64,000 bases of DNA. It comes from Anatilimnocola floriformis. Lineage in GTDB: Bacteria > Planctomycetota > Planctomycetia > Pirellulales > Pirellulaceae. A model generated the notes under the pieces. It worked only from the letters and a program-made list of their open reading frames with translations. It did no database searches and was not told the origin of the DNA. The stretch lies in contig NZ_JAMLFW010000001.1 in the NCBI RefSeq assembly GCF_024256385.1, positions 868,001 through 932,000 of the forward strand. Direction: 5' to 3'. Of this stretch, positions 1 to 64,000 are shown piece after piece (the stretch's first letter is position 1; every line of letters starts with the position of its first letter). The position numbers were made by a program, and so were the translations under genes.

Positions 1-558
1 CTGCTCGATCGGAGCAAACCCGTTGATGAGAAACTCCGCGGCCAAAAGCCGGGTGCGGAAGACTCGGCGGCGAACAGTTTGATTCAAAGCGATGATCGCG
101 AAGTGATCCGCCTGGCGACCTCGATCGCACCCGAGGAAACCGATCCTTGGAAAGTTGCTGTCGCCCTCGAGCAAGGTGTCCGGCAGCACATCAACAAGCG
201 TGGTTATGCGCAGGCCTTTGCGACGGCTGCCGAGGTGGTGCGTTCGCATGAAGGGGACTGCACTGAACACGCGGTTTTGCTGGCTGCGGTCTGCCGGGCG
301 CGGCGAATTCCGGCACGCGTGGTTCTCGGCCTCGTTTATTACCCACCGCAGCAGGGCTTTGCGTATCATATGTGGAACGAAGTTTGGATCGGCGCGCGGT
401 GGGTGCCGCTCGACGCGACGGTGGCCCAGGGCGCCGTTGGGGCCGATCACATCAAGCTGCGGCACTCGAACCTCCACGGCGAAAGTGCCTACGCGGTGAT
501 GCTGCCGCTCCTCGCGGTCGTTGGTCGATTGGAATTGGAAGTTGTTTCGGCTAAATAA
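1..558 (+). CDS. Transglutaminase-like domain protein, 5' end outside window
   Basis: The frame is open from the first base, so the gene starts before the window; 185 codons are visible. The TTG at 79 is an internal codon, not a start. The visible part is the core of a transglutaminase/papain-like fold: the catalytic Cys lies in GDCTEHA (codon 259-261), the His in YHMWNEVW (codon 367-369), and the Asp in WVPLDAT (codon 412-414). The spacing and the GxCxExA context match the bacterial transglutaminase-like superfamily (PF01841). Members act as thiol proteases or amidases more often than as crosslinkers, and the substrate cannot be told. A signal peptide, if any, is outside the window. Confidence 0.85.
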   Translation: MLDRSKPVDEKLRGQKPGAEDSAANSLIQSDDREVIRLATSIAPEETDPWKVAVALEQGVRQHINKRGYAQAFATAAEVVRSHEGDCTEHAVLLAAVCRARRIPARVVLGLVYYPPQQGFAYHMWNEVWIGARWVPLDATVAQGAVGADHIKLRHSNLHGESAYAVMLPLLAVVGRLELEVVSAK

Positions 559-640
559 TCCGCAGCGCAGCGAGGAATAGGTGGCTCGCCGCGTGAGCGA
601 GGGATGAAGCGGGTACCAACTACACATTGAAAACACGCCA

Positions 641-1237
641 GTGAATCAAGCAACTCTGTCGCAATACGTCGCTCCTCCCAAGCTCCAGCTTCCCGCGGTG
701 CAGCCGTCGCTTCGCTCGAAGCGACTCCGCTTGCGGCCGTTCGATATGTCCGATTCGCTCGTCGTGCAACTTCTCGCCGGCGACAAAGAAGTCGCTTACA
801 ACACGCGGCTCATCCCGCACCCTTATCCCGACGGACTCGCCGCTGTTTGGATCAGCTCGCTGCCAACGCTCTATCAAGAAAGTCGCGGCGTATCTTTCGC
901 CATTACCCTGCCCGCCGGCGACATCATCGGCAGCATCGGTCTATCGCTCTTTCCGGTCGATAACCACGCCGAGCTCGGCTACTGGGTCGGCCGGCCCTAT
1001 TGGAATCAAGGCTTCTGCACCGAAGCCGCGGCCATCGTCCTCAGGTGGGGCTTTGAAAAACTGAAGCTCGAACGGGTCTATGCCCACTACCTGGCCCGCA
1101 ACCCCGCCAGCGGCCGCGTACTCACCAAGCTGGGCATGCAGCAAGAAGGCTGCCTCCGCAGTCACCGCTACAAAGCGGGCGAATACGAAGACCTGATCGT
1201 CTGCGGCGTGCTGCGTGGGGAGTTTGGGAAGAAGTAG
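641..1237 (+). CDS. GNAT family N-acetyltransferase (RimJ/RimL-like)
   Basis: The 198-residue protein starts at GTG 641. It has the Acetyltransf_3 layout: a basic strand near residues 25-35 (SKRLRLRPFD), then the acetyl-CoA pyrophosphate-binding stretch GRPYWNQGFCTEAA near residue 113, and a late NPASGRVLTKLGM motif near 155 that is typical of RimJ/RimL proteins. It should transfer an acetyl group from acetyl-CoA to an amine, possibly a protein N-terminus, but the substrate is unknown. About 80 bases separate it from the transglutaminase gene, so cotranscription is possible. It is cytosolic, with no signal peptide. Confidence 0.85.
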   Translation: MNQATLSQYVAPPKLQLPAVQPSLRSKRLRLRPFDMSDSLVVQLLAGDKEVAYNTRLIPHPYPDGLAAVWISSLPTLYQESRGVSFAITLPAGDIIGSIGLSLFPVDNHAELGYWVGRPYWNQGFCTEAAAIVLRWGFEKLKLERVYAHYLARNPASGRVLTKLGMQQEGCLRSHRYKAGEYEDLIVCGVLRGEFGKK

Positions 1238-1444
1238 CCTGATTTCCATTCGCGACTTTGTCCGGCCAAGGTATTGCCGAACTACGTGAGGGTTGTTTAC
1301 GGCAAGTTCCGCTCGCTTGCCCCGCCATGGACCGAACCTGGGGGGAGAACGTACACTCACTAGCTTATCGAAAGGCCATCGGACGAGCGGTCCGATCGAG
1401 TCGAGTTTAAGGGCCGTGCTAACTGCCCAGGCGTTTTTTCGGGA

Positions 1445-3076
1445 ATGCGATTTACCATGGATATGGAAAAGCTGGTTTCGCTGTGCAAGAGGCGGGGGTT
1501 TCTCTTTCAATCGAGCGAAATCTACGGCGGGCTCAACGGCTTTTGGGATTACGGGCCTCTCGGCGTAGAGCTGAAGCGGAACATCAAGGAAGCCTGGTGG
1601 CGCGACATGGTCAGCGGCCATGATGACCTCGTCACGCTCGAAGGCGCTCCCGATGCCTATGAAATGGTCGGCCTCGACTGCTCGATCATCATGCACCCGC
1701 AGGTCTGGAAGGTGAGCGGCCACTACGATCTGTTCGTCGACAAAATGGTCGATTGCAAAGAATCGAAAGGTCGTTACCGCGCCGATCACATTCGTTGCTA
1801 CCCCGTGGCCGTTGCTGAGCAAGTCGTCGGCTGGGTGGCTTCGACGAAGGAACCCGAAGAGTTCGAAAAGGGAATGTCGAACACCTTTGAGAAGAAGGTG
1901 ACCAAACTGTTCGGTGGCAAAGAGATTGCCATTCAATATCAGAACCAGGTTTCTTATCTGACGATTCCATTGGCGGATCGCGTTAAGGTTCTCGCGCCCG
2001 ATGCCAGCGAACTGAACACGCTGACCGATCCGCGCGACTTCAACCTGATGTTCAAGACCATCGTCGGTGCGCTCGGCACTGAGGAAGATGCTGCCTTCCT
2101 GCGGCCTGAGACGGCGCAGGGGATCTTTGTGAACTTTAAGAACGTTTGCGACAGCACTCGTGTCCGCGTGCCGTTCGGCATCGCGCAGATGGGGAAGAGC
2201 TTTCGCAACGAGATCACGCCGAAGAACTTCACCTTCCGATCGCGTGAGTTCGAGCAGATGGAAATTGAGTTCTTCTGCCATCCGAAGGAATCGCGCAAGT
2301 GGTACGAATACTGGCGCGATCGCCGCATGAAGTGGTACACCGACCTCGGGCTATCGAGCGAACGGTTGCAGTTGCGCGAGCATCACGAAGACGAACTGAG
2401 CCATTATTCGACCGGCACGGCTGACATCGAATACGCATTCCCCTTCCTGCCGCCAGGTGAGTTCGGCGAACTTGAAGGCATCGCCCACCGCGGCGACTTC
2501 GACCTCCGCAGTCACATGGAAGGCAAGCTCGATCCCAACTCCAAGCCGGAGCTGAAGGTCGAACTCAACGCCGAAGGCAAGCCGAAATGGCGCGGGTCGG
2601 GTAAGGATCTTTCCTACCGCGACGAACTCACGAACGAGCGGTTCACACCGCACGTCATCGAACCGTCGGCAGGCGCCGATCGCGGCACGCTCGCGTTCCT
2701 GTGCGAAGCGTACACCGAAGACGAAGCCCCCGATGAAAACGGCAAGATGCAGACCCGCGTCGTGATGAAGTTCCATCCCCGCATTGCACCGATCAAAGCG
2801 GCGATCTTCCCGCTCGTGAAGAAGGAAGGGATGCCGGAGCTCGCGCAGGACATCTATCGCAAGTTGAAGAAGCGCTGGAACGTATTTTACGACGAGAAGG
2901 GTGCCGTCGGCCGTCGTTATCGTCGCCAGGACGAAATCGGCACGCCGTTCTGCATCACCGTCGACGGCCAGACGCTGCAGGATGGCACCGTGACCGTTCG
3001 CGATCGGGATACGCTCGAACAGAAACGCGTTTATCAAGATCAGCTGATTGCTGAGTTAGAAACGCGGTTGTCGTAA
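1445..3076 (+). CDS. glyQS: Glycine--tRNA ligase (single-chain dimeric type)
   Basis: This enzyme charges tRNA-Gly with glycine using ATP. The 543-residue length fits the alpha2 single-polypeptide form, not the alpha2beta2 GlyQ/GlyS form. The N-terminus (LCKRRGFLFQSSEIYGG) is the class II motif 1 region. RPETAQGIF near residue 220 and GKSFRNEITP near 250 cover the glycine site and motif 2. IEPSAGADRGTL near residue 405 is motif 3, and a C-terminal anticodon-binding domain follows. In-frame ATGs lie at 1445, 1457 and 1463. The conserved sequence begins at the third, so the true start may be 12-18 bases downstream. The gene stands alone, with a large palindrome just after its stop. Confidence 0.95.
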   Translation: MRFTMDMEKLVSLCKRRGFLFQSSEIYGGLNGFWDYGPLGVELKRNIKEAWWRDMVSGHDDLVTLEGAPDAYEMVGLDCSIIMHPQVWKVSGHYDLFVDKMVDCKESKGRYRADHIRCYPVAVAEQVVGWVASTKEPEEFEKGMSNTFEKKVTKLFGGKEIAIQYQNQVSYLTIPLADRVKVLAPDASELNTLTDPRDFNLMFKTIVGALGTEEDAAFLRPETAQGIFVNFKNVCDSTRVRVPFGIAQMGKSFRNEITPKNFTFRSREFEQMEIEFFCHPKESRKWYEYWRDRRMKWYTDLGLSSERLQLREHHEDELSHYSTGTADIEYAFPFLPPGEFGELEGIAHRGDFDLRSHMEGKLDPNSKPELKVELNAEGKPKWRGSGKDLSYRDELTNERFTPHVIEPSAGADRGTLAFLCEAYTEDEAPDENGKMQTRVVMKFHPRIAPIKAAIFPLVKKEGMPELAQDIYRKLKKRWNVFYDEKGAVGRRYRRQDEIGTPFCITVDGQTLQDGTVTVRDRDTLEQKRVYQDQLIAELETRLS

Positions 3077-3082
3077 AGAGGC

Positions 3083-3169
3083 GTAGGGTGGGTTGAGCGG
3101 TACTCCGCGAGGCCCACCATGTACCGCGGTTTTGGTGGGCCTCGCGGAGTACCGCTCGACCCACCCTAC
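3083..3169. repeat. GTAG-headed inverted repeat (REP doublet) after glyQS
   Basis: Arms 3083-3119 and 3133-3169 are 37 bases long and complementary except for one T/C difference (a G-U wobble in RNA). A 13-base spacer separates them. Both outer ends are GTAG when read inward. The hairpin could end glyQS transcription, but no T-run follows it. The tetranucleotide head and the paired arrangement resemble REP/REPIN elements mobilised by RAYT (TnpA_REP) proteins. Confidence 0.85.
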
Positions 3170-3182
3170 TTAAAACATTGCA

Positions 3183-4004
3183 ATGCTCGCCACCATCAGC
3201 CAGGTTTGCTCCCTCAACAGTCCCTTCCTGCAGGATCTAGAGGACTACGCAGCCGGTCATTGCGGCAGCGTCGAACTCTGGCTGACGAAGTTCGAGACTT
3301 GGCTGCAGACGCATTCGCTCGACGACTTTCGTCGGCTGCGCGACAAGCTCGAGCTGCAAACGCCGGTCGCCAGTTTTCAAGGTGGTTTGCTCGCGACGCA
3401 AGGTGAACGACGCAAGGAAGCCTGGGATCTGCTCGATCGCCGTTTGGCCCTCTGTCAGCAAGCGGGCATCGGCACAATCATCGTTGCCTGCGATGTGCCA
3501 CGAGTTGGCTTCGATCAAGAAATGCTCGAGCGTGTGGTTGTTTCGCTGCAAGACCTCGGCCAGCGTTGTGAACGGCACAACGTTCGCGCGGCGATCGAGT
3601 TCCAAGCCAATTCTGCCTTCGGCAACAATGTGAAGTCGCTGGCAATGCTGCTCGCCGACATCGGCCTGCCGAGCCTCGGCATTTGCTTCGATGCGTTTCA
3701 CTACCACACCGGCTGCAGCAAGCCGGAGGATCTTGCGGTTCTCACGCCGCAGAATCTCTTTCACGTGCAGTTGTGCGACATCGCCGATCTACCGCGCGAG
3801 CTGGCCACCGACAGCGGTCGCATTTTGCCGGGCGAAGGCGACATTCATCTCGCGCCGCTTCTCGCGCAACTTCGCCGAATTAACTATCTGGGCTGCGTCT
3901 CGCTCGAGATCCTCAACCCGCAACTCTGGCTCGTCCCGCCGCTGCAAATGGGCGAGATCGGCATTACCTGTTTGCGAAAGTTGCTCGGCCAGGCGTCGAT
4001 GTAA
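3183..4004 (+). CDS. Sugar phosphate isomerase/epimerase (AP-endonuclease-2-like TIM barrel)
   Basis: The 273-residue cytosolic protein belongs to the xylose isomerase-like TIM-barrel superfamily (PF01261). Signs are AAIEFQANSAFGNN near residue 140 (a metal-ligand Glu region), GICFDAFHYHTG near 175 (Asp and His ligands), HVQLCDIADLP near 197 and GCVSLEILNPQ near 240 (the last Glu ligand). These imply a divalent-metal-dependent isomerase or epimerase; the substrate is not predictable. It is one of three members of the superfamily in this window. It starts just downstream of the REP doublet and has no clear operon partner. Confidence 0.8.
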   Translation: MLATISQVCSLNSPFLQDLEDYAAGHCGSVELWLTKFETWLQTHSLDDFRRLRDKLELQTPVASFQGGLLATQGERRKEAWDLLDRRLALCQQAGIGTIIVACDVPRVGFDQEMLERVVVSLQDLGQRCERHNVRAAIEFQANSAFGNNVKSLAMLLADIGLPSLGICFDAFHYHTGCSKPEDLAVLTPQNLFHVQLCDIADLPRELATDSGRILPGEGDIHLAPLLAQLRRINYLGCVSLEILNPQLWLVPPLQMGEIGITCLRKLLGQASM

Positions 4005-4025
4005 CGCCGGCTGATTCGCTGCCGA

Positions 4026-4958
4026 TTATGCGCTCACCGGGCTCACAAAGTCATCGGGCTTGATCGCTAGAATCGAGCCTTGCAACTGCGGCAGCACTTC
4101 CTCCGCTGTGTTGCCGAGCAGCGCGCCGGAAATGCCGGAGCGAGCGACCGTTCCCATCACGACCAGGTCGAACTGATTTGCATTTGCGAAGGCCGGGATC
4201 TCGCCATTCGGCAAGCCGCGGAGCAATTGCAGATTCAGTTCGTTGGGCTTTTCGGCCAGCCCTGCAGATAAAGCCTGCAGGCCCTTTTCGCCAAGTTCGC
4301 GCGTCGCCTTCTCGATGTCCTTGAATTCCGCCGCCGACATGTAATCGCGCACCAGCGTCTCGCCATAAATGGCCCAGCAGTGGATGGCCGTCAAGCTTGC
4401 GCCGACCTTCACGGCAATCTGTGCGGCCGCGGCAAAGATCTTTTTGTTGAGCGCGATATGCCGCGCGTCTTCAGCCGCGGCATCGAGCGAGACGAGAATC
4501 TTCTTCGGCACGGCGCCGCCCGGTTGCTGACCGAGCAGCAGCACATTGCTCGGGCATTTGCGAACGAGTTCCCACCCCGTATCGCCAATGCCGCCGGTCC
4601 GCCGGCTGTGCGGGCCCTTGGCTTGCAGCACGACGAGGTCGTGCTTGCCGGCGAGCACTTGCTTGATGACGGCGTGGCCGGTTTTGCCGCCAGCGACGAC
4701 TGACTTAATCCGCAGTCCGCTCTTCTGAGCTTCCTCCAGCGCGAGCTTGTCGATCGCTAAGAGCTTTTCGCTCTGCAGCTTGTTCCGAATGTGCTCCGCC
4801 GTCTTGCCGAGCAAGTTCCACGTCCAACCCTGATCGGGCACGACGTCGATCAAAGTCAGCTCAGCAGATTTGTCGGAGAGAGCCTCGACGAGCTGCAACT
4901 CGGCAGGAGCAGGATGAAGAGCATCGACGAGGGCGAGCGGACGGACGTAGGCAGCCAT
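4026..4958 (-). CDS. Universal stress protein, two tandem Usp domains
   Basis: The 310-residue protein is two UspA domains in tandem (about residues 1-150 and 155-305). The second carries the ATP-binding signature GTVARSGISGALLGNTAE near residue 275, which fits G-2X-G-9X-G(S/T). The first domain ends with a degenerate version (KGPHSRRTGGIGD), so only the second half may bind nucleotide. Proteins of this kind help cells survive starvation or oxidative stress, but the exact role of this one is unknown. It is divergently transcribed from the YaiI-like gene over a 99-base gap. Confidence 0.88.
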   Translation of the reverse strand: MAAYVRPLALVDALHPAPAELQLVEALSDKSAELTLIDVVPDQGWTWNLLGKTAEHIRNKLQSEKLLAIDKLALEEAQKSGLRIKSVVAGGKTGHAVIKQVLAGKHDLVVLQAKGPHSRRTGGIGDTGWELVRKCPSNVLLLGQQPGGAVPKKILVSLDAAAEDARHIALNKKIFAAAAQIAVKVGASLTAIHCWAIYGETLVRDYMSAAEFKDIEKATRELGEKGLQALSAGLAEKPNELNLQLLRGLPNGEIPAFANANQFDLVVMGTVARSGISGALLGNTAEEVLPQLQGSILAIKPDDFVSPVSA

Positions 4959-5057
4959 GATGGATTTCAGCGAGAGGAAGAGTTGTCAGCGATCGCAACT
5001 ATCATATCAAATCTGGCCAGTGCGGAACTCACGCTGCTTGCGCGATAGAATACGTCT

Positions 5058-5537
5058 ATGCAAATCTGGATTGATGGCGATGCGTGTCCGGTCGATGTGA
5101 AGGAACTTCTCTTTCGAACGGCAGAGCGGCGGCAGGTGAAAATGACCGTCGTCGCCAATTCGTCGATCCGCATTCCGCGCTCGGAGTATCTTTCGTCGCT
5201 GTTGGTGCCCGATGGCGCCAACGTCGCCGATCGCAAAATCGTCGAGCTCCTCGCGCCTGGCGATTTGGTGGTGACGGCCGACGTGCCGCTAGCCGCCGAT
5301 GTCATCGCCAAAGGTGGCACCGCGCTCGACCCGCGCGGCGAGCTCCACACCGAAGCCAACATCGGCCAACGTCTGGCGATGCGGAACCTGCTCGATCAGA
5401 TGCGCGGGAGTGGCGAAATCCTCCGTGGCCCGCGTGGCTACTCCAGCAACGATCGACAAGCGTTTGCCAACTCGCTCGATCGCTGGCTGACGAAGGCGAT
5501 TGCTGCGAATAAGGAAGCTGAGAAAGACGCGGAGTAA
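5058..5537 (+). CDS. YaiI/YqxD family protein (UPF0178, DUF188)
   Basis: The 159-residue protein starts with the family hallmark IWIDGDACPVDVKELLFR and also has VVTADVPLAADVIAKG near residue 72 and a basic C-terminal region near FANSLDRWL. The family fold resembles PIN-like nucleases, with conserved acidic residues (D6, D8 and D76 region), but no activity is firmly assigned. The length is normal. It converges with the following minus-strand gene across 12 bases. Confidence 0.9.
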   Translation: MQIWIDGDACPVDVKELLFRTAERRQVKMTVVANSSIRIPRSEYLSSLLVPDGANVADRKIVELLAPGDLVVTADVPLAADVIAKGGTALDPRGELHTEANIGQRLAMRNLLDQMRGSGEILRGPRGYSSNDRQAFANSLDRWLTKAIAANKEAEKDAE

Positions 5538-5549
5538 GAATCGCGAAGT

Positions 5550-6230
5550 TTACTTACCCGCTTGATCCAGCAGCAGTTTGTGGACGCGCGATCGCTTGGC
5601 GAACGCCTGTTGTTCCCGCGCGGATCCAATCAAAGTGACCTTGAGGTCGTTCGAGCCCGTTCCAAGCTGAGCCAGTTCGGGCGGCAAATTGCGATAGACG
5701 CTGGCGCGAAACACGTGGGGAAAGTCGGCAATGGCAGCTTGCAAGTCTGCCAGTTTGACTCTTGGCTTCGGCGGACGACCCGTTAACTCTGCCCTTGGAT
5801 TGGGCATGGCAAAGCCGCACAACACATCCTCTTCCTCGATCAGCGATTCGCCGTCGCAACCGCAGATTGAGCTCCAGCTCCCTTTTTCTTTCTTCACCAA
5901 GATGATCAGCCGCTGATCGACTGCGTAATTAAATTGGCGCGCGGAACAGACGGGGCGGCTGTGCGGGATTTCGATCGCTTGACCAACTTTCAATTCAGCG
6001 GCAATGCCGTCGGCCAGCGGTCCTTTCGTGCCGAGCAACTGCACCTGTTCCAGTTTGAGTACGAAGGTGCCTTTGCGCAGCTCAGCGATCTGCCCGGTCA
6101 CTGCCGCATCGGCGCCGGCGATCAGTTGTAGAAGGTTAGGCCGAGGGAACTTTTCCTCGGCCATTGCGGAGATTGCGAGCAGCACGCTGCAGGCGAAACC
6201 CAAAGTCAGCTTCCACCCATTGGTGATCAT
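5550..6230 (-). CDS. Secreted protein of unknown function
   Basis: The start is placed at ATG 6230, which has a GGAGAG ribosome-binding site 6 bases upstream and opens directly into a signal peptide (about residues 1-25, ending AMA). The frame is open back to 6296, but that extension is not signal-like. The 226-residue product should be exported. It has two Cys-containing patches: CSARQF near residue 95 and SICGCDGESL near residue 122, which is a possible disulfide or metal site. No family was recognised. A short gene follows upstream on the same strand. Confidence 0.7.
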   Translation of the reverse strand: MITNGWKLTLGFACSVLLAISAMAEEKFPRPNLLQLIAGADAAVTGQIAELRKGTFVLKLEQVQLLGTKGPLADGIAAELKVGQAIEIPHSRPVCSARQFNYAVDQRLIILVKKEKGSWSSICGCDGESLIEEEDVLCGFAMPNPRAELTGRPPKPRVKLADLQAAIADFPHVFRASVYRNLPPELAQLGTGSNDLKVTLIGSAREQQAFAKRSRVHKLLLDQAGK

Positions 6231-6311
6231 CGTTGCTCTCCAGCCCAGGAACTTGCGATCAACCATTCGTCGATCAGGGGCATTTTGATTCCCCAATCGT
6301 GAAACTTTTGG

Positions 6312-6617
6312 TTAGTCCGCTGCATCATCGGGCCATACACCCCGTTCGACGACGTCGGCGATGGCTTCTAAGAGAGCGTCAAACTCATATTCCTCGTTGA
6401 AGACATAATCTCCCGGCGGGTAGCTCTCGATCTGCACATCGAACCGACCGCTCGGCAACGTGCCATCAATTGTGAGCGCGCTGAAGACCGCGGGAACGCC
6501 CTGGAGACGGAAGCCGGTTCCATCTTCTTCCAGCGGCGACGTGCCATAAGAAATGAGGCGGTCGGCGTAGCGGCGTCGCAACTCAGTCAGCAGAGTCTCT
6601 ATGGAAGGATCTGCCAT
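6312..6617 (-). CDS. Small acidic protein of unknown function
   Basis: A 101-residue protein beginning MADPSIETLLTEL at ATG 6617. Its start lies 10 bases beyond the aminotransferase stop, so the two are probably cotranscribed. The composition is acidic (many Asp/Glu, especially near the C-terminus), with no signal peptide, membrane segment or Cys. The stretch SYPPGDYVFNEEYEFDALLEA suggests a small globular alpha/beta protein of the kind seen next to immunity or SMI1-like genes, but no family can be assigned with confidence. Confidence 0.6.
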   Translation of the reverse strand: MADPSIETLLTELRRRYADRLISYGTSPLEEDGTGFRLQGVPAVFSALTIDGTLPSGRFDVQIESYPPGDYVFNEEYEFDALLEAIADVVERGVWPDDAAD

Positions 6618-6627
6618 GGCGGGAACG

Positions 6628-7731
6628 TTACCCCTTCGCCAACCGCTGCAGAACTTCCACCCCGCGCGCGAGCGTCGCATCGCTCGCCGCGTAGCTGATG
6701 CGGAAGTGGCTGTCGCGGCCGCTGAAGATGTTGCCCGGGATAATCAACAACTGGTTTTCGATGGCCTTGGCGACGAACTGCGCGCCACTGGCGATCGGGG
6801 CTTTTGGGAAGACGTAGAACGCGCCGCCGGGGGTGGTCAGTTCGTACTGATCCTTCAGGCCGTTGACGACGAAGTCCCGTTTCTTTTTGTAGGCGACGAC
6901 GTGTTCGCTCATGTCGACGTCCATTGCCACCGCGCCGGCCCACTGGACGGGCTGCGGGGCGCAGACGAACGTGTATTGCTGCAACTTGATCATCGTATCG
7001 ATGACTTCGGCGGGGCCGTGGACGTAACCGAGTCGCCAGCCGGTCATGCCGTGACTCTTGCTAAAGCCGTCGATCACCAGCGTGTTGGGGTTGTACTTGG
7101 CCGGGCTGACGAACGGCTGGTCGTAGCAGAAGCTGCGATAGATTTCGTCGCTCAGCAGGCAGATGTTGCGTTCGGCGGCGAGTTCGGCCAGGCCGCGGAC
7201 TTCTTCTTCGCTGGCGATGACGCCGGTGGGATTGGCCGGGCTGTTGAGCAGGATCATCTTGGTGCGCGGCGTGATTGCGGCTTTCACCTTTTCCAGATCG
7301 ATGCGGAAATCGGGATAGGTGTCGATGATCACTGGCTTGCCGCCGGCGAGTTGCGTGAGCGAGGTGTACATCACGAAGTAGGGATCGAAGACGATCACTT
7401 CGTCGCCCGGATTGATGAGCGACCACATGGCCAGGGCCAGGCCGCCGCTGGTACCGCTGGCGACAAAGACCTTGCGGTCGGCGTGGCCATATTCGGCGTC
7501 GATGCGGCCCTGCAGTTTGTCACGCAGGACAGGCATGCCCTGGGTCAACGCATAAGCATTCTTTCCCTTTTTGATCGCATCGATGCAGGCGTCTTTGATC
7601 GGCTCGGGGACATCGAAGTCGGGTTGGCCGATCGAGAGGTTGATCGGGTCCTTCATCTTGGCGGCGAGTTCAAAGACTTTGCGAATGCCGCTGCTATCGA
7701 AAGCGCGGGTGCGATCGGCGATCCAGGTCAT
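6628..7731 (-). CDS. PLP-dependent class I/II aminotransferase
   Basis: Start taken at ATG 7731 (MTWIADRTRAFDSSG), giving 367 residues; upstream codons back to 7797 run into a repeat element and are not coding. Fold type I features: SIGQPDFDVPEP near residue 32, SGTSGGLALAM near 95 (phosphate contacts), NSPANPTG near 165, and DGFSKSHGMTGWRLGY near 230, where the Lys binds PLP. A late Arg in SHFRISYA near residue 345 binds the substrate carboxylate. It is closest in pattern to aspartate/aromatic aminotransferases. It should move an amino group between an amino acid and a 2-oxo acid; substrate uncertain. Confidence 0.9.
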   Translation of the reverse strand: MTWIADRTRAFDSSGIRKVFELAAKMKDPINLSIGQPDFDVPEPIKDACIDAIKKGKNAYALTQGMPVLRDKLQGRIDAEYGHADRKVFVASGTSGGLALAMWSLINPGDEVIVFDPYFVMYTSLTQLAGGKPVIIDTYPDFRIDLEKVKAAITPRTKMILLNSPANPTGVIASEEEVRGLAELAAERNICLLSDEIYRSFCYDQPFVSPAKYNPNTLVIDGFSKSHGMTGWRLGYVHGPAEVIDTMIKLQQYTFVCAPQPVQWAGAVAMDVDMSEHVVAYKKKRDFVVNGLKDQYELTTPGGAFYVFPKAPIASGAQFVAKAIENQLLIIPGNIFSGRDSHFRISYAASDATLARGVEVLQRLAKG

Positions 7732-7756
7732 GGTTGGTTGCTTGTCCAAGATTGGG

Positions 7757-7825
7757 GGGCGAGGCTCCCGCCGAGCCGCCGTGGATGGGCGGCCCAAGGC
7801 CAGCGGCTCGGCGGGAGCCTCGCCC
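7757..7825. repeat. Inverted repeat with self-palindromic arms
   Basis: Arms 7757-7779 and 7803-7825 are perfect 23-base complements separated by 23 bases. Each arm is itself palindromic (GGCTC...GAGCC), so this is two REP-like units in inverted orientation. It sits upstream of the aminotransferase start, in the divergent gap before the Pro-rich gene. It lacks the GTAG head of other repeats in the window, so it belongs to another family. Confidence 0.85.
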
Positions 7826-8010
7826 TCCCGACATCCGCCGTCCCGAGCAAGTTCGGGACTCGAAAATTAGAACCGCGTAGTATCTCGCGCCAACGGAATA
7901 CGGCAAGCGGGGGAGGAAAAATCCGGAAATTGGTTGTTGCGACTGGTTTTGGAAAGGCATTTGCATCGGTACAATCCACCCATCTTCCGCCTCTTAACAA
8001 GGAGAAGACC

Positions 8011-8556
8011 ATGACACACACCATGAAGATGAATGCTTGTTTTATCGCTGTTTCGCTGCTGCTAGCGGCTTCCACTTCGGCCTCGTGGGCTCAAGAGGAA
8101 GATCCGTTTGCACCACAGCCCGCAAAGCCAACGCAGCCTGCGCCAGTTAAACCCGCCGCACCGCCCGCTGAGGTTGATCCTTTCGCTCCGATGCCAACGC
8201 CGACGCCGGCTCCCATGCCGAAGCCGGTTGTCCCACCAGCGGAAGTTGATCCTTTTGCACCCATGCCGACTCCCCAACCGCCAGTCGTCCCCGTGCCGAC
8301 TCCGCCGGTTGGCCCGCCCGCCGTTCAACCCGTTCCCACGCCGCCGGTCGTTCCGCGCCAGCCGATTCCCGTTCCGGTGAATCCTGCGCCCGTGAACCCA
8401 GCCGCCGATGGCGACTACTTTGGCGTGCCGGCCGGCACGTCGGTGATCGTGGTCGCTTCGCCAGGAAGCCGGTATCCCTGGGGCAACACCAAGGGACAGT
8501 GGGTTCCGTTTTATTACAACAAACAGTGGCACCTCTACCGCAGCTGGTGCCCGTAA
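8011..8556 (+). CDS. Secreted proline-rich protein
   Basis: The real start is ATG 8011, with an AAGGAG ribosome-binding site at 7999-8004. The frame stays open far upstream only because it lies antisense to the aminotransferase. The 181-residue product has a signal peptide (about residues 1-30, ending SWAQ), then about 95 residues of Pro-rich sequence built from repeats of DPFAPMPTP and PTPP, then a short globular tail (GDYFGVPAGTSVIVVASPGSRYP). The Pro-rich part should be an extended periplasmic or wall-spanning linker. No enzyme signature is present. A similar tail might bind a partner in the envelope. Confidence 0.75.
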   Translation: MTHTMKMNACFIAVSLLLAASTSASWAQEEDPFAPQPAKPTQPAPVKPAAPPAEVDPFAPMPTPTPAPMPKPVVPPAEVDPFAPMPTPQPPVVPVPTPPVGPPAVQPVPTPPVVPRQPIPVPVNPAPVNPAADGDYFGVPAGTSVIVVASPGSRYPWGNTKGQWVPFYYNKQWHLYRSWCP

Positions 8557-8570
8557 CCGACCTGCCGGCC

Positions 8571-8592
8571 ATCTTGGTGATGGCTGGAGTTT
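8571..8592 (+). terminator. Weak stem-loop after the Pro-rich gene
   Basis: A 9-base stem (CCGGCCATC pairing with GATGGCTGG, one G-U pair) lies 14 bases past the stop. The T-rich stretch after it is poor, so termination is only possible, not certain. Confidence 0.35.
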
Positions 8593-8648
8593 GCTTGAGG
8601 AGGCCAGGCAAGGTGCCTGGTCTGCATTTTTCCGTGGAGGGATTGGTA

Positions 8649-8900
8649 ATGTCGAAGTTTGTGAAGTTTTTGGTCGTGGCCGCTGGTGTGGTTCTGCTGA
8701 GCTCGTCGTCGGCGATGGCTTTCGGTCATCGCAAGTGCTGCGCTCCGTCGTGCGCCCCAGCCTGCAACACCTGCGCGGTTCCGGCTCCTGCCCCGGCTCC
8801 GGTTTGCGCCGCTCCGACCTGTGACACTGGCTGCTGCAAGCAGAAGTGCAAGAAGTGCCGTCGCTGCCGCAAGTGCTGCGCTCCCGCTTGCTGCGGCTAG
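8649..8900 (+). CDS. Small secreted cysteine-rich protein
   Basis: The start at ATG 8649 is chosen because it has a GGAGGG ribosome-binding site 8 bases upstream and opens a clear signal peptide (residues 1-24, ending AMAFG). The mature part is about 60 residues with around 17 Cys, arranged as CC, CxxxC and CxxC pairs (KCCAPSCAPACNTC, then CDTGCCKQKCKKCRRC), plus an Ala/Pro hinge. Such a density of Cys implies disulfide knots or metal binding in the envelope. No known family was recognised. A good terminator follows. Confidence 0.75.
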   Translation: MSKFVKFLVVAAGVVLLSSSSAMAFGHRKCCAPSCAPACNTCAVPAPAPAPVCAAPTCDTGCCKQKCKKCRRCRKCCAPACCG

Positions 8901-8932
8901 TTCCAGCGATGGAATTGGTTGGAAACTTAGGG

Positions 8933-8970
8933 AGCCGCGAGCAAGATGCTGGCGGCTTTCTTTATTTCTT
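8933..8970 (+). terminator. Rho-independent terminator after the Cys-rich gene
   Basis: The stem AGCCGC (8933-8938) pairs with GCGGCT (8952-8957), with a nested AGC/GCT pair in the loop. A T-rich run (TTCTTTATTTCTT) follows directly. It lies 32 bases past the stop of the Cys-rich gene. Confidence 0.75.
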
Positions 8971-9001
8971 GGCGGAGTTTTTTGCAGGTATTTCCGCTGA
9001 A

Positions 9002-9328
9002 CTATGCCGGCAGGAAGGTCGACTTCGCCACAATCACCTCGGCTCCCTTGGGAAGAATCAACTCGTCCGTAGAGCGAGTAACGAAATTGATGCCGCGATA
9101 GGGCATCAGGTAGTTGTGGGGGCCGTAGCTGGTAAAGAGTACCCACTGCTTCGAGTAGACGAGGAGTGGATTTTCGACGCGATAGAGGAGCGATTGAAAC
9201 TCATCGGCGTCGAGTCGAATCAAGCCGCCCGCAGCCGCCATCGCGCTCCTTACGGCGTCTGACCTATCGGCTAATGGTGCGACTTCGCTTGCCAGTTTCA
9301 TGAAATACGCTGCATCTTCTGCGTACAT
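9002..9328 (-). CDS. Small protein of unknown function, first of a tandem paralogue pair
   Basis: 108 residues from ATG 9328, with an AGGGTG ribosome-binding site. No signal peptide or membrane segment. About three quarters of the C-terminal 85 residues match the neighbouring gene at 9357-9650. Shared blocks are AAGGLIRL, EFQSLLYR, NYLMPYRG, NFVTRS and LPKGAEVIVAKS. The N-terminus (MYAEDAAYFMKLASEV) is unlike the neighbour's. No known family was recognised. The block pattern suggests a small beta-rich domain of about 80 residues. Confidence 0.65.
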   Translation of the reverse strand: MYAEDAAYFMKLASEVAPLADRSDAVRSAMAAAGGLIRLDADEFQSLLYRVENPLLVYSKQWVLFTSYGPHNYLMPYRGINFVTRSTDELILPKGAEVIVAKSTFLPA

Positions 9329-9356
9329 AAGACACCCTGTGAGAGGCAGCGGGAAT

Positions 9357-9650
9357 CTACACTGGCAGGTATAACGACTTCGCCACAATCACCTCGGCTC
9401 CCTTGGGAAGAATCAGCTCTTCAACGGAACGCGTCACGAAATTGACGCCGCGATACGGCATCAGATAATTGTGAGCTCCGTAGGTAAAAAGAACCCACTG
9501 ATTCGAGTAGACCACGAGCGGGTCTTCGGCGCGATAGAGGAGCGACTGGAACTCTTCTGGCGCCAGTCGAATCAAGCCGCCCGCTGCGGCCACTGCGTTC
9601 ATCACGGCAGCTGCCGCAGCGGCTGCTCCTGCACCTGCTCCGGCGGCCAT
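9357..9650 (-). CDS. Small protein of unknown function, second of a tandem paralogue pair
   Basis: 97 residues from ATG 9650. The first 25 residues are almost all Ala and Gly, then the same domain as the 9002-9328 gene follows (GGLIRLAPEEFQSLLYR to the C-terminal AKSLYLPV). The two stop-to-start ends are 28 bases apart, so they are probably one transcript. The J-domain-like gene lies 75 bases upstream on the same strand and may be the first gene of the unit. The high similarity in DNA as well as protein points to a fairly recent tandem duplication. Confidence 0.65.
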   Translation of the reverse strand: MAAGAGAGAAAAAAAVMNAVAAAGGLIRLAPEEFQSLLYRAEDPLVVYSNQWVLFTYGAHNYLMPYRGVNFVTRSVEELILPKGAEVIVAKSLYLPV

Positions 9651-9725
9651 GCAATCACCCTTTGCGTAGAAGAAGCGTCATTGAGATCAGCGTGTATTTC
9701 GCTGGCCGCTCGCCAATCTTGGCCG

Positions 9726-11627
9726 CTACTTGATCTTCATCCGCTGCGGCGGTGAGGAATCGGCTTCGCCGTCGGCTTCCTTGATCCGACCGTGCAGATT
9801 CTGCAAGGTCTTGTTGATGTCATCGCCGAAGTTCTGAAAGTCCTGTAGGATCCTCGCGGTCATGGCCTGGTTAGCCGGTTCCTTGATCGCGGCTGGATCG
9901 AACGAGGCAAACATGCCAATGGCAGTTTTCCCTTCGACGTCGTCATTGCTGAACGCGCGGTACGCGATGATCAACGCCACGGCCGGCGGAAACTCTTTGG
10001 GAGCGTAGGAATCACGTTTGCCGTCGAGCCGATATTCCATCTCGCCGTTTTCGAAGCTCGAGTATTCAAAAACAACGCCGCGGAAACGATAGCGCTCGCC
10101 GGGAACCATCCCTTTGGAAGCGGTCTCAGTTACGGCATCCCAAAAGATCTTGAGAAACTTGGCGATCTCTTTGAGTTGCTCGCCTTGTTGAGTGATCTGC
10201 GCCGCGTTGGCCCCTTTGTATTCGGCGAGCAGTGCATCGAGCTTTTCGGACTGCACTTTGAAGCCATCGTTATCGCGCTCTTGCAGCGCCTTGCGCGCTG
10301 CGTTCAGTACGGCGATGGGCTCTTCTTTCTTCGCAGGTGGTTGCGGCGCGACGGGGATGGTCGGTGGACTTCCGGGCGTTGCATTTCCCGGCACGGCGGG
10401 CGGTGTTTCGCCCATCGGCATCGGAGTTGTTGCCGGCGTTTCTGCTGGTGTGGTAGCCATGGGATCAGCAGCCGCCGGCGCGACCGGCATCGGCGGTGGC
10501 GCGACAGGTTCGACGGCAGGTTCGACGGCAGGTTCTTCCACCGGCGCGGCAGGCTTCTTGGCGATCTTCGGTTTTTCGGGCTCTTGGTTGAAAGAGTAGA
10601 GGACAGCACCGATGGCGACGACGCACAGCAGGGCCATGCCGCCTAACACCAAGACGAGCGGATTTTGTTTGCCCCCTTTGCCACCACCGCCGCGACGAGC
10701 CGGCGCAGCGCCGCGGCGCGAGCCGGCTGCCGGTGTGTGGACGGCGGCAGGAAACTGTCCGGTCTGCGCGGGAAACTGTCCGGCCATCTCTGGAAATTGA
10801 CCAGCAGTTTCCGGAAACTGTCCGACGGGCGCGGATGCACCGAAATCGGGCCCGGGAACCGGAGCCGCAACGGAAATCGGCGCGTTCTTCTTCGCGCCAG
10901 GCGGTGGTGGCGGCTGAATCGGCTGCGTTTGCCGCGGCGTTGCCGATGGTGGCGGTGGAGGTGGAGGAGTGACCTGCTTCGCAGCGGGTTTGCCGGGCTG
11001 CACTGCTTTGCTGACGGGCACGCGTTTGCTGCCGCTGCCGGCGGGTGGCGGCGGTGGAGGAGTGGCCGGCTGCGCAAAGGGCTGCTGCGGGTAGTACTCG
11101 GGTTCTGGCGCGTAGGCTTGCGGAAAAATCGGCTGCTGCGGCGGATAGGGCCCCGGCTGTTGCGGCCAAGTTGGTTGCTGCGGCCACTCGGGTTGTTGTG
11201 GATAAGCCTGCGGCCAAGCGGGCTGTTGCTGTGGGAACGCGGGTTGTTGCGGGTACGCAGGCTCGGGCTGTGCGTATGGTGGCTCGGGCTGCGGAACTGC
11301 GGGGGCGGCCGCGGCGGCTGCAGCTTTTTTGGCGGCAACTTGGGCGGCCATTTTCTGCTGCAGCTGCTCGTCATAGACCTTTTTCTTGTCTCGCTGCAGC
11401 AACGTTACGCGGGCTGCATTCAGCTCGCCGAGTACCTTCTTCGAATAGGGGGCATACTCGCCCGAGTTGAAGGTCCGCACATAGGCGATCTGCCGCGCAG
11501 CCGAGTCTTCTATGACCTGCAGATCGTCTTCGAAGGTCGAAACCCCCAGCAGCCGATAGTAATTGGCTGGTTGGTCTTTGGGAGGAATGCCAAGCCACTT
11601 GCGATAGGGGTCAAATCCTGTCGACAT
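9726..11627 (-). CDS. J-domain-like membrane protein with Pro/Gln-rich linker
   Basis: Start placed at ATG 11627 (MSTGFDPYRKWLG); codons upstream to 11903 are non-coding in character. The 633-residue protein opens with a planctomycete-type degenerate J-like domain (residues 1-95: YYRLLGVSTFEDD, then ARVTLLQRDKKKVYDEQL) that lacks the HPD motif of true DnaJ. A long region rich in Pro, Gln and Tyr follows (about 100-320), including four GQFP repeats. A single membrane segment lies near 335-355 (LVLVLGGMALLCVVAIG). After another Pro/Ala linker comes a conserved C-terminal domain (about 460-633). The N-terminus is likely cytosolic and the C-terminal domain extracytoplasmic. Function unknown. Confidence 0.8.
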   Translation of the reverse strand: MSTGFDPYRKWLGIPPKDQPANYYRLLGVSTFEDDLQVIEDSAARQIAYVRTFNSGEYAPYSKKVLGELNAARVTLLQRDKKKVYDEQLQQKMAAQVAAKKAAAAAAAPAVPQPEPPYAQPEPAYPQQPAFPQQQPAWPQAYPQQPEWPQQPTWPQQPGPYPPQQPIFPQAYAPEPEYYPQQPFAQPATPPPPPPAGSGSKRVPVSKAVQPGKPAAKQVTPPPPPPPSATPRQTQPIQPPPPPGAKKNAPISVAAPVPGPDFGASAPVGQFPETAGQFPEMAGQFPAQTGQFPAAVHTPAAGSRRGAAPARRGGGGKGGKQNPLVLVLGGMALLCVVAIGAVLYSFNQEPEKPKIAKKPAAPVEEPAVEPAVEPVAPPPMPVAPAAADPMATTPAETPATTPMPMGETPPAVPGNATPGSPPTIPVAPQPPAKKEEPIAVLNAARKALQERDNDGFKVQSEKLDALLAEYKGANAAQITQQGEQLKEIAKFLKIFWDAVTETASKGMVPGERYRFRGVVFEYSSFENGEMEYRLDGKRDSYAPKEFPPAVALIIAYRAFSNDDVEGKTAIGMFASFDPAAIKEPANQAMTARILQDFQNFGDDINKTLQNLHGRIKEADGEADSSPPQRMKIK

Positions 11628-11715
11628 TGTCGATCGCCTGATTTTTCGTGCGTGCCTGCTGATTGTCGAAAACGGATCTGGCTCAGCTCTATTGTAACTC
11701 AAGTTTACTGGGGGC

Positions 11716-13830
11716 TCACTCCCCTTTTTTCTCGGCTTTGGCGGGTGGTAACTGCCGGAACTGCAACTGCTTAGCGTCCCACTTCTGCTGTTCGGCCACT
11801 TGCTTCGGCCAGTCAAAGCCCGCGGCGTTTTGATAAATGGCGACGCGGGATTTTTCTGCCGCCAATGCGACGGCTTGTGGCAGGTCGAGCTTGCGTTGCA
11901 CATTCAAGTAGTAAGGGCCGTCGCGATGCGACTTTGGCAACTCGTGCAGATCAAGTCGCGTGACGCCGGGTTGCATGATCGCGGCATAGAGCGCGTTGCC
12001 TGCCATCGTGCGATTTGCTTGCAACCAGAGATTGGCTTTGTCGAGCGGTTTGAGTGACTGGCAAGCTCGCATTGCCGCCGTGATATCGAACGTTTGCATG
12101 CCGTCGAGCGTTTGGCCGAGCAGATAAAATCGGCGGCGATTTTGAATCTGCTTCTTCTCACTTTGATCGAAGGCCATCGGCCCCACACCGCGCGGCGCGA
12201 AGTAGGTCATTGCCCATGGAAACTTCGTGAGCATCTGCTGCGTTGATTTCCAGGTCACTTCATCGTCGGCATTTGGCGGCGGCAGATCAAACTCCTTGGC
12301 AAAGCCGCCGCGCAGCAGCGACTGAAATTCCTCCCAGGCTTGGTCATCGAGCGCATTGAGGACATTCAACTCCGGCTGCGCGAGCTCGGCGCGCTTGATG
12401 ACAAACAGATTCAGGCGAATCTGCTCTTGGCTCGTGAATTCGTACGTCGTCAACCGAACGCCATCTCGATCTGCTGTGGCGATCTCTTTCAGATCGAGCT
12501 CCGGCGGGGCATCAGGCCAGGCACGAAACGACCGGCTCTTGAGGAAGTCGATCGTCTCGCGCTTCCACGTGGTCCACTCCTCAGCGCTATTCGGCACCGG
12601 GATATTCTTCGCCTCTGGCACGAACGTTTCATGAATCGTCGTGTTCAACTGATCGGCAGGGAGCGTGGCAAAAACCTTCAGTTGTTCGGGCTCGAAGAAT
12701 TTCTGCACAGTCTTATCAACTTGAATGTCGACGCCCTTGAGATGTTTCGCCAGCCAGCGGAACGCGTGCACCTGCAAGTCCTGCGTATCGTTATGGCCAC
12801 CGAAGGTAATGTTCAAGCCGACATTGTCCTTCGCGCCGATCTTGGCATAGAGCGGGCGAACGTCGGCGAAGGTTCGATACACGCCGTCGAGCGGAAAGAT
12901 CGGGTCGCGATCAGTATTGGCAATCAGCAGCGGTCGCGGCGCGACAAGCATGGCCACCTGCGGATAATCCCAGCGATAAGTGTTCACCATGAACATGCAA
13001 TCGCAGTGGCCTTCGACAACACCATCGACCACGTGATTCTGCAGATCGGTGATTCCCGCCGTCGGCACTGCGGCTTTGATTCGTTCATCGAGCGCGGCGA
13101 TCCACCAGCTGTAAGCACCGCCGCCACTGCGACCAGTCACGCCGAGCTTGTCGCTGTCGACTTCCTTGCGTGACTGCAAATAATCGAGCGCGCGAATGCA
13201 ATTCCACGCCTCGACGCCGGCCGGCGTATAGCCGCGATTGAGCCACCACCAATAACCAAATTTGTAAGTGCCGTGGTGAATTCCTTCGATCTCGCCTAGC
13301 TGCAGCGTATCGATAGTTAGGCACACAAAACCGTTCCTCGCAAACCAAGCACCATGATGCTGATAGTGGGCCTTCGCGCCATACGCGATCCCATCCTTCT
13401 TCACCTGCCCATGGCCGCAAACATAGAGCACGGCCGGCAACGGCTTGTCGATTTTCTTCGGCAGATAGAGATTGCCGGTCACGTACAAACCGGGCCGCGA
13501 TTGAAAGTGAATCTTCTCAACGGTGAACTCATCATGCTCAACCTTGCCGGTAATCACTGGCTTGAGATCCGTCCGCTCTGGCAACGGATCGAGCCCGAGC
13601 ATCTCGTGCAACTGCTTGCTGAGCTCGATTCTTCGGTCATCCCAATCGGCGGCGTTCTGCAAGCAGTCGACACACTCTTTTTCCATCAACTTCGTCTCGC
13701 GACGGAAGTAATCGGTGAGCATCTTGTCGCCACGACTGGTGTCGAGCTTGCGCTTCGCCGCGTCTTGGCCGAAGAGCAGGGCAGGGAAGAGGAGTACCAC
13801 GCTGACGAGAATCAATAGTCGTGAATTCAT
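11716..13830 (-). CDS. Secreted alpha/beta hydrolase, acetyl xylan esterase-like
   Basis: Start at ATG 13830, which opens a signal peptide (residues 1-22, ending LFGQ); 704 residues. The catalytic domain covers about residues 80-370: GRSGGGAYSWW holds the nucleophile Ser, DRDPIFPLDG the Asp, and GGHNDTQD the His. The order and the long N-terminal part resemble AXE1/BAAT-type esterases of planctomycetes. The C-terminal half (about 400-704) has a second, degenerate hydrolase-like region with no obvious triad. It probably removes acetyl or other acyl groups from polysaccharides outside the cytoplasm. It follows another secreted esterase with 25 bases between, as a two-gene operon. Confidence 0.82.
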   Translation of the reverse strand: MNSRLLILVSVVLLFPALLFGQDAAKRKLDTSRGDKMLTDYFRRETKLMEKECVDCLQNAADWDDRRIELSKQLHEMLGLDPLPERTDLKPVITGKVEHDEFTVEKIHFQSRPGLYVTGNLYLPKKIDKPLPAVLYVCGHGQVKKDGIAYGAKAHYQHHGAWFARNGFVCLTIDTLQLGEIEGIHHGTYKFGYWWWLNRGYTPAGVEAWNCIRALDYLQSRKEVDSDKLGVTGRSGGGAYSWWIAALDERIKAAVPTAGITDLQNHVVDGVVEGHCDCMFMVNTYRWDYPQVAMLVAPRPLLIANTDRDPIFPLDGVYRTFADVRPLYAKIGAKDNVGLNITFGGHNDTQDLQVHAFRWLAKHLKGVDIQVDKTVQKFFEPEQLKVFATLPADQLNTTIHETFVPEAKNIPVPNSAEEWTTWKRETIDFLKSRSFRAWPDAPPELDLKEIATADRDGVRLTTYEFTSQEQIRLNLFVIKRAELAQPELNVLNALDDQAWEEFQSLLRGGFAKEFDLPPPNADDEVTWKSTQQMLTKFPWAMTYFAPRGVGPMAFDQSEKKQIQNRRRFYLLGQTLDGMQTFDITAAMRACQSLKPLDKANLWLQANRTMAGNALYAAIMQPGVTRLDLHELPKSHRDGPYYLNVQRKLDLPQAVALAAEKSRVAIYQNAAGFDWPKQVAEQQKWDAKQLQFRQLPPAKAEKKGE

Positions 13831-13855
13831 GGTTCGTCTCGAATGAATCGGCACC

Positions 13856-14797
13856 TTAAGAACCCTTCTTTGCCGCAGGCACCGGCGCTTCGATCGCTTC
13901 GGTCGAAACTTCGCCCTCTTTGCCGAGGAGATGCTTAGCAAAAAACTCCTGCACGCGCTCTTCCACCTTCGGCCCGCCGATGCCGTGGCCGCCGCCGGTG
14001 ACTTTAACGAACAACGTTTTGGCGCCTGCCTTCTTTTGTGCTTCATGCAGCAACTCAGCCTGCCGTATGTCAACAGTTCGATCAGCAGTGCCGTGGACGA
14101 TAAGAAACGGCGGATCATCGGCTGAGACAAACGTCACCGGCGACGCCGACTTGGCAACATCGAGCTTCTCCTTGATCGGCCCACCAAACAATTTATAAAC
14201 CGAACCGGTCGACTCATTCATTTTCGGATGTTCGGTTCCCATCGCGAGAAAATCGCTCGGGCCGCAGAAATCGACCACGCAATTGACGCGGCTCGATACT
14301 CCCGGCGAACCATTCTTCCCTTCGAGTTCCGCCACGTCGCCACTCGTGCCGAGCATGCTCACCAGATGCCCACCCGCCGACGAACCCCACACCCCGATCT
14401 TTTCAGGATCGATGCCCAGCGTCTTTGCATTCGCGCGAATCCAGCGAATGGCCGCTTTGCAATCATGAATCTGCCCCGGCCAAGCTGCTTCGTCGGTCAA
14501 GCGATAGCCAACTGACACGCCGACATAATTGCCGGTTGCCACCAGATACGAAAGTCGCTGCGTGCCGCTACTCTTATTCCCATTCTGCCAACCGCCGCCA
14601 TGAATCCATACGACACACGGTCGCGGCTTCTCACTCTTTTCCTTCGGCTGAATGACATCGAGCTTCAAGCTCCGCTCGCCAGCCTTGCCGTACTCGACAT
14701 CGGATTGAACTTCGACCTTATCGCGCAGGGCTGTGCGCTGAGCGAAAAGAGGTGAGGTAACTAGAAGCAGCAGAGTCAAACAAACGCACAGGCGCAT
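13856..14797 (-). CDS. Secreted alpha/beta hydrolase (BD-FAE/HSL-like esterase)
   Basis: The start at ATG 14797 sits 6 bases after a GGGGG ribosome-binding site; the ATG at 14803 touches it and is less likely. A signal peptide covers residues 1-20 (ending LFAQ). Catalytic signs: HGGGW near residue 67 (oxyanion hole), GSSAGGHL near 140 (nucleophile), HGTADRTVD near 235 (Asp) and GGGHGIGG near 270 (His). It is likely a carbohydrate or xylan esterase acting in the periplasm. With the downstream esterase at 11716-13830 it forms an operon for deacylating a polymer. Confidence 0.88.
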   Translation of the reverse strand: MRLCVCLTLLLLVTSPLFAQRTALRDKVEVQSDVEYGKAGERSLKLDVIQPKEKSEKPRPCVVWIHGGGWQNGNKSSGTQRLSYLVATGNYVGVSVGYRLTDEAAWPGQIHDCKAAIRWIRANAKTLGIDPEKIGVWGSSAGGHLVSMLGTSGDVAELEGKNGSPGVSSRVNCVVDFCGPSDFLAMGTEHPKMNESTGSVYKLFGGPIKEKLDVAKSASPVTFVSADDPPFLIVHGTADRTVDIRQAELLHEAQKKAGAKTLFVKVTGGGHGIGGPKVEERVQEFFAKHLLGKEGEVSTEAIEAPVPAAKKGS

Positions 14798-14863
14798 GAT
14801 CATCCCCCAAACGCGATGTTGAATTCACCGCGATTATGGCCGGTGGAGATATCAGAAGAAAGT

Positions 14864-14884
14864 GCGTAGCACTTCGTGCTACGC
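14864..14884. repeat. GTAG palindrome overlapping the helicase stop codon
   Basis: Arms 14864-14872 and 14876-14884 (GCGTAGCAC and GTGCTACGC) are perfect complements around a 3-base centre. The helicase stop codon TAG (14879-14881, minus strand) is the TAG of one GTAG head. Besides the possible REP origin, the stem lies where a terminator would be expected, but no T-run follows. Confidence 0.8.
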
Positions 14885-16663
14885 TGCGGCCTTGATCGGC
14901 CCCTTTGGCGTGCGGAGGTTGAAGAGCCCGAAGATCTCGTTCTGATTCAAACCCGCGCTCGACGCGCCGCCGGTTTGGTCGATCACGGCAGAAAAGAGGT
15001 CGCGCTTGTGCTGCAGCACTTCGTTGATTCGCTCCTCGATCGTGTTTGTCGCGAGCATGCGCGTGACGGTCACAGCGCCCTTCGCGCCGATGCGGTGGGC
15101 GCGGTTGATGGCTTGGTCTTCGATGGCTGGGTTCCACCAGCGATCGAAGAGGAAGACGTACTCGCAGAACTGCAGGTTGAGCCCGACGCTGCCGGCGCCG
15201 TAGCTCATGATAATCATGTGGCGGTCTTTGTTCTCTTTGAATTCCTTGAGAATGCCATCACGCTTCGGCGAAGGAATCTTGCCGTGGTATTCCAGCGGAT
15301 TGAAACGCGCGAGGGCCGGCTTCATCTGGTCGATCGTCTTCGTCCATTGGCTGAAGACGATGGCCTTCTTGCCGCTGGCCGCGACTTCTTCCATGTCGGC
15401 TTCAAGGCGTTCGAGTTTCGCACTGGCGCCAGTGAGGGGATCGAAGTTGCAGATCTGTTTGAGTCTGAGCACGAGCTCAAAGACGTTTTGCACGGTGATC
15501 TGATCACCCATGTTGTTTAGATTGATGATCCCTTCGTCCTCGGCCATTTTGTACGTGGCCCATTGCTCGGGTGTGAGATCGAGTTCCGCATCGCGAAACA
15601 TCTTCGGCGGCATGTCGGTGAGGACCATGTCCTTCGTCCGCCGCAGGATGTGGTCTTTGACCAGCTCAGCGAGCTTCTTCGCGCTCAGACCGGTTTGCAG
15701 ATAGCCGGGCGAGAGAAATTCGAAAATGCCGACGAGATCATCGGGCCGATTTTCGATCGGTGTGCCGGTGAGGGCCCAGCTGCGCGTGCGGCTGATCGAG
15801 CGGACGATTTCGCTCGTCGTGGCGCTGGTATTTTTGATCCGCTGCGCTTCGTCGAGCACTACCAGATCGAAGTGAATGCCGCTGTCGAGGATTTCGCGAT
15901 CGCGCATCAGCAGTTCGTAATTGGCGATCGTCACGGGCGCGGTCGCTTCGGTCCACTGCCAGCGCCGTTTGTTCGAATCTCCTTCGACAATGTTGATGGG
16001 GATTTCCGGGGCCCAAGTGTTGAACTCCCGCCGCCAATTGGTAACGAGCGGCTTCGGGCATACGAGCAGGCAGTTGCGAATTTCGCCCGAACGGACCAGC
16101 ATGCGAATCGTAGAGATGGCCTGCATCGTTTTGCCGAGGCCCATTTCGTCGGCGAGGACGCAGGTGTATCGCGGATACATGAACGCGATTCCCTGAAACT
16201 GATAGGGAAACGGCTCGAAGGGAAACGTCATGTCGCCGTTGGCGAGCAGGCTTTCGAGTGGCGGCTGAAGAACGTAGTAGAGCCGGTCCTCGAGCTTGAC
16301 GATGTCGCCCGGCGGTTTGATGCGGGTCAGTTTCTTGGCCGGTTGTTCGCCCGCTTCACTGGAAGCCGTTTCTTCGTTGGCTACTTCAGCTTCCGCTGCG
16401 ATTTTTGGAGGAGCAGGCTCCTTCGGCGGCGGCGTTTGAAAATACGACGGGCATTCTGGAAACGTGAAGCTGTAGACGCGCGGCAGCATGCGCGGCACTT
16501 TCAGCGAGATGGCTTTGGGAGCCGTGCCGCTGAAATCGAGCGTGGTGGTATCAATCTTCGGCGGCCGAGTGATCGCTCCCTGCCAGCCGAGGGCGAAGGT
16601 ATCGACAGGGAGAGCCAGGTCGTTACCAGAGACCGTTTCAATTCTTTCGGGCGAAGCATCCAT
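14879..16663 (-). CDS. SNF2-family DEAD/DEAH-box helicase
   Basis: A 594-residue Swi2/Snf2-type ATPase. Helicase motifs appear in order: ADEMGLGKT (I) near residue 172, VLDEAQRIK (II) near 270, LTGTPIENR (III) near 297, SYGAGSVGLNLQ (V) near 520 and AINRAHRIGA (VI) near 555. The first 130 residues are not helicase and are Pro/Glu-rich near 110-140; their function is unknown. The protein is short for the family and lacks a SWIM domain. It should use ATP to move along DNA and displace bound proteins. A 178-residue gene lies 44 bases upstream on the same strand and is probably cotranscribed. The C-terminus ends inside a palindrome. Confidence 0.92.
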   Translation of the reverse strand: MDASPERIETVSGNDLALPVDTFALGWQGAITRPPKIDTTTLDFSGTAPKAISLKVPRMLPRVYSFTFPECPSYFQTPPPKEPAPPKIAAEAEVANEETASSEAGEQPAKKLTRIKPPGDIVKLEDRLYYVLQPPLESLLANGDMTFPFEPFPYQFQGIAFMYPRYTCVLADEMGLGKTMQAISTIRMLVRSGEIRNCLLVCPKPLVTNWRREFNTWAPEIPINIVEGDSNKRRWQWTEATAPVTIANYELLMRDREILDSGIHFDLVVLDEAQRIKNTSATTSEIVRSISRTRSWALTGTPIENRPDDLVGIFEFLSPGYLQTGLSAKKLAELVKDHILRRTKDMVLTDMPPKMFRDAELDLTPEQWATYKMAEDEGIINLNNMGDQITVQNVFELVLRLKQICNFDPLTGASAKLERLEADMEEVAASGKKAIVFSQWTKTIDQMKPALARFNPLEYHGKIPSPKRDGILKEFKENKDRHMIIMSYGAGSVGLNLQFCEYVFLFDRWWNPAIEDQAINRAHRIGAKGAVTVTRMLATNTIEERINEVLQHKRDLFSAVIDQTGGASSAGLNQNEIFGLFNLRTPKGPIKAAA

Positions 16664-16707
16664 GCATCACACCGTTTCTTCTTTAGTCAGCTAACTATTG
16701 GCAACTG

Positions 16708-17244
16708 CTAGGCGGCGGCTGCCGGTCTCACACTCTTCTGGGCTTCTTCGAGCGCTTCCCGAATCCGTGCGAAGGGTTCGAGCAAATCAATTCCATCACT
16801 GAGCTGGGCATGAATCTCGCGAATCGAAGATTCATCACTTTCAAACTTTGCTGCCGTGGCGACTTCATTCTTGCCGAGCTTGAACCGCGACCCCAGCGCA
16901 AATTCGCTGTCCGCATCCTTCCCCAGAATAACCAGCAGCGGCCGTTCGCTGAACTCCCGAGCGGCCAGGCAGGCGGCAAGATCGGTGCAGACCATGGCCA
17001 CTTCATTCTTGGCTTTGCTGATCAGCGTCTGGCCGATCTGCTCGCCAAAAAGATAAGGCCGCAGCGTCGGGCCGTACAAAATCTCCTGAGCTCGGTTGGG
17101 TTTGACCGGTGAGGTGCAGTGAAATTCCAGCGGTCGGCCGGCAGTATTTAAAACGAGGTAGCCGCCGAACAGGCCGAGCTCGGCATGTTCGGTGACGGTC
17201 AAAAAACCCAGGGCGGCAGGTGTCCGGCTCTTGGCGTCGGGCAT
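16708..17244 (-). CDS. Conserved-looking partner of the SNF2 helicase, unknown function
   Basis: 178 residues, cytosolic, without Cys or membrane segments. It opens with a globular part (LGFLTVTEHAELGLFGGYLVLN) and has two further blocks (ACLAAREFSERPLLVILG near residue 95, LLEPFARIREALEEAQKS near 155). The C-terminal helix could pack against another protein. It is the first gene of a two-gene unit with the helicase, separated by 44 bases. No family was recognised, so a role in helicase loading or regulation is only suggested by position. Confidence 0.6.
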   Translation of the reverse strand: MPDAKSRTPAALGFLTVTEHAELGLFGGYLVLNTAGRPLEFHCTSPVKPNRAQEILYGPTLRPYLFGEQIGQTLISKAKNEVAMVCTDLAACLAAREFSERPLLVILGKDADSEFALGSRFKLGKNEVATAAKFESDESSIREIHAQLSDGIDLLEPFARIREALEEAQKSVRPAAAA

Positions 17245-17480
17245 CGCGTAATTGACTCGGGGTGGTTCAGCAGGTTGCTGTAATTTGGTGGCGGGTACGC
17301 AGGCGAGGCGGGACAGTCGACAAGTGCGTGACGACTGCTGTCATCGCTATTTATCGTCACGGGCAGGTGACACAGGTGACAGATTCACCATCGGCGTGCC
17401 CCGCAAACGTCTTGAACTTAACGCCGGCCAACTGTCAACTCGGTGGATTCCTGCGGTTTTTCCTAAAGTTTTCCATTTGC

Positions 17481-17508
17481 TCGACAGACAGCGCGAGCCG
17501 TGTATACT
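17481..17508 (+). promoter_or_regulatory. Candidate sigma-70-type promoter
   Basis: TCGACA at 17481-17486 and TATACT at 17503-17508 are 16 bases apart, close to the -35 and -10 consensus. Transcription would start near 17515. That would put the ATG at 17512 outside the message and favour the ATG at 17539 for the next gene. The rest of the 294-base gap 17245-17538 shows nothing else clear. Confidence 0.4.
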
Positions 17509-17538
17509 GAAATGACTCTCGCCAAGGAACTACTCCGC

Positions 17539-18021
17539 ATGTCGCTCGATCCCCGCCAGTTTTCGGCCATGTTCAGCATCGACGTTTCCGCCGATCCCCG
17601 GACCGAAGCTGCCAATCAATCCAAGATTGATGCGAATGAGCTGATCGTCCAACTGCTGCGGCAAATGGTCGAAACGCAAAAGCGAGAAGTCACGCTGCTG
17701 GAAGAAATTTCGAACCATCTGAGCCAAGGCCAGAAGCAGCGCGTCGCCGAACTCAACCAGTGGAAAGAAGCCAACCCAAAGCTGGCCGAAGCTTGCCGGT
17801 ACGCGACCGAGACACTGAGCAAGGTGCAAACGCAGTTCCTGCAAAACATCACGACCGAAGTCTTCGAAAACGAAGAATCGCTCAACGACAGCGACTTCAT
17901 GCTCAACGAATTCGTCGATCGCTTCGGCCCTCGCTTGGCCCATCTCAATGGCGTGCTGCAAGTTCTCTCGCAGCTCAGCGCCGCTCCGCCGCAACAGCCG
18001 GCGAATACCAACCCGCAGTAG
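17539..18021 (+). CDS. Coiled-coil-like cytosolic protein of unknown function
   Basis: 160 residues from ATG 17539, preceded by AAGGAAC. Two earlier in-frame ATG/TTG codons fall within or before the likely promoter. The protein is helical and rich in Glu, Gln and Leu: residues 30-75 (NELIVQLLRQMVETQKREV and on) have the heptad pattern of a coiled coil, and residues 80-125 continue with acidic helices. No signal peptide. It resembles scaffolding or septum-associated small proteins only in composition. Its last 47 bases overlap the end of the convergent SRPBCC gene. Confidence 0.7.
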   Translation: MSLDPRQFSAMFSIDVSADPRTEAANQSKIDANELIVQLLRQMVETQKREVTLLEEISNHLSQGQKQRVAELNQWKEANPKLAEACRYATETLSKVQTQFLQNITTEVFENEESLNDSDFMLNEFVDRFGPRLAHLNGVLQVLSQLSAAPPQQPANTNPQ

Positions 18022-18466
18022 CCATAAACTTGCGGAGCGCCGCGAGTCGCTTGCGAGTTTCCCAGCAGAAGATGGCATTCACTAGCGGTTCGATCAGCCA
18101 GCGCAGCACTCTCGGCCACGCGGTGAACTGCCAAGCGTAGGTAATTCGCGAGCGCCCATCGCCCAGATCTGCATGCTTGATCGAAGCGGCCCAGCGCTCG
18201 AAGAGCCATGGCCCGCGTGTCATCTTCACGGCTGCGAGGCGGCCGGGCGAGAATGACACATACTTGGTCGTAAGCGCAACCTTTCCCAAGGCGGCTCGGC
18301 CGATGCAGGTGGAAATTGCGCCCCGATCGGCCGCGGAAAAACCTTCGTGCAGATAAGCAGCCGAGAGCAACGTATCCCACTCCAGTCGCCGGCCGTAGTC
18401 GTGCAGCACGGCAAACACGGCAGCGCTCGTGGCAGGAATAATCTCGCTAACAATGCCGTGGGCCAT
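17975..18466 (-). CDS. SRPBCC-family protein (polyketide cyclase/START-like)
   Basis: 163 residues from ATG 18466. The pattern MAHGIVSEIIPATSAAVFAVLHDYGRRLEWD is the opening strand and helix of the SRPBCC (helix-grip) fold. FSPGRLAAVKMTRGP and RSRITYAWQF are later strands, and the long C-terminal helix (RWLIEPLVNAIF) closes the pocket. Members bind hydrophobic ligands or act on lipids and polyketides; the ligand here is unknown. The 3' end overlaps the convergent gene by 47 bases, so both stop regions are shared. Confidence 0.75.
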   Translation of the reverse strand: MAHGIVSEIIPATSAAVFAVLHDYGRRLEWDTLLSAAYLHEGFSAADRGAISTCIGRAALGKVALTTKYVSFSPGRLAAVKMTRGPWLFERWAASIKHADLGDGRSRITYAWQFTAWPRVLRWLIEPLVNAIFCWETRKRLAALRKFMATAGWYSPAVAAERR

Positions 18467-18532
18467 AACGGCTTACCCGCAGTTCGTGCGGTGAGTTAAC
18501 CCCAAACCGCCGAACTCCTGCGAGGTTGATGA

Positions 18533-19663
18533 CTACGCTTGCTCTTCGGCCGTTTCGACTCGCACTACGCGCGGCGGCTGCATTGCGCGGATAGCGCCAT
18601 AGATGGCAGCCACGAGTGCGATGACGAGCGCGATTACAACCGCGACGAAGAGGGTTAGCAACCTCAGGTTGTTGCGGCGAAGTATTTGATTGTGGTCAAG
18701 GCTGCCTTCTTTGCGAGTCTGTATCACCGCAGGATCGGAGCTGTAGAGTTTCGCGAACTCAGCATCAACGTCGACGCCAGCCTTAATCCAGCCGAGTTCG
18801 CGCTCTCTTAATTTCGCGTACCATTCACTAGCATCGGCTAGCTCGCGGCGCAATTCGCCTTCCGCCATTTCGAGAGGCACATCGGTCTGTCGATGGATCG
18901 TTTTCTCGGCCAGCTCTCGCCATTTGCGGGCTTGCTCTTCATCTTTCGTAAGAGAAGCGGCTTTCAGATAGGCGCGAGTCGCCAGTGCTTTAGCGTCGTT
19001 TTCGGGCAGCTCGTATCTTCCATAATCCAGTAGACTTGCCAGCGCTGCGAGCACTTTGGGATTGTCGTGGTTGCCAAACCGCATGATTCCCAGCACGCCT
19101 TTAACGGCTGCCTGTTGATCGGCGAGCGCGAGGTAGTCTGGAGTTTTCTGCACGAGAAAATCAGCAAAGCCCAGGTCGGCAGGGTTTTCGAGCGAGTACT
19201 CGATGAGCAGGATTTGATACTTCTCGCGGCCGAAGTGAGCATCGGGATTGATCTCAATGGCCTTCCGTAAATACGGAAGTGCTTCCTCCAATCGACCCGC
19301 GTGCGCGTGGAACGTGCCATGATTGGCCGCTGTTTCATACAGGCCTGGCTTGATCTTTTCTTTCCGCTCCATCAACTCGATGGCCAGGTCCTGCTGACCA
19401 AGCTTGTCGTAGGCAACGGCCAGATCATCGAGCCAGGCGAGATTTTCTGGATCTTTCTCCAGCTTCTTCAGGCGATCTTGAACGCGCCACTCATAAAACT
19501 CGGGGCTATGCCGGATGAATTTTCCGGTAATGAGTTCGAGCGTCGTCGGAAAACGAGCTCGCTCGGCGAGCAAGGTGTCTTGATCCCACAAGCAAGCGAT
19601 GGCCAGCGTGGGTAGCAGCAGAAAGAGGGCCGCGATCAGCAACGAGGAGAGTGTGCGTCGCAT
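18533..19663 (-). CDS. Secreted or membrane-anchored TPR protein
   Basis: 376 residues. A signal peptide (residues 1-24, ending AIACLW) is followed by TPR-like helices at about residues 70-190 (LAVAYDKLGQQDLAIELMERKE, GRLEEALPYLRKAIEINPDAH). The C-terminus has a membrane segment near 340-363 (LLTLFVAVVIALVIALVAAIYG) and a short charged tail. The TPR part should therefore be extracytoplasmic and tethered, acting as a protein-protein scaffold. The Cys at position 24 could make it a lipoprotein, but the lipobox is poor. No partner gene lies within the same unit. Confidence 0.8.
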   Translation of the reverse strand: MRRTLSSLLIAALFLLLPTLAIACLWDQDTLLAERARFPTTLELITGKFIRHSPEFYEWRVQDRLKKLEKDPENLAWLDDLAVAYDKLGQQDLAIELMERKEKIKPGLYETAANHGTFHAHAGRLEEALPYLRKAIEINPDAHFGREKYQILLIEYSLENPADLGFADFLVQKTPDYLALADQQAAVKGVLGIMRFGNHDNPKVLAALASLLDYGRYELPENDAKALATRAYLKAASLTKDEEQARKWRELAEKTIHRQTDVPLEMAEGELRRELADASEWYAKLRERELGWIKAGVDVDAEFAKLYSSDPAVIQTRKEGSLDHNQILRRNNLRLLTLFVAVVIALVIALVAAIYGAIRAMQPPRVVRVETAEEQA

Positions 19664-19751
19664 AGTGCAGTTCGCGAGAGATGAGAACCGATGAGATGTT
19701 CTTCAGTCTCACTCCGCGGATTGGCAAAAGCAACCGCCAAGAAAAGCGTTA

Positions 19752-19786
19752 GGCCGGCTGCTTTCGTAGGAAAGCGACCGGCCTTT
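19752..19786 (-). terminator. Stem-loop, possible bidirectional terminator
   Basis: GGCCGG (19752-19757) pairs with CCGGCC (19778-19783), and the inner GCTTTC pairs with GAAAGC. T-rich sequence follows on the plus side (TTTCTC). On the minus side TTTTC comes 6 bases later. It is placed to end the H1-like gene on the minus strand. Confidence 0.5.
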
Positions 19787-19876
19787 CTCGTTGTGATCAG
19801 AAGTGCGTTGCGATTAGGTTCGTTCTTTTAGCGCCTCTAGTGCTAAAGGAACTCACCAGGAAGCAACTCGTGCGGG

Positions 19877-19897
19877 TGTACTCGCAAGGCGAGTACA
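19877..19897. repeat. Perfect 9-base hairpin just after the H1-like gene
   Basis: TGTACTCGC and GCGAGTACA flank a 3-base loop, 6 bases past the stop of the H1-like gene. It could be an extra terminator or an mRNA-stabilising hairpin; no T-run follows. Confidence 0.6.
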
Positions 19898-19902
19898 GCG
19901 GA

Positions 19903-20019
19903 CTACTTCTTGCCCACAGCCTTCTTCGGCGACTTCTTAGCAACGGCCTTCTTGGTGGCCGGCTTCTTGGTCGACTTGGCGGGGGTCTTCTTGGTGGTGG
20001 TCTTTTTGGCAGCTGCCAT
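19903..20019 (-). CDS. 38-residue Lys/Ala-rich histone H1-like protein
   Basis: The frame stays open back to 20118, but ATG 20019 has an AAGGAG site 8 bases upstream, and the protein composition changes sharply there. The 38 residues contain 15 Lys plus many Ala, Thr and Pro in AKK, TKK and SPKK patterns. This matches the unstructured tail of histone H1 and the short H1-like DNA-binding proteins found in planctomycetes, chlamydiae and bordetellae. It likely compacts or coats DNA, with SPKK motifs contacting the minor groove. It is about half the length of most bacterial H1-like proteins. Confidence 0.75.
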   Translation of the reverse strand: MAAAKKTTTKKTPAKSTKKPATKKAVAKKSPKKAVGKK

Positions 20020-20337
20020 GGTAAGGCTCCTTCCGTGGGTGTCCTCGTATGAAGCGAGACGATCCCCTGGGGACACCCTGAGGGAACGCCGCGTGATGCG
20101 TGCATTTGCAACGCGCACCAGTCAGACAAACCGATTACACAATCGCTTCATCTTTCCTGACACGCGTATTCAACCAACATGCGTGCTATTTCGTCAAGGC
20201 GAATTGGTGAACTTCAGTAAAATTTGCCGACGCGGGACAATGAACCGAAAAAAACGGTTCCGTAATCCAGGCGGGCCGCAGCGAAGGCGCGGAGCAAAGA
20301 CGACTACACTACAATCGCGAGGAACGGAGATTTTGCG
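20020..20337. other. Divergent intergenic region
   Basis: 318 bases between the H1-like gene and the Tat-type TIM-barrel gene. It must hold promoters for both. No open frame with gene-like composition, no repeat and no RNA gene was seen. A short AACCG/CGGTT pair around an A-run lies near 20243-20259. Confidence 0.5.
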
Positions 20338-21279
20338 ATGAATCATTTTCTCTCTCGGCGCGATTGGCTGATCGCTGCGAGCTCAACAGCACTCGTTACT
20401 GCCGTGCGTTGCGCCCGCGCCGACGCCAAGAAACGACGATTGCCGCTGCCGGGCTTCAGTCTGTACGGCATGAAGACGCTCACACTCAGCGAAGGTCTGG
20501 TGCAGTGCGCCGAGATCGGTTATCGCTGCGTGGAGCTTCCCGTACTGGCCGATTGGCCGGGTGATAGCGCGAAGTTTTCTGCCGTGGACCAAAAAGAATT
20601 TCGCGACGGACTGGCGAAAAATAATCTGCGTCTGACCGCGCTGATGGATAACTTACCGATTCTCGGCGACGAGGCGAAGCATCGTGGCAATCTGGAGCGG
20701 TTGCAAGCAGCGGCCGAAATCTCGCGCTCGATGAGCGAAAAAGATCCGCCGCTGGTCGAAACCGTCCTCGGCGGCAAGCCCACCGAGTGGGAAGCGGTGA
20801 AGCAGCAGTTTGTCGACCGCCTGGGCGAATGGGCCCGCGTCATGCAACAAGCCGAGGTGCCGCTAGCGATCAAGGCGCACATCGCCAATGCCATTCAGCG
20901 GCCCGAGCAACTCGCCTGGGTGCTGCGGCAGGTGAACAATCCCTGGCTGACGGCTGCTTATGACTTCAGCCATTTCGAACTGCAAAAAATGGACTGCCGC
21001 GACACCATCAAAGTGCTCGCTGAGCACACCAGGTTTGTCCATGTGAAAGATGCTCAAGGTGAGCCGGGCAAATTTCAATTCCTGCTCCCCGGTGAAGGAA
21101 CGATCGACTACGCGCAGCTGTTTCAAGCACTTAACCAAAGCGGTTACAGCGGCGATATTGTCGTCGAGGTCAGCGGCCAGGTTTTCTCGAAGGCCGGTTA
21201 CGATCCCATCGCCGCGGCGAAGAAGTCGTACGCGGCCCTCGCTCCGGCGATGAAGCATTTTGGCGGTGAAACGCCATGA
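20338..21279 (+). CDS. Exported sugar phosphate isomerase/epimerase-like TIM barrel
   Basis: 313 residues. The N-terminus has a twin-arginine signal (SRRDWLIAASSTALVTAV), so the folded protein should go through the Tat pathway. The rest is an AP-endonuclease-2-like TIM barrel: GFSLYGMKTLTLSEG near residue 38, KAHIANAIQRPEQL near 178, TAAYDFSHFELQ near 204 (metal ligands), HVKDAQGEPGKF near 232 and GDIVVEVSGQVF near 272. It is likely a metal-dependent isomerase or related enzyme acting outside the cytoplasm. The stop overlaps the next start by 4 bases (ATGA), so the two are translationally coupled. Confidence 0.82.
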   Translation: MNHFLSRRDWLIAASSTALVTAVRCARADAKKRRLPLPGFSLYGMKTLTLSEGLVQCAEIGYRCVELPVLADWPGDSAKFSAVDQKEFRDGLAKNNLRLTALMDNLPILGDEAKHRGNLERLQAAAEISRSMSEKDPPLVETVLGGKPTEWEAVKQQFVDRLGEWARVMQQAEVPLAIKAHIANAIQRPEQLAWVLRQVNNPWLTAAYDFSHFELQKMDCRDTIKVLAEHTRFVHVKDAQGEPGKFQFLLPGEGTIDYAQLFQALNQSGYSGDIVVEVSGQVFSKAGYDPIAAAKKSYAALAPAMKHFGGETP

Positions 21280-21827
21280 AAGCGCGAGTATTTGTCCTCT
21301 GGTTGCTGGCTGGACTGCTCGTCGGCGGCATTGTGACGCTGATGGTTATGCGCAATCGAGTCGCCGATCCATTGCCGGAACTCAAACCGGCCGATTTCTA
21401 CGCCGCCCGCGCGAAGTGGGAAAAGAACGAACTGCCGAACTACGACATTGAAGTGCAGGTCACCGGCACTCAAGGCGCGACGTATCGCGTGCAAGTTCGC
21501 GAAGGAAAAGCGATCGCGGCCTGGCGAAATGACAAGCCGCTGCTGCAAGAACGAACCTTCAGCACCTGGAGCGTCCGCGGCATGTTCGGCACGATTAGCC
21601 GCGACATCGATCACCTCGAACGCCGCGCGGCGGGGAAGTCCGAGCAATCGACGCCGCGGCTTACACTGCGCGGCGAGTTTGACGCGAAAACCGGTTATCC
21701 CGCTCGTTATCGTCGCATCGAATGGGGCTCGTCCGTCGAGGTTTCGTGGAAAGTTACCCAGTTCGAAACCGCTAAATCTGCCAAGGCTGCCGCCGAACAA
21801 TCACCGCCGCAGACTTCGCCCGAGTAG
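21276..21827 (+). CDS. DUF6174-type membrane-anchored protein
   Basis: 183 residues. The N-terminal segment (VFVLWLLAGLLVGGIVTLMVM) is a membrane anchor or uncleaved signal. The remainder matches the DUF6174 pattern: PNYDIEVQVTGTQGATYRVQVREG near residue 52, an interaction region TWSVRGMFGTI near 91, and the terminal GEFDAKTGYPARYRRIEWG near 132. Its function is unknown, and it probably acts outside the cytoplasm. Overlap of start and stop (ATGA) with the TIM-barrel gene suggests the two work together. Confidence 0.75.
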   Translation: MKARVFVLWLLAGLLVGGIVTLMVMRNRVADPLPELKPADFYAARAKWEKNELPNYDIEVQVTGTQGATYRVQVREGKAIAAWRNDKPLLQERTFSTWSVRGMFGTISRDIDHLERRAAGKSEQSTPRLTLRGEFDAKTGYPARYRRIEWGSSVEVSWKVTQFETAKSAKAAAEQSPPQTSPE

Positions 21828-21980
21828 CGCATTCGCCAACGCAGTCCATTTTCTAACGGGGCAGGGCAGGGGCCGCCGATACGCGCTCTTGCTAGCAGTT
21901 GGTTTCGCCCTTGCTGGCGGATAGAGCAATCGCTACGATCCCGCCCGCTGACCGAACCCCTCGGTTTATTTAGATCACAC

Positions 21981-22898
21981 ATGCAACTTCGCTTCACTCA
22001 GCCGCGACGTCTCGCTGCCGCACTCTTTCTGTGCGGATCGGCTGCGTGCGCGCTGACGGGTTGCAAACAGGGCGCCTTCTCGGCGGCTCCTACCGCGCCA
22101 GGAGCGCAAGGCATTGCCGCGACTCCCAATCAGCAGATGGTTGCCCAGCAGCAGGCATCGCAGCAGCTGGAGGCGATGAAAAACGTCTGGACTCAGCAAC
22201 AGCAAACGCTGACTTCGACGGTGCAAGATCTGACCAAGCGGACCTCGCAACTCGATCTGAACAACAGCAATCTGACTCGCGAACTGGCTCAAGCCCAGCA
22301 ACAGCAGCAGAAGTATCTCGAGCAGATCGATCTGCTGAAGAAGCAACTCGGAGATACGGCCGGCATGCTGAAGAATGAACAGCTGGCCAGCCAGGATGCT
22401 TCGAAAAAGCTGCAAGCCCTGCAAGCCTCGACGACTTTCCGTGGCGGCGCGAGCATCACGGCGAACAACAGCGTGAAGCAGTCGCTGCAAACGATCACCC
22501 TCCCCGGCCTGGAAGTGAAGCAGGACGGCGAAATGGTGCGGATCGAAATCCCCGCCGACAAACTGTTCACGCCCGGCAGCGCGCAGCTGACGCCCGAAGC
22601 CAGCCGCATCATGGACGAAGTCGCTTCCGCGATCGCTCGTTCCTACCCACGGCAACGCGTGATCGTCGAAGGTCACGCCGACAACACGCCCGGCACGGCG
22701 GTTAATGCGCACCTGCTGACGAACGCCCAGGCCCAACTCGTCTATCAGCACTTCGTGACGAAGAACAATCTCCCGTCACGGCAACTCTCGATTCTCGCCA
22801 TGGGCGAAAATCATCCGCTCGCTTCCAACGCGACGCCGCAAGGCCAGTCCAAGAACCGCCGCATCGAAGTGGTGGTCTATCCGGATACGATTGACTGA
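21981..22898 (+). CDS. OmpA-family lipoprotein with coiled coil
   Basis: 305 residues. A lipobox (ALTGC, Cys near residue 27) at the end of the signal peptide predicts a lipid-anchored protein. Residues 60-155 are Gln-rich helices with a coiled-coil pattern. The OmpA C-terminal domain spans about residues 185-300: GHADNTPGTAVNAHLL and SKNRRIEVVVYP carry the typical Asp and Arg that bind peptidoglycan diaminopimelate. The protein should link the outer membrane or inner surface to the wall, in the manner of Pal or MotB-type domains. It stands alone in the plus direction. Confidence 0.88.
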   Translation: MQLRFTQPRRLAAALFLCGSAACALTGCKQGAFSAAPTAPGAQGIAATPNQQMVAQQQASQQLEAMKNVWTQQQQTLTSTVQDLTKRTSQLDLNNSNLTRELAQAQQQQQKYLEQIDLLKKQLGDTAGMLKNEQLASQDASKKLQALQASTTFRGGASITANNSVKQSLQTITLPGLEVKQDGEMVRIEIPADKLFTPGSAQLTPEASRIMDEVASAIARSYPRQRVIVEGHADNTPGTAVNAHLLTNAQAQLVYQHFVTKNNLPSRQLSILAMGENHPLASNATPQGQSKNRRIEVVVYPDTID

Positions 22899-22951
22899 GG
22901 AAGGGACGGGAGATCAGGCGCGAGAGTCGAGATTAGTACAATCGCCTCGAA

Positions 22952-23527
22952 CTAAGCGGTTTCTGCATCCGCGACGGTACAAACCTTCCCGCAGAGGCAT
23001 TTGGCTGATGCGAAGAATGATCCGTAGCTGTCAGCCCACTGAACTTTCGTCAGTTCCAGGCCGTCTTCGGAATCATATATCGCCGAAGCGATGACAGCGA
23101 ACCGCTGTCCGCCGCAGTCGCACACGACCGGCTGTAATACGGTCCGATTTTGAGCTACATATTCGGCGGGGAGGTACGAGCGTTCGTTGCAGACGACCGC
23201 GTTGTAGCCGTGAAGGCCATCATCGAAGAGCACAAACTCGAATCCGCAACTGTCACAATGCGCATCGCAGCGTTGTGTGCCGCCATAGGGAGTTCCAGAG
23301 ATCCAGCCAGACGATCGCTTGCTGCCTGTGCGAAGCGCAAAGCTATCTGTCTGGCCGCAGCGACAGCGAATCAAACCTCTCCATTCCGTCGATCCGGGTT
23401 CGTCAGTTCGAGACAACCAATCGGCCCCGGCGGAAATCCAAACTTGCCGCAAGTCCGCGGTTAGTTCCGCTAAAAGCCCCCACAACTGCGGAGGACCATC
23501 ATCACCAGGGCGATTGTTGGTTGGCAT
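22952..23527 (-). CDS. Putative zinc-ribbon protein of unknown function
   Basis: ATG 23527 gives 191 residues; an ATG three codons upstream is also possible. Cys pairs stand in four places: CRCG (near residue 55), CDAHCDSCGF (near 88), CDCGG (near 137) and CLCGKVC (near 180). They look like two or more zinc ribbons. The last two include CG pairs spaced as in rubredoxin-like knuckles. No signal peptide or membrane segment. No domain family was recognised. It is convergent with the OmpA lipoprotein gene across 53 bases. Confidence 0.65.
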   Translation of the reverse strand: MPTNNRPGDDGPPQLWGLLAELTADLRQVWISAGADWLSRTDEPGSTEWRGLIRCRCGQTDSFALRTGSKRSSGWISGTPYGGTQRCDAHCDSCGFEFVLFDDGLHGYNAVVCNERSYLPAEYVAQNRTVLQPVVCDCGGQRFAVIASAIYDSEDGLELTKVQWADSYGSFFASAKCLCGKVCTVADAETA

Positions 23528-23593
23528 GGAACACATTTGCGCGGCTTATCCCGTATTGCCCTCGTCCCTCGCCTCCCGTCCCTCGCCCCTCTC

Positions 23594-24982
23594 CTACTCA
23601 TGCCGTAGCGCTTCGATCGGATCCATCTTCGCCGCGCGGATCGCGGGGTAGATGCCGAAGACCACGCCTACCAGCACCGAGATGCCGAAGGCCAGTGGCA
23701 GTGAGAGCAGCACGATCTGTGGCTGCAGACGTTGCACCACTTCTGGTACGTCCGCCATCACGCTGGGGGCGTAGGCCAGGAGTAGATCGCGCGTCCCGGT
23801 AATCACGATCGGACAGAGCAAGCCGACCAGAATGCCGGTGATGCCGCCGACGACCGAGAGGGACGTTGTTTCGACCAGAAACTGCGTAACGATGTGCGCC
23901 TGCGTGGCACCGAGGGCTCGGCGGATGCCGATCTCGCGCGTTCGTTCGGTGACTGTCGCGAGCATGATGTTCATGATGCCGATGCCGCCGACGAGGAGCG
24001 AGATCGCCGCGATCAGGCCCATGAAGAGCATGAACATGAGTCGCGTGACGCGGGCTTGCTCGAGCAGCTCTTCCGGCACGATCACCGCCACATCGCGGCG
24101 GATTGGCGCTGCGTTTTCCTCTTCGGTGACGATTTTCTTCAGGCCGTTTTTGGCGGCTCGCGAATCATCCTTCACGTGCAGAATTGAACGGACCAGGTCG
24201 GCTGTCTCCGGCACATTCTCCACTGAGTCGATGCGCAGCGTGATTTGATTGAGTTCGACGATTTCCGTCGTCATCGAGCTGCCGCGCCGAGTCGTCACGA
24301 AATCTCCTACCCGCTGCCGGAGCGTCGAGATCGGCACGTAAATGTCGGCGCCAAAATCCTGAGCGTCGAGCGAACCGCCGATTGCCGCTGTCGGTGTGCG
24401 ATACTTGAGCACGCCCACCACCTGGTAGTAGTCCTTGCTCTCGGCAAAATAGACGCGCCGGCCGATCGGATCCTCGTAGGGAAACAATTCCTCGGCCATC
24501 GTCGAGGCCAGCACGCACAGATTGGCGGTATTGTTCAGATCGGCTTCGGTCAGCAAGCGGCCGCGCTCAAGTTCGAGCCGTGTCACATCGAAATATTCTG
24601 GCGTGCAGCCCACCAGGCGGCCGTCGACGTCGCGGCCGTTGAAACTCGCCGTGCGCCGAACCTCGCGAATCGGCAGCGCCGATTTCAGCGTCGGGATCGT
24701 CATTTGCAGCTTATCGAATTCGTCCCGTTTCAAACCGTATGGCACGGGCCCCGAAAACCCCGCCGTCGCTTCGGCGGGCGGTTTCACGCTACGGACGATG
24801 ATGTTGTCGGCGCCGAGACCTTCGATCTGCCGCTGCGCTTCCTGACTGATTCCTTCACCAATCGCGAGGAGCCAAATGACGCTCACCACGCCGATGAAAA
24901 TGCCCAGCACGGTCAACAGCGACCGCATCGGATGCAGCAGCAGGCTCTTGAGACCGAGTTGGAAAGTGCGAAGGAAAAACAT
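23594..24982 (-). CDS. ABC transporter permease, MacB/FtsX type
   Basis: 462 residues. One membrane segment near the N-terminus (LLTVLGIFIGVVSVIWLLAIG), a large periplasmic MacB_PCD-like domain (about 45-290) and three C-terminal FtsX segments (near 325-345, 375-400, 425-450) give the MacB layout without the fused ATPase. It should work with the ATPase at 25083-25850 and the adaptor at 25847-27673, exporting a lipid, peptide or other compound through mechanotransmission. A palindrome of 24-base arms lies in the 100-base gap to the ATPase. Confidence 0.9.
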   Translation of the reverse strand: MFFLRTFQLGLKSLLLHPMRSLLTVLGIFIGVVSVIWLLAIGEGISQEAQRQIEGLGADNIIVRSVKPPAEATAGFSGPVPYGLKRDEFDKLQMTIPTLKSALPIREVRRTASFNGRDVDGRLVGCTPEYFDVTRLELERGRLLTEADLNNTANLCVLASTMAEELFPYEDPIGRRVYFAESKDYYQVVGVLKYRTPTAAIGGSLDAQDFGADIYVPISTLRQRVGDFVTTRRGSSMTTEIVELNQITLRIDSVENVPETADLVRSILHVKDDSRAAKNGLKKIVTEEENAAPIRRDVAVIVPEELLEQARVTRLMFMLFMGLIAAISLLVGGIGIMNIMLATVTERTREIGIRRALGATQAHIVTQFLVETTSLSVVGGITGILVGLLCPIVITGTRDLLLAYAPSVMADVPEVVQRLQPQIVLLSLPLAFGISVLVGVVFGIYPAIRAAKMDPIEALRHE

Positions 24983-24992
24983 GGCTTCATCT

Positions 24993-25066
24993 GTAGCTGA
25001 ATCCGCCAGAATTCAGAGGGAGTCGCGATTGATCGTCGATTTCTGAATTCTGGCGAATTCAGCTAC
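24993..25066. repeat. GTAG-headed inverted repeat inside the ABC operon
   Basis: Arms 24993-25016 and 25043-25066 are 24-base complements with one mismatch, both beginning GTAGCTGAAT when read inward. It sits between the ATPase and permease genes of the operon. In RNA it would form a strong hairpin and could lower permease expression relative to the ATPase. Confidence 0.85.
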
Positions 25067-25082
25067 TTGGTTCATTTTGAGT

Positions 25083-25850
25083 TCAATGACTCACTACCGT
25101 GGCCGCATTGGCATCGACTCCGCCGACCGCAACGGGCGCGGTGCGCGGCCGAGCGAGGACCCGGTTAGTGTTTTGCTTATCGACTTGCACGACTCCGTCT
25201 TTCAGCCGGATGATCCGTTTCGCGTGCTGCGACACATCGTCTTCGTGGGTCACGAGGATGATCGTCTTGCCGGCATCGTTTAGTTGTTGAAAGAGAAACA
25301 GGATCTCTTCTGTCGTCACGCTGTCGAGGTTACCGGTCGCTTCGTCGGCGAGGATGAAGTACGGATCGTTCACCAGGCTGCGAGCAATCGCCACACGCTG
25401 CTGTTGACCACCCGATAATTGCGACGGCCGATGGCCGAGGCGTTCGCCGAGGCCCACCATATCGGCGAGTTCGCGACAACGCTTACGCGAGGCTGCGTTC
25501 ACTCGGCCTTGGTAGTACAACGGCACTTCGATGTTTTCGACGACCGTCAGCTGTTGAATCAGGTTGTACGACTGAAAGACGAAGCCGATGCGCGAAGCCC
25601 GCGTGTGCGACAATTGGTTGTCGTTCATCTTGGCGACATCGTCTTCGCCGAGGAAAAAGTTGCCTGCCGAAGGCTTGTCGAGGCAGCCGAGCAAGTTGAG
25701 CAGGGTACTCTTGCCTGAGCCCGAAGGGCCCATGATCGCGACGTAATCCCCTTCGGGAACGTCGAACGTCACACCTCGCAAGGCTCGTACGGTTTCGCTT
25801 TTCAGGACATAGTCTTTGCGAACGTCGATCAGCCTCGCCGCATAACTCAC
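25083..25850 (-). CDS. ABC transporter ATP-binding protein, MacB/LolD type
   Basis: 255 residues. Walker A GPSGSGKST near residue 40, signature LSGGQQQRVAIARSL near 143, Walker B FILADEAT near 165, and H-loop ILVTHED near 203. The C-terminal 30 residues (PRTAPVAVGGVDANAAT) are extra and low complexity. Sequence is of the type that couples ATP hydrolysis to a MacB/FtsX permease. The stop overlaps the start of nothing downstream, but its own start overlaps the adaptor stop by 4 bases (ATGA), which couples the two. Confidence 0.95.
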   Translation of the reverse strand: MSYAARLIDVRKDYVLKSETVRALRGVTFDVPEGDYVAIMGPSGSGKSTLLNLLGCLDKPSAGNFFLGEDDVAKMNDNQLSHTRASRIGFVFQSYNLIQQLTVVENIEVPLYYQGRVNAASRKRCRELADMVGLGERLGHRPSQLSGGQQQRVAIARSLVNDPYFILADEATGNLDSVTTEEILFLFQQLNDAGKTIILVTHEDDVSQHAKRIIRLKDGVVQVDKQNTNRVLARPRTAPVAVGGVDANAATVVSH

Positions 25851-27673
25851 TGGCCGCCTCCCGTGCCCGAGATGCCGCCTTGCTTCGATTGAGCTTTAAT
25901 CGCCGCAACTCGCGCTGCCATCACGGGCAACAACTCATCGCGATCGAGAAAGCCATCGCCATTCTTGTCGGCGCCGGCCAGGAAGGGACGCATCCGCTCA
26001 CTCACATTTTCGACTTCGCCCGCAGAGAGCTTGCCGTCTTTGTCTTGGTCCGATTCAAGAGTCCGTTCGAGCATGCTGGCGACAGTTGGTGCACCACCAC
26101 CGAACCCACCAGGGCCTTTCTTCTTGGACTCTCCATCGCCGCCGGGGCCTTTCGCATTCACTGGCGCCGCGGCAATTGCGACAACTTTGACCGGCGAAGC
26201 ATCGGGCAGATTTGGCAAGTCGAGTGCTGCTTCGCGGCGGGGATTCAGGACCACCGTATCGCTTACGGCCAGCCCCTTTTCGATCACGGCGACTTTGTCG
26301 TTCGTGGAACCGACCGTCACTTCGCGAGTCTCGAGCTTCTCACCGTTCTGCACGAGCACAAAGAAATGGCCTTTGTGATCGACCAGCGCCTGCACGGGAA
26401 CTTGGAGTGCATCGGGCCGGCGTTCAATGTGAATGCGGGCTTCGGCGTTCATGCCGGTGCGAAGGGCAGGGGGTGGACTCAAAATCTTGATGTATGCAGC
26501 GTATTTCTTCACGCTGCCGCTCGACCAACTGCTGGGCTCGGCGTATTGATTGACTTTGATGACTTCGCCCTGCATCAATTCATCCTTGAGCGCGTCGACG
26601 CGGATCGTCACCGGCAGGCCGGGCCGCACCTTGGTCACGCGGGCTTCATTGATGAGCGCTTTGACCTGCATGTTGTGCGGATCGGGCAACCGGATAATGG
26701 GCTGCTGTTCACGCACCATCGAGCCGGCTTCGACGACGAACTCTGCGCTGCTGCCGCTGCGGCCGCCGGAGTTATATTTGTTGGCATAAACCACTTGGCC
26801 AGGCTGCGTGGCTTTAATCACGCACTTTGCGATCTGTTCTTCAATGTCTTTGAGCTTATCTCGTTCCAACTGATTGCTGCTCTCTTCGGCTCGCACCTTG
26901 GCATCGGCAGTCGCAATGTCGCTGTCGAACTGCTTGAGCATCTTCTCGCGGGTGTATTTGCGGAGAACTTCGACCTTGGTCTGAGCCCCGTCGAGCTGAT
27001 TGCGGGCGTTATCGACGCCGTACTTGGCCCCTTCGAGTTGCAGTGGGCTGAGGATGCCTTTGCCGGCCAAGCGCTGAGCCGAGTCGAACGATAGTTGCGC
27101 GCTTCGCAAGTTCTGCTCGGCGACAAAGACCTCACCGAGGTACAGTTTCTCTTCCTGCTTGAACGTCCCTTCGAGATACTCTTTGCGCGAGATCAGGGCC
27201 GCGTCGAGCGTGTTCTTGGCTTGCACAACCAGAGCTTCGCTGGTGTTGACAACAATCTTTTGCTGCAGCCGTTCTTGTTCCAGCGCGCTTGAATCGAGGC
27301 GAACGAGCAGGTCACCTTCCTTGACTTGTGCCCCTTCGGGCATCACTTCGAGAATGGTGATGCCGCCGCCGTTGCGGCCTTTCACTTCGCAGCGGATTTC
27401 GATGTTGCTGCTGCTCTCGATTTCGCCCTGCTCGAGCACGACCGATTCGTAGGCCCCTTGCGAGACCTGCTTGACCATCGGGCCGGGGCCTTTGTCCTCT
27501 TTGCCGCGGAACATCGTCCAGTACACCGCGCCACCCACGCCCACGCCGATAACGACCAAGGCGAGGATCGTTACGATGGCATTGCCACGGCGGGAACGGC
27601 GGACGAGCAGGTCGCGCGTGCGACACTTCGCCGGAGCCAAAACGAAACCAACTGCTGGGAGAGTCATTTTCAT
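25847..27673 (-). CDS. Membrane fusion (HlyD/MacA-type) adaptor with C-terminal EF-hands
   Basis: The start at ATG 27673 is chosen; the ATG at 27667 is a close alternative, and codons to 27721 are not needed. 608 residues: a membrane segment near 35-55 (IVTILALVVIGVGVGGAVY), a barrel-sandwich region with a long coiled coil at about 130-270, and a beta-barrel and C-terminal part (PVQALVDHKGHFFVLVQ). The last 60 residues hold two EF-hand loops (DQDKDGKLSAGE and DKNGDGFLDRDE), unusual for this family. It should bridge the permease to an outer channel and might sense calcium. First gene of a three-gene operon. Confidence 0.9.
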   Translation of the reverse strand: MKMTLPAVGFVLAPAKCRTRDLLVRRSRRGNAIVTILALVVIGVGVGGAVYWTMFRGKEDKGPGPMVKQVSQGAYESVVLEQGEIESSSNIEIRCEVKGRNGGGITILEVMPEGAQVKEGDLLVRLDSSALEQERLQQKIVVNTSEALVVQAKNTLDAALISRKEYLEGTFKQEEKLYLGEVFVAEQNLRSAQLSFDSAQRLAGKGILSPLQLEGAKYGVDNARNQLDGAQTKVEVLRKYTREKMLKQFDSDIATADAKVRAEESSNQLERDKLKDIEEQIAKCVIKATQPGQVVYANKYNSGGRSGSSAEFVVEAGSMVREQQPIIRLPDPHNMQVKALINEARVTKVRPGLPVTIRVDALKDELMQGEVIKVNQYAEPSSWSSGSVKKYAAYIKILSPPPALRTGMNAEARIHIERRPDALQVPVQALVDHKGHFFVLVQNGEKLETREVTVGSTNDKVAVIEKGLAVSDTVVLNPRREAALDLPNLPDASPVKVVAIAAAPVNAKGPGGDGESKKKGPGGFGGGAPTVASMLERTLESDQDKDGKLSAGEVENVSERMRPFLAGADKNGDGFLDRDELLPVMAARVAAIKAQSKQGGISGTGGGQ

Positions 27674-28065
27674 ACGTGGGCCCTCATCCGAGGTTGTTTG
27701 GGGCCAATCTGGCGGCTGCAATGGCGGGAATCTAACCAGGCGTCCCAGTCAAAACCGGCGGTCAAAACGCCCACAAGGCAGGTCCCCTGATAGACCATCG
27801 AGTCTTCAGAGGATCCATCTGTATCGATTCTATACCGCCTCGCAACCGCTGTCACTCAGTTTTCGCGCCCAAATCCAGTCCAATCCTGCGTTTACGTGCG
27901 CGAGCCCGCAGCGGTTGCCGGCGACGATACTTCCTATTAAACCTGTTCGAACAGCATTTGTTTCGCATGCTGTCGATGATGTCACACCACCGCCCGGGAA
28001 TAATCCGCGGCCGCCGTGGCTCCCAGATCTAATCCTCCTCCGGCCCTCTCTTCAGGAGCCCTCAG
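27674..28065. other. Divergent intergenic region
   Basis: 392 bases between the adaptor gene and the DUF2330 gene. It must hold both promoters. No gene-like open frame, repeat or RNA gene was recognised. A CAGGAG site at about 28049-28054 serves the plus-strand gene. Confidence 0.5.
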
Positions 28066-29178
28066 ATGTCTCCGTTTTCTTTCCGGCGGTACTCGGCCGC
28101 CTGTTTGTTCCTGCTCGCCATGATCTATCCCGCCTGGGCCTGCTGCCCAGCGCCGCGCTACGGCAACTGGGCGGTCAACGCCGACCAGACCGTCATCATG
28201 CTCTGGGATCCTGTCGCCAAGATGCAGCACTTCATTCGCAAGGCGTCGTTCCAAGCCGATGACAAGGATTTTGGCTTTATCATTCCCAGTCCTGCCCAAC
28301 CCGAGCTGGCTGAGTCGGGCAACGCGGCCTTCGACGTGCTGAAGAATGCCACCAAGCCAGCCGAGATTCATCAGCCGCGCAATCAGGGCGGTGGAGGTTG
28401 CGGCTGCAGCAGTGACATGGCAAACGTCAAATTTGCCGCCAAGGCCACTGGCGAAGCTCGCGTGCTCGAGGAAAAGCTCGTCGCCGGTTTCAACGCCACC
28501 GTCCTCGAAGCCGACGACGCCGAAGCGCTCACCGCTTGGCTCAAGGACCACGACTACGCTTACTCACCTGCCGTGGCTGAATGGGCCAAGCCTTATATCG
28601 AAAAAGGTTGGAAGTTCACTGCGCTCAAGGTCGCTCCCGAAAAACCTGCAGAAGGCGCGCCGCCAGAATCGGCAGCTCTGAAGACCGTGAACGCCAGCGC
28701 CTTGCGCTTGTCGTTTGCCACCGACAAGCCTCTATTTCCCTACCGCGAACCCGACTACGAAAAAGTCGCCGGCGCAAACGCGGATCAAAAACAACAATTG
28801 ACGGCAGCGCAGCGTCTCTTGCGGATCTACTTCATTTCGAATGCCCGCTACCAGGGCGACCTCACCTTCGAACAGCCTTGGACAGGCAAAGTCGCTTGGT
28901 CGGGCAAAGTGGAATCAGCCCTCCGCACGCAGTTGCTCGCGGAATTGAATCTGCCGGAAACAACCGGCCCGGCCGAGTTTCATCTCACCGAATTCGAAGA
29001 CGCCTGGCCGTACAAAGTTGCACCGGCCGATGTCTACTTCGCAGAGGCGAAAACGCAGGACGATGTTCGTCGTCCGCCCGTTTATGTGAGCTACGAGCGC
29101 GGCGGCGATCTTTCGCTGGCCCTGCTCATTGCCGCGGCGTGTGGATTACTCGTGATTCGCCGCAAAAGTGGTGCATAA
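28066..29178 (+). CDS. DUF2330 domain-containing secreted protein
   Basis: 370 residues with a signal peptide (about 1-25, ending AWACC). The opening CCPAPRYGNWAVNADQTVIMLWD and the following LQ/F-rich region are the DUF2330 hallmark. A Gly/Cys cluster (NQGGGGCGCSSD) lies near residue 105, and a hydrophobic C-terminal stretch near 340-365 (LSLALLIAAACGLLVIRRK) is a membrane anchor with a positive tail. It is likely attached at the inner membrane with its body outside. The family has no known function. The start has a CAGGAG site 12 bases upstream. Confidence 0.85.
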   Translation: MSPFSFRRYSAACLFLLAMIYPAWACCPAPRYGNWAVNADQTVIMLWDPVAKMQHFIRKASFQADDKDFGFIIPSPAQPELAESGNAAFDVLKNATKPAEIHQPRNQGGGGCGCSSDMANVKFAAKATGEARVLEEKLVAGFNATVLEADDAEALTAWLKDHDYAYSPAVAEWAKPYIEKGWKFTALKVAPEKPAEGAPPESAALKTVNASALRLSFATDKPLFPYREPDYEKVAGANADQKQQLTAAQRLLRIYFISNARYQGDLTFEQPWTGKVAWSGKVESALRTQLLAELNLPETTGPAEFHLTEFEDAWPYKVAPADVYFAEAKTQDDVRRPPVYVSYERGGDLSLALLIAAACGLLVIRRKSGA

Positions 29179-29190
29179 CGCGAGCAGTGA

Positions 29191-30324
29191 CTAGTTCGGA
29201 TACTTCGCCCGCACCATCGCGCGATCGGCTGCCGAAAGCTTATCGAGCGGCATGGTCACGATCTTTCCATCAGGCCGTTGCAGCCTGACCTGCCCATTTT
29301 CGAGCGCGATGAATGTCGCTTCGAGTTTGTGCGCGCCCGTTGAATCCACCCATGTCCGCATGGTCTTCAAAGGATCTGCCGTGGCGGATACCGGTGGAGG
29401 AGTTGGCCTCGGCGGTTCCATGACCGGCGGAGGATTGAACGTCGGCGGCGAAATGGGAGGCGGCGTGAAGCTTGGTGGCGTGCGAGTCTCGGATCCAGCC
29501 GACAGGACTGCATCGGGCGACAACTCGGGGAAGAGCTTGACGTAAGCCTGGTCTTCGTCCGAAAGCGAGGACAGCGGAAATGAGTTCGACACATGATTTC
29601 CGCCTCCGCCACTCATCAAGCGGACGCCGCGGCCGAAGTTTCCATAGAGATATCCGCGAAAGATGACGTTACCTGACCGATCGCGCCAATTTCGAGTCAC
29701 GGTGTCTTGCGCAGGAACAGCACTGTTGAAGGGAGCCCTGAAATCTCCGCCTGGCTCGGCTGATCTCGGCGTGCTCGATTGCGCGACGGAGTTATTTCGA
29801 TATTTGGGGTCAGTGACCGACATCCGCCGCAAACGATCGACACCCACGAACTCATCATCTGAGTCGGAATAGTTGTCGTAATGCACCTTGGCCTGGGTAT
29901 CCGTCTTACTGATCACCGTAGCTGGATACCACGCGCCACCCCAAAGCACATGCACGCGCGCGTTGACATTCACTGCCGAGAGACTCGTAAACGACGTGCC
30001 CGGCTTCTTCGAAAACTCGCTGGGCGAACTACTGCTGCGCGGCGGCGATGGAATGGTGGCCGGAGGCATCGGCGGCCAGGCTGGCGGTTGCTGCTGGCGG
30101 GCCAGGTCTTCGCGCTGCATTTGTGCCGCCCGCTCGACGAGCGCACGGCGGTTCATTTCGTTCGAGTATCGCGAAAATAACGCCCCATAACCCATCGCGA
30201 GATAGCCGACCACGACAACCACGAGCTCTACCAGGCTCAGCGCGCAGACGCCCATCGTGACCAAAACCACGGTTCCACTAGAACCACCGGCAGCGGGTTG
30301 AGGAGCGTAACTCATGGCTCCCAT
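29191..30324 (-). CDS. Membrane protein with Tudor/Agenet-like and SHD1 domains
   Basis: 377 residues. One or two N-terminal membrane segments lie at about 18-50 (VVLVTMGVCALSLVELVVVV). A Pro/Ser-rich linker is followed by a Tudor/Agenet-like block near residues 118-165 (VHVLWGGAWYPATVI and HYDNYSDSDDEFV). The C-terminus is an SHD1 domain (about 315-375: RTWVDSTGAHKLEATFIAL, ending PLDKLSAADRAMV), a module first described in yeast Sla1. These modules bind peptides in eukaryotes; here the partner is unknown. An alternative start is ATG 30315. It converges with the DUF2330 gene. Confidence 0.75.
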   Translation of the reverse strand: MGAMSYAPQPAAGGSSGTVVLVTMGVCALSLVELVVVVVGYLAMGYGALFSRYSNEMNRRALVERAAQMQREDLARQQQPPAWPPMPPATIPSPPRSSSSPSEFSKKPGTSFTSLSAVNVNARVHVLWGGAWYPATVISKTDTQAKVHYDNYSDSDDEFVGVDRLRRMSVTDPKYRNNSVAQSSTPRSAEPGGDFRAPFNSAVPAQDTVTRNWRDRSGNVIFRGYLYGNFGRGVRLMSGGGGNHVSNSFPLSSLSDEDQAYVKLFPELSPDAVLSAGSETRTPPSFTPPPISPPTFNPPPVMEPPRPTPPPVSATADPLKTMRTWVDSTGAHKLEATFIALENGQVRLQRPDGKIVTMPLDKLSAADRAMVRAKYPN

Positions 30325-30427
30325 CTTATTCGGATTTGGCGTGAAACGTCAATTTTTCTGCGAACGCGGCGAGAGAACACTTATCTGAATTCCCCCGCCT
30401 CTCGTCTCTCGCCTCCCGCCCCCGAAT

Positions 30428-31642
30428 TTAGTACGTTCGCGGCGTCGTTCGGCCCTGTACCCGTCCCGGCAGACCTTGAATGCGCAAGAACCCTTCTGCA
30501 TCGGTTTGGTTGTACGAGCCGCCACCTTCCATCGTGGCGATACCTTCGTCGTACAGATTGTTCGGGCTGCTGCGTCCCGCAACTTGGATGTTCCCCTTGT
30601 AGAGGTTGAGCGTCACTTCGCCAGTCACGTGCTTTTGGGCGTCCTTGATGAAGGCGAGGAGCGCGTCCATCTTGGCGTGATACCAAAAGCCGTAGTACAC
30701 CATTTCGGCGACCTGCGGGGCGAGCGAATCGCGGAGGTGCATCAGGTCGCGGTCCATCGTGAGTTGTTCGATCACGCGATGGCCCGTGTAGAGAATCGTC
30801 ATGCCAGGAGCTTCGTACACGCCGCGGCTCTTCATACCGACGAAGCGGTTTTCGACCATGTCGATCTGACCGATGCCGTTGCGGCCGCCGATTTCGTTTA
30901 GCGTCTTCACGACTTGCAGCGGGCTGAGCGTCTTGCCGTTCACGCTGGTCGGCACACCCTTGTCGAAGGTGATTTTCACTTGCTCGACTTTGTCCGGCGC
31001 TTTTTGAGGCGTGATGCTCATGCCGAACTCGACGGTCTCGACGCCGTTGACGTTCAGGTCTTCGAGCTTGCCCGCTTCGTAGCTGATGTGCAGACAGTTC
31101 TCATCGCTGCTGTAAGGCTTGCTGACGCTGGCCTTCACCGGAATGTTGTGCTTCTCACAGTACGCGATCATTTCGGTCCGGCCGGGGAACGCTTTGCGGA
31201 ACTTCTCGATCCGCCAAGGGGCGATGATCTTCACTGCGGGATTGAGGGCTTCGGCTGCGAGTTGGAAACGGCACTGATCGTTCCCCTTGCCCGTTGCGCC
31301 GTGAGCATAGGCGTCGGCGCCGACTTCGCGGGCCACTTCGAGGCACACTTTGCTGATGAGCGGCCGAGCGATCGACGTGCCGAGCAGATACCAACCTTCG
31401 TATTTGGCTTGCCATTGCAGCACCGGAAACGCGAAGTCGCGGCAGAGTTCTTCCTGCACGTCGACGATGCGGCTGCTCTTCGCGCCGCAATCGAGGGCCT
31501 TCTTTTTGGTGGCCGCGCGGTCTTCGCAGGGCTGGCCAAGATCGACGTACACGGCATGCACGTCGTAGCCTTCTTCCATCAGCCAACCGAGAATGACCGA
31601 AGTATCGAGACCGCCGGAATAAGCCAACACGCAACTAGGCAT
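30428..31642 (-). CDS. argG: Argininosuccinate synthase
   Basis: 404 residues from ATG 31642; a TTG three codons upstream is unlikely. It joins citrulline and aspartate using ATP to give argininosuccinate in arginine synthesis. The N-terminal PP-loop is YSGGLDTSV (residues 8-16), followed by the citrulline/aspartate regions AHGATGKGNDQCRF near 115, and SDENCLHISYEAG near 175. Length is normal. No other arginine gene is nearby. It is well separated from its neighbours and probably monocistronic. Confidence 0.96.
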   Translation of the reverse strand: MPSCVLAYSGGLDTSVILGWLMEEGYDVHAVYVDLGQPCEDRAATKKKALDCGAKSSRIVDVQEELCRDFAFPVLQWQAKYEGWYLLGTSIARPLISKVCLEVAREVGADAYAHGATGKGNDQCRFQLAAEALNPAVKIIAPWRIEKFRKAFPGRTEMIAYCEKHNIPVKASVSKPYSSDENCLHISYEAGKLEDLNVNGVETVEFGMSITPQKAPDKVEQVKITFDKGVPTSVNGKTLSPLQVVKTLNEIGGRNGIGQIDMVENRFVGMKSRGVYEAPGMTILYTGHRVIEQLTMDRDLMHLRDSLAPQVAEMVYYGFWYHAKMDALLAFIKDAQKHVTGEVTLNLYKGNIQVAGRSSPNNLYDEGIATMEGGGSYNQTDAEGFLRIQGLPGRVQGRTTPRTY

Positions 31643-31731
31643 GACGAGCAACTCACATCAAGATTGGATTCAGGGAAGCCACGTATTTTCGTCACTCCGC
31701 GTACCCCTGACAAGGCCGTCATTGGCGTTAA

Positions 31732-32229
31732 TCAGTCCTCCAACTTCAGCTGCACCCCGATCGGCAGTTCGGTTTTCCGCTCGCTCCGGGATGCGTAGTA
31801 AATGAGGAACGGCGGCCAAAACACTTGCTTGAAGCGAAAAGTGCCAAAGTTGCCGTAGCTCGCGAACTCGGACAGCTTCACCTTCAATCGCTTGGCCCGC
31901 TCATATACCTTGCCGTACTCCCAACTCTCGAGCGCAGGATGGATGATCGCTGGGGGCGGCATTTCAAAAGCCTTCTTCGGCATTCTCACGGCACCATTAC
32001 GAGTGATCCGCGCAATCCCCTTGGCGGCAAGTAACCCAGCCGCCCAGAGCACTTGCAGACTATGTTCGTCGTCGTCGCTCAGGTGAAGATCATGCACAAA
32101 CAGGCCGTTGCCCATCGAATACAAATTCGAACTGACTTCCTCTATCGCAAAGGGGAATTTACTCAGGGGAGTGCTGCGTTTGAGCCGGCGGAGCTTCCGC
32201 CAAACCTCTTCGACAGACTTCGCTTTCAT
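31732..32229 (-). CDS. Protein of unknown function
   Basis: 165 residues from ATG 32229, with an AAGGTAGG site upstream; the frame runs to 32307 but the extension is not gene-like. The product is basic and cytosolic. It has conserved-looking blocks (SVEEVWRKLRRLKRST at 4-19, YSMGNGLFVHDLHLSDDDEH near 43, and FKQVFWPPFLIYYASRSE near 132) and no signal peptide. It may be a DNA- or RNA-binding protein given the Arg/Lys-rich helix, but no family was recognised. Confidence 0.6.
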   Translation of the reverse strand: MKAKSVEEVWRKLRRLKRSTPLSKFPFAIEEVSSNLYSMGNGLFVHDLHLSDDDEHSLQVLWAAGLLAAKGIARITRNGAVRMPKKAFEMPPPAIIHPALESWEYGKVYERAKRLKVKLSEFASYGNFGTFRFKQVFWPPFLIYYASRSERKTELPIGVQLKLED

Positions 32230-32330
32230 GATCCTACCTTGCATCGTTTCTAATCGTAGCGGCGCAGCACGACCGCTAATCTTCATTACCCATCGAATCG
32301 CAAGCAAGGCCGAGATAAACTCGCTGTTCT

Positions 32331-33143
32331 ATGAACCAAGACGAACTAAAACTGATGACGGCCCGGCTGCTGGCGGGGGAACTGGCTCACGAAGACTTCC
32401 TGGCCGGCATGTCGGCTGCACTCGAAGCTGCCGCCAATCCTCCGGCAGTGACACTCGATTTCGACCGCCAGCGCCGTTGCGGGTTTCCCGAGGTGGTCTA
32501 CGGCGAGGGCAAATCGGCCACGACCATCGCAGCCATCATCGACAAGCTGCTGGCGAGTGGGGTTCGCGCCTACGCCACGCGGATTTCGCCAGAGAAGGGA
32601 GAATTTCTGCTGAAGCATCTCTCCTCGCGAAATGACACCGCGCGCTACAACGAACTGGCTCAGGTTTTTCGGGCCGATCCGCCTTCGCTGAAAGCAGCCG
32701 AACCGAAAGGCAAAGTGGCAATCATCACGGCGGGCACTAGCGACTTGCCGGTCGCCGAGGAAGCTCGCGAAACGGTCGAATGGATGGGCGTCGGCTGCGT
32801 GATGATCCACGACGTCGGCGTCGCCGGTCCCCATCGCCTGCCACTGCGGCTGCCAGAGTTCATCGACAGCGACGCGGTCGTCTGCGTGGCCGGAATGGAA
32901 GCTGCGCTGCCGAGCATCGTCGGCGGCTATGTTCCCTGCCCGGTCATCGGCGTCCCCACCAGCGTCGGCTATGGCGCCAACTTCGGCGGGGTTGCGGCGC
33001 TGCTTTCGATGCTCAACAGCTGCGCGGCGAACGTGACGGTGGTGAATATCAACGCGGGATTTAAGGGTGGTTACCTGGCCGGATTGATTGCGAGCAGGGC
33101 AGGGGAGAAGCTTGCTGCTCGAGAAGCTGGTGACGATAATTGA
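32331..33143 (+). CDS. larB: Nickel pincer cofactor biosynthesis protein LarB
   Basis: 270 residues. The N-terminal part (about 1-120) is the LarB-specific region, ending near residue 105. The rest is a PurE-like carboxylase fold: VAIITAGTSDLPVAEEA near residue 127, VGVAGPHRL near 162, AGMEAALPSIVGG near 188 and GYGANFGGVAALLSMLNSC near 213. LarB carboxylates and hydrolyses nicotinate adenine dinucleotide in the first step toward the nickel-pincer cofactor of lactate racemase and related enzymes. No larC or larE is in the window. Confidence 0.93.
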   Translation: MNQDELKLMTARLLAGELAHEDFLAGMSAALEAAANPPAVTLDFDRQRRCGFPEVVYGEGKSATTIAAIIDKLLASGVRAYATRISPEKGEFLLKHLSSRNDTARYNELAQVFRADPPSLKAAEPKGKVAIITAGTSDLPVAEEARETVEWMGVGCVMIHDVGVAGPHRLPLRLPEFIDSDAVVCVAGMEAALPSIVGGYVPCPVIGVPTSVGYGANFGGVAALLSMLNSCAANVTVVNINAGFKGGYLAGLIASRAGEKLAAREAGDDN

Positions 33144-33172
33144 GTTGGAAACATTCATTTAGCGAGCACTTT

Positions 33173-33391
33173 ATGTCCACCGATTTTGCTTCCAGCTCTC
33201 TACCAGTCGACGTGAAGACCGCCGCTCACCAACTTATCGATTCGCTCCCTGCTGACGCGAATTGGGATGACGTGATCTATCACGCTTACGTGCGAAAGTG
33301 CATCGAAGCCGGGCTCGCTGACGCTGATGTTGGTCGCGGAAGAGACGTGAATGATGTGAGAAAAGAATTCGGGCTCGGCCCATGCGAGTAA
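33173..33391 (+). CDS. Putative type II antitoxin
   Basis: 72 residues from ATG 33173. The region DANWDDVIYHAYVRKCIEAG and the end (DVNDVRKEFGLG) match a common family of small antitoxins paired with ParE/RelE toxins. The N-terminal half (AHQLIDSLPAD) should form the DNA-binding dimer of the toxin-antitoxin autoregulator. Its last 10 bases overlap the start of the toxin remnant, as in active pairs. Here the toxin gene is broken, so this gene is an orphan. Confidence 0.65.
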   Translation: MSTDFASSSLPVDVKTAAHQLIDSLPADANWDDVIYHAYVRKCIEAGLADADVGRGRDVNDVRKEFGLGPCE

Positions 33392-33579
33392 TCTGGACTC
33401 CCGCTGCTAAACGCCAATTGGCGGAAATTCACAATGTTGCCGCCAATCTAGCTTCGGCAATGATGGCGATTTCACCGCCAGCCCTTCAGCCAACCCAGTC
33501 CATCCTCTGTACGCCCTTTCGGTCGGTACTCACAGCCAACCCAGCCGTCGTATTTCAGTTCGTCGAGCAGCTTGAATAA
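33382..33579 (+). pseudogene. Decayed ParE/RelE-type toxin
   Basis: The frame begins MRVIWTPAAKRQLAEIHN, the typical N-terminus of ParE toxins, then departs after about 18 residues. The remaining sequence (to 33579) is antisense to the isomerase gene at 33472-34245 and not toxin-like. The core of the toxin, with its C-terminal catalytic or gyrase-binding part, is gone. Probably a deletion joined the start of the toxin to the end of the neighbouring gene. Confidence 0.6.
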
Positions 33580-34245
33580 ATACTCGTAGCGAATCTCACC
33601 GACGTCGGGTTCGTGGCGTCCCGGCACTCCGGCGATCTGTACGTGGCCGATGCCCGCTTGGTATTTGCGAAAGTTCATCGCCAAATCGCCGTCGACGATT
33701 TGAGTGTGATAGACGTCGAAGAGGACTTTCAAGTTTTGCAGGCCCAGTTGCTCGCGAATTGCGTGGGCTTCGTGCTGCGAGTTGAGAAAGAAGCCAGGGA
33801 TGTCGCGCGGGTTGATCGGTTCGATGAGCAACGTCAAGCCGCGCTCGGCGAGCAACTTGGAGGCGACTTCCAGATTGCGCAGATAGACATCGAGATGACG
33901 GCTGCGCTCGGCGTCGGCAGGCAAAATTCCAGCGAGCACATGCATCCGCGGCGTGCCGAGAACCAGTGCGTACTCCATGGCCAACTGCACGCTGTCGCGA
34001 AACTCGGCTTCACGCCCGGGAAGCGACGCCAAGCCCCGCTCGCCAGCGGCAAAGTCACCCGGCGGCATGTTGAAGAGGACGCATTCCAGCGCCTGATCAT
34101 CCAGCCAACGCTTGATGTCTTGCGGCGCGTGATCGTAACCGAACTGAAACTCGACGGCTTGGAATCCCGCGCGGGCCGCGGCTGCGAACCGCTGAGGGAA
34201 CGGCACCTCGGTGAACATCAGACTCAAGTTGGCAGCAAATCGCAT
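33472..34245 (-). CDS. Hydroxypyruvate isomerase-like (Hyi/OtnI family)
   Basis: 257 residues. A TIM barrel of the Hyi family: the start MRFAANLSLMFTEVPF is typical, LLIEPINPRDIPG near residue 138 has a metal-ligand Glu, VLFDVYHTQI near 173 the Asp and His, HVQIAGVPGRHEPD near 200, and VGCEYRPKG near 237 the last Glu. It may interconvert hydroxypyruvate and tartronate semialdehyde or act on 2-oxo-tetronate; these cannot be told apart by sequence alone. Its 3' end lies where the toxin gene has been lost. Confidence 0.85.
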   Translation of the reverse strand: MRFAANLSLMFTEVPFPQRFAAAARAGFQAVEFQFGYDHAPQDIKRWLDDQALECVLFNMPPGDFAAGERGLASLPGREAEFRDSVQLAMEYALVLGTPRMHVLAGILPADAERSRHLDVYLRNLEVASKLLAERGLTLLIEPINPRDIPGFFLNSQHEAHAIREQLGLQNLKVLFDVYHTQIVDGDLAMNFRKYQAGIGHVQIAGVPGRHEPDVGEIRYEYLFKLLDELKYDGWVGCEYRPKGRTEDGLGWLKGWR

Positions 34246-34326
34246 ATCGGCAACGCAGGCAGGTGATCGCAGAATGAATAGCAGATCCAGATTCTACTGC
34301 ACCCGCAGCCAGCAAAGTGATGAGCC

Positions 34327-35025
34327 TCACTCGCTAACGAGAACCTGCCACATTTGCTCCGCGTCACGATAGTCCGCAAACACCGCTAAGGCTCCGGCAT
34401 CGACAAGTCGCTGGCGTTTCGCATCGTCACGAGCGATGCCGATGAAACGATAGCCGAGCTGCCGCGCAGCGCGAGCGTCCCAAATGCCGTCGCCGATGTA
34501 GGTGCAGCGCGTGAAATGCGGGACACCGAACTGGCTTTTCGCTCGCGCGAGCGCCGACTGCATGATCGCCTCCCGGCTATGACCATCGTCGGCGAAAGCA
34601 GCGGGAATCTCTCGGCAATCGAGTTTCGCACTTGCCAGCTTCAATCGCGCCGAGCGCTCCCAACCGCCACTCGCTAGAGCCACGCGATAGCCAGGCTCTG
34701 CGGCCAGTTTCGCCATAAACTCTGCAGCCCCAGCGATCATTCGAAGCGGCGCAGCTTCCGCTGACCTACCAATCAGCTCGACAAAGCAATTCCGCACCGC
34801 AGCGATTTCTTCTGTTCGCGGCGGCCGCTGCAGTCGAGTTTGAAACAAGTGCGCGAGAATTCCTTCGTCGGTGCAATGCGGGTATTGCGACCAATCGCCA
34901 TCGACGTCGGTGAAGCCCAAAACTTCGGCGAGCGCCTGCAGATAGCTGGCGTCATCGACAGTATTTGATTCCGTGAGCGTGCCGTCGATATCGAACATCA
35001 CCAGTTGCACCGCGTCGCAACTCAC
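34327..35025 (-). CDS. HAD-superfamily hydrolase
   Basis: 232 residues. Motif I is MFDIDGTLTE near residue 9 (nucleophile Asp), motif II is ALASGGWERS near 118, and motif III/IV is YIGDGIWDARA near 180. The cap region (about 20-95) is helical, as in the phosphoglycolate phosphatase type. It should remove phosphate from a small metabolite. The start overlaps the stop of the metallopeptidase by 4 bases, so they are coupled. It is not near phosphoglycolate or sugar genes. Confidence 0.9.
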   Translation of the reverse strand: MSCDAVQLVMFDIDGTLTESNTVDDASYLQALAEVLGFTDVDGDWSQYPHCTDEGILAHLFQTRLQRPPRTEEIAAVRNCFVELIGRSAEAAPLRMIAGAAEFMAKLAAEPGYRVALASGGWERSARLKLASAKLDCREIPAAFADDGHSREAIMQSALARAKSQFGVPHFTRCTYIGDGIWDARAARQLGYRFIGIARDDAKRQRLVDAGALAVFADYRDAEQMWQVLVSE

Positions 35026-36197
35026 TTGATGTCATCGATCAGCGATGTTCCGTGGCGATATTCCTTCACCACCATTTGAATGAAGTGCATCTTTTTCAGA
35101 ACCGGCCGCGACATCACGAAGGGATAAAAGTCGTGCTGTCCCATGCTGCGGGCGAGTTCGTTGAGCACCGTTGTCAGTTGAATCCAGGAGTTGACTAGCT
35201 TGACGACACGATCGGCATCGGGCGCATTCGGGTCGTACAAATCTTCGACCGTAAACGGCTCGACTTCGGCTTCGACATCTTCGCCGCGCAAGCCAAAGCC
35301 CAGCGCCGTGTCGAGGCTGTCGACGACGTGCAGATAGTGAGCCCAGGTTTCGGCCCAATCTTCCCAAGGGTGTACCGAAGCGTAAGAGCTGATGTGCTGA
35401 TCGCGCCAATCCGGCGGCGGCCCCTGATCGTAGTTCTTGCGAAGAGCGGCGGCGTAGTCGGCACGCTCATCGCCAAAGAGTTTGCGGAATTTATCGAGCC
35501 AAGGCGTGTCCCAAATCAGCCGATCCCAATAGTAATGTCCGACTTCGTGGCGAAAATGGCCGAGCAAGGTGCGATAGGGCTCGCGCATTTCGTGGCGGGC
35601 TTTTTCGCGGATCGAATCGTTGGCTTCTTCGACATTGAGCGTGATCAGGCCGCTGGCGTGGCCTGTCAACACCCGCGGTCCTTTTTCGGGCGAGCGGAGA
35701 AAATCAAACATCAAGCCGTTCGTGGTGTCCTCACTCACCTTCGACTGCACCGGCAGGCCCAGGCTGAGAAGCTGGGCCACGAGCCGCCGCTTGGCATTTT
35801 CGATTAGCCGCCAGTAACGGGCATTGTCGGCATTGTTCAGGTCGGGAATGGTGTTGTTCAACCGGCACGAACGACAGAGCGGCTCTTCTTCGAGCGCGGG
35901 GACCAGCCAATTGCAACCAGCGGGCGAATCGAAATTGCCACACCGCTTCCAGAGCGGCTTGTCTTCTTTTTGGCCGAAAGCTTTGAACGTCCGAGCCGTA
36001 GGGCCTGGCTCCAGCGGAATGATCTTCAACTCTTCCGGATCGAATCCGAGCGGCGTCTTGCAGGCGAGACAAATGCTGTTGCGAAAGAAAACCGGCCGCC
36101 CACATTGGCAGCGATACGCCTGCCCGCGGCCTGAAGGCTCCTGAGTTCGCCAGGCATCCGCCAGTCGTTTGCTGATCGATTCAAAAATACTGAGCAT
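35022..36197 (-). CDS. Putative zinc-binding metallopeptidase
   Basis: 391 residues from ATG 36197 (MLSIFESISKRL). The frame continues to 36467, but that part is low complexity. N-terminal Cys pairs form zinc ribbons: CQCGRP and CLACKTP near residues 26-40, and CGNF and CRSCRLN near 82-110. FRHEVGHYYWD near residue 212 is the HExxH metalloprotease motif. The pattern matches the DUF2248-like zinc peptidase family of unknown substrate. It is coupled by overlap (ATGA) to the downstream HAD hydrolase. Confidence 0.85.
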   Translation of the reverse strand: MLSIFESISKRLADAWRTQEPSGRGQAYRCQCGRPVFFRNSICLACKTPLGFDPEELKIIPLEPGPTARTFKAFGQKEDKPLWKRCGNFDSPAGCNWLVPALEEEPLCRSCRLNNTIPDLNNADNARYWRLIENAKRRLVAQLLSLGLPVQSKVSEDTTNGLMFDFLRSPEKGPRVLTGHASGLITLNVEEANDSIREKARHEMREPYRTLLGHFRHEVGHYYWDRLIWDTPWLDKFRKLFGDERADYAAALRKNYDQGPPPDWRDQHISSYASVHPWEDWAETWAHYLHVVDSLDTALGFGLRGEDVEAEVEPFTVEDLYDPNAPDADRVVKLVNSWIQLTTVLNELARSMGQHDFYPFVMSRPVLKKMHFIQMVVKEYRHGTSLIDDIK

Positions 36198-36590
36198 GGA
36201 GTTTTGTTGAAAGTGAATTGGTCGGAGAGGCAGCGAGGTAAAGATCATTGGAATCCGCCCCAGACACAGCGCACGGAAGTTGGCTGAGAAACTTCGCGTG
36301 GGCGTGGTTGCAAGTCGCGTACCTTGCCGAATTCCTTTTCGGCGAGACCGTTTTCTTGCAGGGGTTCGTGGCCGGCTCGTTTCTTGGGGAGGTTGTTGCG
36401 CCGCCACGATGAACGATCGGCTTCCAGTTACCGCAGCCAGTATCGGGTGCTGCGGAAAATTGGTCAATGATTCGCCGCCGCAGACAGGAGTCGGCTCTAA
36501 GAAAATGAGGTGAACCTCGCTGACGGCGTGTATGATCAGCCGAGCCTCGCGGCGCGTTTCGACGAATCATCCCCTCCCTGGTGAAGTCCG
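36198..36590. other. Divergent intergenic region
   Basis: 393 bases between the metallopeptidase gene and the small membrane protein gene. No gene-like frame, repeat or RNA gene was recognised. It should contain two divergent promoters. Confidence 0.5.
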
Positions 36591-37058
36591 ATGTTACCTG
36601 CCAATCTACTCGCCGAGCACGGCTTTAGCGGCTTGGATGGGCTCTACGCCATGGTGGTCATGGTCGTCCTGTTTGTGATCTTGCTGATTGCCGGAATCGC
36701 TGTTTTCTCGCTGGTTGGAACCTGGTGGTTGGCCCGAATGAATGCTGGCGGTTACGACAGCAAGCTCACCAGCTCGCGCCTGCGCCGCGTCGCTCTCGCC
36801 TTGGCCATTTTCAGCCAGGCCCTGGGGGCTTTCGGCGTCATCTCGCTGCTGTCGACCAAGTACGAACCGGGCGGCATTGCCAACTTGGTGCTGCCAATCC
36901 GCGATCCCGAGGAAAAAAACATCGAGGTCGCGACCAATGACGCCATCTCGACTGCCAGCGGTGCAGCCGAACTGTTCTTCGCGGTGGTTCTGCTGGCCTG
37001 TGCGGCCTTCGCCTTTTCTCGATCGCTGCGAGATCGGATCGAAAATCACAGGAGGTAA
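36591..37058 (+). CDS. Small membrane protein of unknown function
   Basis: 155 residues with three hydrophobic segments: about 20-48 (VVMVVLFVILLIAGIAVF), 67-90 (VALALAIFSQALGAFGV) and 125-148 (AELFFAVVLLACAAFAF). An acidic loop (PIRDPEEKNIEV) lies near residues 102-115. No family was recognised. It converges with the mutS region across 39 bases. Confidence 0.75.
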   Translation: MLPANLLAEHGFSGLDGLYAMVVMVVLFVILLIAGIAVFSLVGTWWLARMNAGGYDSKLTSSRLRRVALALAIFSQALGAFGVISLLSTKYEPGGIANLVLPIRDPEEKNIEVATNDAISTASGAAELFFAVVLLACAAFAFSRSLRDRIENHRR

Positions 37059-37060
37059 GC

Positions 37061-37101
37061 CGCACGTGCTGGAGACGCGAGCGCAGGCTCCGTTCAGCTA
37101 C
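37061..37101 (-). repeat. Single REP-like element supplying the mutS stop codon
   Basis: On the minus strand the element starts GTAGCTGAA (37101 down to 37093), the same 9 bases as the head of the repeat at 24993-25016. GGAG and CTCC pair farther in. The mutS stop codon TAG is the TAG of its GTAG head (37098-37100). No partner copy is visible. Confidence 0.5.
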
Positions 37102-39702
37102 CGCGGCTTGACCTTGCCCGGCGCAATTTCCGCCTGCCATTCGCTGAGCAGTTTAAGCGCTGCCATCGGCGAGAGCTCGTTGGTATCGAGCTGGCGGATC
37201 TTTTCGATCAGCGGGTGTTCTTCGGGCGCGAAAAGCGTCAGCTGCAAATCGCCTTTGCGTTTGGTTTTTGGTTTGACGAGCTTCGATTGACCGTTGCTGC
37301 CGACGTGATCTTGCTCGAGCTGCGCGAGAATCTGCTTGGCTCGTTCGTTCACACTCCGCGGCACACCGGCCAGGCGGGCGACGTGAATGCCGTAGCTCTT
37401 GTCGGCGGCGCCAGGAAGGATCTTGTGTAGGAAGATGACCTGCTCTTCCCATTCTTTCACGGCGACGTTGAGGTTCCGCACACCCGCCATCGTGCCGGCG
37501 AGGTCGGTCAGCTCGTGGTAGTGCGTGGCGAAGAATGTGCGACAACCGACCGTATCGTGCAGGTGTTCGACGATCGCCCAGGCCAGCGAAATGCCGTCGT
37601 ACGTGCTCGTGCCGCGACCGATTTCGTCGAGCACGACCAGACTGCGCGTTGTCGCCGTGTTCAAGATGCGGGCCGTCTCGGTCATCTCAACCATGAACGT
37701 GCTCTGCCCGCGCGATAGCTCATCACTGGCCCCGACCCGTGCGAAAACGCGATCGGCGATCCCAATCGTCGCCATCTTCGCGGGCACGAAGCTGCCGATC
37801 TGAGCCATCACTGTTAGGAGTGCGACCTGGCGAATGTACGTGCTCTTACCGGCCATGTTCGGGCCGGTGATGAGCAGCACAAAACCGTCGTCGCCACCGC
37901 AGTGAGCATCGTTGGGAACGAACGAGCCTTGCGTTTCGATCACATCGAGCACCGGATGCCGACCATCGACGATTCGCAGCTCCGGTTCATTCGTCATCGC
38001 CGGCCGACAGTAATTTCGCTGACAGGCGAGTTGTGCGAGCGAGGTGAGCACATCGAGTTGCGCGAGGGCTGCCGCTGTCGCTTGCAGCCGCCGCGTCATC
38101 GCCTGCACTGCATCGCGGAGCTTCAGAAAAATCTCGTACTCGAGTTCCTTGGCTTTGTCGTCGGCGCTCAGGACCTGCTCTTCGTATTCCTTCAGCTCGG
38201 GCGTGACGTAGCGTTCGCTATTGGTCGTCGTTTGTTTGCGATGATAATTGGGCGGCGTTTTGTCTTTGTGGCTGTTGGTGATCTCGATGTAGTAGCCGAA
38301 AACTTTGTTGAAGGCGACCTTGAGATTTGGAATGCCGGTGCGGGCCGCTTCGTCGGCCTGGTACTTGGCGATCCATTGCTTGCCGCCGGCGGCCAGGTCG
38401 CGGAGCTTGTCGAGATTGCTGTGATAACCACCGCGAATGATCCCGCCGTCGCGCGGTTGCAACGGGCAATCGTCGACAAGGGCCGATTCGAGCTGTGCAC
38501 GAATCTCAGGGCAGAGATCAATGGCTTGTTCGAGTTCACCGAGCAGCTTTGCCGTTCGCGCGGTTAGTTTTGCTTTCAGCTTCGGCAGCGCGGCGAGCGT
38601 TCTACCGACAAACGACAGGTCTCGCGGGCTGGCGCGACCCGTGGCGACACGCGCGAGCAATCGCTGCAAATCGTACACGCCGCGGAGTTGCTCTCGGAGT
38701 TCATCGCGCAGTGCGGAGTCTTTTGCCAGTTCCGCGACGGCATTGAGGCGGCCTTCGATTTGCTCGAGATCGGTGAGCGGACTCGCCAGCCAATCGGCGA
38801 GCAAACGGCCACCCATGGGCGTGCAGGTTTTATCGATCGCGGCGAGGAGTGAACCAGCGCGGGAACCAGTTCGCAGCGTGCGCGTCAGTTCCAAGCTGCG
38901 GCGAGTCGCTTCGTCGATCTCGAGCGACTGACCGCTGCGGTAAGGGAGCAGACGATCGATGTGCTGCAGATTGGTCTTCTGCGTTTCCTGGAGATAGTCG
39001 AGCACCGCGCCGGCCGCTCGCAGGGCAGGGGTGTCTTCGTCGGTGAACCCAAAGCCATCGAGGCTGAATGTTTGAAAATGCCGCGCGAGCGAATTCACGC
39101 CCGTGTCGTGTGCAAACGCCCAGGTTGGGCGCTTGGTCAGGATGCTTTTGGCCGGCAGATGCAACTTGAACTCCGCATCGTCGGCGAGCAGGCACTCGAC
39201 CGGACCAATCCGTGCGATCTCATCATTCAAGCGAGCCAGCGGCACCACGGCGGCGAAGAATCGGCCCGTCGACAGATCGCACCAGGCAACACCGGCCGCG
39301 TCACTATCACCCACGGGCAGCGCGATAATTGCTCTCCAGCGGATCGAGCAGCGCATCGTCGGTGAGCGTGCCCGAACTGACGACGCGAGTGATTTCGCGC
39401 TTGACGATTCCCTTGGCTTGCTTGGGATCCTCAACCTGTTCGCAGACCGCGGCTCGCAGGCCGGTGGCGATTAACTTGGCGAGATAACTCTCGAGCTGAT
39501 GGTACGGAAAGCCCGCCATCGGAATCGGGTTCTCGCCCTTGTCGCGACTGGTGAGCGTGAGCCCCAGAATCCGCGATGCCGTCTTCGCATCCTCGAAAAA
39601 CAGCTCGTAAAAATCTCCCATCCGAAACAACAACAGCGCATCGCCGCACGCCTGCTTGGCGTCGTGATATTGCTGCATCATGGGAGTGGGGGCGGCGGCC
39701 AT
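37098..39702 (-). pseudogene. mutS: DNA mismatch repair protein MutS, interrupted by a frameshift
   Basis: The gene spans two overlapping frames. The first (39307-39702, 131 residues) has the mismatch-binding start, with the Phe-x-Glu in MGDFYELF. It ends ESNYRAARG then TGA at 39307-39309. The second frame continues without a gap from about 39320 ([13 protein letters not shown]) to 37098. It holds Walker A (GPNMAGKST) near the middle of the ATPase domain, Walker B (VLDEIGRG) and the C-terminal dimerisation part. The joined protein would be about 865 residues, normal for MutS. One extra base in the CCC or GGG run (plus strand 39310-39317) restores the frame if removed. A sequencing error is possible; if real, mismatch repair is damaged. 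Confidence 0.9.
39307..39702 (-). CDS. mutS: N-terminal fragment of MutS
   Basis: 131 residues from ATG 39702. It contains the mismatch-recognition domain start and most of domain I but no ATPase. On its own it could bind neither DNA nor ATP in the normal way. It is listed separately because the frame is intact from a good start. Confidence 0.7.
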
Positions 39703-39804
39703 CGGCGGATTTTACGCGAGTGGAAAAAATCCGCGAGGGGAGGGTGGAGGGAATGCAGAAGGAAGAAGGCGGAATGCAGGAGTGGAGACGAACGGTTGGG
39801 CAGT

Positions 39805-41793
39805 TTATTCGGTCACTTGATCGAGCACCGGCGTGTTGTTGGATCGTTGTTTGACCACGTAGTTCACAGCCTTCGTCACCGGCTTCGTAGGATCGCTATT
39901 GTCGGTGATCAACTGGCCATCGGCGGTGAACTCTTCTTTTTTGTCGCCGCGGGTTCGCGTCCAGCCGACGAGCTTGTCCCCTTCGTAGTGATATTCGTCT
40001 TTCCAGCTCTTCGGAATATCGAAGGCCGGATCGACGTAGTTTCCTTTCTCATTCGCGCCAGTGTAAGTCACGCTCTTGATGCGGCCCTGGTCATCGTATT
40101 CGCGGGCTTCGTTGTCGAGCGTGTTCACACAGAAGAACGCTGGCGGCGAATAGTGTTCGCCGTTGAAGGCAAACAAGCCGATATCAATGCGGTTCGATTC
40201 CATCTTCGAATCGGGCGCGATCGGCGCACGGGGTTGCCAGGTGAGGGTAATTTCGGCAGTCACGCCGGCCGGCGAAGGTTTGATTTCAATCTTGCTGGCG
40301 TCGCCGCGGAGAACCTTCCAGTGATAGGTGAGCGGCTTGCCGTTGAACTCCATTCCTTTTGCTGAGAGCGTGTAAGTTCGCTTTTGCTGCGTGCTCCGCC
40401 AGATGCGTGCGGCGACGAACGGCGTATCGAAGAGATTTTCGCGTTCGCCGCTGTCGAAGTAGTCTACGCCTAGCTTCGGCTTGTCTTCCTTGTCAACTTT
40501 GAGCAACGCGAGCGGCGGCAGCGACTTAGGGGTGAACGAATGGGCCAGTTCGATCATTCGCATGACGTCGAGATTCGCGCTGTCGAACACCGTAGGATGC
40601 GCCACGCCACTCAAGTAATCTTCGTCGGTCTTCACCGGTTTGTTCGAACGGCGAAAGACGTACTGCACAGCCGGCATGAGCATCTTTTTCTCGACAAGCT
40701 TGGCCTTCACCTCCGGATGAAACGCTGCGAGCGTGCAAGCAATGGCATCCATGAACGCCCGATCGCTGCCAGAGGAACCTTGACTGGTGATGACGTACGG
40801 CAGGTTGGCAGCGTAGACATCGCCATAACCGTCACCTTCGCCGTTGTGGCCGGGGTCGTGATCGCGATGCTCGGGATAGAAGTAGAGGTGATTGTTGACG
40901 TACTGCGCGAGTAGCGACTCGATGCCGCCAGGCCGTGTGTAGGCGATGCGCGGGTTGCTCCGCCAGCCTGGGCCAGCGGTTTGGGCCGTTGACGAATTAC
41001 CGATGACGCAGGTCATTCCTGAGGCGTGAAACAAGTTGGTTAGCTGCACGCCATAGCCAGTTTCCTTGCTCACGGATTCGTCGTATTCGATCCGTGTCAT
41101 TTGTAAGAAACTGCCGTAATCCATATTGGAATGGTCGCGGTCGCAGTTGTCGTAGATGTCACCCAAGTTTCCGGCTGCAGTGCCTTCGTCGATCCACTGA
41201 TTCAAAAGTTTGCCGACTTCACCGTGCGCCTTCACACGCAGATCGGCGGAGTTCCAAGCACTGATCACAGGACCACCGAGCAAGACACGCACCTGATTGA
41301 GCTGAGGATCGTAGATTGCACTCCCGCTTTTCACTTTCACAACGCCATCTACAAAGTCGCCTGGGCTGATTCTGAAATGCATTGGATTCGCAACGAGTTT
41401 ACTAGCCGTTTCTACGAGTTTGGCAAACTTCGGATCGTCACGCAGGCTTGCCAGGTCTTCGTCTTGCTGCATGTGCGCCACGTTGCCGAAGCCCGCCAGG
41501 ATCGCTTTCTCGAGATTTGCGAGGGCATCTTGCTTCTTTCCCTGCAACGCTTGAAAACAAGCGAGGTTGTAAGACGTCAACGGAAAGAACGGCGCGATCT
41601 GCTGGGCTCGCGCGGTGATTGCTTCCCCTTCGGCATATTTCTTCTGCTGGCCTGCCTGGGCTCCTGCGGCCATCAGGTTGCCGGCCGCGATCACTCGCTG
41701 TGGTTTTTGAAAGACGGAAATCTCGTCCACAGGTTCTTGCGCCAATACCTGACAGCAAAAAACGAAAGAAATAACAGCGGTAATGATCTTCAT
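39805..41793 (-). CDS. Large secreted protein with TPR-like N-terminus, unknown function
   Basis: Start at ATG 41793 (MKIITAVISF), with an AGAGAT site upstream; codons up to 42027 belong to the antisense of the amidohydrolase. 662 residues. A signal peptide (1-19, ending VLAQ) is followed by TPR-like helices at 30-115 and a long unknown middle part. Near residues 505-560 is a PKD-like beta-sandwich (TYHWKVLRGDASKIEI). The last 90 residues have YD/RHS-like repeats (YDDQGRIKSVTYTG, YHYEGDKLVGWTR). It is the last of a four-gene run and starts one base after the amidohydrolase stop. Confidence 0.7.
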   Translation of the reverse strand: MKIITAVISFVFCCQVLAQEPVDEISVFQKPQRVIAAGNLMAAGAQAGQQKKYAEGEAITARAQQIAPFFPLTSYNLACFQALQGKKQDALANLEKAILAGFGNVAHMQQDEDLASLRDDPKFAKLVETASKLVANPMHFRISPGDFVDGVVKVKSGSAIYDPQLNQVRVLLGGPVISAWNSADLRVKAHGEVGKLLNQWIDEGTAAGNLGDIYDNCDRDHSNMDYGSFLQMTRIEYDESVSKETGYGVQLTNLFHASGMTCVIGNSSTAQTAGPGWRSNPRIAYTRPGGIESLLAQYVNNHLYFYPEHRDHDPGHNGEGDGYGDVYAANLPYVITSQGSSGSDRAFMDAIACTLAAFHPEVKAKLVEKKMLMPAVQYVFRRSNKPVKTDEDYLSGVAHPTVFDSANLDVMRMIELAHSFTPKSLPPLALLKVDKEDKPKLGVDYFDSGERENLFDTPFVAARIWRSTQQKRTYTLSAKGMEFNGKPLTYHWKVLRGDASKIEIKPSPAGVTAEITLTWQPRAPIAPDSKMESNRIDIGLFAFNGEHYSPPAFFCVNTLDNEAREYDDQGRIKSVTYTGANEKGNYVDPAFDIPKSWKDEYHYEGDKLVGWTRTRGDKKEEFTADGQLITDNSDPTKPVTKAVNYVVKQRSNNTPVLDQVTE

Positions 41794-41794
41794 T

Positions 41795-42766
41795 TTATCT
41801 CTTGCGCCAAATTCCGTAGGCGGACTTGCAGTTTGTCGAAAAGAACCGTTCTTGATCTTTGGCCGGGCGATTCGCCAGGTATTGTCGCACAATATCCAGC
41901 ACGGTTTCGTAGGAAGCTGCTCGAGTGCTGACCGGCCAATTGCTACCGTACAACAGTCGGTCCGATCCCCAGATCGACCACAAGGCATCGAGAACTGGGC
42001 GATAAAAATCCACATTGCGCGGAGCATCGCCCTCGCGTTTGCCGGTCGACTCGACGAGCGCGGAGACCTTGCAGTAAACGTTGGGGTACTCCGCCGCGGC
42101 CTTCATCCCTTCCAGCCATTTCGCCGGTGGCGGGCCGCCGTCGATCTTCAGATTGCCGCAGTGGTTGATGCAAAAGCGAGGGCGATTCATCGGCCGCAGA
42201 GCTTTGTTCAGCGCGGCAACTTCGCCGGGCGTTTCGGGGCCGCCGTTGACCTCCACGATGCGATCGGCCTGATGAACCGCGAACATGTGATTCAAAAATT
42301 GGCCGTCGGAAATTCCTTCGACCACGGCCCCAGTATTGATCCGGAATCCGCAAAAGAGTTGGCTTTGACAGAAGCGTTTTAAGTCGTTCGCAAAACGATC
42401 CGTCCCAGGCTTCAGGTTGCCGATGACGCCGAGGATGCTTTTGTTTTCCTGGGCAAGATCAAGCAGCCACTGATTATCTTCGACCCACGGACTCGCTTCG
42501 ACGACGATGGTGCCCAGCACACCGAGCGGCTGCGTGAGCTTTTCAAACTCCGCCGGCAGCACGGGGCGATAGAGAACCTTGTCGTCCTTCCCCGGCCACG
42601 GCACTCCTTCTTTCCGCTCGGGATCGTAGAAGTGCGTATGCGTGTCGACGATCGAGAGGTCCTTTGCCGGATCTGCATGGACTTCATTAGCGAACGACAA
42701 AGCAGCCACGGCTGCTGTTGATTGCAGCAAGATGCGTCGCGAGAGAGGGCAGGGGAAAGGAGACAT
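41795..42766 (-). CDS. Amidohydrolase_2 family protein, exported
   Basis: 323 residues. A twin-arginine-like signal (SRRILLQSTAAVAAL) opens the protein. VDTHTHFYDPE near residue 40 is the metal-binding HxH strand. CINHCGN near 198 and LYGSNWPVS near 275 are later metal or substrate regions; the Asp usual in GSDWP is Asn here. The fold is the TIM barrel of fuconolactonase and rhamnonolactonase-like enzymes (COG3618), which open sugar lactones. Substrate unknown. The stop is one base from the next gene's start. Confidence 0.85.
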   Translation of the reverse strand: MSPFPCPLSRRILLQSTAAVAALSFANEVHADPAKDLSIVDTHTHFYDPERKEGVPWPGKDDKVLYRPVLPAEFEKLTQPLGVLGTIVVEASPWVEDNQWLLDLAQENKSILGVIGNLKPGTDRFANDLKRFCQSQLFCGFRINTGAVVEGISDGQFLNHMFAVHQADRIVEVNGGPETPGEVAALNKALRPMNRPRFCINHCGNLKIDGGPPPAKWLEGMKAAAEYPNVYCKVSALVESTGKREGDAPRNVDFYRPVLDALWSIWGSDRLLYGSNWPVSTRAASYETVLDIVRQYLANRPAKDQERFFSTNCKSAYGIWRKR

Positions 42767-42778
42767 GGCTTGGGGCTT

Positions 42779-43264
42779 TCACGGATCTTTTTCAGCCTCG
42801 AATTTACGCACGGAAGCGATCACCCGAAGCGCGGTTTGCGTGTTCACTTTGTCTACGATTTCATCCTTCAGGAATTCTGCCATCGTGACTTCTTTTTCGA
42901 GCGGGAGCGCGACGCTCGTAGTAAAACTGGTCTCGTCAGTGGGCGAGTTAACTGCTGGCGGATCAAGTGGTGGGGCGGGCTGTGAATGAAAATAGCGAAT
43001 CTTGAGATAAAAATCACCTTTTTCATTCCGTCGCAATTCGCCGGAAATCTTTTGCGTCTCGGTCGCCGCCTTATCGTGATAGAAGAACGGAGTATCGAGC
43101 CGAGCCAGAATTTCGAAGCGATGGGTTCGCTTTTCGATCGGCTTATCCGTTTTGGGGCTGTCGATGGAGACGACGGTATCGAGGCGGAGCAAGAAATCTT
43201 CGGCGTGGGCTGTTAAGGAACAAAGACAACAAGCCAATCCAGCCAGCCAAGCAAATTGATTCAC
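42779..43264 (-). CDS. Small secreted protein of unknown function
   Basis: 161 residues with a signal peptide (1-21, ending AHAEDF). The mature part is beta-rich: LLRLDTVVSIDSP near 25, THRFEILARLDTPFFYH near 47, and SFTTSVALPLEKEVTMAEFL near 113. It is 12 bases from the next gene, so probably in one transcript with the amidohydrolase. No family was recognised. Confidence 0.65.
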   Translation of the reverse strand: MNQFAWLAGLACCLCSLTAHAEDFLLRLDTVVSIDSPKTDKPIEKRTHRFEILARLDTPFFYHDKAATETQKISGELRRNEKGDFYLKIRYFHSQPAPPLDPPAVNSPTDETSFTTSVALPLEKEVTMAEFLKDEIVDKVNTQTALRVIASVRKFEAEKDP

Positions 43265-43279
43265 AGCGAGTCTCCTTTC

Positions 43280-43792
43280 TCACTCTTCCAAGTAGATCGC
43301 CGCGAGCTTCGGCAAACGGGCATGCACTTCTTCGGTGTTATCGTAGTCCCAATTTTCGCCCTTCGGCCGTTTGGGCCACTTTAACTTGGAGCGAGGAATC
43401 TCTTTGCCGACTGCCTCTTCATAGAGTCGTGGTGCAAGATAACCGAGTTCTTCCAACTCGTACTCATCGTTATCGGGGTCTGCCAGACGCGACAATGAAT
43501 CGGGCTGGGCGACCGCGGCTTCGAACTTTTTCTGCCCGCGAGAAATCAGCCAGAGACAAAAATAATGAAACCCGTCGTCCGAGCAGCCGCCGTTGAGCAG
43601 ATAGGCGGCCCCCCACAAATCGACCGTGTAGGCCTCGACCATCCGCTCGTCGAGCAGCGTCTGAAAGGATACGAGATCTTCCGGCGAGCACTTGGCGAGT
43701 TTTTCTTCAATCGCCTGCAGCTTCTCATCCGGATCGTCTTGGGCTTCTCTGCCGCCGGCAGCGATAATTTTCCAGAACTTGGAGAGGTCCAC
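43280..43792 (-). CDS. DUF4240 domain-containing protein
   Basis: 170 residues beginning MDLSKFWKIIAAG, the typical opening of DUF4240. Other family blocks are LLNGGCSDDGFHYFCLWLISRG near residue 66 and PRLYEEAVGKEIP near 128. The C-terminal part (YDNTEEVHARLPKLAA) is acidic. Members occur beside toxin or immunity genes in some bacteria, but function is not known. It is the first gene of the minus-strand run that continues to 39805, with 15 bases between it and the next gene. Confidence 0.8.
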   Translation of the reverse strand: MDLSKFWKIIAAGGREAQDDPDEKLQAIEEKLAKCSPEDLVSFQTLLDERMVEAYTVDLWGAAYLLNGGCSDDGFHYFCLWLISRGQKKFEAAVAQPDSLSRLADPDNDEYELEELGYLAPRLYEEAVGKEIPRSKLKWPKRPKGENWDYDNTEEVHARLPKLAAIYLEE

Positions 43793-43829
43793 GATTACTC
43801 CCTGTAGTCTTTGTGTTCGTCGCGTTCTT

Positions 43830-46004
43830 TTACTTCATTCCGAGTTCGTTCGCCAAAAACGCCAATACATCCGCCGAAGCATCGATCAACTTGCTCGTCG
43901 GCGTTCCTGCGCCGTGGCCGGCGCGAGTTTCGATGCGGATGAGGGCCGGTTTGTCGCCAGCGTTGGCAGCTTGCAGCGCGGCGGCAAATTTGAAACTATG
44001 GGCCGGCACAACGCGGTCGTCGTGATCGCCGGTAGTTACGAGCGTGGCCGGATATTTCGTCCCCGGCTTCAAGTTGTGCAGCGGCGAATAAGCATGCAGC
44101 ACTTTGAAAAGGTCCGCGTCATCGGCAGAACCGTATTCTGGCGCCCAGGCCCAACCGATGGTGAACTTGTGGTAACGGAGCATATCCATCACACCGACGG
44201 CGGGAACCGCGGCGGCAAACAGATCGGGCCGTTGCGTCATCGCGGCACCGACGAGCAAGCCGCCGTTACTGCCGCCGCGGATGGCGAGCTTTTGCGACGA
44301 CGTATACTTGTTATCGATCAACCACTGGGCCGCGGCGAGGTAGTCGTCGAAGACGTTCTGCTTCTTTTCCTTCATCCCCGCTTCATGCCAGGCTCGGCCA
44401 TACTCGCCGCCGCCGCGCAAGTTCGGCACGGCATACACGCCGCCTTGCTCCAGCCAGGCGATGTTGCTCACCGAGAAGCCGGGCGTGAGCGAAACGTTGA
44501 AGCCGCCGTATGCATACAGGATCGTCGGATTCGAGCCGTCGAGCTTCAGCCCCTTTTGGTAGACGAGGATCATCGGCACCTGCGTGCCATCTTTGCTCTT
44601 GTAGAAAACCTGCTTCGACTCAAAGCGATTTTCATCGAACTTCACCTTCGGCTCGCGGAAGACTTCGCTCTTGCCGGTTGCGACGTCGTAGCGATAGATC
44701 GCGCCGGGAACCGTGTAGCTCGTGAAAGTGTAGAACGTTTCGTTCTCAGCGAACCGGCCCCCAAAACCGCCGGCTGAACCGAGGCCAGGGAAGTTGATGT
44801 CACGCACAAATTTGCCGCTAGGATCAAAGATCTTCACGGCGGAGCAGGCATCGTGCAAATACTCGGCGATCAGATGGCCACCGACCGCGCCGACGCCCTG
44901 CAACGTGTCCTTCGATTCGGGAATCAGCGTCTTCCAGTTGGCGCGCTCTGGCTTCGTAATGTCGATCTCGACGACGCGCTTGCACGGCGCATCGAGATCG
45001 GTCTTGAACCAGAACCGCGTGCCGATGTTGCCGATGAAATCGTAGTCGGCTTCCCACTCGCTGATTAACTCGTGCGTCGTATTTTTCGAATCAGGGCCAT
45101 CGCTGGCTTGCAGGTCTTGATAGAAGATCAGATTCTTCTGCTCGGTGCCACGCCAGACGGTGATGATCACGTAGCGGCCGTCTTCGGTCACGCTACCGCT
45201 GAAGCCCCACTCCTTTTGATCGGCGCGCTCATAGATGAGCTTGTCCTTCGACTGCTCATCGCCCACTTTGTGGTAGTAGAGCTTTTGATAGTAGTTCGCG
45301 CCGGTGTACTTCTCGCCCGCTTTGGGTTCGTCGTATCGGCTGTAGAAAAAGCCGGCGTTGTCGTTGGTCCACGATGCGCCGCTGAACTTGACCCACTTCA
45401 GCACATCGCTGTTGTTCTCGCCGGTGGCGACATTCAGCACTCGCCAGTCGTTCCAATCAGAACCTGCCGAGGCCAGGCTGTAGGCGATCCATTTGCCGTC
45501 GTCGCTTACTACCCAGCTATTGAGGGCAACGGTGCCATCTTGCGACAGCTTGTTGGGATCGAGCAGCACCCGCGGCTCGCCGTGCAATCCATCGGCGACG
45601 TACAGTACGCTCTGATTCTGCAAGCCATCGTTGCGGCTGTAAAAGTACTTTCCATTCCGCGCCCGCGGCAGGCCGAAGCGTTCGTAGTTCCAAAGTTCCT
45701 CGAGACGATCGCGAAACTTCTTTCGCAGCGGCAGGTTTTCCAGATAGCCGAATGTCACTTTGTTCTGCGCGGCGACCCATTCCTTGGTCGCATCGCTATC
45801 GAGTTCTTCCAGCCAGCGATAAGGATCGGCGATCGACGTGCCGTGATAGTCATCCACTTGAGAACCGCGTGCGGTGGCTGGGTATGCAAACTTCATCGGG
45901 GCTCTTTTGCTAACGGACGATGCCTCGCCTTCGCCGGCGCAGACAACGGAAGGTGCGGACATTGCGCACAATGCCGACAAGGCGAACAAACTGGCAAGTT
46001 TCAC
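43830..46004 (-). CDS. Prolyl oligopeptidase (S9 family), exported
   Basis: The start at GTG 46004 opens a normal signal peptide (VKLASLFALSALCAMSA) and is preceded by GGGAG; ATG 46064 gives a 20-residue longer start. About 724 residues. The N-terminal beta-propeller covers roughly residues 60-430, and the alpha/beta hydrolase domain follows. Catalytic Ser in GGSNGGLLVG near 560, Asp in TGDHDDRVV near 645, and His in AGHGAG near 690. It should cleave short peptides after proline. The gene ends 37 bases before the DUF4240 gene. Confidence 0.93.
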   Translation of the reverse strand: MKLASLFALSALCAMSAPSVVCAGEGEASSVSKRAPMKFAYPATARGSQVDDYHGTSIADPYRWLEELDSDATKEWVAAQNKVTFGYLENLPLRKKFRDRLEELWNYERFGLPRARNGKYFYSRNDGLQNQSVLYVADGLHGEPRVLLDPNKLSQDGTVALNSWVVSDDGKWIAYSLASAGSDWNDWRVLNVATGENNSDVLKWVKFSGASWTNDNAGFFYSRYDEPKAGEKYTGANYYQKLYYHKVGDEQSKDKLIYERADQKEWGFSGSVTEDGRYVIITVWRGTEQKNLIFYQDLQASDGPDSKNTTHELISEWEADYDFIGNIGTRFWFKTDLDAPCKRVVEIDITKPERANWKTLIPESKDTLQGVGAVGGHLIAEYLHDACSAVKIFDPSGKFVRDINFPGLGSAGGFGGRFAENETFYTFTSYTVPGAIYRYDVATGKSEVFREPKVKFDENRFESKQVFYKSKDGTQVPMILVYQKGLKLDGSNPTILYAYGGFNVSLTPGFSVSNIAWLEQGGVYAVPNLRGGGEYGRAWHEAGMKEKKQNVFDDYLAAAQWLIDNKYTSSQKLAIRGGSNGGLLVGAAMTQRPDLFAAAVPAVGVMDMLRYHKFTIGWAWAPEYGSADDADLFKVLHAYSPLHNLKPGTKYPATLVTTGDHDDRVVPAHSFKFAAALQAANAGDKPALIRIETRAGHGAGTPTSKLIDASADVLAFLANELGMK

Positions 46005-46194
46005 GGCGGTTGTGCTCCCAAAAACGGAAAAGTCCAACGGGACCCTTGCAATATCGCCATCCATGATCCGAGTGGCAATGGCCTGTTGGTGGAGCGAATA
46101 GATGTCTTACCACGCTGCTAGCGCGACGTTACCGGCGCGGGAGAAATGCAAGTAGCGCTCGCTGGAGAATTTACGCTTGCTGCAATCGCTCGCG

Positions 46195-48201
46195 CTACTC
46201 GTCAGTTCGAAACGTCAGCGCCGGCAAACCTGCTTTGTTATAAAGATTCACCAGCGGATTCCACGCCCAGCCGTAGCGCACAATTTTCGGCTCGGGAATG
46301 TCAGGCGATGAAACAACGATCGTATCGCCATCGATCGTTGCCGTTCCCCACACGAATTGCTTGTCTTCACCAGCGATCGCAAAGCCGGTCAGCTTTTCCT
46401 CGCCCGCTTTGATTGCGAGGCCGCCGTGCAAATGCTTGAACGTCAGGCGGATCTTGTTTCCTTCGATTTTCATGCTTTCGTATTGTGGGCCGGAGTAAAC
46501 AAGTTCCTTTTCGCCATAGAGTAAATGTCGTGCCGAGAGGGCTAAACGCCGGCCGACTTCTTGTTTGTTCGGCGGATGAATGTTGCCGTCGCCGGTGTCG
46601 ATGGTGTTGGCCAGTCCGGTGCGCGGATCATTGCGCACGGTTCGCCACTGCGACTCGCGGATCTCGGCCCAACCGGGCTCGACCGGCTTGACTTGCTTCG
46701 GGTTGTAGTTGGGAAGCGAAACGATGAAGAACGGCAGTTCGTCGTTGCGAAAATGCTCGCGCCAGTCCGCGATCAAAGTTGGCAGCAAGCGGCGATACTG
46801 CAACCATCGCGGGCCGTTGGCTTCGCCTTGATACCACAGCGCGCCTTTCAGCGCGAACGGCTCGAGCGGCGCGATCATGCCGTTGTACATACCGGTGATC
46901 GTCTTGTAGTGTCCAACTTTCGGCTCCGGAAAAGGTTCGCTAATCTCACTCGCCGCTTTCGATTTCTTGGCTCGCCATTTTCCTGCTGGGCGAACTGGCT
47001 TTTCACCCTGCTTGCTGACCGGCCGCAGGGCCATGTTACTTGCCGCCGAGCAGAAACCGCCGGGGCCGGTTTGATTGAAGATCGCGGCTGACAACAAGTT
47101 TTTCCCTGGCTTCACACGCGAAGCTTCGATGGTGTAGTTACGCGTCGCACCTTTGATTTGGCTCGAGCCCAACAGTTGCCCATTGAACCACACGACGTCG
47201 CAGTCGTTCACAATCGAAAGTTGCAGCAGCAGATTCTCACCTTGCCACTCGGCGGGAATCTCGAGCTCGTGCCGGTACCAAACCAAGCCGTCGAAATCGC
47301 CGATCGTCGTTTCTTCCCACGGCTTGGGAACATCCACTTCGAGCCAATCGCTCGTGTCTAGGTCGGCCGCGGTTGCGTATTTCAGGCGGGCACTCTCGGG
47401 ATCGACTTTGGCCAGCCACTTTTCGAGTTCGGCAAAGTGATCGTAGTCCGCCGTGGTCGCGCCGACTTGCTCCTTGAGTTCGGCGAGTTCTTTCGGAAAG
47501 TCTTCCGGCATGAGCTTCGCGAGCGACGGTCCGCTGACCCAGGCTTCGGCAGCCGTCGCACCAACGGAACTGTGGATGATGCCGACGGGTACTTTTTGCG
47601 TTTGATTGATCTCGCGAGCAAAGAAGTAGCCGACGCCCGAAAAGTTCTTCGCAAACTCCGGCGTGCATTGTTCCCAGCGGGCCGCGGGCGGCAAACGGAG
47701 CGGTACGAGCGACGGATAGAAGTTGACGGTGAACGAGCGAATCTGCGGGTGGTTCGCTTGCTTGATTTCCTCTTCGGCATTCGTCGATAGTCGCACCGGC
47801 CAGTTCATGTTCGACTGACCCGAGCAGAGAAAGACATCGCCGCAGAGGACATTCGTCAGCACTACTTCCTGCTCACCGGCGGTGATTTTCAGCGTGTGTG
47901 GTCCGCCGGCCGGGTAAGGGCCGATTTTGGTTTCCCACTTGCCAGTCGCATCGGCGGTCGCCTTGCCCGCGGCTTGGTCATCGAACCGGATCGCAATCTC
48001 TTCGCCCGGTTTGCTCCAGCCCCAGATCGGCGCCTTCACATCACGCTGCAGAACCATGTCGGTCGAGAAGAGCGGATGTACCAACGGCAACGCCCGCGGC
48101 TGCGTCGGCCACCACGGCTGCGGCCCTTTTGGTTGGGCAATCGCAGTGCTGCAAGAGATCAGTAAGAACGCAAAGAGCAGGGTAGGGGAGAGTAATCTCA
48201 T
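46195..48201 (-). CDS. Sialate O-acetylesterase-like SGNH hydrolase, secreted
   Basis: Start at ATG 48201 (MRLLSPTLLFAFLL), with GTG 48213 as an alternative; 668 residues. Signal peptide residues 1-22. The Ser of block I is in CSGQSNMNW near residue 115. GIIHSSVGATAAEAW near 190 is the Gly-rich second block. A jelly-roll insert (about 280-390) and WYQGEANG near 435, the Asn/Gly region, follow. It removes O-acetyl groups from sialic acid or other sugars outside the cytoplasm. The gene precedes the peptidase gene on the same strand with 190 bases between. Confidence 0.9.
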   Translation of the reverse strand: MRLLSPTLLFAFLLISCSTAIAQPKGPQPWWPTQPRALPLVHPLFSTDMVLQRDVKAPIWGWSKPGEEIAIRFDDQAAGKATADATGKWETKIGPYPAGGPHTLKITAGEQEVVLTNVLCGDVFLCSGQSNMNWPVRLSTNAEEEIKQANHPQIRSFTVNFYPSLVPLRLPPAARWEQCTPEFAKNFSGVGYFFAREINQTQKVPVGIIHSSVGATAAEAWVSGPSLAKLMPEDFPKELAELKEQVGATTADYDHFAELEKWLAKVDPESARLKYATAADLDTSDWLEVDVPKPWEETTIGDFDGLVWYRHELEIPAEWQGENLLLQLSIVNDCDVVWFNGQLLGSSQIKGATRNYTIEASRVKPGKNLLSAAIFNQTGPGGFCSAASNMALRPVSKQGEKPVRPAGKWRAKKSKAASEISEPFPEPKVGHYKTITGMYNGMIAPLEPFALKGALWYQGEANGPRWLQYRRLLPTLIADWREHFRNDELPFFIVSLPNYNPKQVKPVEPGWAEIRESQWRTVRNDPRTGLANTIDTGDGNIHPPNKQEVGRRLALSARHLLYGEKELVYSGPQYESMKIEGNKIRLTFKHLHGGLAIKAGEEKLTGFAIAGEDKQFVWGTATIDGDTIVVSSPDIPEPKIVRYGWAWNPLVNLYNKAGLPALTFRTDE

Positions 48202-48254
48202 CGGCGGGCTCACAAGGCAGGAAGCGAGATGATGAAATACCGCAGAAGCGCGAC

Positions 48255-49640
48255 TTAATTCTCATCCCCGCCGCTGATCAACTTCTCCTCGACCCGATCG
48301 GCTTGCCAGGCGATGGAAGTGACGATGCGTGAGACGTCGAGCGGTGTGACCGTGCTCGCGAGTTGGCTGTGGCGAACAACGACGACTTCACCGGAAGCGG
48401 TCTCTTCGATCGCGAACGCGCCGTCGACCATTTGCGTGTTGTACTTCAGCAGCGCCATCGCGTTTTCGGGCGAGCAGGGGCCGCAGGTTGATGAATAGGC
48501 AATCACCGAATTGCCGCCACGATCTTTTTCGAATTTGATCGCCACCGATTGCTTGCGCAACGCGCCGACAGGAATGGTAACTTGCCACGGCTCGGCAGTT
48601 TCATTGAGTTGCCAGCCAGCCGATTGAGCGACGTTGCGGATGATCGTCTTTGGATCGACCGAGCCAGCCGCAGGGCGCATGGGCGTGATGGTGCTCAAGT
48701 CGGGACCAACCGGCATGCCGCCAGGAATGGCTTGCTGTGGAGCCGATGTCGCTGCCGCTGGCGGTTGGAATTGATTGGGGTTCACTTGCGGCCGATTGGC
48801 CATCGCGTTTTGAATCATACCAGGCAACATCACGCCGTAACCGGCGCCCATGCCCATGCCGACCACGCTGCCGGCCTGGCCGTTCGGGTTGTCGGCGATT
48901 TTGCCGAGGCTGTTGGCCGCTTGATAAACGGTGTAGGCCTGCAAGTCGCCAAGCACACCCATGCTGCTGCGTGCGTCGATGGCTTTCTGTACTTCTTCGG
49001 GGGGCGTGATGGCATTGATAAAGAACTCGGTGAGTTCCAAGCCGTAACGCGTAAAGTCTTGGCCGATCTTCGAAGTGGCTCCCGCGCCGATTTCGTCGAA
49101 CTGCGCTGGCAGATCGAGCAGGCTCGTTTGCGAAGTGGCGAGCAGATCGGTCAAGCGCGAAACAATCAGGTCCTTCAGATACGACTGAATTTCGTCCGTC
49201 GTGTATTTCCCCTGCGTGCCGACCAGGTCATCGAGAAACTTCGTCGAGTCGATGACGCGAAACGCAAACTTGCCGTTGGCCCGCAGCCGCACGATGCCGA
49301 AATCTTTGTCGCGAACCGTGATCGGCTGGCGCGTGCCCCATTTTTGATCGAGGAAGATCTGTTTGCCGACGAAATAAACCTGGGCTTGAAACGGCGACTT
49401 CTCCCACGGAATGGTCAGCAACCGCGTGAGGATCGGCACGTTGAAGGTATACAACGTGTGCTGGCCCGGGCCGAATTTATCGAGCGCTTTGCCGCTGCGA
49501 ACAAAAACCGCTTCCTGGTTCGGCTGGACGATCAACTGCGCGCCGAGCTTGATGTCGGCGGATCCCTCCTGCGGCTCGCGATGCACGATGGTGCGATTGG
49601 TTTGATCGAAAAACTGAATGACTTCAAGTTGCAGACCCAT
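48255..49640 (-). CDS. SPFH-domain protein with YbjN-like C-terminus
   Basis: Start at ATG 49640 ([14 protein letters not shown]), with a GGAG site upstream; 461 residues. The SPFH (band 7) domain spans about residues 10-230. It lacks a membrane segment, as in YdjI/virion-core-like members. After a Gly/Pro-rich linker ([24 protein letters not shown]) the last 120 residues ([16 protein letters not shown] onward) look like a YbjN/T3SS chaperone-type fold. Such proteins form rings at membranes. The protein should assemble on a membrane or other surface and may carry a cargo-binding domain. It begins a run of minus-strand genes toward 39805. Confidence 0.8.
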
Positions 49641-49974
49641 CGCAGACTCCAGCGACGAAAGAAAACGGAGGAGATGCACTCCGTTGTATCGAGCGGCTTG
49701 GGCGATTGAAAGAAGGCTGTACTGTTCGCACAAGAATGCAGCAACTGGGTGGCATGGGTTCTAGCCATGAACTGCAGATCGAACTCAAACCATTCTGAGG
49801 TAACTCCGCGCGTCACTGGCTAGGTGAGGCTCGAGCAGTAATCCGCGAGAGTTCGCAAAGAAAATTGATCCGGCGCCGCGGCTTTACGAAAAACGGCTGC
49901 ATCGGTCGATGCAGCCGCAACGTGAGATCAGAATGGCCGAGGGTTGCGAGTCACGGAGTGACTTCGCCTACGAT
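49641..49974. other. Intergenic region with terminator
   Basis: 334 bases between the SPFH start and the Lys/Glu-rich gene. Nothing gene-like apart from the terminator at 49889-49917; it probably holds the SPFH promoter as well. Confidence 0.5.
49889..49917 (-). terminator. Rho-independent terminator after the Lys/Glu-rich gene
   Basis: A perfect 11-base stem (49894-49904 with 49907-49917), CGGCTGCATCG in the left arm, is followed on the minus strand by five T. It lies 58 bases past the stop of the gene at 49975-50316, a textbook terminator. Confidence 0.85.
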
Positions 49975-50316
49975 TTACTCTTCGACGGCTTCCTTGACCT
50001 TGGCCACGAAGTGCGGGTTCTTGCCGCCGGTCGAGAGTTCGGCAGCCTTGGCTTCGGCTTGCTTCTTTTGGGTGAAGTCGTACTTGGCGATCCGCTTCGA
50101 GGCTTGGTTGAACACACCCCAGAAGAGCTTCAAGCGGGCCGGCTCGGTGCTCTTCGCGCGGCTCTTACGCTTGGTGGCGGCTTTCTTCTTTTTTTTGCCA
50201 CCAGTGGCTTCGCCTTCTTCACCGGCTTCAACTTCGGCTTCTTCTCCAGCGCCACGGGCTTCGGCGGCGTCCGATTGTTCACGCAACTCGCGACGATTGA
50301 TAACTTTACGTGCCAT
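49975..50316 (-). CDS. Small Lys/Glu-rich protein of unknown function
   Basis: 113 residues from ATG 50316. An acidic segment (about 15-45, AEARGAGEEAEVEAGEEGE) is followed by a poly-Lys patch (GGKKKKKAATKRKSRAKS) and then a compact C-terminal domain (residues 62-113, LKLFWGVFNQASKRIAKYDF). Small proteins of this composition occur in planctomycetes and may bind nucleic acid through the Lys patch. No family name can be given. A strong terminator follows, so the message is short. Confidence 0.75.
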   Translation of the reverse strand: MARKVINRRELREQSDAAEARGAGEEAEVEAGEEGEATGGKKKKKAATKRKSRAKSTEPARLKLFWGVFNQASKRIAKYDFTQKKQAEAKAAELSTGGKNPHFVAKVKEAVEE

Positions 50317-50428
50317 GATGAGTTCTAGCTTGGAGAGCGGTGGAATGTTGCGAAACGGAGATTTTAGCGAGTTTTGTGGGGAGACGGAAGAAGGCAGGAG
50401 AAGGCCTTTCCTGCTGCATTTTGCCTGC

Positions 50429-50725
50429 TTACTCCTCTTCCACCGGCGTGGCCCCCGGCGGAGGTTTGCCGCCGCCGGCGTTCACGTAGCGGGATCGCAT
50501 TTTGGCGTATTCGCCAGCATCCGGAAAATCGATTGCCGTCTCGCCGCGAAGAACGGCTTGCTCAAAGAGCCGCTCCAGATACGGCCGACACCAACCGCAG
50601 CCGGTCCCTGCGCCAAAGCAATCGGCCAGTTGGGCGGGACGCTTCGGTTTCTCGACGCGGATGTAATTGACCACCTTCCGCCGTGTGACGTGAAAGCAAA
50701 GGCAGAGTTCTTCGTCGAGGTTCAT
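50429..50725 (-). CDS. BFD-like [2Fe-2S]-binding protein
   Basis: 98 residues from ATG 50725 (MNLDEELCLCFHVTRR); earlier codons are a repeat element. Cys residues in LCLCFHV and TGCGWCRPYLE (near residue 42) give the CxC and CxxC pattern of bacterioferritin-associated ferredoxin-like domains, which hold a [2Fe-2S] cluster. The C-terminus is Gly/Pro-rich and acidic. It may shuttle electrons for iron release or serve as a subunit of an oxidoreductase; no partner gene is adjacent. Confidence 0.8.
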   Translation of the reverse strand: MNLDEELCLCFHVTRRKVVNYIRVEKPKRPAQLADCFGAGTGCGWCRPYLERLFEQAVLRGETAIDFPDAGEYAKMRSRYVNAGGGKPPPGATPVEEE

Positions 50726-50742
50726 TTTGTTTGCCCCCACTG

Positions 50743-50872
50743 TCGCCTTTCGCTCCGCGAAAGGACGCGTGTTCAAACGGTGAAGTTTTCCTGATCGCCG
50801 GTTTCCGCTGCTCATCTAGTACCGACGCAGCGTGCGGAAAACGCGTGCTTTCACGGAGTGAAAGCCGACTAA
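50743..50872. repeat. Pair of inverted REP-like elements of a second family
   Basis: Two elements face inward: GTCGCCTTTCG...CGAAAGGACGCG (plus, near 50745-50774) and, on the minus strand from 50872, TAGTCGGCTTTCAC...GTGAAAGCACGCG. They share the head GTCG, the stem, and the downstream ACGCG. The M20 peptidase stop codon TAG (50869-50871) lies in the second head. No GTAG head, so this is a different family from the 3083 type. Confidence 0.75.
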
Positions 50873-52068
50873 GCCGTTGCCAGGTGCAGCGCTATCCGGC
50901 ACGCATCGCGATACATCTTCAAATCCAACATCTCACTCGTCATGTGAACATTCATCTGCCCGCAACCAAGCGTGACCGTGGGGATGCCGTGCAGGTTCGT
51001 CCAATTCGCATCGACTCCGCCATTGCTGATCGCCTGCAATGGTTCGCGGCCGACAGCGCGAACTGCCTCTTCGGCCAGTTGTACGCAGGGGGAATCCGAT
51101 TCGAGCTTGAACGACTCATAATCGAGCCGGCCGTCGATCGTCACGCTGCCTCGTTTCCCTTCGCTGTTCTTGATTTCCTTGGCCGCGCTTTTGAAGGCCT
51201 TTTCAATTTCGCCGATCAGTTTGGCGCGGAACTTCGGATCGTGACTACGGGCTTCAGCTTTGATCGTTACGGCGTCCGTCACAACGTTGGTCGCTTCGCC
51301 GCCGTGGATGAAACCGACGTTGCTCGTGCCGCGGCTCTTGCCTTTCTCGACCAGACCATGCCAACCGCCGCGCTGCAGATCGGCGATGGCAAGCGCAGCA
51401 ATGCCAATCGCGCTGATGCCGCGTTCCGGCGCCACGCCCGCATGACTCGCCTGGCCGGCGATCTTGATATCCATCCGATAACCGCCCGTCGCGCCGACGG
51501 TCAGTTTGTTCGCAGCACCGCCGTCCCAATTGAACGCCATCGCTGGCTTGCCCAGCAGCGGCACCTGCAGGTTGCGAGCGCCCTGCAAACCGATCTCTTC
51601 TTGAGTGAACCAGCAGAACGTCAGCGGCGGATGCGGCAGCTTATTGCGGAGAATCTCGAGAGCGGCCGTGAGGATGGTCGCCGCGCCGGCTCGGTCGTCG
51701 CCACCGAGGCCCGTCGCGGGATTAGCCGAGCGAATAAACTCGCCGTCGCGCTTCGGCTCGCACCCAACGCAGATCGGCACGGTATCCATGTGGGCCGACA
51801 ACATCCGCCGCGGCGCCTTCTTCGTTCCCGGCAATTTGAAAATCAGATTGCCGACTTCCCCCTTGAGAATCGACTTGGTGTGGGCGTTGTCGGTAATAAT
51901 CGCCTCGGCGGGCGCGCCTGCGGCGAGCAACTGCTCCTTGATAAACGCGACGACCTTACCTTCCTCGCCGCTCTTGCCGGGAATCGGCAGCAAATCGAGG
52001 ATCAGCTGCTCGGCCTTCTTCAGGTCAGGCTCATGTTGCAGGGAGGGGACGGCGTTTTTTTTGGCCAT
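50869..52068 (-). CDS. M20-family metallopeptidase, PepT-like
   Basis: 399 residues. Metal-binding and catalytic residues: SAHMDTVP near residue 90 (His), GGDDRAGAA near 123 (bridging Asp), TQEEIGLQG near 150 (catalytic Glu), NWDGG near 175 (Asp) and NVHMTSE near 377 (His). The layout and length fit tripeptidase PepT or related exopeptidases that act on short peptides. No signal peptide, so it is cytosolic. Its stop lies within the repeat at 50743-50872. Confidence 0.9.
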   Translation of the reverse strand: MAKKNAVPSLQHEPDLKKAEQLILDLLPIPGKSGEEGKVVAFIKEQLLAAGAPAEAIITDNAHTKSILKGEVGNLIFKLPGTKKAPRRMLSAHMDTVPICVGCEPKRDGEFIRSANPATGLGGDDRAGAATILTAALEILRNKLPHPPLTFCWFTQEEIGLQGARNLQVPLLGKPAMAFNWDGGAANKLTVGATGGYRMDIKIAGQASHAGVAPERGISAIGIAALAIADLQRGGWHGLVEKGKSRGTSNVGFIHGGEATNVVTDAVTIKAEARSHDPKFRAKLIGEIEKAFKSAAKEIKNSEGKRGSVTIDGRLDYESFKLESDSPCVQLAEEAVRAVGREPLQAISNGGVDANWTNLHGIPTVTLGCGQMNVHMTSEMLDLKMYRDACRIALHLATA

Positions 52069-52076
52069 TGTCTTAG

Positions 52077-52175
52077 GTAGCCCGTAGCGTTAGCGAGGGC
52101 GATTCTCTTGTTCAAGTGCGAAGCGAAGCGGGCATCGTCGATTCCCATGGACTCCCTCGCTTAACGCTCAGGGCT
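52077..52175. repeat. Degenerate GTAG-headed inverted repeat
   Basis: GTAGCCCGTAGCGTTAGCGA begins at 52077; a partly matching complement, read inward from 52175, contains GAGCGTTAAGCGAGGG. The arms have about four differences or gaps. It lies just upstream of the M20 peptidase start and the plus-strand gene at 52243. Confidence 0.6.
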
Positions 52176-52242
52176 TTCTTGGAAAGGCGACTGTAGCGGC
52201 TATTATAGACATCCCGTTCTTCTTTGGTCACAGGAGTCCTTC

Positions 52243-52698
52243 GTGCGTATCTTTCTCGCGGGCATCATGCAGGGTTCGCATCTCGGCGCGGTGATGCACT
52301 ACCAGGGCTATCGAGAGCAATTGCGCGAACTGCTGCAGCAACATTTGCCCGAGGTTGAGGTCTACGATCCGCTGGCCGATCATCAGTTGTCGCTCGATTA
52401 CACCGATGAAATGGCGCGCGAAGTCTTTCTAAACCACAACCGGATGTGCGGCCAGGTCGACGTGCTGATCGCCTTTGTGCCGGAAGCATCGATGGGCACG
52501 GCCATTGAAATGTGGGAAGCCTGGCGAGCAAACCGCGTGGTCATCGCTATCAGCCCGCTGACACTCAATTGGACGATTAAGTACTGCAGCCATCTGGTCT
52601 ACGTCGATCTCGTGAGTTTTCAAGCCGACCTCGCCAGTGGAGATCTGGCTGCGAAAATTGCGGCGATTCAAGCCCGTTTTGGCACTGGGACAAATTGA
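52243..52698 (+). CDS. Nucleoside 2-deoxyribosyltransferase-like protein
   Basis: 151 residues from GTG 52243, with an AGGAG site 10 bases upstream. MRIFLAGIMQGS opens the fold, VEVYDPLADHQ near residue 38 and DVLIAFVPEASMGTAIEMWEAW near 74 match the nucleoside deoxyribosyltransferase superfamily, where the late Glu is the nucleophile. It could act on nucleosides or nucleotides, or could be a related hydrolase. The next gene (rlmN) starts 22 bases on, so they form one unit. Confidence 0.7.
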   Translation: MRIFLAGIMQGSHLGAVMHYQGYREQLRELLQQHLPEVEVYDPLADHQLSLDYTDEMAREVFLNHNRMCGQVDVLIAFVPEASMGTAIEMWEAWRANRVVIAISPLTLNWTIKYCSHLVYVDLVSFQADLASGDLAAKIAAIQARFGTGTN

Positions 52699-52720
52699 GG
52701 CGGCATGGCAGAATGGAGCG

Positions 52721-53767
52721 ATGAATTCACTCCTCGATCCGAACCCCGCCCCACTCAAAGATTGGCTGACCGCTCACGGTTATCCGGCGTACCGCACTGC
52801 GCAAATTCGCAAATGGCTGTACGAGCGGCGGGCGAAAGACATCGGCGAGATGAACGATCTGCCGAAGAAGCTCCGCGAGGAGTTGGCCGCGGAATGGCAA
52901 CTGTGGACGGCGAACGTCGTCAAACATCAGAAGTCTACCGACGGCACCGAGAAGTTGCTCCTCGAACTCCCCGGTGGTGGACGCATCGAATGTGTGTTGC
53001 TGCGCGATGGCGACCGCCGCAGCATTTGTATCAGCAGCCAGGTCGGGTGCGCGATGGGCTGCGTTTTCTGCGCAAGCGGACTCGACGGCGTCGATCGCAA
53101 CCTGACGTCGGCTGAGATCATCGAGCAGATGTTGCTGCTGCAACGGCTGCTCCCTGCCGAAGAGCGGTTGAGCCATATCGTCGTCATGGGGATGGGCGAA
53201 CCGCTGGCCAATCTCGATAACGTCCTCGCCGCGCTCGATGTGGCTTCGGATGACAACGGCCTGGGAATCAGCCACCGGCGGATCACGATTTCGACGGTCG
53301 GTTTGCCGAAGCAACTCGATCAACTGAGCGAACGGAATGCCCGCTATCACCTGGCCGTGTCGCTGCACGCGCCGAACGACGAACTCCGGAACCAGATCGT
53401 TCCCGTCAACAAGAGCATCGGCCTAGCCGACATCATCGCCGCGGCCGATCGCTATTTCGAAGTTTCTGGCCGCCGTTTGACATTCGAATATGTTCTCCTC
53501 GCCGGCGTGAACGATCAGCCGCAACACGCGAAGCAACTCGTATCGCTGCTCGCGAAGCGAACTGCGCTGCTGAACGTCATTCCGTATAACCCAGTCGCTG
53601 GACTGCCGTATCAAACACCTTCGGCCTCAGCCGTCAATCGCTTTCGTGATATTTTGCTCGAAGGCGGCATCAATATTAAGTTCCGCCAGCGCAAAGGCGC
53701 CGAAATTGACGCGGCCTGCGGACAATTGCGGCGCTCGACGCCGCCACTGCTCTCGCTCGGCAATTAA
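52721..53767 (+). CDS. rlmN: 23S rRNA / tRNA (adenine-C2)-methyltransferase RlmN
   Basis: Start at ATG 52721 with a GGAG site; the frame is open upstream only by chance. 348 residues. The radical-SAM Cys triad is CAMGCVFC near residue 110, MGMGEPL near 160 is the SAM-binding region, and the second catalytic Cys is in DAACGQL near residue 335. RlmN methylates A2503 of 23S rRNA and A37 of some tRNAs using two SAM molecules. Directly follows the deoxyribosyltransferase-like gene. Normal length for the family. Confidence 0.95.
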   Translation: MNSLLDPNPAPLKDWLTAHGYPAYRTAQIRKWLYERRAKDIGEMNDLPKKLREELAAEWQLWTANVVKHQKSTDGTEKLLLELPGGGRIECVLLRDGDRRSICISSQVGCAMGCVFCASGLDGVDRNLTSAEIIEQMLLLQRLLPAEERLSHIVVMGMGEPLANLDNVLAALDVASDDNGLGISHRRITISTVGLPKQLDQLSERNARYHLAVSLHAPNDELRNQIVPVNKSIGLADIIAAADRYFEVSGRRLTFEYVLLAGVNDQPQHAKQLVSLLAKRTALLNVIPYNPVAGLPYQTPSASAVNRFRDILLEGGINIKFRQRKGAEIDAACGQLRRSTPPLLSLGN

Positions 53768-53770
53768 TCA

Positions 53771-53848
53771 GTGTAGTCCTCACGCTCCGCGTGGGGCTAT
53801 TCCGGTGACTTACTCGCAGGCCCCCCACGCGGAGTGTGAGGACTACAC
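53771..53848. repeat. GTAG-headed inverted repeat between rlmN and acyltransferase genes
   Basis: Arms 53771-53796 and 53823-53848 are 26-base complements with one difference (a G-U wobble in RNA). GTAG heads lie at 53773-53776 and, on the other strand, at 53843-53846. No T-run, so it may serve as an mRNA barrier rather than a terminator. Confidence 0.85.
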
Positions 53849-53902
53849 TAGGAAAACCCGCAAGCAAGTTGCGGGGAATTCTTCCCGAATTACGATGGAG
53901 TC

Positions 53903-55081
53903 ATGCACGAACGGTATCTCAACACGCGGACTTTCGGCTCGCTCGATGGCCTGCGTTGCTTGAGCATTCTCGCCGTTGTCTTTCATCATTCGACCGAAGG
54001 CTTCGAGAGCAGTCTCTTTGCTCCGTTCACCCGCGGCGATTTGGGTGTGCAGCTGTTCTTTGTGATCAGCGGCTTCTTAATCACGACGCTGCTGCTCCGC
54101 GAACGGCGGAAGTGTGGCGATGTCGACCTGACGAAGTTCTACATTCGTCGGTCGCTGCGGATTTTTCCGCTCTACTACGTGGTGCTACTGCTGTATCTCG
54201 CCCTCGTGCTAGTCATGGGGCAGTTGAGGCCGGAGAAGTTCGCCGCCACTCGCGACCTCTTCCTGAGTAACCTACCTGCGTTCGTGACGTACACCAGCGA
54301 CTGGTTTGTGCTGCCGTACGCCGATTTGTATCGTGCACGCGGCGTGGGCGTGGTGTTTGTGTTGTCGTGGTCGCTGGCGGTTGAAGAGCAGTTTTATCTG
54401 GTTTGGCCGTCGATCGAGCGCATCGGTTGGCGGTGGTTGTCAATCGTCGTAGCGGGCCTGCTGATCGCCACTGATATCACGGTCACCTGGCTACGGCCGG
54501 CAGGAGTCGATCCGGGGCCGCTGGTGTGGATCATCCTGCGGAGCATTTCGACCGCCATCATCTGCGGCGTGCTGCTCGCCCATTTGCTCGATTCGCCGAA
54601 GACCTATGCCTTCGCCTATCGCTGGCTGGGCAATCCTTTCGCACTGATTGCTGCGGCTGCTGCCGCGCTAGCGGTGCCGACTTTCCTGAATCCCGACACG
54701 GCTTGGTACGAGCCGGCGGCCGCAGTGGCGTTTACGCTGTTGCTGGGAACGTGTGTGGTGCGCGAAGACAACCTCGTCGCGCCGTTTTTACGATGGAAGC
54801 CCGTGGCTGCCATCGGCACGGTGAGCTACTCAATGTACCTACTCAACTTGTTGGTGCTGGATGTGGTATCGCCAGTCTTGCGGAAAGTCGGGCTCGATTA
54901 TTTGATGATCCGCTTCGTGGTCGCTTCGGCTGCAACCGTGGCCGCAGCCTTCGTCACGTATTACACCATCGAGGCTCCGTTCCTGCGTTGGAAGGAGCGT
55001 TTCTCGCGACTCGGACCCAGCAAGCCGGAAACTGCAGCGGCCGAGAAGAAACCTGCCGAGCAATTACTCCCGGCAGATTAG
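53903..55081 (+). CDS. Acyltransferase_3 family membrane protein (OafA/YrhL)
   Basis: 392 residues with about ten membrane segments. HHSTEG near residue 29 holds the proposed catalytic His, FFVISGFLITT near 50 and RRSLRIFPLYYVVL near 85 are family hallmarks. It should transfer an acetyl or other acyl group from a cytosolic donor to a carbohydrate in the envelope. The C-terminal 40 residues are a charged, Pro-containing cytoplasmic tail. Its last 18 bases overlap the end of the convergent anti-sigma-like gene. Confidence 0.93.
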   Translation: MHERYLNTRTFGSLDGLRCLSILAVVFHHSTEGFESSLFAPFTRGDLGVQLFFVISGFLITTLLLRERRKCGDVDLTKFYIRRSLRIFPLYYVVLLLYLALVLVMGQLRPEKFAATRDLFLSNLPAFVTYTSDWFVLPYADLYRARGVGVVFVLSWSLAVEEQFYLVWPSIERIGWRWLSIVVAGLLIATDITVTWLRPAGVDPGPLVWIILRSISTAIICGVLLAHLLDSPKTYAFAYRWLGNPFALIAAAAAALAVPTFLNPDTAWYEPAAAVAFTLLLGTCVVREDNLVAPFLRWKPVAAIGTVSYSMYLLNLLVLDVVSPVLRKVGLDYLMIRFVVASAATVAAAFVTYYTIEAPFLRWKERFSRLGPSKPETAAAEKKPAEQLLPAD

Positions 55082-58000
55082 CAATTGCTGATCTCCACCA
55101 ATTCGGCCGTGGCCGATGGCGTCGAGCAGCAGGCGATAGTCGGCGGGAATCGCTGGCATGCGGAACGTAATCGTCAGCAAACCATCCTCGCCAACCGAGG
55201 AGAGCGGTCGCCAATAGAGCGAATCGGGGGGCACGCCATTGTCACCAGCTGGCAGGCTGTCCTGTTCTCCTGCGAGCTTCGACATTTTTTCCTGGGGTGC
55301 ACTGGCCGCGAGCGCCGCCGATGGTTTGTCGGCAGCCGCAAAGCCACCCGGCTTCGCGGGCATGACCGCCGGCTGCCGCGAGGAACCACTGCCATCGGAG
55401 CCAGATGCTTCGGCGCCATACACGCGCTTGAGATTCTCCCCTTCGGCAGTTGGCGCTGCAGGTGAAGCGGGGAGCCGGTTGAGCTGAGTCTCCTGCGGCG
55501 CGGGAGCTTCCAGTGCAGGATCAATCGGCGTTACCACAGGCGGCGCTGCAGGTGCATTTTCCACGACAGGCTCGTTGGCTGTTTTGAGCGCCGGCAGGGC
55601 GCCGGTGGTCGTCACCCTCGCGAGATCCCATCCGGCGGGTTGCGCGGGGACGAACCAGGCGAGGCCGAGCGCCAAAGTAATTGTCGCCAAGCCAACGGCG
55701 GGAACCCACGCGATTGGTTTGATCGGCAGACGGGTGATGAGGAGCAGACCGACGAGCAACATCAGCCCGGCGCCGCCCCAGACGAGAATGCGACCGATGG
55801 CTTGCACTCGCTCGATCTGCTGCGATCGGCTCGCGGCCACGGCGGTTTGATATTCCTGCTCGACGAGCACGCGATTGTCGGCCATCACGGTTTGATTGGC
55901 TGCCGACACTTCGGCGGAGTCGAAAGTGGCGATGGGTTGCTGGCCGGCTGATGACTCCAGATTTTCCTTTTCAGAAGTCGGGGCTGCAGCTGCCTGCGGC
56001 GCGACGTTGCCAGGACCGGCCGCGGCGTTGATTGCTGGAGCGGGCATCTCACCGGGCTTCGCATTCACAGCGGCTGCATTCGCTGCCCTGCTCTTGGCAG
56101 ACTCTTGTTCCGCCTTGCGCAGCGGCGCGGCGGCCAACTCTTCGATTCGTGAACTCAAATGACGTGCCTGGCCGGCTTCGGCTTGTTCGCTCCGGGCGAA
56201 CGAATCGACCAGCAGGAGCGGTGAGCTCGTCGACTTGGCCGCGACGTCATTCCACACCCGCACACCAACGGCGGCAGGGACGGGTCGGCCTTGTTCATCG
56301 CGAACGCGAACTTGTAACGTTACCGTTTCGCCGGGTTTGTATTGATCCTTGATTCCTTCGACATCGAACCGCAGCGAACGAGCCGCGGCTCGCACAATTT
56401 GCTGACTGTAGGCCGGTTTTTGAAGTTCGTCCGCGCGATAGAGCTCGATGTCGACGAGGCCATCGACTTCCGGCGGCAGATCGAGCAAATCCGCTTCGCG
56501 GAAAGGAGAAAACTCACGACGCGAGAGAAGTCGGCCGTCGCGGCGAGCCAGCACAACCAGGTCCTTCCCCAGCAACTCCTCGGGTACGCTCAATTTGGCA
56601 ACGTCCTTCAGCGCTGCACCTTTGGCCGAGGGCGATTGTGCGCCGGCTTTCACATCAGGTGCGGCGGGGGCGTTTTCAGGAACCGCTCGCGCCAGGCGAT
56701 AACCAGCGTCACCTTCGCCAGCTTTGTTCTCAGCAGTCTTGAGATCGGCGGGTCCACCTTGGGCCTTCATCCGCAAATCTTTGCGCTCGGCAGCCGACGG
56801 AGGACTGCTGACGCCAGGGGCCGCGCCGGGTTGGCGCGCGGGATGTTTCTCCTCCAGCAGTTTGTCGTGAACCTCTTGGCGCTGCTGATCAGGAAGTTGC
56901 TTGGGAAGCTGGCTGCGATTCAACTGCGCACCGAGCGGTGCATCGCTGGGTTCGATCACCGCGCCAGGAGCTGGTTGAATAGGGGCGGGAACTGGATCCA
57001 CAGCGGCAGGGGACGGATCAACCGGGGTCGGAGCAGTCGGCGCGGCTGCAATTCCTTGAGGAGCTCGCACCACAGGAGCCGGTGGAACCGGAGATGGCGC
57101 GAGAGGAGCGGGCGGAGCAGGAGCGACTTGAATCGCATCGGCTCCTACTGCTGGCGAACCTTTCTTCGCAGCCCCGCCAAAAGCGCGGCCGTCGCCGGCT
57201 TCGCGCTTCGCGCTGCTGTCTCCGCCACCCGGCGAGCCGCCGCGCTGCAATTGATTCACAATGCCGCCGCCACCGGCACCGCCGCCAGCCATCGAGCCGT
57301 TGGAGCTGCGCGGCTCCGTCGACCGATCGAGCATCAGAGCCTGACGCTGAACCTGCTCGCCAGTTGGGCGGGCTTCGTCGGCAGCCGGGAGCTGACGTTC
57401 GACTTGATCTTGTTTTCTGGCGTCCTGTTGTTTGGCGGGAGCTTCTTTTGCCATCGCCCGGCGACGCATCTTGAGCTGCTCGACTTCGACCTCAGGATCG
57501 CGTGGCAACGAGAACTGGCCCGTGATGACGCCTGTCTGCGGATCGGTTTGCCACATGGGCTCGACAACATCTCCGCCTCGGCGATTTTCAACCATCAGCT
57601 CGCTCGTCGGCGGCGTGGTCGTTTGCTTCGAGAACTGCTTCAAGTCGACCATCGAAAAACCGACTTGATCGCCGGGCTTCGCCGTCGGCTTTTCCAGGAG
57701 CATGAGCGTGCGCGATTGTTCGGACGCGACTTGCAACTTCGTCGAGACCACGCCTCGCTCGCCGGCGGGAACTGCTTCCACTCGCAGCCCGCTGCGAACC
57801 AGCTCGCCGGGCAGCTGAGCTTCGCCGCGGCCGTTGCTGTTTGTCTTCACCTGTTGGCGGAAGATTTCGCGGCCCGCTTCATCGACCAGGCGAACCGCAA
57901 CTTCCGCAGCCCGGCCGTTGTTGTCGATTCCCGTGGTCTCGATCCCGACAGTTTGCGAAACACCTTCGGGCGTATTTGCCGGTGCGGTGATGGTTGTGAA

Positions 58001-58450
58001 GTAGTAGTCCACCTGCGCGACGGACGTCGTCAGGCCTTGCGGTTGATACAAACCAAACGCCACGAGCAGGAGCAGCGCAACCGTGCCGGCGATGGCCAAC
58101 CAGTTGCCACTCGCGCCGCGACGTTCTTTTTGTTTCCAGGACTTGTCGCTCTTGGCAGGAGAAGAGCGCGTGGCGCCTTTGCCAACCTTCGCCTCGGGAC
58201 CAGCAGAAATCTGCAGCGAGGTATCTTCGACGCGGGCGGCCCGGCCAACCAGCTCGGCTTGCAGGCGAACCTCGGAATACAAACGAGCGATGGCGGGATC
58301 CGACTTGATCCGCGTGCGCAGCGCCGCTTCTTCGTCGGCGTCGAGCAGACCGTAGGACAACTCCCACAACTGCTGCCGCAGCAGTGCTTGTTGCTCTTCA
58401 GCGTAGTTCGGTTTGTCGGGTTGGTTCTTCATCGGACGATCATCGCTCAT
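55064..58450 (-). CDS. Very large anti-sigma-like membrane protein with macroglobulin-like modules
   Basis: Start at ATG 58450 (MSDDRPMKNQ), 1128 residues. Residues 10-70 (LLDADEEAALRTRIKSD) resemble the N-terminal domain of anti-sigma factors. A membrane segment (WLAIAGTVALLLLVAFGLY) lies near 118-137. Macroglobulin-like modules lie near 150-250 and 680-740 (QYKPGETVTLQVRVRDEQGR). Between is a Pro/Ala/Gln-rich linker of about 300 residues. Two more membrane segments lie near 885-930 and 935-955, and an A2M-type end (ITFRMPAIPADYRLLLDA) follows. The thioester motif is not visible. It is 93 bases downstream of the ECF sigma factor gene and probably controls it. Confidence 0.8.
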   Translation of the reverse strand: MSDDRPMKNQPDKPNYAEEQQALLRQQLWELSYGLLDADEEAALRTRIKSDPAIARLYSEVRLQAELVGRAARVEDTSLQISAGPEAKVGKGATRSSPAKSDKSWKQKERRGASGNWLAIAGTVALLLLVAFGLYQPQGLTTSVAQVDYYFTTITAPANTPEGVSQTVGIETTGIDNNGRAAEVAVRLVDEAGREIFRQQVKTNSNGRGEAQLPGELVRSGLRVEAVPAGERGVVSTKLQVASEQSRTLMLLEKPTAKPGDQVGFSMVDLKQFSKQTTTPPTSELMVENRRGGDVVEPMWQTDPQTGVITGQFSLPRDPEVEVEQLKMRRRAMAKEAPAKQQDARKQDQVERQLPAADEARPTGEQVQRQALMLDRSTEPRSSNGSMAGGGAGGGGIVNQLQRGGSPGGGDSSAKREAGDGRAFGGAAKKGSPAVGADAIQVAPAPPAPLAPSPVPPAPVVRAPQGIAAAPTAPTPVDPSPAAVDPVPAPIQPAPGAVIEPSDAPLGAQLNRSQLPKQLPDQQRQEVHDKLLEEKHPARQPGAAPGVSSPPSAAERKDLRMKAQGGPADLKTAENKAGEGDAGYRLARAVPENAPAAPDVKAGAQSPSAKGAALKDVAKLSVPEELLGKDLVVLARRDGRLLSRREFSPFREADLLDLPPEVDGLVDIELYRADELQKPAYSQQIVRAAARSLRFDVEGIKDQYKPGETVTLQVRVRDEQGRPVPAAVGVRVWNDVAAKSTSSPLLLVDSFARSEQAEAGQARHLSSRIEELAAAPLRKAEQESAKSRAANAAAVNAKPGEMPAPAINAAAGPGNVAPQAAAAPTSEKENLESSAGQQPIATFDSAEVSAANQTVMADNRVLVEQEYQTAVAASRSQQIERVQAIGRILVWGGAGLMLLVGLLLITRLPIKPIAWVPAVGLATITLALGLAWFVPAQPAGWDLARVTTTGALPALKTANEPVVENAPAAPPVVTPIDPALEAPAPQETQLNRLPASPAAPTAEGENLKRVYGAEASGSDGSGSSRQPAVMPAKPGGFAAADKPSAALAASAPQEKMSKLAGEQDSLPAGDNGVPPDSLYWRPLSSVGEDGLLTITFRMPAIPADYRLLLDAIGHGRIGGDQQLLICRE

Positions 58451-58543
58451 CAGTCTTCGTTCCCGCCGCCTGAGCACTCTTCCGTGAGCTACCCGGCAGG
58501 CTTGCAGTTTCCCTTGCTAGTTCTTCGGCAATCCTCTGGTCGT

Positions 58544-59104
58544 CTATCCCTCTCCCAATACTTCGCGCAGCCGCGTCAGTGCCAGCCGCATCCGCGTCTT
58601 CACCGTCCCCGAGGGAATCGCCAAGGTCTCGGCGATTTCTTCGTAGGTCAATTCGCCGTTCTGCCGCAGCAGAAAGACTTCCTTTTCTTCGTCGCGCAAT
58701 TGCCCCAGCGCACCGCGCAGCCGTTGCAATCGCTCGTCGTGTTCCACAATTTCATCCGGTCGTTGTTCGTTGCCCGCCAGCGAGGTTTCGTCCTCGGGCA
58801 AGCCTTGTCGCTTCCGTCGCCACGCGGTCTCCCGCAGGTCGCGACCTGTGTTCAGAGCAATTCGAAAAATCCAAGCCTTTAGGTTTTGAACCCCGGCGAC
58901 CTGGTCCTGATGCTTCCAACACTTCAGGAAGGCTTCTTGCAAGGCATCGCGGGCATCCTCCAAATTCCCCACCAGGTAGTACAGCGTGCCGAGCAATTCG
59001 GACTGGTGAAGCGCAAACGCGTCCTCCAACGACCGAGCCGGGCGCGTAGCCGGCTGGACCGCGGTATCGCTGACTGCTTTGCGGGAGGGGGATGCCACAC
59101 TCAT
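58544..59104 (-). CDS. ECF-family RNA polymerase sigma-70 factor
   Basis: 186 residues. Region 2 spans about residues 30-95 (FALHQSELLGTLYYLVG), with the -10-recognition helix DALQEAFLKCWKHQ. Region 4 (about 130-180) includes RQNGELTYEEIAETLAIPSG and the HTH helix TVKTRMRLALTRL that reads the -35 element. There is no extra domain. It should direct RNA polymerase to a small set of envelope-stress promoters. The next gene on the strand is the anti-sigma-like protein, so the pair is a regulatory operon. Confidence 0.95.
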   Translation of the reverse strand: MSVASPSRKAVSDTAVQPATRPARSLEDAFALHQSELLGTLYYLVGNLEDARDALQEAFLKCWKHQDQVAGVQNLKAWIFRIALNTGRDLRETAWRRKRQGLPEDETSLAGNEQRPDEIVEHDERLQRLRGALGQLRDEEKEVFLLRQNGELTYEEIAETLAIPSGTVKTRMRLALTRLREVLGEG

Positions 59105-59409
59105 GCCTTCTTAACAGTAGACGACGCGCTCACCGGTTTTGATTTGTCGCTGCTGGCATTCAGAAGGTTTTCTAGCAGAAACCGGGCGGGGGGAGGAATG
59201 CAGAAGGGAGAAGGCAGAACGCAGAAGTAGGCCAGCCGACGGCTGGTCGTCGACGTAAGTCGCCATAATTCCATGGCTTACGTCAATTGGCAAAGGGGCC
59301 GCTACGATCGTAGGGCGGACCATTGGTCCGCCCTGGATGTGGGTACGACGCCAAGAAACGCAACTCGCCGCACCGAGATGGACCAATGGTCCGTCCTACG
59401 GATTCCGAA
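59105..59409. other. Intergenic region with REPIN
   Basis: 305 bases between the sigma factor gene and the Calx-beta protein gene stop. It contains the inverted REP pair at 59310-59399. No gene-like frame was seen. A short GACGTAAGTCG/CTTACGTC pair lies near 59247-59280. Confidence 0.5.
59310..59399. repeat. REPIN: two GTAG-headed elements in inverted orientation
   Basis: GTAGGGCGGACCATTGGTCC (plus, from 59310) and, on the minus strand from 59399, GTAGGACGGACCATTGGTCC face inward and differ by one base in the first 20. The first unit has its own perfect 11-base stem at 59312-59334. Between them lie about 45 unrelated bases. The layout, two REP units of opposite direction with GTAG outermost, is the REPIN form. 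Confidence 0.88.
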
Positions 59410-62400
59410 TTACCGCCACTTCTTCTCGCGGCTCAGCACTTCATCGAGGGCCGCCAGTTGCATCGCGTCGGCGGTCGCGCCGGTGCTTGGCGTGGCCGAC
59501 GAACTCCGCAGCGATTGCAAGGTGCTGGTTCGCTTCGACAGGGTCGAAGCAATCGTCGACTTCACGGCAGAACTCGTCGACGTTGTTGACTTCGTTGTGG
59601 TGGATTTTGCCGCAGAAGTTTTCGATGTTGATGTCTTTGCCGTGCTCGTGCTGGTGTTAGCTGCGGCTGCCTGTTGCTGAGTCGCAACGACCGGCGAATC
59701 ATCTTCGATGGCCTCGCCCGCCGCGCTCGTGTTCGTAGCCGCGAGTGGAGCAACGTCTTCGCCTGCCGAAGAAGAATCATCGGCGACGAATTCCGCCGCG
59801 GCGGCGTTGTTGTTCGCAGCGGCTGCGGCAGCATTGGCGTTGTTGCCGGCCGACACCACCGACGGCACTGTGGCATTGAAGATCGAATCGGCCAGAGTTT
59901 GGTTGCCCGCGAGTTCGGCGGCCCGGCCGTTGATCACTCGCAGCGTTTGCGCGAAGGCTGGTGTGGAAGCGAGGAACAACCGCTTGGTGACGAACTGCGG
60001 CAGCAAGCCGAGCTCGCCAAAGTTGTTGCCCGTGCCGGCCTCGGCAGCGTCGAGAGTGATGGCGCTGATTTTGTCGTTCGCCAGCGTGCCGCCTTGAGTG
60101 CCGACGACGTCGGTGCCGTCGAACATCGTCGTCGGCTGCGTCTCGGTGATCGCATAAGTCCCGCTGAGTAAGTTCGTGAACGAGTAACTGCCGTCGTCAG
60201 CCGACATCGCGGTGAGCGTGATCGCGCTGCCGCCGGTCGGTGTGCCCGTGAGGGTGATCGTCACGCCCGGGATGCCCACTTCGCCGGCATCCTTCACACC
60301 GTTGTTGTTGCCATCGACATAAGCGAAGCCGCTGAGCGTAGCCGTGCCTGGATCTTCGGTGATTGTGCCCGTGCCAACTGAGCTGGCGGCGGGAATCGTC
60401 ACGTTCCGCGCACCACCGCCAGTGAAGGTCGGGTTGCTGAGCGTAACGGTGAACGTTTCATTTGGTTCATCGATCGCGTCAGAAGCGACATTGAAGCTGA
60501 GCGGCGTATCGGGAGAGGTCTTGCCGGCGGGAATGACGACCGTGCCGGTCTTCGTGAGTGTGCCAAAGTCGGGATCGGTCGTCGAGCCGTTAGTGAAGGT
60601 ATAGGTCACCGTCACATCGACATCGGCAGGCTGCGTCATCGTGATCGGCAGCGTGATCGTCTTGGTTCCCGACGACGGCTCGATCACCGTCGCGTTGCCA
60701 ATGCTGATCGTCGCCGAGTCATCGTTGGTCACGGTTCCCGTCGCGATTTTTTCCGTTGCCGACAGCACCACGCTGCTGCGATCGGGCGTGCCGAGCGTCA
60801 CGGTGAACGTCTCATCGGCTTCGACCGTGGTATCGCCGAGCACAAGGAAGGCGGGAATCTTGACCGATGTCGAACCGGCGGGAATCGTCACGTTGCCGGA
60901 CTTGGTCAACGTGCCGCTGAAGTCGTTGTCCTTTGTGGTGACGTTGGCAAAGGTCCAAGGAATGGTGACGTCGACCGCAGCCGCTTTGTCGATGGTGACC
61001 GTGAACTCGAAGTTCGTATTGCCGCTATTCCCTTCGGCTTGCGTGACCGCCTTGATGCTGGCCGTCGCCGTGTCGTCGTTCTGCACGGTGCCGGTGCCGA
61101 TCTTGGCGGTGGAGGAGAGGACCACTCCCGCCGTTTCCGGCGTGCCGAGCGTCACCGTGAAGGTTTCGTCAAGCTCGACCAGTGTGTCGCCGTTGACGAG
61201 GAATGAGGGAATGGTGGCCTTGGTTTGACCGGCGGGGATTGTGACCTTGCCGCTCTTCGTCAGGCTGGCGGCGAAGTCGCTATCAGCCGTAGTGACGTTG
61301 GTGAAGGTCCAGGGAATGACAACATCGACAGAGGAAACCTGATCGATCGATACTTCGAAATCGAAGTTCGTCGTGCCACTATTTCCTTCGGCTTTCGTCA
61401 CGGCGTTGATGCTCGCCGTGATCGTGTCATCATTCTGAATCGTGCCGGTGCCGACCTTGGCGGTGGCACTCAGTGTCGCACCAGCAGTCTCGGGCGTACT
61501 GAGCGTGACGGTGAACGTTTCGTCGGCTTCAAAGGCGGTGTCGCCGACCACGGCAAACGTTGGCGAGATCTTCACCGAGGTCTGGCCTGCGGGAATCGTC
61601 ACCTTGCCAGTTTTCGTCAAGTTTGAAAAATCAGCATCGCTGGTCGTGACGTTAGCGAATGTGTAGGGCACCACCACATCGACGCCGGCAGCTTTGTCGA
61701 TCGAAACAGTGAAGTCAAAATTCTTCGTGCCGCTGTTCCCTTCGGTTTGCTGCACCTTGTCAGTGATGCTCACGACTACCGCGTCGTCGTTGGTGATCGT
61801 CCCCGTGCCCACCTTTGCATTGTCGTTGACAATCGCAGTTGCTGTCTCCGGCGTGCCGAGCGTGACCGTGAATGTCTCGTTCGCTTCAAGCGTAGTGTCG
61901 CCATTGACCGGGAAAGAGGGCGTGATCTTGGCCGAGAGTTGGCCAGCAGGAATGGTGACCTTACCGCTCTTCGTCAGCCCAGCGCCAAAGTCGGCGTCGT
62001 TGGTCGTGACGTTGGTGAAGGTCCACGGAATGACCACGTCGACTGACGAAACCTTATCGAGCGTGACGGTGAAATCGAAATTGGTCGTGCCGCTATTACC
62101 TTCGTTCAGCGTCTTGCTGTCGATGCTTGCGACGACCGTGGTCACATCGTTGATGGTGCCCGTGCCGACAGTGTTGGCGGCGGCGAGCACTGCACCCGTT
62201 GTTTCCGGCGCTGCGAGCGTGACCGTAAACGTCTCCGGCGTTTCGCTGATCAAATCCCCCGCGACCGGAAACGCGCCGGTGATCTTGGCCGAAGTCGCAC
62301 CGGCTGGAATCGTGACCTTGCCGCTCTTTGTCAGCCCTGCGCCGAAGTCGGCATCGCTGGAAGTGACGTTCGTGAACGTCCACGGCACGACGACATCGAT

Positions 62401-64000
62401 ATCAGCGGCAGCGCTCAGCGTGACGGTGAAATCAAAGTTCTTCGTGTTGCCGTTGGCTGGCTCGACGTCATTCACACTGTTAATCGTGACGGTCACCTGG
62501 TCGTCGTTGTTGATCGTGCCGGTGCCCGTCTTCGCATTCGCATTCACGCTGGCATTGGCTGTTTCGGGCGTGCCGAGCGTGACGGTGAAGTTCTCGTTCG
62601 CTTCGAGCACCGTGTCGCCCACGACATTGAAGCTGATTTTGCCAGTGGTCGCGCCGGCGAGAATCGTCACCTTGCCGGTGGTCGCCAAGCCGCTGAAATC
62701 GGTATTTGCCGTCGTGCCGTTGGCAAAAGTCCACGGAATGACAACGTCGACGGGGGAAGCCTTGTCGAGCGTGACGGTGAAGTCGAACGCCGTCGTGCCA
62801 GAATTTCCTTCGGCTTGCGCTTTGTCTGTGATACTCGCAACGACCGCAGCCGCTTGATCGATGATCGTTCCCGTGCCGATCTTTTCCGCGTTAGCCAACA
62901 CCGCGCCGGATGTTTCCGGCGTGCCGAGCGTGACCGTGAACGTCTCGTTGTTTTCAGCAAGCAAGTCGCCAGCCACTGGAAACGCGCCGGCGATCTTCGC
63001 CGATGTCGAACCGGCTGGAATCGTAACCTTGCCGCTCTTCGTCAAGCCAGCGCCGAAGTCCGCATCCACCGTGGTGATGTTAGTGAACGTCCACGGCACG
63101 ACGACATCGATATCAGCGGCTGCACTGAGCGTGACGGTGAAATCAAAGTTCTTCGTATTGCCGTTCGTCGGCTCGGTGTCGGTGACGTTATTGATGCTGA
63201 CAATTACAGAATCGTCGTTGCTGATCGTCCCCGTGGCTGTCTTGGCGTTGCCATTCACACTGGCGTTGGGAGTTTCGGGCGTGCCGAGCGTGACAGTGAA
63301 GGTCTCATCCCCTTCGAGCACCGTATCGCCGATGACATTGAAGCTGATCTTGCCGGTGGTCGCGCCGGCTGCGATCGTCACTTTGCCGGTGGTCGCCAGG
63401 CCGCTGAAATCGGTATTTGCCGTCGTGCCGTTGGCGAAGGTCCATGGAATGACCACATCGACGGGCGAAGCCTTGTCGAGCGTAACGGTGAAGTCGAACG
63501 CGGTGTTTCCCGAGTTGCCTTCGGCCAGCGTTTTGTTGGCGATGCTCGCGACTACCGCAGTGCTGGCATCGAGAACGGTGCCCGTGCCAACCTTCGAGGC
63601 GTCATTCAACACCGCGCCAGTCGTCTCCGGCGTGCCGAGCGTCACCGAGAAGGTCTCGTTGGTTTCGGTCAACAAATCGCCGGCGACCGGAAAGACGCCG
63701 GTAATTTGTGCCGACGTCGCACCGGCTGGAATTGTGACCTTGCCGCTCTTCGTCAGCCCGGCGCCGAAATCCGCATCGACGGTCGTGACATTGGTGAAGG
63801 TCCACGGCACGACGACATCGACCTCGGCGGCAGCACTCAGCGTGACCGTGAAATCGAAGTTCTTCGTATTGCCGTTGGCCGGTTCGGTATCGGTGACATT
63901 GTTGATGCTGACCGTCACCTGGTCGTCGTTGGTGATCGTGCCGGTGCCGACCTTGCTCTGGGCGAGTGTGACTTCGGTTTGCTCGGGCGTGCCGAGGGTT
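59410..64000 (-). CDS. Calx-beta repeat surface protein, 5' end outside window
   Basis: The minus-strand frame is open to the window end, so the gene starts beyond it; about 1530 residues are visible. From about 64000 to 60360 there are ten full Calx-beta repeats of roughly 119 residues plus a part of another. They alternate between two types in the first half (NNVTDTEPANGNTKNF and KTLAEGNSGTTAFDF). Each repeat has the DxDxF and GDTxxExxETF calcium-binding sites. Next is an SdrD_B-like domain (about 60356-60010, GFAYVDGNNNGVKDAGE). A Ser/Thr/Ala-rich tail ends in basic residues. Probably a calcium-stiffened surface or adhesion protein. Confidence 0.9.
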   Translation of the reverse strand, partial: TLGTPEQTEVTLAQSKVGTGTITNDDQVTVSINNVTDTEPANGNTKNFDFTVTLSAAAEVDVVVPWTFTNVTTVDADFGAGLTKSGKVTIPAGATSAQITGVFPVAGDLLTETNETFSVTLGTPETTGAVLNDASKVGTGTVLDASTAVVASIANKTLAEGNSGNTAFDFTVTLDKASPVDVVIPWTFANGTTANTDFSGLATTGKVTIAAGATTGKISFNVIGDTVLEGDETFTVTLGTPETPNASVNGNAKTATGTISNDDSVIVSINNVTDTEPTNGNTKNFDFTVTLSAAADIDVVVPWTFTNITTVDADFGAGLTKSGKVTIPAGSTSAKIAGAFPVAGDLLAENNETFTVTLGTPETSGAVLANAEKIGTGTIIDQAAAVVASITDKAQAEGNSGTTAFDFTVTLDKASPVDVVIPWTFANGTTANTDFSGLATTGKVTILAGATTGKISFNVVGDTVLEANENFTVTLGTPETANASVNANAKTGTGTINNDDQVTVTINSVNDVEPANGNTKNFDFTVTLSAAADIDVVVPWTFTNVTSSDADFGAGLTKSGKVTIPAGATSAKITGAFPVAGDLISETPETFTVTLAAPETTGAVLAAANTVGTGTINDVTTVVASIDSKTLNEGNSGTTNFDFTVTLDKVSSVDVVIPWTFTNVTTNDADFGAGLTKSGKVTIPAGQLSAKITPSFPVNGDTTLEANETFTVTLGTPETATAIVNDNAKVGTGTITNDDAVVVSITDKVQQTEGNSGTKNFDFTVSIDKAAGVDVVVPYTFANVTTSDADFSNLTKTGKVTIPAGQTSVKISPTFAVVGDTAFEADETFTVTLSTPETAGATLSATAKVGTGTIQNDDTITASINAVTKAEGNSGTTNFDFEVSIDQVSSVDVVIPWTFTNVTTADSDFAASLTKSGKVTIPAGQTKATIPSFLVNGDTLVELDETFTVTLGTPETAGVVLSSTAKIGTGTVQNDDTATASIKAVTQAEGNSGNTNFEFTVTIDKAAAVDVTIPWTFANVTTKDNDFSGTLTKSGNVTIPAGSTSVKIPAFLVLGDTTVEADETFTVTLGTPDRSSVVLSATEKIATGTVTNDDSATISIGNATVIEPSSGTKTITLPITMTQPADVDVTVTYTFTNGSTTDPDFGTLTKTGTVVIPAGKTSPDTPLSFNVASDAIDEPNETFTVTLSNPTFTGGGARNVTIPAASSVGTGTITEDPGTATLSGFAYVDGNNNGVKDAGEVGIPGVTITLTGTPTGGSAITLTAMSADDGSYSFTNLLSGTYAITETQPTTMFDGTDVVGTQGGTLANDKISAITLDAAEAGTGNNFGELGLLPQFVTKRLFLASTPAFAQTLRVINGRAAELAGNQTLADSIFNATVPSVVSAGNNANAAAAAANNNAAAAEFVADDSSSAGEDVAPLAATNTSAAGEAIEDDSPVVATQQQAAAANTSTSTAKTSTSKTSAAKSTTTKSTTSTSSAVKSTIASTLSKRTSTLQSLRSSSATPSTGATADAMQLAALDEVLSREKKWR

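Follow-up and report, generated by a model that had tools for sequence, protein, structure and literature searches.

A mutS gene split between two reading frames in Anatilimnocola floriformis, a probable loss-of-function allele

We have analyzed a stretch of 64,000 nucleotides (G000:C1:868001-932000, called here the window) from the genome of the planctomycete Anatilimnocola floriformis, which has 8.93 Mb in 17 contigs. The window bears the mutS gene, which is read in two different frames. The features of the locus are collected in Table 1. Frame A corresponds to domain I of MutS, the mismatch-recognition domain, and contains the motifs GDFYELF and TPMMQQ. Frame B, which is +1 (or -2) relative to frame A, contains the motifs GPNMAGKST (Walker A) and DEIGRGTS. 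In the open reading frame listing, the longest open reading frame of frame B starts further upstream, at a TTG in position 39434. Pfam detects MutS_I in frame A (E 6.5e-44) and MutS_II, MutS_III, MutS_IV and MutS_V in frame B. All domains of the MutS1 family (TIGR01070), from I to V, are present and in order, over two frames. They do not form a single continuous frame: The match of the C part (128-839) is found in an open frame of 790 aa, and the N part lies in another frame.

Table 1. Features of the mutS locus and its surroundings. Positions are those of the window.
Feature	Position	Strand	Description
mutS frame A	39307-39702	-	ATG 39702 to TGA 39309-39307, 131 aa, ends ESNYRAARG
mutS frame B	37098-39314	-	MutS domains II-V; in-frame GTG 39314-39312
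Frame A stop and possible frame B restart	39307-39314	-	TGA 39309-39307, shortly after GTG 39314-39312
Likeliest deletion junction	39323-39324	-	Bases flanking the 11-base gap found against the sister gene; domain I/II linker
CCC and GGG runs	39310-39317	+	CCC 39310-39312 and GGG 39315-39317, sites proposed for a one-base change; less likely option
Gene upstream of mutS	39805-42027	-	740-aa protein; Pfam match to ABhydrolase-like_N, below cut-off

The genomes searched include one other member of the genus, which belongs to a different species (G001, the sister genome in what follows). It has one mutS gene, coding for 882 aa in an open frame of 885. Residues 2-128 of its MutS are 93.7% identical to frame A, and residues 127-866 are 87.4% identical to frame B. 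Among named records, the best matches of frame B are mostly found in Planctomycetaceae, Pirellulaceae and other planctomycetes. Since the two pieces match Pfam MutS_I and MutS_II to MutS_V, the split is far above chance. A previous reading of the sequence alone had proposed that mutS is split and that the same protein carries on in a second frame. The open reading frames, the alignment with the sister and the Pfam domains all confirm this, and the two-frame split of mutS is real in the recorded sequence. The break falls in the linker that joins domain I, which recognizes mismatches, to domain II, the connector; in Pfam terms, it separates MutS_I from MutS_II. In one study of E. coli MutS, the connector was modelled as residues 128-266 (PMC4521584).

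The frame A protein has been searched in 60 genomes, and matches were found in its own genome and in 56 of the 59 others; G036, G038 and G048 gave no match in this search. In the sister and in 53 other genomes, the open frame around the matched part spans no fewer than 858 aa. The two exceptions are G002 (668 aa), where a run of N breaks the gene, and G043 (295 aa), where the coordinates suggest that the match runs off the end of the contig. We have also matched the sister protein across the junction in 29 loci taken from the frame A search, the window's own locus being excluded. The junction is read in one frame in 28 of them, including that of the sister; the 29th is the locus of G002. This locus (L247, G002:C115:2000-8000, about 2814-2913) has been considered as a second split mutS and rejected, as its gap is the run of N. 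In a wider set of 149 family genomes, that of A. floriformis included, 147 have a match to the MutS1 protein family, and 138 of them are over its cut-off. The earlier reading had also considered that a sister genome might share the two-frame structure. Such a case has not been found, the sister gene being read in one frame. A gene which is interrupted in one genome and whose orthologues in close relatives are intact, as found here, is what is expected of a loss-of-function allele.

The split mutS is the only MutS-type gene that we have found in this genome. MutS_V has a single match genome-wide, and the N part of MutS also has a single match. No MutS2 over the cut-off and no NucS have been found in the genome, which leaves neither these nor a second MutS as a substitute. 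MutL is intact, with an open frame of 704 aa.

Two observations concern repair genes at other loci. In G038 (3.3 Mb, 99% complete) there is no match to the N part of MutS or to MutS2, and MutL is open (622 aa); this genome may truly have lost mutS while retaining mutL. Elsewhere in the A. floriformis genome, an open frame of 2,412 aa (G000:C2:1628899-1634904) contains two UvrA units in tandem. Among the matches listed, 30 of 32 other genomes also have a long open frame (1,980 to 2,474 aa) that matches UvrA.

The RNA around the break folds in an ordinary way (z -0.74, an equal or better fold being reached by 41 of 200 shuffled sequences), and it has no match in Rfam. We have seen no classical slippery site at the break by eye, in agreement with the previous statement that no strong slippery heptamer is present, and no strong Shine-Dalgarno in the 20 bases upstream of the GTG. 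These results bear on the suggestion that the cell makes MutS despite the split, through a programmed frameshift or in the form of two polypeptides, the second from a coupled restart at the GTG of frame B. Such a restart could yield a protein with domains II-V, as the GTG lies just before the TGA; it would be a protein without mismatch recognition. The position of the break between two Pfam domains and the conservation of both halves are also consistent with this suggestion. Nevertheless, we find it very unlikely. The structure is not conserved: The long open frames and the single-frame junctions of the relatives argue against it, as do the RNA fold, the blank Rfam search and the lack of a slippery site with either stimulatory RNA or an internal Shine-Dalgarno. 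We have rejected programmed frameshifting for these reasons, and the ribosomal slippage offered as an option in the earlier reading is unsupported. We give still less credit to a working two-piece MutS, in which domain I and domains II-V would be separate, translationally coupled and still able to assemble. If true, mismatch recognition would be physically detached from the ATPase clamp.

The frame change is equivalent to one extra base, or to a loss of 2 modulo 3. The best DNA alignment to the sister gene contains an 11-base gap, located after the Asn-Tyr codons and one more base. As a proxy for a one-base change, we have used an alignment in which Asn-Tyr and the three codons that follow stay in register, and compared it with the free alignment. 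The free alignment, with its 11-base gap, is better in five of six scoring schemes, with margins from 1.0 to 8.5, and ties in one; the margins are small in two of the six. The 11 bases past the gap present 2 differences from the sister, both in third codon positions of frame B. We have tried six relatives, three of which could be aligned: The sister (L003) and L126 give the 11-base gap, while the more distant L136 gives one extra base. The residue which follows Asn-Tyr is Arg in frame A. It is L, I, C or F in all 129 distinct sequences from relatives, which come from the 140 loci with a match among 145 searched, other phyla included. At the fourth codon past Asn-Tyr, 28 of these 129 sequences have GTC and 20 have ATC.

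The sequence-only reading described a single-base frameshift in the CCC or the GGG run. Both runs were correctly placed, but the single-base change has not been confirmed, as the gap in the best alignment to the sister lies a few bases upstream of them. A real loss of function through one base inserted in either run would leave the consequence unchanged. Frame A retains Ala-Ala where most relatives carry Leu-Ala-Ala, which is in agreement with an insertion, as are the preference of the L136 alignment and the tie in one scoring scheme. On the other hand, an insertion requires a change from a hydrophobic residue to Arg at the position described above, together with a separate shortening of the linker, and the alignment with the sister mostly favours the gap. 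We consider the one-base insertion rather improbable, an estimate which overlaps with that for the explanation we prefer, where a one-base form is admitted as a less likely variant.

The retained Ala-Ala has led us to reject a plain removal of the conserved Leu-Ala-Ala. Together with the L136 alignment, it lowers the certainty of a deletion. The length of the product is uninformative on the size of the lesion, since the length of the domain I/II linker is variable among relatives. In our judgement, which is not a computed value, an 11-base deletion is several times as likely as a one-base change. As a guess, short direct repeats may have flanked the deletion. A literature search for short direct repeats in mutS and hypermutators has given no results.

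We have looked for decay in the two halves of the gene by counting private changes, those of this species being compared with those of the sister, as summarized in Table 2. The excess in MutS has a p of 0.04 when taken alone. At sites conserved in at least 90% of 30 relatives, MutS has 4 private changes in this species and none in the sister, which could reflect a slight relaxation; for MutL the figures are 1 and 0. Since MutL leans the same way as MutS, there is no clear decay specific to mutS. Homopolymer runs of at least 7 bases are found 81 times per Mb in this genome and 65 times per Mb in the sister, which is not a telling difference; no sign of a long-standing loss of repair appears in these runs when both genomes are compared. 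The lesion looks recent, because neither half of mutS is clearly decayed. It may have arisen in nature or in culture.

Table 2. Private changes and tip lengths in MutS and MutL.
Protein	Outgroup sequences	Private changes, this species	Private changes, sister	Tip length, this species	Tip length, sister
MutS	30	24	11		
MutS, N part		2	1	0.109	0.100
MutS, C part		22	10	0.104	0.072
MutL	29	12	7	0.210	0.112

In order to ascertain whether frameshifts are frequent in this assembly, we have surveyed 1.18 Mb of this genome (of its 8.93 Mb) and 1.2 Mb of the sister. From 854 predicted sister genes, 394 have some match, and 162 of them match with at least 60% identity over at least 100 aa (68,687 aa). 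The mutS gene is the sole confirmed frameshift among these 162 genes, in a survey which is insensitive to shifts near gene ends. A single interior stop was also recorded in this genome, and it belongs to a shadow frame, the gene underneath being intact. In the reverse direction, 155 of 901 predicted genes qualified, and the sister gave one frameshift and four stops, the latter from two query frames. The frameshift seems to be a 5' extension next to a frame of 557 aa which is itself intact; the stops seem, less certainly, to come from shadow frames. Looser passes gave further cases, which the strict criteria removed. One of them, in which shadow frames were still included, gave 48 and 60 cases. 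A second loose pass gave 7 stops and 2 frameshifts in this genome; its other cases, 2 frameshifts among them, are from the sister. Besides mutS, the frameshift in this genome arises where the 5' end overlaps the gene before it, and the gene itself is intact (445 aa); the second one in the sister is found at a 5' end, beside an intact frame of 323 aa. The stops of a loose pass are mostly located near the ends of the alignments.

The compared stretch is not rich in frameshifts, so we have rejected an error-ridden assembly. A routine sequencing error at mutS is also less likely, because mutS is the one confirmed case among the genes compared. An assembly or sequencing error would mean that mutS is intact in the living strain and that the record is off by a few bases. 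This would agree with the conservation of mutS, whose two halves both look functional, and a one-base change in a short run would be a common type of error. The loss of 11 bases, on the other hand, is unusual in base calling. We consider an error unlikely, although it is the alternative to which we give the most weight, and the recorded DNA is probably correct at mutS.

In summary, the sole mutS gene of this strain has probably been inactivated in recent times by a lesion that is real and short, with an 11-base deletion as its likeliest form, and the strain is probably a mutator. The lesion would lie where the mismatch-recognition domain meets the connector domain. Ribosomes would stop at the TGA of frame A and only domain I would be produced. 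Domains II-V would be made at a low level at best, through restart. Having found no other MutS, we expect the strain to lack mismatch recognition and to behave as a mutator. What we infer from these comparisons is how large the deletion is, that it is recent, and that the strain has a mutator phenotype. Three options had been put forward in the earlier reading: The mutator allele fits best, a sequencing error is less likely and slippage lacks support. Provided that the record is correct, the strain probably owes a mutator state to defective mismatch repair, and this is relevant to any genetics done with the culture and to the dating of the lineage. We would then have a planctomycete with a mutator allele. 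Our literature search has found no mutS mutator in planctomycetes among the matches listed. The general phenomenon of mutS mutators is well known, and this is only a new instance.

Several known systems may be compared with this locus. The intact MutS1 of the sister has the same five Pfam domains in the same order, with the Walker motifs; in A. floriformis, the change of frame severs domain I from domains II-V. MutS2 and Msh4/Msh5 are MutS homologues which lack domain I, and the frame B half alone would also be without the mismatch-recognition domain. The difference is that we have here a broken MutS1, in a genome with no MutS2 over the cut-off. A classic way for an isolate to become a mutator is to lose mutS. 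Among the mutators known from nature and from culture collections, the ancestral Escherich strain is in a mutator state, probably acquired during storage, according to its description (PMC5793043). The likeness lies in an isolate with a mutator state; in our case the isolate is a planctomycete and the mutator state is predicted from its sequence. When a mobile element is excised in Vibrio splendidus 12B01, mutS is reported to lose 2 bp at HTPMMQQ, which results in a hypermutator (PMC5296598). In both cases a short deletion, which in A. floriformis is the likeliest lesion, shifts the frame of mutS and leads to an early stop. Nevertheless, a scar of the Vibrio type has been rejected: The TPMMQQ motif is present in A. 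floriformis, and the break is found about 110 residues further on.
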